A stretch of DNA of 33,174 nucleotides from Acaryochloridaceae cyanobacterium RU_4_10 (GTDB lineage Bacteria > Cyanobacteriota > Cyanobacteriia > Thermosynechococcales > Thermosynechococcaceae): contig JAAURS010000008.1 of NCBI GenBank assembly GCA_012032135.1, forward strand, positions 1 to 33,174, in the 5' to 3' direction. The notes beneath the pieces were generated by a model. The model saw only the letters and a list, made by a program, of their open reading frames with translations. It was not told where the DNA came from and searched no databases. Of the stretch, positions 1 through 33,174 are shown piece after piece. How positions within the stretch are numbered: position 1 is the first letter of the stretch; every line of letters begins with the position of its first letter. A program made the translations under genes and the position numbers.

Positions 1-296
1 CATTCAAAGGACAAGATACAATAAAGGTATATGCAAACAAAATTGTAAATTTTACAATGAATGGCTTTAGTTTAGGTATTAGTGTTCTCAGTCATTTGCT
101 ATTGGATCCCAGAAGCCTCCAGAATTCCTACTGTATAAGCGTTCTTGAATCAGCATTTTAGGGGTGGCGAATAACTCAGGACACTAACGGTTGGGTGGTT
201 AGCAATCAATAAGAAAGCCAAATGTTAAAGTGATTTGGGCATGAGTTGTGATTAGGCATCAGTAGTCTTTGAAGGACTAAAAAGGGAGGATTTAAT

Positions 297-506
297 ATGA
301 AAGGTAAATCTTATCTCCTGATTTCAGCCGTTATTTTTGCCTTAGTTGCAATATTGCACCTTGTTAGATTGATTGGCCATTGGTCAGTTCAGATTGGTGC
401 GTTTGCCGTTCCGTTATGGGGTTCGTGGTTAGGACTTTTTATTGCTGCTGCGTTGAGTATATGGGCTTTTCGCTTAATGACTGAGCGGCGTGGCAGTTAT
501 CGGTAG
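297..506 (+). CDS. small membrane protein, two predicted hydrophobic segments (69 aa)
   Basis: ORF with upstream GGAGG (about 286-290); two hydrophobic stretches in the translation. Confidence 0.65.
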   Translation: MKGKSYLLISAVIFALVAILHLVRLIGHWSVQIGAFAVPLWGSWLGLFIAAALSIWAFRLMTERRGSYR

Positions 507-586
507 TCTATTTAAGCAAATCGCGACAGATTCAGTCAGTTGTGGAACGCTAGCTTTAATAAATGAGGTCTTGAGAGGTGAAGTCT

Positions 587-1060
587 ATGGATGCCAATCA
601 ATTGCTCAATCATTATGCAGACGGAGGGCGAGATTTTCAGGGTATCTTCTTGCATCAGGCTAACCTGAGTCAGGCTAATCTAAGCCAGGTCAATCTGAGC
701 AATGCTGACCTGAGTAGTGCGGATTTGAGTGGCGCAAATCTAAGTGGGGCTGATTTAAGCTATGCCAACCTAAGCAACGCTGACTTGAGCTGGGCCGACT
801 TGCGGAGTGCCAATCTCAGCGAGGTGAATCTGATTGGTGCGGACTTAATACAGGCCAAATTAGGGCGCGCAAACCTATGTCGTGCCGATCTGCGCGGTAC
901 CAACCTTATGGATGCCGATCTGACGGGTGCTAACCTCGAGGAGGCAGAGTTGTGCGGTGCTGATTTGGCAGGTGCCAACGTAAGTGATGCCGAACTCGAT
1001 CGAGCTACAGCGTGTAGTGGTGTATCTCACAAATGGGTGACTTGGGCGGGTAGCCATTGA
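587..1060 (+). CDS. pentapeptide repeat protein
   Basis: A(N/D)LSxADL-type pentapeptide repeats across nearly the whole protein; likely start ATG 587 (ORF track 578). Confidence 0.9.
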   Translation: MDANQLLNHYADGGRDFQGIFLHQANLSQANLSQVNLSNADLSSADLSGANLSGADLSYANLSNADLSWADLRSANLSEVNLIGADLIQAKLGRANLCRADLRGTNLMDADLTGANLEEAELCGADLAGANVSDAELDRATACSGVSHKWVTWAGSH

Positions 1061-1218
1061 AGCAAACGAACCGCGATCGCTTAACATTCGTTACTGAAGT
1101 GAGGGGAGAATTTTTAAGGGGAACTCATGCATCCCATAAATGTCGAAAACCATCGTTTCTCTAGACAAATTAGGCTCAAATTGTTTGTAGTTCAAAATAG
1201 GGAGTTGAGGTGAACATT

Positions 1219-1374
1219 ATGGCAAATATGACTTGGACGCCCGACGAGAATCGGGACAAAAAAGTTAAGCAGTATCTAGATAAAATCAACCACGCACCCT
1301 ACGGTGTAATCTTAATCCTATCAACGGTGCTATTTTGCTTGTTCACTGCCCTTATTTTGTTTGGAACTTTCTAG
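1219..1374 (+). CDS. small single-TM protein, 51 aa (MANMTWTPDENRDKKVKQYLDKINHAPYGVILILSTVLFCLFTALILFGTF)
   Basis: Manual translation; absent from the supplied track because of its length; hydrophilic N-terminus plus one C-terminal TM; upstream GGAG/GAGG. Confidence 0.55.
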   Translation: MANMTWTPDENRDKKVKQYLDKINHAPYGVILILSTVLFCLFTALILFGTF

Positions 1375-1599
1375 GTTAGGGCGTGTTTTAAAAAACACCG
1401 TAGGGTCATGTTGGGATACTTACGCCTTGAAGTACTAGGAGGTTTCATCGCTTAAAATGAGGAGGCGCAATGTTTCGCGATCGTTACAAACGACAAAGTC
1501 ATTAGAGTCTTGTTCCTCAAACATCCCACAATGGATAATGTGCCCAATGCCGATGCTTGGCTTGTCTAATGTCGTCCTCTCGTTCCAGTTCTATCCACT

Positions 1600-2669
1600 A
1601 TGCCAAAAACCTCTGACCTTCATGTCCTTGAGACGAGACCTTTGATTAGCCCAGCCCTGCTTCACGACGAACTGCCCATTACCCCCCAGCATCCACCTTA
1701 GTCGCCAGTACCCGCGATCGCATTTGGAACATCATGCGGGACGAGGATCGCAGACTGTTAGTCATTGTCGGTCCTTGTTCGGTCCACGATATTGAAGCAG
1801 CCTATGAGTACGGCCAAAAACTCGTTGCCCTGCGAAAAGAACTGGAAGACGATTTAGAAATTGTTATGCGGGTGTACTTTGAGAAGCCTCGCACCAATAT
1901 TGGCTGGAAAGGACTGATCAACGATCCCCACCTGGACGGCAGTTATGACATTAATACGGGCATGCGCCTTGCCCGCAAGCTATTGCTGGACTTAGCGCAC
2001 CTTGGACTCCCCGCTGCCACAGAACTCTTGGACCCCATCACACCGCAATACATTGCCGATATTATTGCTTGGACTGCGATCGGGGCTCGGACGACGGAAA
2101 GCCAAACCCATCGAGAAATGGCTTCAGGGTTATCCATGCCCATTGGGTTCAAAAACAATACGGATGGCAGCTTGCAGGCGGCCATTAACGCCATGCTGTC
2201 TGCCAGTCAACCTCACCATTTTCTGGGGATCAATCTGCATGGGTTAGCCAGTATTGTGTCCACCACGGGCAATCCTGGCACTCACTTAGTGCTGCGGGGC
2301 GGCAAATCTGGCCCCAACTACGAAGCTTCTTATGTTGAAGCAGCGGCCAAAGAACTGACGCGCCTCAACCTCAACTCGCGGATTATGGTGGATTGCAGTC
2401 ACGCCAATGCCCATAAAGATCACAACCGCCAAGTCCCCGTTCTAGAAAATGTTGCGGAACAGCTTTTAGCAGGGTCTAAGCATTTATTGGGCGTGATGAT
2501 TGAGAGCCATTTAGTAGCGGGACAACAAGCGATCGCAGACGATCTGTCCAAGTTGATCTACGGCCAGAGCATTACCGATGCCTGTGTCGATTTTGAGACC
2601 ACGGCAGTTATGTTACGGAAACTGGCCCATTCTGTCCGTGATTCTGTTGGTGTGACTTGCGGAGGCTAA
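1600..2669 (+). CDS. 3-deoxy-7-phosphoheptulonate (DAHP) synthase, class I AroF/AroG type; reading frame interrupted by a 1-nt frameshift at the C6 run 1682-1687
   Basis: Motifs LVIVGPCSVHD, MRVYFEKPRT, GWKGLINDP, GARTTESQ, SHANAHKDH, GVMIESHL. N-terminus MPKTSDLHVLETRPLISPALLHDELPIT is in the preceding frame; one extra C gives a continuous 356-aa ORF. Confidence 0.93.
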
Positions 2670-2684
2670 CAAACCTTGTTGTCC

Positions 2685-5600
2685 ATGGATCGGCTGCAAC
2701 GCCTAGACAATTATTACCAGCAAATCAAACACATTATTCTGGCCCGTCAAAGTGCGATTACAGGCTTGTTGCCTGCGAGTACCGCTGTCAACGCCCACGG
2801 GGACTACACCGATGCCTGGGTCCGCGATAATGTCTATAGCATCTTGGCTGCTTGGGGATTAGCCCTTGCCTATCGCAAATTTGATGACGATCGAGGCCGA
2901 GCTTACGAACTAGAACATAGTGTCATCAAGCTTATGCGCGGGCTGCTCACCGCGATGATGAAACAATCTGCCAAAGTAGAGCGATTCAAAGAAACCCAGC
3001 TTCCGTTAGACGCCATGCACGCAAAATACGACACCCATACAGGGGATGTCGTGGTTGCGGATGATGAATGGGGCCATCTTCAATTGGATGCCACCTCTCT
3101 CTACCTGTTGGTGTTGGCGCAAACGATCTCTTCTGGATTGGCCATTATTCAAACGTTAGATGAAGTGAATTTTGTCCAAAACTTGGTTTACTACATTGGC
3201 CGAACCTACCGAACCCCTGACTTTGGCATTTGGGAGCGCGGCAACAAAATTAACCACGGCAATCCCGAACTGAATGTCAGCTCGATTGGGATGGCGAAAG
3301 CCGCTCTAGAGGCTATGAACGGGCTCAATCTCTTTGGCATTCGGGGTGGTCCGTCCAGCGTGGTTCATGTGCTGCATGATGAAATTGCGCGATCGCGGAC
3401 AACCCTGATCTCTCTCCTCCCACGGGAGTCCAATTCTAAGGAAGTGGATGCGGCGTTGTTGAGCGTGATTGGGTTTCCAGCCTTTGCTGTGGAAGATGAG
3501 GCGATCGTAGAGCGCACCCGTCAAAAAATCCTAGATAAGCTTGCGGGAAATTATGGCTGCAAGCGCTTTCTGCGGGACGGACATCAAACTGTTTTAGAAG
3601 ATACTACCCGCCTCCACTACGAGCCCGAAGAACTGCAACAGTTCGAACATATTGAATGCGAATGGCCTCTCTTTTTTACCTACTTGGTTCTGGATGGCTT
3701 ATTCCGAGGCGATCTGGCTCAAGTCGAAACCTTTCGGCAAAAACTTCAGCCACTTTTCGTCGAACGTCATGGCTGGCCGCTCCTACCGGAGCTTTACTAC
3801 GTTCCTAAAGACAAAATTGCGGCAGAACGATTCAGCCCCAACAGCCAAGTTCGGCGTCCCAATGAAAACATCCCGTTAATTTGGGCGCAGAGCCTGTACC
3901 TCCTCGGCGAACTCATTGCGGAAGGGTTTATTGCCTTGGGGGACGTAGATCCGTTGGGACGACATCTACGGCTGGGTAACGCGCCCACACCCACAGTTCA
4001 AATTGCTTTGGTAGCTGAAGATGAAAGTCTCCAGCAAGATCTCAAAACCTTTGGCGTTGAAACCCAAACACTCCAACAACTCCAACCCATTCAGGTTCTG
4101 GATGCAAAGGCATTAGCACGGGCCTACCACCAACTGGGCCAAAACAGTCAATTGGGACTGAGCGGACGCCCTATTCGTCGCCTCCGTAGTTTGACCACTG
4201 CCTGTCTCTACCGCTTTAAGGGCGAAGTGAAGGCATTTTTGCCGTCGTTCCTAGATCGCGCTCAGTTTTACCTCACCCTGGACTACCACTTTCTAGTAGA
4301 CCAAATTAAGTCCGAATTAGCCTACATCCGCCGTCACTGGTCTCACTTGGGACGACCGACCGTCACCTTGCTACTGACCAAAACCATGTTGGCTGGAGGC
4401 CGAAAGCCGCTATTGCAGCTTTTTCAAGAACTCAATCACGGTGAATGCAATGGTGTAAAAGTCAAGCTGGGGCCGCTGCGCCAACTCATTCTGATGGCTG
4501 GGATAGAGCGTATTGATACCCTGGGTGACTTTGAGTTTATCCCCTCGGATCAAATGGATCCGCATCGGGTATCTATCCATTTGCCCCTCGATCCTGCAAA
4601 CTGCAAACCACTCGCGTCTATTCTGGAGATCGACCTGGAACGCGAGACTAATATCCACCGATTGCTCCACCAACTCAAACAATCCACCAACCTTTACGAA
4701 CAGATCGAACTGTTGCAAACCCTTCTACACCTTAAGGGATTAGCTTTCGATACAGGATTTGGCGGACACTATCAACGGGTGACGGTTCAGCAACTTCTGG
4801 ATGAAATCTATGACAAAGCTGGAGAACTGAGGCTGTGGAGCATTATCCGACGGGTAGCAGGGCTGACGAAAAAGGTTGATATTAGCTTGTCTGATGCGAT
4901 CACTCATATTTTAGTGCGACAAAGACAGGTTTCCGTGGGTAAAGCCTATAGTTCCGCTTCGGTGATGTCGCGGCCTATGTCTCACTTAGAAATCATGGAG
5001 AAGATTGCCGAATTCTGTCGGGAAGATGTCCGCGATCGCGCTCTAACCCAAGAAATTATTCTATATTTTGACCTGCTTCTGAAGGCCGAACCCCATCTTT
5101 TTGAAGGATTGCTAACCTTGCGAGTTGGATATTTCATCTTACTCATTACAAGCGAATTAGCCAGTGAATTCCACCTCACACAAGATGAAGCTTACGAACG
5201 CTTAATGAGTTTGAGTCCTTTTGAGGTTAAGGAACGGTTGCGCCAAGCTTTGGTGAGTTACGAAACCCTGAACCAAGAACTTTTACAACAGGAATCTCTA
5301 CACTTACGGCGATCGCAGCAATCGATCGAGTGGATCGTGCAGCCGGATAGTAATGCGGCTGAGGAACAACCGGGTAGTTGGCAACGCAAACGGGAGCTAC
5401 AGGGAATGATCAATCGCCTTCCGGCCCAGTTTTATCCTCGGGTTTGGGGATTGCTCAAACACTGTAAAGGTCTCATTATCGGTGATAAACTCAATCGCCT
5501 TAATCGTTTGAATAGCAAATCTATTCTTTCTGAAATGACGCCGGAGGAGAAAAATTTTGCGCTCCAGATCGAGCATTTACTGCAAAAAATTGGGGCACCT

Positions 5601-5903
5601 CAGTACCGCCAACTTAATATTGAAGCGCTCATGGAGCTATCTGCTATTGTGGAGGCAAACCCTGAATTCTATCTAGAGAACAATATTGTGATGGATGTGT
5701 TGATCGGTCATGCGGTCCGGTTGGCCTATCTGGAGCGCTTTCCCGAACGGAGCGATTGCTACGACGAGCACAAGAGCCAAGCTTGGAGTGATTTTTACGA
5801 TAGTTCTCCTTTACGTTGCGCTCAATATACCGCAGCGGCTTTACGTTACCTTACGGAGTTAGGGACTGAAATTGAGATTGAGGAAGTCAGTATCCGATTT
5901 TGA
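2685..5903 (+). CDS. glycoside hydrolase family 15 / phosphorylase kinase alpha-beta subunit-like protein
   Basis: Long intact ORF; NAHGDYTDAWVRDNVYSILAAWGLALAYRK resembles PhK alpha/beta and GH15-related proteins; 15 nt after the DAHP synthase stop. Confidence 0.85.
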   Translation: MDRLQRLDNYYQQIKHIILARQSAITGLLPASTAVNAHGDYTDAWVRDNVYSILAAWGLALAYRKFDDDRGRAYELEHSVIKLMRGLLTAMMKQSAKVERFKETQLPLDAMHAKYDTHTGDVVVADDEWGHLQLDATSLYLLVLAQTISSGLAIIQTLDEVNFVQNLVYYIGRTYRTPDFGIWERGNKINHGNPELNVSSIGMAKAALEAMNGLNLFGIRGGPSSVVHVLHDEIARSRTTLISLLPRESNSKEVDAALLSVIGFPAFAVEDEAIVERTRQKILDKLAGNYGCKRFLRDGHQTVLEDTTRLHYEPEELQQFEHIECEWPLFFTYLVLDGLFRGDLAQVETFRQKLQPLFVERHGWPLLPELYYVPKDKIAAERFSPNSQVRRPNENIPLIWAQSLYLLGELIAEGFIALGDVDPLGRHLRLGNAPTPTVQIALVAEDESLQQDLKTFGVETQTLQQLQPIQVLDAKALARAYHQLGQNSQLGLSGRPIRRLRSLTTACLYRFKGEVKAFLPSFLDRAQFYLTLDYHFLVDQIKSELAYIRRHWSHLGRPTVTLLLTKTMLAGGRKPLLQLFQELNHGECNGVKVKLGPLRQLILMAGIERIDTLGDFEFIPSDQMDPHRVSIHLPLDPANCKPLASILEIDLERETNIHRLLHQLKQSTNLYEQIELLQTLLHLKGLAFDTGFGGHYQRVTVQQLLDEIYDKAGELRLWSIIRRVAGLTKKVDISLSDAITHILVRQRQVSVGKAYSSASVMSRPMSHLEIMEKIAEFCREDVRDRALTQEIILYFDLLLKAEPHLFEGLLTLRVGYFILLITSELASEFHLTQDEAYERLMSLSPFEVKERLRQALVSYETLNQELLQQESLHLRRSQQSIEWIVQPDSNAAEEQPGSWQRKRELQGMINRLPAQFYPRVWGLLKHCKGLIIGDKLNRLNRLNSKSILSEMTPEEKNFALQIEHLLQKIGAPQYRQLNIEALMELSAIVEANPEFYLENNIVMDVLIGHAVRLAYLERFPERSDCYDEHKSQAWSDFYDSSPLRCAQYTAAALRYLTELGTEIEIEEVSIRF

Positions 5904-6080
5904 CTTACCTTGGTTATTCTCGGAACCGCAGATTCGATACTGAACCATCAAAATGGGGTCGCACTTGCCAAGGAAGTTCCAGATGCTACCTTACTAACCT
6001 TGGAAGGAATCGCGCACGAGCTGCACCAAAATGATTGGGATGCTATCATTGATGCCATCATCAAACACATGAACAGTTGA
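5904..6080 (+). pseudogene. C-terminal remnant of an alpha/beta hydrolase
   Basis: Open frame LTLVILGTADSILNHQNGVALAKEVPDATLLTLEGIAHELHQNDWDAIIDAIIKHMNS* without a start; resembles the end of alpha/beta hydrolases including the catalytic-His region (GxxHEL). Confidence 0.6.
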
Positions 6081-6182
6081 GTTTTAGAAAGACAATCGCA
6101 GCGGCAGAAGATAGCGATCGATTCGATGAACGTATATTGAGTTTTTTAACTTTTCTTTGGAAGAAAGAGCCTGCTTGCCGTC

Positions 6183-6214
6183 CTCACAACTTACTCATAT
6201 TCTTCTGGTTTTAT
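6183..6214 (+). promoter_or_regulatory. tandem-repeat operator M1: CTCACAACTTA CTCATATTCTT CTGG TTTTAT
   Basis: Two 11-bp repeats matching the window-wide consensus; -10 is off-consensus. Confidence 0.55.
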
Positions 6215-6492
6215 AGATTACGTAGATGAAGCGGTTATTTCCTCACTATGTCTTACCTGTAAGGAGTAAATAATGGCCAGACTTGAGTATGTCAAAGCAG
6301 GTTTAGATCCAATGATGCCAGGGGACTTAATTGCATACCCTGACAGTGAGTTCAAATACCATTTACGTTGTTGATGCCTGTAATGGTTTTACTAACCTAC
6401 TAAACGTCAACTGACCGCAACGGAACACAACGATAAGCATCCCTGGTGAGGGAGGATTCATTTGTTTTCTAAACCACTGAAGGAAGATTGTT

Positions 6493-6708
6493 ATGTATAC
6501 CTTGTTTCGCCTGCTCCCGGCAAAACGGTTAGTTGCTGAACAGGTTCCGGCGTTGGCCCTCGCGTGGATCGTCGCAGAGTTGTTTTTCAAATTTCACAGC
6601 TTCACCTTGGAATGCGGCGCATTCTTAGCAACTTGGTTCGTACTTGATGCGCTGACTCAGAGGCTGGTGATTCCGCTAACCAAGTGTCCTCGGAAACCAG
6701 TACGCTAG
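6493..6708 (+). CDS. small hypothetical membrane protein (71 aa)
   Basis: ORF with upstream GGAAGGA (about 6481-6487) and hydrophobic segments. Confidence 0.5.
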   Translation: MYTLFRLLPAKRLVAEQVPALALAWIVAELFFKFHSFTLECGAFLATWFVLDALTQRLVIPLTKCPRKPVR

Positions 6709-6755
6709 ATATGAACCACAAAACGTAGTTTGATAACCCTATTCTCTATCCTCCC

Positions 6756-7743
6756 GTGAAATTCTTGTTTGACATCCTTCTCAAATTCCTCAAGGGGATC
6801 GCTTACGACTGGATCGTCGCGCTGATCGGTGTCATCAAACTCTTCCATGAATGGTTCAAGAAGCTCTTCCGACCCAAGCCGCCGCATTCGGACACCAACG
6901 CCACGAACACTGGTTGCGCCACGGTTGACCACCCCTCGTTCCATCGCCCCGACCCTCTCATCTACTCGCAGCAGTACCTCCTCAGCCTTGGGTTGGCTGT
7001 CACATGGGACAACCCGGACATCTCGCTCTTTCGGAACGGCGTCCAGGTCCCTGAGGGCGAGCTCCTACCCAACACCGAGTACGAGATCCGTGCGACCATC
7101 TGGAACAATTCGTACGACGCTCCAATCGTCAGTATGCCCGTCGATTTCTCCTTCATGAGTTTCGGCGTCACCACCTTCACTACACCGATTGGTTCTACCG
7201 TCGTAGACCTCGGCGTAAAGGGTGGTTCTCAACATCCCGCTATTGCGAGCGTGCCCTGGATTACACCGCCCGTCGGTCACTACTGCATCATCGTCGAGTT
7301 CAAGTGGGCGGACGACGCCAATCCCAACAATAACGTTGGGCAGAACAACACCAACGTCGTTACCGCGAGTTCGCCAGCGACGTTCACATTTACGGTTCGT
7401 AACCAGGAAGAAAAGGAGCGCGCCTACCGCATCGAGGCTGACACATACACTTTGCCTGAGCGCGACGATTGTTCCGAAATCGCAACGGACCGAAGGGACA
7501 ATGTCCAGAAGTGGAAGGAACTCCAAGTCCAGCATAACCGCGCTAGCCATCCCGTCCCCTCCCGGTTGGACCGTCGACTTCAATCCCCTCGCGGTCACCC
7601 TCGCTCCAGACCAAGAAGCAGTCATCAACGTCGCCATCACGCCACCGAACAATTTCACCGGACAAAAAGCCTTCAACGTTCACGCCGTCACTGAAAGTGG
7701 TGTATACGCTGGAGGCGTGACCATCTACGTAACCAAAGCATAG
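6756..7743 (+). CDS. CARDB/Ig-like domain protein with hydrophobic N-terminus; frameshifted near 7556-7559
   Basis: GTG start; N-terminal MKFLFDILLKFLKGIAYDWIVALIGVIKLF; CARDB-like LLPNTEYEIRATIWNNSYDAP and HYCIIVEFKWADDANPNNNVGQNN; C-terminal PPGWTVDFNPLAVTLAPDQEAVINVAITPPNNFTGQKAFNVHAV lies in the +1 frame. Removing one C from CCCC 7556-7559 gives a continuous 328-aa ORF. Confidence 0.75.
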
Positions 7744-7745
7744 CC

Positions 7746-8774
7746 ATGGCCTTCAAGAAATACACTACCTGCATCGAACCGGAGAACTACACGATCGACT
7801 TTGGCACCCACCTCGCTGGCTATGCGCAACTCGTCCTGATGGTGCTCACCATTGGTTTTGTTGCGTTTGCCGTCATCACCATCGCCGGGGGGCCAGTCGC
7901 GATTGTGGCCGCTCTCGCATTCCTTACTGCCTGGATCTCTGTCCTGCTCTGGTATTTGCACGGTCGGCTCGTGTGTCTTGGAGATCCTGACGGTAAGACT
8001 TGCGCGATCATCGGCATGGTCAAGAGTCATGGCCAATCTGACCCGTCTTGGGGCGAGAAGTACGGCGACGACGACTACACAATGAACATCTGGCTCGCTC
8101 CCGGACCAATCACCGAAAACGAGAAAGAGTCCGACTATTGGGAGCCACCGCAGGGCCATCTCGTCGCTGAGAACCAGAAGATCCTGAACATCAACAAGCA
8201 CTATGGCGATCGCAAGTACGTGAAGTATCTGCACTGTGAATTCGAGGGCAGTGGCATCTACGATCGGCTCCAAGCGCTCTACGGTATCGTCGCAACCCTG
8301 CTCCTCGCGCTTGCTATCCCAGGTTTTTGGATCGTCTCCATCATCTTGGGGCTACTGCTGATCTTTGGCAAAGGCATCTTTGGCTCAAAGGGTCAGTCGG
8401 GCTCGGGCACTCCTCTCGACGTCGGCGTGAACCCTGGTTCGCTCGATGGCGGTGCCATTGTGGTCGTCACCGGCAGTTGGATCTACGACTCTGGCCACGC
8501 TGGTTGGAACGAGATCCACCCCGTCACCGCTTGCCAGGTGATCGGCTACATGCCCGAGGGCGGTTGGAGCGCATTTACTTTCACGGATAAAGCGACGGGC
8601 CTCGTCTTCACGCTCGACACGCCGGACAACGTCAATCGCCTTCGCGACTTTTGGTGCGGGATACTGAAGGGGGCGACTGATGCGGAAGACGGCGGCAGCC
8701 GCAACAACCCTGTGAACGACTGGGTCATCCACCCGGCAGTGGACGGGTGTAATCCTCCGCCGATCGTTCTGTAA
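7746..8774 (+). CDS. hypothetical membrane protein with unrecognised C-terminal domain (342 aa)
   Basis: Starts 3 nt after the preceding stop; hydrophobic regions at about aa 24-70 and 184-208; C-terminal GAIVVVTGSWIYDSGHAGWNEIHPVTACQVIGYMPEGGW has no family I recognise. Confidence 0.8.
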   Translation: MAFKKYTTCIEPENYTIDFGTHLAGYAQLVLMVLTIGFVAFAVITIAGGPVAIVAALAFLTAWISVLLWYLHGRLVCLGDPDGKTCAIIGMVKSHGQSDPSWGEKYGDDDYTMNIWLAPGPITENEKESDYWEPPQGHLVAENQKILNINKHYGDRKYVKYLHCEFEGSGIYDRLQALYGIVATLLLALAIPGFWIVSIILGLLLIFGKGIFGSKGQSGSGTPLDVGVNPGSLDGGAIVVVTGSWIYDSGHAGWNEIHPVTACQVIGYMPEGGWSAFTFTDKATGLVFTLDTPDNVNRLRDFWCGILKGATDAEDGGSRNNPVNDWVIHPAVDGCNPPPIVL

Positions 8775-9158
8775 TAACAAGTAAAGAGGAGTAACCTCTC
8801 GGACCTGTACTGCTAACCACTCATTGGTCATTCCCGTCTGCGTTGCCAACGTTCGAGAGAAGCTCCAATAGCTCTTTTGGCTAAGTCCTATCAAAATCGC
8901 ATGACTTCGAGACGGTCCCAGTTTTAGTAGGTTGCGATGTGCGTCCTCGGTCTGCACCATGGCTTCTAATAACACATCCGTACTCGTCACCACAGCCATC
9001 CATCTAATTCTGGAGGCTTGAAGGGCTGCCCCTAAACCTCTTTCCCAAAAACTTGCTCAGCGATCGCCGTTAAAGTGAGTTCTGCTACCTCAATGACAGC
9101 CACGATCTCAAATTAAGTTTAAATTCGAGTAAAGGGGCAATTGTTTCCGCTCCCCGTC

Positions 9159-9190
9159 TTCACAACATACTCACATTTTTCTGATTCGAT
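9159..9190 (+). promoter_or_regulatory. tandem-repeat operator M2: TTCACAACATA CTCACATTTTT CTGA TTCGAT
   Basis: Two 11-bp repeats upstream of the methyltransferase gene at 9283; -10 off-consensus. Confidence 0.55.
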
Positions 9191-9282
9191 GGATTCTGTA
9201 GATAAATCGATGAATTCTGCCCTACATCCCTGACAAGACAGGTGTAAAGAATAGCTGTGGATGTTACGCACTCTCCTGCCCT

Positions 9283-10095
9283 ATGTCTGCTTCCGATCGT
9301 GTGTTCGCTGGCTCAATTCCAAAGCTATACGATGAGTATCTAGTGCCGCTGCTGTTTGAACCCTACGCAGTAGACTTGGTGGATCGACTGCGTTCGCGAT
9401 CGCTTTCTCGCGTCCTTGAAATTGCTGCCGGAACTGGTGTAGTCACGCGTGTATTAGCATCTGAACTGAACGAAAGGGTCTCTATTGTTGCCACTGACCT
9501 CAATCAAGCGATGCTCGACCAGGCCATTGCGGTAGGAACAAAGCGCCCTGTCGAGTGGCATCAGGCAGACGCGATGAACCTACCCTTTCGAGATGAAGAA
9601 TTTGATGCAGTTATCTGCCAGTTTGGCGTAATGTTCTTTCCTGACAAGTCCAAAGCATTTTCAGAAGCGCGTCGCGTCCTCAAACCAGGGGGCATTTTTC
9701 TCTTCAACGTCTGGGATGCAATTGCAGAAAACGAATTTTCAGACACTGTGAATCAGGCACTCGAATCGATGTTTCCTGAAGATCCGCCACACTTTATGGC
9801 ACGGACACCCCACGGGTACTATGACCGAACAACCATCGAGCAAGACCTTAAAAGCGGTGGGTTTAGAAAATCAGCACAAATCGTTACGATGACAACCTGC
9901 AGCCGAGCCCCCTCTCCTCGTGTGCCTGCGATCGCGTTCTGTCAGGCTACCCCGCTACGAAACGAGATTGAAGTCCGTGATGCTTCGCGGCTGAGTGAAG
10001 CGACCGATATCGCAGCAAACGCGATCGCTGAGCGGTTTGGATTGCAAGCTGTTGAGGGCAAGATCCAAGCACATGTTGTCAGCATCGAAAACTGA
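9283..10095 (+). CDS. SAM-dependent class I methyltransferase
   Basis: SAM motif RVLEIAAGTGVVTRVLA, ATDLNQAMLDQA, DAVICQFGVMFFPDKSKAFSEARRVLKPGG. Confidence 0.9.
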   Translation: MSASDRVFAGSIPKLYDEYLVPLLFEPYAVDLVDRLRSRSLSRVLEIAAGTGVVTRVLASELNERVSIVATDLNQAMLDQAIAVGTKRPVEWHQADAMNLPFRDEEFDAVICQFGVMFFPDKSKAFSEARRVLKPGGIFLFNVWDAIAENEFSDTVNQALESMFPEDPPHFMARTPHGYYDRTTIEQDLKSGGFRKSAQIVTMTTCSRAPSPRVPAIAFCQATPLRNEIEVRDASRLSEATDIAANAIAERFGLQAVEGKIQAHVVSIEN

Positions 10096-10377
10096 TGGTG
10101 AATCTTAATTCAGTCCTACTTACTCAGGTACAACAACTGTACGACATCAAAACTTGAGAATTGAGCCATAGAAGCTTCAAAGGCCGAAGTGGTTGCCATA
10201 CAAGGATTGTAGCCTTAATTATTTTTTTGCTCTCGAAAGAGCGGAATGTGGGATAGAGATTGAGAAATCGACTTAATGAACTGGCCGACTTAACCTGAGT
10301 ATGTTCGGGTAATGCATGTCCTTTTTCAGTCTTACGAGGGAGGCAAACAGAGCATTGAGCTTTGAGAGGGGCGAGAT

Positions 10378-11188
10378 CTACGCTTTTCCTTTCAAAAACC
10401 GATCGAGGAAGCTTAAGGTCATAGCCCAAGCCTCAGTGGATGCATCGGCATTATAACTGTCGCGACGATCGCTGAAGAAGCCATGTCCTGCTTTGGGAAA
10501 TACGTTCAGAGAGTACCGTTTCTTAGCTTGAGAAAGCGCTAAGGCAATCTTCTGATGTTCTTCGGCTGAGATAGATTTATCCTCAGCACCATAGATGAGC
10601 ATGATTGGAGCATTCATTTTGCTGACTTGGTCCAGCAAATTTGTCCGACCGAGGGGATCTGGCATAGTAGCAATTCCACTCCCGTAAAATGCGATCGCGG
10701 CTTTCACTTGGCTCGCATGAGCTGCATTGGCGAGGAAAGTCAGACGTCCCCCCATACAGAAGCCCATCACCCCAACGCCGTCTTTTTGAGTTCGGGTTGC
10801 CGAGACAAGAACTCAATCCCCTTCCCGACCTCTGCCATTGCCACATCGTCTTTAATGGTTTTGAGCTTTGCGATCGCCCCATTGCGATCGGTATAGGCAA
10901 AGAGGGCACCATGATAGAAATCTGGTGCTAGTGCGGCATAGCCTGCTTGGGTGAGGCGATCGCAAACGCTTTTGATATAGTCATTTAAGCCAAAGGCTTC
11001 CATGATGACAATAACGGCAGGGAAGGGGCCATTTCCATTGGGTTTGACGTAGTAGCCAGAGAGCCCCTTGTCAAGCTGAACGGTTTTCCCCTTGGCGGTC
11101 ATGGCCGTTGTTTTGGGGTTGCACGAGCGCCTGCAACCATCGTGACCGTTAATGCTGATGAAGCCAGCAGTACATCGCGTCGTTTCAT
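10378..11188 (-). CDS. dienelactone hydrolase family protein with Arg-Arg-type N-terminal signal; two 1-nt frameshifts
   Basis: MKRRDVLLASSALTVTMVAGARATPK start at 11188; GFCMGGRLTFLA nucleophile motif; PKAGHGFFSD. One extra base in each of G4 11115-11118 and T5 10783-10787 gives a continuous 270-aa ORF. Confidence 0.88.
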
Positions 11189-11268
11189 TTAACTTCACAC
11201 CTTAAATATTTAGCTTTGATTAGTCTAACGAATTGTTTGGTTCGGAATGTTCGCCAAAATCTTGCTCC

Positions 11269-11700
11269 TCAGTCTCCACCTACGCTGATGGGTGTGTCAT
11301 GGACATAGGCTCCCGTTAGGTTCACGTCCTTGATGATGGCCCGATACGCTTCAGTATGGGCTAGGTGCGCTCGCGTGAAGTTCACTCCTGTCAAGTTAGT
11401 GTTGTTGAGGCTAGCTTCCGTGATGTATGTATCGGATAAATCGGCACCCGTCAGATTGGCACCCGTCAAGTCGGCTCCTTCTAAGTTAGCCCCGACTAAC
11501 ACAGCACCGCGCAGATTGGCACCTCTTAAATCCGCCCCGATGATGTGAGCATCGCGGAGGTTAGCGCCGCTGAGATCGCATTTGGCGCACAAGTTCGTTT
11601 CTAAAAGTTGCTTCACATGGGCGGGGTTTTCGGCTTTGACAGGGGCGATCGCAACCGTGAGGGCAAGAAATGTTAGGGCCGCAAGGTATCGGAGTTTCAT
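11269..11700 (-). CDS. secreted pentapeptide repeat protein
   Basis: Signal peptide MKLRYLAALTFLALTVAIAPVKA followed by A(N/D)LxGA repeats. Confidence 0.9.
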   Translation of the reverse strand: MKLRYLAALTFLALTVAIAPVKAENPAHVKQLLETNLCAKCDLSGANLRDAHIIGADLRGANLRGAVLVGANLEGADLTGANLTGADLSDTYITEASLNNTNLTGVNFTRAHLAHTEAYRAIIKDVNLTGAYVHDTPISVGGD

Positions 11701-11935
11701 AGCCTACCCTCCTTTCGTGTATCTTCCGCGCTCGGGAAGGAATAACACTGTATTGACTGGTTGGAGCAACACTTTTAGCTCCACCTTTATTGTCTCACTT
11801 TAAAGAGGGAGATTTTCCCTCGACAGGACACTTGCAATAACGTCATACAGCGGTTCTGGATTGGATGAAAAACATAGGGCTTGGCGATTGAAATCGCTGG
11901 CGTGAATAGATCCTAAACGATCGTAATTGTGACGG

Positions 11936-11967
11936 CTCACAACATCCTCAAATTATTGTTTTAGCAT
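11936..11967 (+). promoter_or_regulatory. tandem-repeat operator M3: CTCACAACATC CTCAAATTATT GTTT TAGCAT
   Basis: Two 11-bp repeats plus TAnnnT 4 bp downstream. Confidence 0.6.
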
Positions 11968-12029
11968 CTAGGATGGAATGTTTCTCTGGTTGGCTCCTGC
12001 AAGGGACGAGTGCGTTAGGGGTATTGGTG

Positions 12030-12120
12030 GCAATGGTTGCGATCGCCTTATCGGTCATGGCGCTTTTGCACAGCAGTTTGAGGACTTCGAGTTCGCGATC
12101 GGCTTCGGGTCTGGAATCTT
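12030..12120 (-). pseudogene. possible remnant of a LuxR/NarL-type HTH regulator
   Basis: Minus-strand translation ...ADRELEVLKLLCKSAMTDKAIATIA... resembles RELEVL(K/Q)LL..G.(T/S)(D/N)KAIA of LuxR HTH domains; flanks do not continue the family. Confidence 0.3.
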
Positions 12121-12231
12121 TAGTATCCTTTGGCTTGAAGGGCTTAAGCTCAGAAGCCGACATTAAGAATTTGTTTGAGGCGAGTTCTGAAGAAGAATTT
12201 ACCGTGCTGAAGGGGCACAAGGCTTTGCGCC

Positions 12232-12263
12232 CTCACAGGTTCCTCAACCTTTTTATATAGGCT
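12232..12263 (+). promoter_or_regulatory. tandem-repeat operator M4: CTCACAGGTTC CTCAACCTTTT TATA TAGGCT
   Basis: Two 11-bp repeats plus TAnnnT; 36 nt upstream of the 12300 start. Confidence 0.6.
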
Positions 12264-12299
12264 AAAAATAGAGTCCTTCTGTTTCAATCAATCCTAGAG

Positions 12300-12983
12300 A
12301 TGGCCGAGAAGGGCAAAATCAGCAAACTCCCCAGGAAGACTATGAACGCTATCTACGAACCGTACCGGATCGAAACGCTAGTCCCTCAACATGTGGACGA
12401 TCGACCTTGGCAAGAGGGCCTTTTACATGCGCTTGAAAGTGTTAACGCCCAAGGGGAATGTTTCTTGCGCATTATGGAGCAAGAAGCACATAAGTTTATT
12501 AATACCCATAAGCTAGAATCCCTTCTGCAATGGGCCGCTCAGGTCACTGACGACTCTCAAGAACCGTTCAAACCCGCCGCAAAAAGAGCCGAAGCCTTAG
12601 CGATCGCCCTCGACCGTGCCATTGACTTGGCCCACGCCCATGCTCGCGATGCGGATCGGTTTGTGGCCCGCGAGCGTGCCGATAATTTAATCCATGCCCA
12701 TACCTATGCCTGCACAATTGTGCGCCAGCTAGAGCATATTGATAGTATTGAAGGACCGGATGAAAGGCAATCTGCTGAATTAAGTCCGACGTTCACGGAT
12801 GGCGTGGTAGCAACTTGGTTTGACGGTTTGTTCGATCCAAAACTGGTTGACTTGTCGAAAGAAGAAACTCAATCTCTCAAAAATTACCTTGGAGCGAATG
12901 AGATGGTGGTTCAATATAACGAAGCAGCAGCAGTGACTGGGGAAAGTTGGAACGCGATCGAACAGAAAATGTTGCTGGTTTAA
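12300..12983 (+). CDS. hypothetical protein (227 aa; possible start at 12342)
   Basis: Intact ORF with regulatory motif upstream; no family recognised. Confidence 0.75.
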   Translation: MAEKGKISKLPRKTMNAIYEPYRIETLVPQHVDDRPWQEGLLHALESVNAQGECFLRIMEQEAHKFINTHKLESLLQWAAQVTDDSQEPFKPAAKRAEALAIALDRAIDLAHAHARDADRFVARERADNLIHAHTYACTIVRQLEHIDSIEGPDERQSAELSPTFTDGVVATWFDGLFDPKLVDLSKEETQSLKNYLGANEMVVQYNEAAAVTGESWNAIEQKMLLV

Positions 12984-13141
12984 CGGAATTCCAGACTCAA
13001 GTAGTTGCGAGCCTCTGGACGATCGCCCAGGTAGATTTGCATAAAAGCGACGCTGAGCGCTTTCAAGTATTCCCGAGAGAGCTGCGGCTCGGTGCCTCCC
13101 TGCGATCGCTCCTTGGAACTTAAGTTACACTCGATCGACCT

Positions 13142-14365
13142 ATGAAAATTCTCGTGTTGAATGCCGGATCCAGTAGTCAAAAAAGCTGCCTGTACGATCT
13201 CAAAGAGAATACGCTGCCAGCAGATCCGCCTGAACCGCTTTGGGAAGCCCAAATTGATTGGACGCATCAGGACGGTTGCGCAAAACTCAAGGTCAAAACA
13301 TTCCAGGACCAGGTTCTTCAAGAAACCTGCCCCTCCGACTCCAAATTAGCCGACACCCTTAAAATGCTGCAAACGCTTTGGAGTGGAACGACCCAAGCGA
13401 TCGAAAACTCGCAGGAAATCGATATAGTGGGGCATCGGGTTGTGCATGGGGGAGAGATTTATCGGGAAAGCACTTGGATTACTGCGGAAGTAAAAACTGC
13501 GATCGCCAATCTAGCTGCGTTTGCGCCCGTTCACAATCCGGCAAACCTGGAAGGAATCGAGGCCATTGAGAATATTTTGGGAAACAATATTCCACAAGTA
13601 GCAGTGTTTGATACCGCCTTCCATGCTCATTTACCGCCTGCCGTCTATACTTATCCCGGCCCCTATGAATGGTTGAGTCAAGGGATTCGACGGTATGGGT
13701 TTCATGGCATCAGCCATCAATACTGCGCGCAACGTGCCGCTCAACTCCTCGATCGAGATTTGAATGCCCTCAAGCTGATTACTTGTCATTTAGGCAACGG
13801 CTGTTCCTTAGCAGCGATTCGCGACGGGCGCAGCATCGACACCACGATGGGGTTTACACCTCTGGAGGGCTTAATGATGGGCAGTCGTTCCGGCTCAGTG
13901 GATCCGGGGATTTTGATTCATCTGCTCCGGCATTCAGACTACACAGCGGACCAATTGGATCGCGTTCTCAACCATCGTTCTGGGCTTCTCGGCATTTCTG
14001 GACTATCGAACGATCTGCGACAGATTATGGTTGCGATGGAACAAGGCAACGATCGGGCCAAACTCGCCTTCGATATGTTTGTCCATCGTCTCCGCGCCCA
14101 GATTGGGGCAATGTTGTCGAGTCTGGGTGGATTGGATGGACTGGTTTTCACAGCAGGAATTGGCGAAAATTCTGCTGCCGTTCGAGCAGCGACCTGCGAA
14201 GGTTTCGAGTTTCTGGGCTTATCCCTTGACCTTTCCCAAAACAACGCTTTGCCCATCGACCGAGATATTGCCCATCTCGACTCTAAAGTAAGGGTTTTAG
14301 TCATTCATACCCAGGAAGATTGGGCGATCGCTCAAGAATGCCACAAGATGGCATCCCGTTCGTAG
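13142..14365 (+). CDS. ackA: acetate kinase
   Basis: MKILVLNAGSSSQK, GHRVVHGGE, FDTAFHAHLP, YGFHGISHQY, HLGNGCSLAAI, DTTMGFTPLEGLMMGSRSGSVDPG, FTAGIGENSAAVR. Confidence 0.97.
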   Translation: MKILVLNAGSSSQKSCLYDLKENTLPADPPEPLWEAQIDWTHQDGCAKLKVKTFQDQVLQETCPSDSKLADTLKMLQTLWSGTTQAIENSQEIDIVGHRVVHGGEIYRESTWITAEVKTAIANLAAFAPVHNPANLEGIEAIENILGNNIPQVAVFDTAFHAHLPPAVYTYPGPYEWLSQGIRRYGFHGISHQYCAQRAAQLLDRDLNALKLITCHLGNGCSLAAIRDGRSIDTTMGFTPLEGLMMGSRSGSVDPGILIHLLRHSDYTADQLDRVLNHRSGLLGISGLSNDLRQIMVAMEQGNDRAKLAFDMFVHRLRAQIGAMLSSLGGLDGLVFTAGIGENSAAVRAATCEGFEFLGLSLDLSQNNALPIDRDIAHLDSKVRVLVIHTQEDWAIAQECHKMASRS

Positions 14366-14392
14366 GGTTGCAAGCATTCCGTCCTAGGGTTT

Positions 14393-14854
14393 TTACTGAA
14401 CAATATGAACTGAACAGTTACACCGATGAATGATATAGCTACTCACACTACCAATAAACATTTCACTGGCTGAAGAATATCCTCTGCGTCCGATTGCAAT
14501 CAGATCTGCGCCCCATTCTTGAGCAAAGTTGCAAATTGTTTTACCTGGCGAACCTTCAAGTTGCCTAAACTCAGCTTTTACTCCTTCAGATATGGCTTTT
14601 TGTGTTAGAGACTCAAGAAGTTCGTAAGTTCTTTTAATAAAGTCTTCCCATTCTTGTCTGTGCAATTTAAGGTCATCTTCGTCGTAACTCACGAGCTTTG
14701 GCGAATATCGAACCGGGCTATCTTCGGCATCGCGAGAAAGAATGTGCAACAACATTAAGTCAGCATGGTTTGCCTTGGCTAAAGTGAGTGCCACTTCAAA
14801 CACTTGCTGGCCTTTGGGGGAACGATCGAATGCTGCCAATATTCTGGTGTACAT
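14393..14854 (-). CDS. universal stress protein (UspA family)
   Basis: MYTRILAAFDRSPKGQQVFEVAL...GADLIAIGRRGYSSASEMFIGSVSSYIIHRCNCSVHIV; ORF track start 14869. Confidence 0.93.
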   Translation of the reverse strand: MYTRILAAFDRSPKGQQVFEVALTLAKANHADLMLLHILSRDAEDSPVRYSPKLVSYDEDDLKLHRQEWEDFIKRTYELLESLTQKAISEGVKAEFRQLEGSPGKTICNFAQEWGADLIAIGRRGYSSASEMFIGSVSSYIIHRCNCSVHIVQ

Positions 14855-14962
14855 ATCAACCTCAAGCAAACTGTAGGGATATTAAACTCACTCCCCTTGC
14901 CAGAAATTCTTCCGGCGATCGCATAGCCGCAAAACTATTACACAAGAAGTGTTAACTCTAAG

Positions 14963-14994
14963 ATTGTAAAGAAAGGAAATGAAGATTCTGTGAG
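14963..14994 (-). promoter_or_regulatory. tandem-repeat operator M5: CTCACAGAATC TTCATTTCCTT TCTT TACAAT (minus strand)
   Basis: Two 11-bp repeats plus TAnnnT, oriented toward the universal stress protein gene. Confidence 0.6.
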
Positions 14995-14996
14995 GA

Positions 14997-15370
14997 TTAC
15001 CAGTCCAGAATTTCAGAAATTCGATCGGCAAGGGTTAAGGGATCGAAGGGTTTGGTTAGGATTCCTGCAAGCTCCGACTGTTCGGACTGGCCATAACCTG
15101 TAGGCTGCACTTTAGCTGTCAACAAAATGACAGGAATATCGGAAGTTTCAGAATTTTCTTTCAGCTTTTTAAGAACAGTAAATCCGTCCATCTCGGGCAT
15201 CATTAAGTCCAAAAGGATGGCGTCGGGCTTTTCTGCTGCGGCTTGGCGCAATCCATCGGCGCTGGTATTAGCAATGAATACGGTCCAATTCGCTAACTGG
15301 CTGAGGCTCACTTGAATGACCAGGCTAATGCTTTTTCGTCATCGATCAGTAAAATCTGCTTGCTGGACAT
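14997..15370 (-). CDS. response regulator, receiver domain only; 1-nt frameshift at 15323-15324
   Basis: N-terminus MSSKQILLIDDEKALA in one frame, then VIQVSLSQLANW...PDAILLDLMMPEMDGFTVLKKLK...ILTKPFDP; one extra G at GG 15323-15324 gives a continuous 124-aa ORF. Confidence 0.88.
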
Positions 15371-15378
15371 AAAAACAC

Positions 15379-17221
15379 CTATACTATCGGCAATGTGAAG
15401 TAAAACGTACTGCCCTCTCCTTCAATACTTTCAACCCAAATTTGTCCGCCGTGTTGCTGCGCAATGGCACGACAAATCGCTAAGCCTAACCCAGTGCCGC
15501 CTTTCTGACGGGCATCCGAACTGTCAACCTGTTGAAAGCGTCCAAAAATTGCTTCTCGTTTGTTGGCGGGAATTCCCCGTCCCCGATCTTGAATTTGAAA
15601 TATGATTTGCCCTCCCAGATTTTGGACCTTCAGGGTAATAGGACTTTTAGGGGGCGAAAATTTAATTGCATTACTCAAGAGATTGATGAGGACCTGAACG
15701 ATCCGATCTGGGTCGGCCCAGATTTCGATCGTATTAGGAATAAGGGTTATCGCAATATTGTTCTCTTCTGCAAGGGATTGTAAAGATCGAGTTGCTTGTT
15801 GAATTAAGTCGGCCACATTACATTGTTGCTTCTCTAACGGTAATTTACGGGCTTCTAGACGGTCTAGGGAAAGGATATCATTGACCAGCCGTACGAGCCG
15901 ATCGGATTCGATTGCAGCAATCCTGAGCATCTGTCTTGATGATTCTGGATTGGTGTCAAGGGCTCCGGCGGCAAGAAGTCCCAAGGAGCCACGAATGGAC
16001 GCAAGGGGCGTTCTGAGTTCGTGGCTCACGATGGAAATGAAATCACTTTTTACCTGTTCTGCAATTCGATGTTCGTTAATATCTTGAATTTGGCTCACAA
16101 AATAGAGCGGTTCGCCTTGGAAACCGCGCACTAAGGAAGTGCTACCCATAACCCATAGAGGATATCCAAGCTTGTGTAAATAGCGTCGCTCCGTTTGGAT
16201 GCTCTGCACCTCTCCCAGGATTAGCCGATTTAAGTTATTGCGATACGTTTCTCGATCGGTTTCATCGGTTACTTCATCTAAGGTCAGCCCCAGTAATTCT
16301 GTTTCGGTGTAACCCAATAAACCGCACAGAGCGGGATTGACTCTCAAAAAATGACGGTCGAGTCCGACGAGCGCTAAACCGTTTACGGCAAAGGTGAAGG
16401 CATTCCGAAATAGTTCTTCGCTTTGCAACAGTGCGAATTGAGCGCGTTTACGATCGCTCAGCTCCAGTTGCAATTGGGTATTAGCTTGGCTCAACTCACT
16501 GGTGCGTTGGATAACGCGGGTTTCCAGTTGCTGGTTTGATTGTTTCAGCGTTTCTTCGGTGCGCTTTCGATCGCTAATATCTCGAATCAACCAGTGGATG
16601 CTGGCAATCGCCTTGCTATTGAGATCGTATCTTGCGGAAATTGCGATCGAAGCGGGGAAGGGTTGCCCTTCCCTGGGGTTGGAGTTGCGTTTCCCAATCT
16701 TGAATGAGATGATTCCCGAGCATACAATATCCATCTCGAGCGTTGTCTAACACATCGGAACACCGAGCAGAGTTTACCATCTCCGCCAATTGCTCCAGTT
16801 GGGTTCTAAAAAATGTGCGTCTGGCTGGAGGCGCAAAGACAGCAAGGGGGTTGCCCACCAGTAAATCGCGATGCAGTTTCAATAGAGCTTCCGACGCACA
16901 GTTTGCTTCTTGAATGATGCCTTTGGCATCGGTGACCAGGTATGCGTCGGGGGCTAGCTCAAATAAGGCTTGGTAGTGCTGGCGCTTTGTTTCTAAGTCT
17001 TGGCGCGTTGCTAGCAATTCCGTACTTTGCTGGGACAACTCCTCAGCCGTGGCCTGCAATGCTTCCAAAGTGTTGCTCATCTCTGCGATTGCATCTGCCG
17101 ATAAGTCCTGAGATGGGATCGACGGATTTTTGAGAGAATGTCGCAGTCCATCTAAACGCTTTTGAATGCGTTGTAGTCGTTCAAAGTCCGATGCTCCAAT
17201 CTCTCTCTGATAGAATGTCAT
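15379..17221 (-). CDS. PAS-domain sensor histidine kinase; 1-nt frameshift near 16671-16673
   Basis: PAS motifs, SHELRTPLASIRGSLGLL H-box, LINLLSNAIKFSP N-box, GTGLGLAICRAIAQQHGG G-box. Removing one C at 16671-16673 joins WETQLQPQ to EGQPFPASIAISARYD (613 aa). Confidence 0.92.
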
Positions 17222-17324
17222 GGCTCAATCGTTTCCTTCGTCGTTGATAACCACTGACGCTAAAGATCGTTAATATCGTTAATTTAGATTCTTCTGCTGT
17301 GCATTGTTTCTTAGGATATGTCTC

Positions 17325-17356
17325 AATATTGCAAATCTTTGTGAGTAAAATATGAA
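17325..17356 (-). promoter_or_regulatory. tandem-repeat operator M6: TTCATATTTTA CTCACAAAGAT TTGC AATATT (minus strand)
   Basis: Two 11-bp repeats upstream of the histidine kinase gene; -10 off-consensus. Confidence 0.45.
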
Positions 17357-17517
17357 GGTGTATCTTTCCAAAGCTATATATGCTGGCGATTGAATATGCC
17401 TGAGCCTTCATGTCCTCAATAATGGGTCACTACCTAGGTTAAGCTTTATGCCACACGGTGTCTTTCTCTGTGCTGAAGTTGTTAGGATCGAAACGACTAG
17501 AGCTTTGGAGGTGCTTT

Positions 17518-18024
17518 ATGAATCGCACTCTAGTAGCAGTACTTAATGGAACTAGAGCAAGGTTTTTAATTTTAGAGCCTGTCGATTTTCCTGAGTCCGA
17601 AGCGGGACCAAACCTCATCGAACAGGAAGCGCTGATTAACGAAGAGAATGAGCTGCTGGGCCAAGATTTGTGGGCCAGTTCAAAAACAGGCCGCAACCGT
17701 GGCTCCGGCGGTCAAAGCCATAGCTATGATGACCATCGAGACAATCATTTAGTAGAATTCGGCCAGCGGTTTTCGCACAGCATCGTTTCTCGGATTCAAG
17801 AACTCATTGAGTCCCATCAAATCCGCCAGGTGCTGATCGTGTCCGAACCTCAGATGCTGGGGATATTGCGCGAACCTCTGAGCGCAAAAATTGGCAAAAC
17901 CGTGACAATTAGTGAACTGGGTAAGGATCTTTGTCAACTTTCTGCCCATGACTTACACGAGTATTTAGCCAGTAAGAAACTGCTTCCATCTCGCCAAGAC
18001 TTGCGCGTTTTGCCGAATTCCTAA
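17518..18024 (+). CDS. host attachment protein / bacterial eRF1-like (baeRF) domain protein
   Basis: RTLVAVLNGTRARFLIL start, ...RQVLIVSEPQMLGILREPLSAKIGKTV...ELGKDLCQLSAHDLHEYL; ORF track start 17458. Confidence 0.75.
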   Translation: MNRTLVAVLNGTRARFLILEPVDFPESEAGPNLIEQEALINEENELLGQDLWASSKTGRNRGSGGQSHSYDDHRDNHLVEFGQRFSHSIVSRIQELIESHQIRQVLIVSEPQMLGILREPLSAKIGKTVTISELGKDLCQLSAHDLHEYLASKKLLPSRQDLRVLPNS

Positions 18025-18116
18025 AGTTGCTTGGGACATCGTGGAAGAGTTGCAAGCAGAAGCGGCTCGCCGCAGAGCGGCAGCAAAACTCGACCCATAA
18101 AACTGCGGCCATGTCC

Positions 18117-18148
18117 CTCATAAGTTCCTCATTTTTGCAGCGTATAAC
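18117..18148 (+). promoter_or_regulatory. tandem-repeat operator M7: CTCATAAGTTC CTCATTTTTGC AGCG TATAAC
   Basis: Two 11-bp repeats; 50 nt upstream of the 18199 start. Confidence 0.55.
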
Positions 18149-18198
18149 CAAGTCAAAGGGCGCTAACTCATACAGCCTTGACGCATGAGGAACGCATT

Positions 18199-19791
18199 AT
18201 GGAAACCTTTGACTACATCATTTTAGGTGCTGGTCTCGGCGGTCTCTCTGCCGCAGCCTGCTTGACCCAGCAAGGCCACCGAGTTGCTGTTCTGGAAAAA
18301 CACTACCTTCCGGGCGGATGTTGCCATACCTTCGACTATGGCGATTATCGTTTTTGCGCGGATGTGCATTACATTTCTCAATGCGCTCCCGGTCAGACCA
18401 TTCAACAATTCTTGAGCTACATCGATCGCGACGTTCCGTTCAATCGCTTGGACCCAGACTGCATCGATCGCATTATTTCTCCAGGAATCGACTTTCAGAT
18501 ACCGCTAGGGTGGCATAATTTGCGATCGCGGTTGCTGGAAGCGTTCCCTCAGGAGTCTGCTGCGATTAATCACTACTGCGATGAAATTGAGCGCATCCAT
18601 CGAGAAATTAAAGGTTTGGTTGAAGAAGTTCATTGGTATTCGCGGCAATGGAGCGATTGGCTCAAGCTACCTAAATATTTGCATTTATTCCAAAGACGCG
18701 ACTGGACGCTCCAAACGCTCTATGACGCGGCTGGACTGTTCCCTCAGTTGCAGACCATTTTGGCCGGACAAAGTGGAGATTACGCTCTACCGCCTAACGA
18801 AATTGCCCTGATTACTCACGCCTCGCTGGTTTGGGATTATTCAGAGGGAGCCTACTACCCCAAATATCATTTCAAACACTTTGTGGATACCATTGTTGAG
18901 GCGATCGAAGCAGGCGGAGGAGTCGTTCATCTCTCCACACCCGTCGAACATATTGAAGTCGAAGATCGAGAAGTTCAGTATGTATTGGCTGGAGGAAAGC
19001 ACTACAAAGCGCGAAAAGCATACATCAGCGATCTCGATCCGAAGCTCTCGGTTCAATTGATGCACAATACAACAGCTTTGAGCCATCCAGAACACCAACG
19101 ACTCACCAATTACGAATATTCTACTAGCGCTTTCAACCTTTACCTAGGGCTAGACAGCCGATTCAACCCCGAAGACTACGGCATTGGGAGTTGGAACATC
19201 TGGTACTATCCCAATGGCGATCTCAACACGGCTTACCAGCAACAGTTCTCTGGGACACTAGAACATCCGTGGATTTTCCTCTCTTGCCCGACGATGAAAT
19301 CCCACGAACTTGGCATGGCACCTTCGGGACATCACGTCCTAGAAATTGCCACGGTTTGTTCCTACGAACCGTTTAAGACGTTGCGCGATCGCGATCCAAA
19401 AGCCTACAAGGCGAAAAAGCGCGAGATGTACCAACAGATTATGGCCAGCGTCCGAGATCTCATTCCAGACGTTAATACTTACGTGCGGATGAAGGTCCCT
19501 GGGACACCTACCACCAGCGAGTTTTATTTAGGACAGCCGCAAGGTAACATCTATGGCGCTAAATTAGTGCCGCAGCAAGTTGGCCTAAATCGCTTGGGGT
19601 ATAGAACTGAGTTGCCTAACTTTTTTTTGGTGGGTGCAAGTGCCGGATATCCCAGCGTGCCAGGGGTAATTGGTAATGGTATGGATGTGGCGGAGTTAAT
19701 CTCAGGGAAAACGGTTTGGAGGGCGACCCAAGGAGATCGAGCTGCCCATAGAGATACTCCATCGGCACTCAACCAACCCACCACCGTATGA
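18199..19791 (+). CDS. FAD-dependent oxidoreductase, phytoene desaturase / carotenoid isomerase / retinol saturase-like
   Basis: Dinucleotide-binding motif DYIILGAGLGGLSAAACLTQQGHRVAVLEKHYLPGGCCHTF; C-terminal NFFLVGASAGYPSVPGVIGNGMDVAELI. Confidence 0.9.
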   Translation: METFDYIILGAGLGGLSAAACLTQQGHRVAVLEKHYLPGGCCHTFDYGDYRFCADVHYISQCAPGQTIQQFLSYIDRDVPFNRLDPDCIDRIISPGIDFQIPLGWHNLRSRLLEAFPQESAAINHYCDEIERIHREIKGLVEEVHWYSRQWSDWLKLPKYLHLFQRRDWTLQTLYDAAGLFPQLQTILAGQSGDYALPPNEIALITHASLVWDYSEGAYYPKYHFKHFVDTIVEAIEAGGGVVHLSTPVEHIEVEDREVQYVLAGGKHYKARKAYISDLDPKLSVQLMHNTTALSHPEHQRLTNYEYSTSAFNLYLGLDSRFNPEDYGIGSWNIWYYPNGDLNTAYQQQFSGTLEHPWIFLSCPTMKSHELGMAPSGHHVLEIATVCSYEPFKTLRDRDPKAYKAKKREMYQQIMASVRDLIPDVNTYVRMKVPGTPTTSEFYLGQPQGNIYGAKLVPQQVGLNRLGYRTELPNFFLVGASAGYPSVPGVIGNGMDVAELISGKTVWRATQGDRAAHRDTPSALNQPTTV

Positions 19792-22556
19792 CCCAATCGC
19801 AGGTGGCTACCGACATGAACAAATCACCAAGAGCCAGAATACTCATTATCTCAATCGGTTTAGCTGGGTTGATTTTTTCAAAGAGCTTGGTTCATCTACT
19901 GACGGAATCTTGGTGGTTTGATGCGGTTGGGTTTGCGGAAGTCTTTTGGACAAAGTTAACTTGGCAGGTTCTGCTTGGGCTGTTTACGGGTTTAATTTAT
20001 CTCTTTTGGCTGTGGGGCAATTACCGCCTCGCAGTTCGGTTGACCCGCCATCGCCCCGTTAGTGCTTTTGTCGGGACCGATATCGAACCCTATGCGGATC
20101 GGTTTGTCCATTTTCTCGCGATCGTCGCAAGTATCTGCATTGCTTTATTAGCCGCAAATATCACTGCCGCCAACTGGGATGGTGTTTTGAAATACATTCA
20201 GCTCAGCCCTTTTGGCGATCGCGACCCCATTTTTCGGAAAGACATTAGCCTTTGGGTATTTCAACTGCCATTTTTAGAAGGCGTGAGGTCGTGGCTATTA
20301 GGATTGGCGATCGCAGGGTTAGCACTATCCCTTAGCATTTATAGCGTTAAGGGTCACTTTGCAGCAGACTCCGAGCGACGGGTGGGCGATCTCGCTATCA
20401 AAACGCACCTGAGCGTCCTTTTAAGCGGGCTCGTATTGCTGCTAGGTTGGGGATTTTGGTTGGAACGCTATCGTTTGCTCTACGCCCCGGACGGATTGGT
20501 CTTTGGGGCTGGGTATACCGATGTCCATGCGCGGCTGTTGGCACTGAGCGTCCTGAGTCTTTTATCCGTCGGCGTTGCCATTAGCTTGCTGGTGTCAGCC
20601 CGTCGGCACGGATGGGGGATTCCGATTCAGGGTGCAGGGCTTTTTGCGATCGCCTTTTTGGGGCTCAATGTTCTGTACCCTTGGGCAATGCAGCAGTTTA
20701 TCGTTGCACCTAACGAACTTGCCAAGGAAAAGCCGTACTTGGCCCACAATATCCAGCTCACTCAGAAAGCCTACCACCTTAACGACGTTCAGCAGCAGAA
20801 CTTCGCCGCCGAACACCAATTGGATCGCCCTGCCTTACAGGCTAACGAACCCACCATCCGCAATATTCGGCTATGGGATTATCGCCCGTTACTGAGTACC
20901 TACCGTCAGCTTCAGGAAATCCGGCTGTACTATAAATTCACCCACATCGATGTGGATCGATACAAGCTGAATGACAATTACCAACAGGTCATGCTGGCGG
21001 CGCGGGAACTGGTCTTTTCCCAAATCCCCCAAGCCGCGCAAACTTGGGTAAACGAGCGTCTGAAATACACTCACGGATATGGTCTTGCCATGAGTCCCGT
21101 GAATCGAATGACTTCGGACGGGTTGCCCGAACTGTTGATTAAAGATATTCCGCCCCAGTCCCCTCCCGATCTCAAGATTCAACAACCCGCCCTCTACTAC
21201 GGCGAAGAAACCGATCGCTACATTTTACAGGAGCCACCACCGACGAGTTTGACTATCCGCTCGGCAACGACAATGCCTTTACCCGTTACAGCGGTCGAGG
21301 AGGAGTCCCAATTTCTTCCCTAGGACGGCGTTTAGCCTATGCCTACGATTTAGGAAGTCTGCAACTTCTGATCTCAGACTATTTAAATAACAACACCAAA
21401 ATTCACTACTACCGTCAAATTCAAGCGCGGGTGAGACACATTGCGCCTTTTTGCACTTCGATAGCGATCCCTATCTGGTTGTCATTAACGGTCGTTTGCA
21501 ATGGATTTTGGATGCCTATACGGTCAGCGATCGCTATCCCTTCTCCGAGCCCGTCATCCAGAGTCCAGAATCATCAACGCTGTTGAAGGAAAGCAAGATT
21601 GCAGATCTTGTCGGTGACCACTTAAACTACATTCGTAACTCAGTCAAGGTTGTGGTCGATGCCTACGACGGGATGCCGAAGTTTTATGCCGTAGATGAAA
21701 CTGACCCTATTTTGAACACCTATCGCAAAATTTTTCCAAACCTCTTTGCACCTAAAGCTAGCATCCCGCCCGAGGTCAAAGCGCATTTCCGGTATCCGCA
21801 AGACCTTTTCAAAATCCAGGCCCAGATGTACTTGGCCTACCATATGAGCAACCCGGAAGAGTTTTACAACCAGGAAGATCTCTGGCATTTCCCCATTCAG
21901 ACCTACGAAGGCAATCAAGTTGTCATGCAGCCCTATTACACCATTATGCGGTTGCCCAGTGCCCCTCAAGCAGAGTTTGTCTTGATTTTGCCCTTTACGC
22001 CTACCAACAAAGACAACATGATTGCTTGGATGGCGGCGCGCTCCAATGGCAAGGATTACGGTAAATTGCTGCTGTATGAATTTCCGAAGCAAAAGCTGAT
22101 TTACGGTCCCCGTCAAATCGAGCTAAAATCGATCAAGAGCCGCAAATTTCTCAACGGTTCACCCTCTGGAATCAATCTGGGTCTAAGGTCATTCGCGGCG
22201 ACTTGCTGGTCATTCCCATCGAGCAATCCTTGCTTTACGTCGAACCCGTCTATCTGCGGGCAGAACAGGGCGAGCTGCCTGAACTCAAACGCGCGATCGT
22301 GGCTTACAACAAGGACGTTGTCATGGCAGAAACTCTAGATGCTGCGTTGAATGAAATCTTTGGCAACGCTCAACCTCCCAAACCAGCCCTTGGGGTACCC
22401 GTCGAACAGTTCGCAACCCAATCCAAACAAGCGCTAGAAACCCAAACGAAAGCGGAAGCTGCCGCTCGTCAAGGAAACTGGGCCGACTACGGACGTTTTC
22501 AACAAGAGTTGCGCGATATTTTACAGAAGCTAAACCAAGAGAGACGAAAGAACTAA
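19788..22556 (+). CDS. UPF0182 family (COG1615) membrane protein; three 1-nt frameshifts
   Basis: N-terminal multi-TM region; PALYYGEETDRYI, FDYPLGNDNAFTRYSGRGGVPISSLGRRLAYA, HFDSDPYLVVINGRLQWILDAYTVSDRYP, LLVIPIEQSLLYVEPVYL. One extra base at each of 21228, 21448-21452 and 22122 gives a continuous 923-aa ORF. Confidence 0.92.
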
Positions 22557-23014
22557 CTCATTAGCGGCGATCCTGATGCTTGTCCCCGATCCCAAGATGG
22601 GACGTTAGGCGACTCTACCGCTGTTCACGCCAGCCAAGTTGCAAGTGCCCAAAATCCGACAAGGGACAAAAAACAATGAACCATAATTTCCAGGTTTCCA
22701 TATGTTCTACCTCTTTTACCCTACCTAAACTATAACCAAAGTCATGCGTGTGTGGAGAGGCATTGCGATCGCGCTTAGAACAAACCCAGCCTTCTTCCGA
22801 ACTCTCCCACTGCCTGAGTACAGACCATCTCCAAAGCAAACCAAAATTTTTGCAGCACATCTCCAACCCAACCAGCTCATCGATTTCCATGAAGAGGCTC
22901 GAAACTGTTGCTACTATTCCTATGTTGCAGAGGAGCCACCAGCGATCGTTTGCCCAATGCGACCAAGTTTTAGCTAGAAACGATTTGTTCTGAATGTGAG
23001 AGTCCCTTGATATC

Positions 23015-23046
23015 CTCACAAGATCCACATCTTAATCACTTAGGTT
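23015..23046 (+). promoter_or_regulatory. tandem-repeat operator M8: CTCACAAGATC CACATCTTAAT CACT TAGGTT
   Basis: Two 11-bp repeats plus TAnnnT, upstream of the DUF1816 gene. Confidence 0.6.
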
Positions 23047-23118
23047 GAAACATGAACTAGTTGAAGCCTTTTCTTTCAGCCGCATCGAAGCAATTTAATT
23101 TGAACGGGAATTTTGAAC

Positions 23119-23448
23119 GTGATTTTATCTACAGCATTTTCAAAACATCATCATGATGCCAAGACGTCAGAATTACGTTGGTGGCTTGAAGTGAGGACCA
23201 TCAATCCTATCTGCATCTACTTTTTTGGACCCTTCGAAAATCAATCAGAAGCCGAATCCTCTCAAGAAGGCTTTTTCCAAGACTTAGAAAGCGAAAATGC
23301 ATGGGTCCTTTACTCTGACATTAAGCTGTACAATCCCCATCGACTGACCATTGATGCCAATGAGTTGCTCCTTGACGATCTTGATGATTTAAAGTTCTTC
23401 CAGAACGATGCTCTTCCAGATTCGACAGAGATCGATGGATTTACTTAG
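23119..23448 (+). CDS. DUF1816 family protein
   Basis: RWWLEVRTINPICIYFFGPFENQSEAESSQEGFFQDLESE is characteristic; probable GTG start 23119 (ORF track 23113). Confidence 0.75.
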   Translation: MILSTAFSKHHHDAKTSELRWWLEVRTINPICIYFFGPFENQSEAESSQEGFFQDLESENAWVLYSDIKLYNPHRLTIDANELLLDDLDDLKFFQNDALPDSTEIDGFT

Positions 23449-23866
23449 GCGAATTGGGTTTAACGGTTGCAGGCTGTTCCCCCTGCCAGAAAATAAGAGG
23501 AATACTAAAAGCGCCCAAGGCTAAAACTAGACCTGTCATAAACCACATCAAGAAACGTTTGGGTTGATAATCCTGGCGTTCGATTTGCTGAAAGACCTGG
23601 TTAAATCGCCAGGTTGCTAAGAGCATGGTTAGAACTCCAGCAATCGCTAAGCCCATGCCAAAGTTTTCCGAATTAAACAGAGGATGGACGATCGGGAGCT
23701 GGTTGGTCAAGACATAGTGGATTTGTCGGGTGAATAACCCAAAACGGGCGATCGCGAACCCAAACCCAATCAAGGCAAGTGCTGTCCGCAACCAGGCGAG
23801 GAAGGTGCGCTCATTGGCCTGATGATCGCGTTGGCGGTTAGGGTCGGCGTTTTTCTGAGACATCAA
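23441..23866 (-). CDS. DUF202 (YidH-like) membrane protein
   Basis: ANERTFLAWLRTALALIGFGFAIARFGLF motif and later TM segments. Confidence 0.92.
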   Translation of the reverse strand: MMSQKNADPNRQRDHQANERTFLAWLRTALALIGFGFAIARFGLFTRQIHYVLTNQLPIVHPLFNSENFGMGLAIAGVLTMLLATWRFNQVFQQIERQDYQPKRFLMWFMTGLVLALGAFSIPLIFWQGEQPATVKPNSPK

Positions 23867-23933
23867 TTGGGTTTCCGGTCAATGTTATTCGATCGCTCTA
23901 TCGTTTTAATCCTACACGGAGACTTTGCAGAAA

Positions 23934-24326
23934 CTAGGATGATGTCAAATGCTCAATCGTCGACTTAAGCTTGGCCCGAACCTGCTCTGCTACATCCTTT
24001 AAAGCGGGATTTGCAATAGCCTGCATGGATGCAACTGGGTCCACCGCTGACACCTCCACACTGTCTGCCCTCTCTTGCACAATCACGTTACAAGGCAACA
24101 TCGTCCCAATCTTGTCTTCGACTTGCAGGGCCTGATACGCAGATGTAGGATGACAGGCACCCAAAATTTTGTAGCGTGGCATGTCTGCATTAAGCTTCTT
24201 TTTCAGGGTAGCTTGGACATCAATTTCACTCAGGACACCAAATCCTTCCTCTTGTAGTCCAGTTGTAACTTTAGAGACCGCGTCATCAAACGCCACATTT
24301 AAAACTTTGCTGAAGTAATAGCTCAT
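23934..24326 (-). CDS. DUF302 family protein
   Basis: GFGVLSEIDVQATLKKKLNADMPRYKILGACHPTSAYQALQVEDKIGTMLPCNVIVQE. Confidence 0.92.
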   Translation of the reverse strand: MSYYFSKVLNVAFDDAVSKVTTGLQEEGFGVLSEIDVQATLKKKLNADMPRYKILGACHPTSAYQALQVEDKIGTMLPCNVIVQERADSVEVSAVDPVASMQAIANPALKDVAEQVRAKLKSTIEHLTSS

Positions 24327-24494
24327 GGTCGATCGTACCTCCTAAGAGCAGAAAGATCTGACTTATTGATATTTTCTACTGTATCCCTATTCTCAAAAGT
24401 TTCTTTCCCCATTAAGCTGCCATCACCTCTTCCTTAAGAGGGATTGACACTCTGCCAGGGTTTGAAAGTATTTTGTAATACTAACTATCTACTC

Positions 24495-24526
24495 ACACTA
24501 AGCCAACAATGTGAGGAACTTATGAG
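24495..24526 (-). promoter_or_regulatory. tandem-repeat operator M9: CTCATAAGTTC CTCACATTGTT GGCT TAGTGT (minus strand)
   Basis: Two 11-bp repeats plus TAnnnT, oriented toward the DUF302 gene. Confidence 0.6.
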
Positions 24527-24599
24527 ATATCTATCTTTATTGATTTTATTGGAGAAAAAACGTAAAAAACTGAGATTCTCTTTAAGCTAAAATGCTTTC

Positions 24600-24631
24600 T
24601 TCACAAAATCCCCACCTTATTCCTTTACGTT
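24600..24631 (+). promoter_or_regulatory. tandem-repeat operator M10: TTCACAAAATC CCCACCTTATT CCTT TACGTT
   Basis: Two 11-bp repeats plus TAnnnT, upstream of the flippase-like gene. Confidence 0.55.
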
Positions 24632-24747
24632 AGAAGGTGAACCCACTGAGCAGCAAGATGTTGCACTCATTGATTCCATAGCAATTCTTCTAAAGACTTT
24701 CACAATATAAACTTCTTGATTCATCTGCTAACCATTAAACCGGCCCT

Positions 24748-25652
24748 ATGATGGGAGTTATAAATAGTATGAAGTGTTTTTTTCAAAACTTTATGAGCTG
24801 GGGCATTTTAGGTGCGACAGGCATTTTCATTGCAAAAACACTTTACGACCATTGGCCTGAAGTCCAAACATTGCAATTCCAACCGCTGGCTGGTGTTTCC
24901 TTGAGCTTTGCGATCGCCATTGCTATAGCAACCCAACTCTGGTCAGCTATTCTTTGGGGCTGGATTCTGGCGCTCCTTCACAATCCCGTTCCAAAACGGT
25001 GGGCCATTGTGACATGCCTGAAGAATGCACCCGCAAAATACGTACCGGGAAGCATTTGGCATCTATACGGTCGAGTTGTGGCAGCACAAGATCGGGGGAT
25101 CGGGTTAGAATTTGCAACCCTCAGCGTTATGCTGGAACCTTTGTTTATTATTGCTGGGGCATTAGGGTTGGCACTCTGGTATCGGGCCACTTCAGTTCCG
25201 CTCATCCTTGCGCTTGCAGGAATTCTGATTGTAGTTCACCCTATTGTCTTTAACAGGCTCTGGAAGGGGTGGAGACGGCTGCGTCGGAAAAAACATCTGG
25301 AGCAACGCTTGCCGAATACCCTATTTCAATTTTGATGGGGACCCTCTGGTTTATGGGATTGCGAAGTATTACGTTTCTTTGTGTAGTATTCGCCTTTACA
25401 CCCATAACCTCGGAAGTTTATAAACCTTTGATGAGCGGTTTTGGGTTTGCCTGGTTGCTCAGTTTGGTACTTCCTGTTCCCGGCGGTTTGGGTGTGTTTG
25501 AAGCTTCCGCACTTCAAGTGTTGGATTCCTATTTATCTCCTGCAACATTGTTGGGTGCCGTTTGTATGTATAGATTGGTCACGCTCTGTGCGGAACTGGT
25601 GAGTGCGATCGCAGCTTATTTTGTGCCGGAAGATCCCTTGGTTTTGTCTTAG
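24748..25652 (+). CDS. lysylphosphatidylglycerol synthase TM region / UPF0104-like integral membrane protein; 1-nt frameshift at A6 25288-25293
   Basis: Multi-TM; KYVPGSIWHLYGRV and LPVPGGLGVFEASALQVL are typical. One extra A gives RLRRKKTSGATLAEYPISILMGT and a 301-aa ORF. Confidence 0.8.
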
Positions 25653-25690
25653 GGAAGCGATCGGGATCGAACTCTAGCAAGGTGAATATC

Positions 25691-26047
25691 ATGAAGCCAA
25701 CTATCGAGTTTTTTAACGGAATTCCTGAAGAATTAAGCGATGTAAGCTTACGAAAGTATCGCGACACAGGCGATAAAATTGTCCTCATGAAGTTTCAATC
25801 ACTTCGCTGCATGGAGCAATTTAAAAGTTTTACCAAATCCTCGTCTAACATCATTCATCTCAAAGATGAAGAAGGAGAAATTACGATTGCGCCTTCTGCG
25901 ACGCGTTTGTTATTTGGCGGTCCAGAAGGCGACGATATGAAGGGAGTAGAAGTTGAATTTGAGATCCATCAGAGCGATCATTTGGAGCGCTTTATGCGTT
26001 TTATGGATCGTTACGCGCAAGCCAATAACATGGCCTATGGCACATAA
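25691..26047 (+). CDS. photosystem II Psb28-like protein
   Basis: IEFFNGIPEELSDVSLRKYRDTGDKIVLMKF ... HLERFMRFMDRYAQANNMAYG matches the Psb28 family pattern. Confidence 0.85.
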   Translation: MKPTIEFFNGIPEELSDVSLRKYRDTGDKIVLMKFQSLRCMEQFKSFTKSSSNIIHLKDEEGEITIAPSATRLLFGGPEGDDMKGVEVEFEIHQSDHLERFMRFMDRYAQANNMAYGT

Positions 26048-26115
26048 ACAAAGGGGGCTAGACATTGGTCAGTAGCTTCTGCATAGCTATTTCTGAACGG
26101 CTAGAGTGTCCCACT

Positions 26116-26598
26116 CTAAAGCTTGTAGCCAATCTGCCGCAGGAATTGCTGGCGCGCAACGATATCCTCAGATCCCTCCATCCCCTTGGGTGAAAAGCCA
26201 TCTATGACTCCTAAAATCCCTCGACCTTGTTGAGTTTCTGCTAAAACAACTTCAATAGGGTTAGCGGTCGCGCAATAGATCGTACAAACTTCTGGACAAT
26301 GTTTGAGGTTATTGAGGCAGTTGATGGGATAGGCTTCTTGCAGTAAAATGACAAAACTATGGCCTGCTGAGATTGTCTGAGCGTTACGGGTTGCTACAGC
26401 TTGCAAGGTTGGATCGTTTCCGGCAGTACGGATGAGGCATGGACCCGATGCTTCGCAAAATGCCAAACCAAACTTTATCTGGGGAGCAGTTCCCACCAAA
26501 ATCTCATATAGGTCTTCGACAGTCTTAATGAAGTGAGCCTGACCGAGAATCAGGTTACTTCCCTCAGGAAGCTCTAGAGCTACTGTTTTGAGTTCCAT
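26116..26598 (-). CDS. adenosine-specific kinase family protein
   Basis: MELKTVALELPEGSNLILGQAHFIKTVEDLYEIL ... GLAFCEASGPCLIRTAGND ... TIYCATANPIEVVLAET ... GRGILGVIDGFSPKG. Confidence 0.85.
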   Translation of the reverse strand: MELKTVALELPEGSNLILGQAHFIKTVEDLYEILVGTAPQIKFGLAFCEASGPCLIRTAGNDPTLQAVATRNAQTISAGHSFVILLQEAYPINCLNNLKHCPEVCTIYCATANPIEVVLAETQQGRGILGVIDGFSPKGMEGSEDIVARQQFLRQIGYKL

Positions 26599-26722
26599 AT
26601 AGGGGCTCCTCATGGGCTGAATCTAAATCGATCCTAGCAAGCTCAATACTCTTTTAATACTTTATCTGACACGGAATTTTAAATGAATGGTAGATTCAGT
26701 ACATAGAACTCAAATGAATACT

Positions 26723-27015
26723 ATGTCTAAAGAAAACTTTATTAAGTTCTTTGAAAAATCATCGCGAGATCGAGGTCTTAATGAAAAGCTGAAAACCATT
26801 TCAGTTCCCGACCAACTCGTCGAGCTGGGGAAAACAGAAGGATTTGATTTTCTGTCGAGCAGATTGATGATGCCATTGACGCTCTAAAGCACAAACCTGG
26901 ATTTTTTGGAGGAATTGTAGAGGCTTTTGTCGAAATCTTTAGCCCCAATCACGATGACGAACCTCCTTCAATCGGGGTACAACCTTTCAGTGGCGAACCT
27001 TACCACGAGAATTAA
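26723..27015 (+). CDS. Nif11-domain small protein; 1-nt frameshift in the T-run near 26850
   Basis: MSKENFIKFFEKSSRDRGLNEKLKTISVPDQLVELGKTEGFDF then (next frame) SVEQIDDAIDALKHKPGFFGGIVEAFVEIFSPNHDDEPPSIGVQPFSGEPYHEN*; one extra T gives a 97-aa ORF. Confidence 0.78.
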
Positions 27016-27068
27016 TGTTCTTCTCGCAAACCTTCCCAACTGCTATCACAAAGGGAGGTGCTCTGGCT

Positions 27069-27175
27069 GGGGAGTCGGTATATGCTTTCCCGATATCCTA
27101 TGCGTGGGTAAATTCTCCCTGCAAGCCCTTACCGACTCCCATCGATCTCAGACGCGGCGATCGAGTCGGTAAGGG
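27069..27175. repeat. repeat element with three mutually complementary arms (AGTCGGTA / TACCGACT)
   Basis: Arms GGGAGTCGGTA 27070-27080, CCCTTACCGACTCCC 27126-27140, GAGTCGGTAAGGG 27163-27175; the 27126-27138 / 27163-27175 pair is a perfect 13-bp inverted repeat. Confidence 0.75.
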
Positions 27176-27513
27176 TGAATGGAACCACATCATTAAAGCT
27201 AATGCATTTTGAGCGCCTTCCCATAGTTTGCTATAGGAAGCTTCTTTGATTTTCAGTTCATCTTTAAGCAATACTTTCACGGGGTGAAGGATTGCGATCC
27301 CAGTCGCTCCTCCCAATACCTTTGCATCAGGAGAACCTGCTTGCGCGATCGCCTCATGGGTAAGAGATGGATCGGATTGAAGTAAGTGTCGTTCGAGAGG
27401 AATGGTTGTTCCTTTGGGTACGGCATTAGATTCCGAATCGACCCACGGATCTCCAAGGTCAGGTTGAGCCTTGGGAACTAAGTTTTTTGAGGATGAAAAG
27501 GTTTAGAAAACAT
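27098..27513 (-). CDS. hypothetical protein; 1-nt frameshift at T6 (about 27483-27488); 3' end runs into the repeat element
   Basis: MFSKPFHPQK start at 27513, then NLVPKAQPDLGDPWVDSESNAVPKGTTIPLERHLLQSDPSLTHEAIAQAGSPDAKVLGG...; one extra base gives a 138-aa ORF. Confidence 0.6.
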
Positions 27514-27696
27514 AACTTCCTCCCTTGCATGATTGGAGGCACCCTGGGTTCAGGCTTTAATCTCTGACCGAGCAACCTCCCCAACTTAATTATACAAGTC
27601 CCTTGAGCCTTAGACGAGGGCTATACCGATTCCCTTTACGCAATCCGATTGCGCGATCGCCAAGTATAATTGCAACATGTAGCAAGGAGAGCTGCT

Positions 27697-29649
27697 ATGC
27701 CTGTCAAAAAAGAGGACAGCTCCAAAACTCCAAAATCATTTCACTTTGGCAGCAGCCTGCTGACATTACTGACTGCTTTGATTTTATTTAATATCTTGTT
27801 TCCTCCCGGTTTGCGCCCGTCCCGGACCGAAGTTCTTTACAGCCAGTTTCGTCGAGAGGTAAGGGATGGAAAAGTGGCGAAGGTATTGGTGGGGCAAAAC
27901 CAGATTCAGTATATCCTCAAGTCTGACCTCCCTAACCCCTCAACAAACCAGCCCAAGGGCGAAACTCCCCAACCAGCTAAAGTCTATATCACCACACCAT
28001 TACCCAACGACCCGGAACTGTCCAAGTTTTTGGCCGATAGCAATGTGGACTTTGGTACTGCTCCACTCGATATAGGTAGCTTTTTTGTAACCCTCTTGGG
28101 ATGGATTATTCCACCGCTGCTCATCCTGGGCATTTGGATTTGGATTCTGAACCGTGCCCAGCAAGGAGGAGTTGCCGCCCTGACCGTTGGCAAAAGCAAG
28201 GCTCGAATTTATTCTGAGGGCCATACTGGAGTGACCTTTGCGGATGTTGCTGGAATTGATGAGGCAAAAGCAGAACTCCAGGAAATTATTGAGTTTCTCA
28301 AAAGTCCGGGAAAATATACCCGACTGGGAGCCAAGATCCCCAAAGGATTGCTTTTGGTAGGAGCGCCAGGTACTGGCAAAACCCTTCTGGCAAAGGCAGT
28401 TGCGGGTGAGGCCAGCGTTCCCTTTTTTAGTATTTCTGGGTCGGAATTTATCGAGCTGTTTGTGGGGGTAGGCGCAGCACGGGTACGAGATTTGTTTGAA
28501 CAGGCAAAGCAACAAGCTCCCTGCATTGTGTTTATCGACGAGCTGGATGCCCTGGGTAAATCCAGAGCGGGAGCGGGACCGATGATGGGAGCAAATGACG
28601 AACGGGAGCAGACTCTCAACCAGCTTTTAACTGAGCTGGATGGCTTTGAAGTCAATACTGGCGTGATTATTCTGGCAGCCACAAATCGCCCTGAAGTGCT
28701 AGATCCTGCCCTGTGTCGCCCCGGTCGTTTCGATCGGCAAGTGGTCATCGATCGTCCTGATAAGCGAGGGCGAGAAGCTATTCTCAGAGTGCATGTCCAC
28801 CCCATTAAATTGGCCCCTGATGCGGACCTAGAAGCGATCGCAGCTCGAACACCAGGGTTTGCGGGAGCAGATTTAGCCAATCTCGTTAACGAAGCTGCTT
28901 TGCTGGCGGGTCGTCAAGGCCAAGAAGCGGTGACGATGGCTAATTTTAATGAAGCGATCGAGCGCGTGATTGCGGGTCTGGAGAAAAAGTCTCGCGTGCT
29001 CAATGAGGTGGAAAAGAAAACCGTTGCTTATCATGAGGCAGGTCATGCCATTGTTGCAGCCTTAATGCCTGGAGCAGGCAAGGTTGAAAAGGTTTCCATT
29101 GTACCCAGAGGGGTCGGGGCGTTGGGTTATACGCTACAACTTCCTGAAGAAGATCGTTTCTTGATGGTAGAGGATGAAATTCGCGGTCGGCTGGCGACGC
29201 TTTTAGCAGGGCGTTCTTCAGAGGAAGTCGTTCTCGGGATGGTTTCAACTGGAGCCAGTGACGATATTCAAAAGGCAACGGATTTAGCGGAGCGAATGGT
29301 TACCCTGTACGGAATGAGTTCTAAGCTGGGACTGGTCGCGCTTGAGAAGGTGCAGCAGCAATTTCTGGATAGCTATCCCAATCCTCGTCGTTCTGTCAGT
29401 CCAAAGGTTGCGGAGTCGATCGATCGAGAGGTGAAAGAGATCTTAGAAGGAGCGCATCACCTGGCTTTGGATATCCTGAAGACCAATCGCGACCTATTAG
29501 AGCAAATGGCCCAGCACCTTCTACAGCATGAAATTATAGAAGGAGAACAACTGCACCGCTATTTGGAACGAGTGCAAGCACCCGAGGAATTGACAATCTG
29601 GTTGCGTACAGGTCAGCGATCTCCCGATTCAACGCGATCGTTCCAGTGA
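27697..29649 (+). CDS. ftsH: ATP-dependent zinc metalloprotease FtsH
   Basis: Walker A GAPGTGKTLLAKAVAGEA, Walker B CIVFIDELDALG, SRH region NRPEVLDPALCRPGRFDR, zinc site HEAGH; likely start ATG 27697 (ORF track 27670). Confidence 0.97.
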   Translation: MPVKKEDSSKTPKSFHFGSSLLTLLTALILFNILFPPGLRPSRTEVLYSQFRREVRDGKVAKVLVGQNQIQYILKSDLPNPSTNQPKGETPQPAKVYITTPLPNDPELSKFLADSNVDFGTAPLDIGSFFVTLLGWIIPPLLILGIWIWILNRAQQGGVAALTVGKSKARIYSEGHTGVTFADVAGIDEAKAELQEIIEFLKSPGKYTRLGAKIPKGLLLVGAPGTGKTLLAKAVAGEASVPFFSISGSEFIELFVGVGAARVRDLFEQAKQQAPCIVFIDELDALGKSRAGAGPMMGANDEREQTLNQLLTELDGFEVNTGVIILAATNRPEVLDPALCRPGRFDRQVVIDRPDKRGREAILRVHVHPIKLAPDADLEAIAARTPGFAGADLANLVNEAALLAGRQGQEAVTMANFNEAIERVIAGLEKKSRVLNEVEKKTVAYHEAGHAIVAALMPGAGKVEKVSIVPRGVGALGYTLQLPEEDRFLMVEDEIRGRLATLLAGRSSEEVVLGMVSTGASDDIQKATDLAERMVTLYGMSSKLGLVALEKVQQQFLDSYPNPRRSVSPKVAESIDREVKEILEGAHHLALDILKTNRDLLEQMAQHLLQHEIIEGEQLHRYLERVQAPEELTIWLRTGQRSPDSTRSFQ

Positions 29650-29681
29650 AAAACAGAGAGAATCCAGGATAGCAATGAGGC

Positions 29682-30344
29682 TTATGGAGCGAGATATTGC
29701 TTAAACCATTCGCTCGCGAGTTGCGCCACCTCCTCCAGCGCTCCAGGCTCCTGAAACAAATGGGTTGCGCCTGGAATAATTTCCAATCGTTTTTCCGAAG
29801 GGATTTGGGCCAATGCCTCGCGATTCATCGCAATAACTGGGTAATCGTGCCCCCCAACAATCAACAGCGTGGATGCGCGAACCAAGGGTAAGGCTTTACC
29901 CGCCAAGTCGGGGCGTCCGCCCCTTGAGACAATGGCCTGTACAATATCCGGTCGCCGAGTTGATGCCAATAAGGCCGCCCCCGCCCCCGTACTCGCTCCA
30001 AAATATCCGATTTTAAGGTGCTTTGTTTCTGGATCTTGGGTCAGCCAATTTGTTATACCCAGTATTCGATTCGATAGCAGCGGAATATCGAATCGAAACT
30101 GTATGTCATTTGCTACTTCTTTTCTTGCAAGGAGATCGATGAGTAAGGTGGCTAGATTTGCATCTTGCAACACTTTGGCTATATAATGATTGCGCGGACT
30201 GTATCGGCTACTACCGCTGCCGTGAGCAAATAGCACAATTCCCTGAGCCCCTTCCGGTACAACCAGACTGCCTTCTAAATGCACCGCATGAGTGGGGACT
30301 AAAACAAGTCGTTCTTGCTGATTCTTCTCTGCTATTCCGTTCAT
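29682..30344 (-). CDS. alpha/beta hydrolase, dienelactone hydrolase-like
   Basis: VLFAHGSGSSRYSPRNHYIA, IGYFGASTGAGAALLA (nucleophile elbow), GATHLFQEPGALEEV. Confidence 0.9.
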   Translation of the reverse strand: MNGIAEKNQQERLVLVPTHAVHLEGSLVVPEGAQGIVLFAHGSGSSRYSPRNHYIAKVLQDANLATLLIDLLARKEVANDIQFRFDIPLLSNRILGITNWLTQDPETKHLKIGYFGASTGAGAALLASTRRPDIVQAIVSRGGRPDLAGKALPLVRASTLLIVGGHDYPVIAMNREALAQIPSEKRLEIIPGATHLFQEPGALEEVAQLASEWFKQYLAP

Positions 30345-30390
30345 GGGTAAATTCTCCCTATGTACTATTACCGACTCCCACCGATCGCAG
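30345..30390. repeat. second copy of the GGGTAAATTCTCCCT...TTACCGACTCCCAyCGATC repeat
   Basis: Aligns with 27107-27152; spans the phosphoribosyltransferase stop codon and the intergenic gap before the hydrolase start. Confidence 0.7.
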
Positions 30391-31057
30391 AAGTGGAGCT
30401 AGAGCCTGCAAAGTGTTGTTGCAACAGTTCACAGACTTCAGCATCGGTTGTTTGGGCAAAGTTCTCGTACCAAAACCCGATCGCATAGAGCGGATCTGGA
30501 GTCTTGACACACACCACCTCATCCACGATCCCGCGCATCTCCTGGCAAATATCCGGTGCTGCTACCGGAACGGCCACAACAATCCGTTGGGGATGCTGTT
30601 CCTTGAGCACCCCGATCGCGGCCCGCATGGTCGAGCCCGTGGCCAGTCCATCATCGACCAGAATGACGGTACGATCGCGCACTTCCGGTGGCGGACGATC
30701 GCCGCGATAGGCGCGATCGCGACGTTGCAATTCTCGCAGTTCGCGAGCGGCAACTTCATCGATGGTTTTGCTCGATATTTTAAGCCAGCTCAACACATCG
30801 TAGTTCAACACCCGCACCCCGCCCGAGGCAATGGCCCCCATCGCCAGCTCCTTGTGACTCGGCACTCCCAGCTTGCGAACCAGGCAGATATCCATCGGTA
30901 CGTGTAGCGCTTTGGCTACTTCCGCTGCCACCGGAACCCCGCCCCGAGGTAGTCCAATGACCAAAACATCGGAACGATCGGCATAGGTTGAAAGTTTGGC
31001 AGCCAAACGCTGCCCCGCTTCCCTGCGATCGCGGAATCGTGCTTCCATCCTTCTCAC
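30368..31057 (-). CDS. phosphoribosyltransferase
   Basis: VLVIGLPRGGVPVAAEVAKAL and PRPP-loop RTVILVDDGLATGSTMRAAI. Confidence 0.93.
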   Translation of the reverse strand: MRRMEARFRDRREAGQRLAAKLSTYADRSDVLVIGLPRGGVPVAAEVAKALHVPMDICLVRKLGVPSHKELAMGAIASGGVRVLNYDVLSWLKISSKTIDEVAARELRELQRRDRAYRGDRPPPEVRDRTVILVDDGLATGSTMRAAIGVLKEQHPQRIVVAVPVAAPDICQEMRGIVDEVVCVKTPDPLYAIGFWYENFAQTTDAEVCELLQQHFAGSSSTSAIGGSR

Positions 31058-31114
31058 CTCCTGATTCGCGTTGCATTGGACCCTAGCAGTTGCTCCTCAC
31101 ACTCTCATATCGCG

Positions 31115-32750
31115 CTAGTAATCGAAGTCGCCCCCCCTCCATACCTGCTCCCGCAGCCATCTTCACCTTCGGTTCGGGTTGTTCTGCCACAATGCATTCC
31201 GTCGTGAGGGTAATGCTTGCGATCGACGCCGCATTTTGCAGGGCAGAGCGCGTCACCTTGGCCGGATCGACAATACCCGCCTCAAACAGATCGACAAACC
31301 GATCGGCATTGGCATCGTAACCCACATCAAAGGCATGGGCCTTGATGCGCTCGGCGATCACCGCTCCATTCACCCCAGCATTCTCTGCAATCCGTTTCAG
31401 CGGGGCTGAAAGCGCGCGGGTCACAATCATTGCGCCTAATAGTTCGTCACTAGAAAGGTGCTCGGCGGCCCACTCCTCAAGCTGAGGCGCGAGGTGAACG
31501 AGAGTTGTGCCCCCGCCAGGAACGATGCCTTCTTCTACAGCGGCCTTGGTTGCATTAATGGCATCTTCCAGTCGCAGCTTGCGGTCCTTCATCTCCGTTT
31601 CGGTTGCAGCTCCAACCTTGATAACTGCTACCCCGCCTGCAAGTTTCGCCAAACGTTCTTGCAGCTTTTCTTTGTCGTAGGAAGAATCGGTTTCGTCCAT
31701 TTGACGCCGGATTTGCTCGCAGCGGGCTTTGACGGCCTTTTCGTTGCCTTCTGCCACAACGGTTGTGCTGTCTTTAGTAATGGTGACGCGACGCGCGCGA
31801 CCCAACATCTCCATCTGGGCGGCATCCAGCTTCAGACCCGTTTCTTCCGAGATCACCTGACCGCCCGTGAGAACGGCCATATCTTCAAGCATGGCCTTGC
31901 GGCGATCGCCAAACCCTGGAGCCTTGACTGCCGCCACATTCAAGACACCCCGCAAGCGGTTCACCACCAGGGTGGCAAGCGCTTCCTTCTCAATATCCTC
32001 TGCCACAATCAGCAGTGGCTTACCGGACCGAGAGGCTTGCTCCAAAATAGGTACTAAATCTTGAACGAGGGCTATTTTCTTGTCGGTGAGTAGAATATAG
32101 GGATCTTCTAGAACGGCTTCCATCCGCTCTGGATCGGTGGCGAAGTAGGGGGAAATGTATCCTTTATCGAAGCGCATCCCTTCGGTGACTTCCAGCTCCG
32201 TCGCCATCGACTTTCCTTCTTCGAGGGATATTATGCCCTCTTGGCCTACTTGCTCCATTGCGCTGGCAATCATTTGCCCCACTTCCTCGTCATTACCTGC
32301 CGCGATCGCACCCACTTGAGCGATCGCCTTGGACCCGCTCACGGGCCGTGCGTGTTCGGCAATTTTCTCCACCACAAAATGAGTGGCTCGGTCGATACCG
32401 CGCCGGAGGGCCATCGGATTTGCGCCAGCTACCACATTCCGCAAGCCTTCTTTGACAATGGCATGGGCCAGGATAACGGCTGTGGTTGTCCCGTCGCCTG
32501 CAACGTCGTTCGTCTTGGCCGCAGCCTGTCGCAGCAAAGCCACGGCGGTATTTTCAACGTGATTGTCCAGCTCGATTTCCTTGGCGATCGTAATTCCATC
32601 GTTTACGATTTGCGGCGCTCCGAATTTTTTCTCTAGCACCACGTTGCGGCCCTTGGGGCCAAGGGTTGCGCCTACTGCTTCGGTTAACAGATCGAATCCC
32701 CGTTCTAGGGCTTTGCGAGCCTCCTCGCGGTAAGTAATGTGCTTTGCCAT
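31115..32750 (-). CDS. groEL: chaperonin GroEL; frameshift in the C7 run 31131-31137 near the C-terminus (as read, ORF ends at 31083)
   Basis: [60 protein letters not shown]; removing one C gives the canonical ending GAGMEGGDFDY*. Confidence 0.96.
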
Positions 32751-32879
32751 TGTTCCTAAACCTTTTGTTCTCGCTAGGGTTGATTCTTAAAGGAAAATCG
32801 AAATGCTACGAAACAACTGCCAAAATGTCTTGCTCGCGCATCAGCACGTGGTCTTATGCAATGCTCTCGCTAAATTTCT

Positions 32880-33164
32880 TTATTTTTTCCCAGCAACGTG
32901 CGTCCAAGCTGAATCCAGCGCAGATTTTGCGCGATGGCCCGTGCGACTGATACTGTGCTGCAAACTTTCCCATTGATGGTGGAGAAACTCGGTAGCCTCT
33001 TGCAAGGCGTGGCGATCGCGATCGCCAGAGGCCACCAGTTCCTCGCTCACGTCTTTGATTTTGACGCGGACGACTTCCGGTTTGTCCTCGGGAGAGATCA
33101 GGTGGTGGAGGCGATCGCCCATCGTATGCACCAAATCTTGCACTTGACGAGATTTTTCGCTCAA
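32880..33164 (-). CDS. hypothetical protein (94 aa)
   Basis: ORF in the same orientation as and upstream of groEL; close to the window edge. Confidence 0.5.
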   Translation of the reverse strand: MSEKSRQVQDLVHTMGDRLHHLISPEDKPEVVRVKIKDVSEELVASGDRDRHALQEATEFLHHQWESLQHSISRTGHRAKSALDSAWTHVAGKK

Positions 33165-33174
33165 AACCTTTTAA

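Follow-up and report, generated by a model that had tools for sequence, protein, structure and literature searches.

The window, that is the whole stretch of 33,174 nucleotides analyzed here, corresponds to contig C298. The assembly it belongs to is fragmented, with 442 contigs and a completeness of 77%. The window carries two tightly packed genes, hereafter P1 and P2, which are preceded by a small open reading frame (ORF) and followed by the remnant of a reverse-transcriptase gene. Coordinates, strands and properties of these features are as follows:

6493–6708, forward strand: small ORF with a single transmembrane segment (71 aa, segment at aa 13–31), located directly before P1, where other loci carry a microprotein gene
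6756–7559, forward strand: 5' part of P1, GTG start; predicted N-terminal membrane-binding helix and first Ig-like domain; 75% identical to P1 of Bradyrhizobium lablabi
7556–7562, forward strand: 1-bp insertion (frameshift) in P1; GTCCCCTCCCGG against GTGCCC-CCGGA in B. lablabi (L002)
7561–7743, forward strand: 3' part of P1 in the shifted frame; predicted C-terminal Ig-like (NEW3/fn3_5-like) domain; 70% identical to P1 of B. lablabi
7746–8774, forward strand: P2, polytopic membrane protein of 342 aa, ATG start; open and intact frame
7830–7952, forward strand: first transmembrane hairpin of P2 (aa 29–69), from hydropathy
7959–8270, forward strand: soluble segment of P2 with DxD (D108, D110) and LHCEFEG (H163, E165), invariant in 19 relatives
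8274–8378, forward strand: second hydrophobic hairpin of P2, apparently inserted in the soluble domain; from hydropathy and a gap that opens when soluble relatives are aligned globally
8457–8546, forward strand: P2 signature GxWxYDxxHxGWNEIHP (G243, D248, E256 and H258 invariant; hhalign probability 96.6)
8721–8750, forward strand: terminal P2 motif WVIHPxVDGC (H329 and P330 invariant; W326, D333, G334 and C335 conserved in at least 90%)
8814–9014, reverse strand: truncated reverse-transcriptase relic, putatively of group II intron type; 82% identical to a same-genus sequence (G001:C105), 40 bp past the P2 stop

The sequence-only reading had overlooked the small ORF at 6493–6708 and the reverse-transcriptase relic, and had described P1 as a single ORF at 6756–7743. 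However, this span of 988 nt is not divisible by three, and two frames had been joined silently. From its GTG start at 6756 the first frame ends at a stop at 7694, while the Ig-like tail quoted at the time (GWTVDFNPLAV...HAV) sits in another frame (ORF 7222–7743). The distance given between both genes was correct, with the P1 stop codon TAG at 7741–7743 and the P2 start codon ATG at 7746. An intact P1 homolog of 331 aa is found in B. lablabi SZCCT0009 (L002). With this and other copies in frame, we judged a programmed frameshift to be unlikely. The frameshift may instead reflect true decay or an assembly error, the latter because splits also affect two further genes of the window.

The DNA of the window is marked as cyanobacterial by its HIP1 octamers (42 in 33 kb, on average 1.27 per kb) and by the kinship of a GH15 gene to same-genus genomes. 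This gene lies about 0.6 kb upstream of the small ORF and its product is 80% identical to that of the same-genus genome G001. Cyanobacterial DNA flanks the module on both sides, as the GH15 gene upstream and, 40 bp beyond P2, as the reverse-transcriptase relic downstream. The relic was typed from its sequence, without a database match, and its intact homolog is a 454-aa ORF in G001 (L126:425–1789). When four genomes (G001, G003, G007 and G002) were compared at the site, the GH15 gene was the sole shared gene and a clean empty site could not be demonstrated. Elsewhere in the window, a dienelactone hydrolase gene (10378–11198, reverse strand) is split by a further frameshift into two overlapping frames covering profile positions 2–94 and 102–216, and a PAS histidine kinase gene (15379–17221, reverse strand) is apparently split into two overlapping frames. 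No Rfam family was detected in the window and no promoter-like site between 5850 and 9100.

Gene linkage and a small third gene

Among 249 relatives of the alphaproteobacterial genome G378, P2 matches were obtained in 22 genomes and P1 matches in 21, the latter count without three weak matches that cover just the Ig-like end. In every one of these 21 genomes P2 follows directly downstream of P1 on the same strand, in agreement with the co-occurrence for which the sequence-only reading had suggested a gene-neighborhood check. The gap between both matches measures 11–35 bp in 20 of the 21, while in G360 the ORFs abut or overlap. The P2 proteins of this group comprise four subfamilies, namely A in 5 genomes, B in 6, C in 9, where a 450-aa form occurs, and D in G360, and the pair from the window and B. 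lablabi forms a group beside them. Synteny is stable within subfamilies, while the chromosomal sites differ between them. Shared descent alone could keep such genes together in the absence of any joint function. However, that four divergent subfamilies sit at different chromosomal sites and yet all keep the genes adjacent argues otherwise.

Two genomes deserve separate mention. In G792, the 22nd genome with a P2 match, a broken and frameshifted P2 without P1 (L042:7100–8100) occupies the syntenic site of subfamily A; here, the module has been lost by decay. The most divergent module is that of G360 (L052:7871–10276, reverse strand), which comprises microprotein, P1 and P2. Its P1 contains an extra hydrophobic stretch in the second half and its P2 reads NEIHD in place of NEIHP.

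The microprotein is encoded by an unannotated ORF of 42–50 aa that lies upstream of P1 in 21 of 21 genomes, across all four divergent subfamilies, at a distance of 16–156 bp in the loci measured. It follows the pattern MDFIExxFGxSPDxGxG[S/T]xE, with one transmembrane segment and a K/R-rich tail, and gave no significant match in Pfam and NCBIfam. Since substitutions fall mostly on third codon positions (mean dN 0.03–0.07, dS 0.27–0.96), it is a real gene under purifying selection. The small ORF at 6493–6708 of the window shows no recognizable homology to this MDFIE microprotein. It does resemble the ORF upstream of P1 in B. lablabi, with 31 of 48 aligned residues identical and an alignment score that was not reached in 500 shuffles. 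Thus, because a small transmembrane gene precedes P1 in all 21 alphaproteobacterial genomes and another one does so in the window and in B. lablabi, what had been proposed as a two-gene system is rather a module of three genes, and its conservation is hardly in doubt. Candidates for a conserved fourth gene were discarded: an upstream ORF of subfamily C (f10) looks spurious, while DUF992, ChaC and ABC-transporter genes accompany the module in particular subfamilies only.

Architecture of P1 and P2

P2 contains the two hydrophobic regions that had been noted before (hydrophobic stretches at aa 29–69 and 189–207) as well as the C-terminal motifs quoted for it. That its C-terminal domain resisted assignment still holds, as searches of Pfam, NCBIfam, PHROGs, PADLOC and the PDB gave no significant match to a curated family. 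Across nineteen P2 relatives the residues R74, D108, D110, H163, E165, G243, D248, E256, H258, H329 and P330 are invariant. Between the window and B. lablabi, dN and dS are 0.13 and 1.23 for P2 and 0.15 and 1.24 for P1, which shows purifying selection on both. An AlphaFold model of P2 calculated from the two-sequence alignment of window and B. lablabi reached a pLDDT of 38 and is unusable.

More can be learned from soluble proteins that share the P2 domain. Three of them (L008:829–1668; L007:704–1474; L122:1342–2406, reverse strand), which belong to no curated family, occur in another class of the same phylum. They carry the motifs DGDxxxD, HCE and GRWxxDxFHxGWxEIHP in the same order as P2, but lack the transmembrane hairpin inside the domain. 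Comparison of P2 with these relatives by hhalign gave a local probability of 96.6 over 40 columns. The global alignment gaps out the hairpin, although an alignment of this kind is forced to span. No relative of P1 was found with its profile in L007 or L008, and a PDB sequence search with a soluble relative returned nothing significant. We infer that P2 contains one domain that is split by a membrane hairpin, and the order of its motifs suggests that this domain is possibly OB-like.

For P1, a CARDB-like domain followed by a C-terminal Ig-like domain had been proposed, and the matches favor the latter. The sole match exceeding a Pfam cut-off is that of fn3_5 (PF06280), obtained with B. lablabi P1 only (E 6e-7; 30.5 bits against a cut-off of 27.6). 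Matches to NEW3/NPCBM_assoc (PF10633) stay below the cut-off of 24.4 bits (E 1e-4 to 6e-4; 20.5–22.5 bits), as does the one of the 3' part of P1 from the window (E 1.3e-4). For CARDB (PF07705) the match is sub-threshold, with E 0.043 in one member and 14.5 bits against a cut-off of 22.7. Thus, the likeness to the Ig-like families NPCBM_assoc/NEW3, fn3_5 and CARDB consists of weak to just-significant matches to the C-terminal beta-sandwich of P1, whereas its first domain has no convincing match to any of them. P1 further differs from proteins of these families by its membrane-binding helix, its fixed partner P2 and the lack of an attached glycosidase or peptidase.

The AlphaFold model of B. lablabi P1 comprises a helix (residues 2–40) and two beta domains at a mean pLDDT of 52, with part of the C-terminal strand-rich region at about 75–80. 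K/R clusters come after the N-terminal helix, which is amphipathic, and no clear export signal or signal peptide was seen in the sequence. A PDB sequence search with P1 found nothing significant. The Foldseek matches of P1 (RbmA, ciliary Ig-domain proteins and a transglutaminase) were set aside, with TM-scores of at most 0.27 relative to the query. The best of them, the biofilm scaffold RbmA of Vibrio cholerae, shares tandem beta-sandwich (Fn3) domains with P1. However, a TM-score of 0.24 on a model of pLDDT 52 is not evidence of kinship.

Composition, distribution and origin

The GC-rich codon style of both genes, which the sequence-only reading had set apart from that of the neighbors, was confirmed by a comparison within the window: GC3 reaches 0.72–0.73 for P2 and the long P1 part and 0.62 for the short 3' part, while the other window genes tested range from 0.37 to 0.61. 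P2 and the long P1 part are also the only tested genes of the window that prefer a Bradyrhizobium codon model over the window's own. Foreign composition is thus directly supported.

The closest relative of P2 is found in B. lablabi as well (81% identity), while no relative of P1 or P2 was detected in 96 near genomes, including those of the same genus. Among approximately 385 further genomes of the phylum there was none either, the one exception being a short motif found in two genomes that belong to another class. The gene is rare on the proteobacterial side, too; among 299 genomes around B. lablabi it occurs in B. lablabi itself and in the distant G378 only. Phage, plasmid (tblastn) and viral-contig records yielded no homologs. 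A DNA-pattern scan of viral contigs for GWNEIHP matched unrelated proteins only.

Because of the atypical composition, the closest relatives in a distant phylum and the absence from near relatives, the module in the window seems to be horizontally acquired, as had been proposed from the sequence. One argument that had accompanied this proposal was rejected. The pair indeed contains a single HIP1 octamer (GCGATCGC, at 8206), but about 2.6–3 would be expected at the window mean (Poisson P about 0.2–0.3), and a larger gap between octamers exists elsewhere in the window (14915–18522). One octamer against about three expected is not a significant depletion and thus no sign of transfer. With a dS of about 1.2, the copies of the window and B. 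lablabi do not go back to a recent direct transfer from one to the other; both may stem from a third lineage.

The cyanobacterial copy might be an inert relic that is already decaying and plays no role in its host. The frameshift in P1, the adjoining reverse-transcriptase relic and the absence of the module from same-genus genomes fit such a fate, which we regard as a serious possibility, albeit not the favored one. However, the frame of P2 is open throughout and P1 is conserved in both its parts at a dN/dS of about 0.1, so that any decay would have to be recent, and the other split genes of the contig make an assembly error plausible. This question concerns the copy in the window and not the module as a whole.

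Working model and competing explanations

At a probability of roughly 55%, we favor the following reading: the window contains a frameshifted copy, obtained by horizontal transfer, of a conserved accessory membrane module with three genes, the products of which form an inner-membrane complex with a ligand- or metal-binding P2 domain that serves in sensing or catalysis. Made together from tightly packed genes, the three products would assemble into a single complex, with the small single-pass protein and P2 as its membrane part. P1 would lie on the membrane, where its two Ig-like beta-sandwich domains could act as a scaffold or as a ligand-binding arm. The D/H/E/C-rich domain of P2, with its DxD, HxE, DxxHxGWxEIHP and IHPxxDGC motifs, would be the ligand- or metal-binding part, devoted to sensing or catalysis. 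We consider a physical complex of microprotein, P1 and P2 to be probable. On somewhat weaker grounds, namely charge patterns (K/R flanks) and the fact that no clear export signal was seen, the soluble domains of P2, and probably those of P1, are expected to face the cytoplasm. Given the patchy occurrence of the module and its decay in certain lineages, our best guess is that it serves an optional stress or protection function.

The main functional rival is a defense or conflict system directed against phages or plasmids. In such a system, P2 and the microprotein would exert their effect on the membrane, with P1 as sensor or scaffold. About 2 kb separate the B. lablabi copy from a complete Lamassu locus (LmuA, LmuC, LmuB; L006:2796–6228), and a patchy distribution that crosses phyla, together with the decay in G792, would fit this idea. 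However, P1 and P2 are not parts of Lamassu, PADLOC gave no match for P1 and P2 of three subfamilies, and Lamassu was not recognized near the other loci examined. There, the module lies among ordinary genes (MFS, TPR, DUF992, UbiE/UbiB-type, ABC transporter, ChaC, LysR), and the lone PADLOC match, of an HTH protein to a Csa3-type regulator model, was read as a general regulator. Furthermore, the stable synteny within subfamilies is unlike the shuffling of a typical defense island. Defense thus appears unlikely.

Equally unlikely is a role at the cell surface, although a joint envelope or surface function had been suggested earlier. P1 would then be exported, its Ig-like domains serving adhesion or periplasmic scaffolding, with P2 as membrane anchor. 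Ig-like, Fn3, NEW3 and CARDB domains are commonly extracellular, and the weak structural similarity to RbmA points in the same direction. However, that similarity carries the low score given above, P1 starts with an amphipathic helix and K/R clusters instead of a clear signal peptide, and conserved cysteines are kept in both P1 and P2. As the charge patterns suggest that the soluble parts of P2, and probably those of P1, face the cytoplasm, this suggestion is not supported. An assembly chimera, with alphaproteobacterial DNA misjoined into a cyanobacterial contig, might be invoked for a high-GC insert in a fragmented, metagenome-type assembly, but it is very improbable, as cyanobacterial DNA on both sides would require two junctions and a GC3 of 0.72, midway between the host and Bradyrhizobium (0.85), is what an older transfer predicts.

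The preferred reading, an accessory membrane module of three genes, also bears on novelty. The earlier claim of an undescribed system held up: P2 and the microprotein gave no match to a curated family of the libraries searched, and in the literature searched we found no paper on the module or on the motifs of both proteins. Surely, both are present in databases as hypothetical proteins. In our judgement, the module is not a member or variant of any known kind of system that we found; its newness rests on exclusion and not on demonstrated function, and this function could still prove ordinary. The chances appear evenly balanced that it constitutes a three-component membrane machine, built from a microprotein of the MDFIE family (42–50 aa), a tandem Ig-like protein and a hairpin-split polytopic protein with D/H/E motifs, of which a variant with a different small protein has spread among a high-GC donor lineage, Bradyrhizobium and a cyanobacterium.

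For experimental work, the P2 residues D108/D110, H163/E165 and D248/H251/E256/H258 as well as the MDFIE microprotein offer themselves as test points. As B. lablabi and other alphaproteobacteria carry intact copies, such tests do not depend on the cyanobacterium. Provided that the module is real, bacterial cell biology would gain a new family of small membrane proteins and a membrane protein with a split domain.
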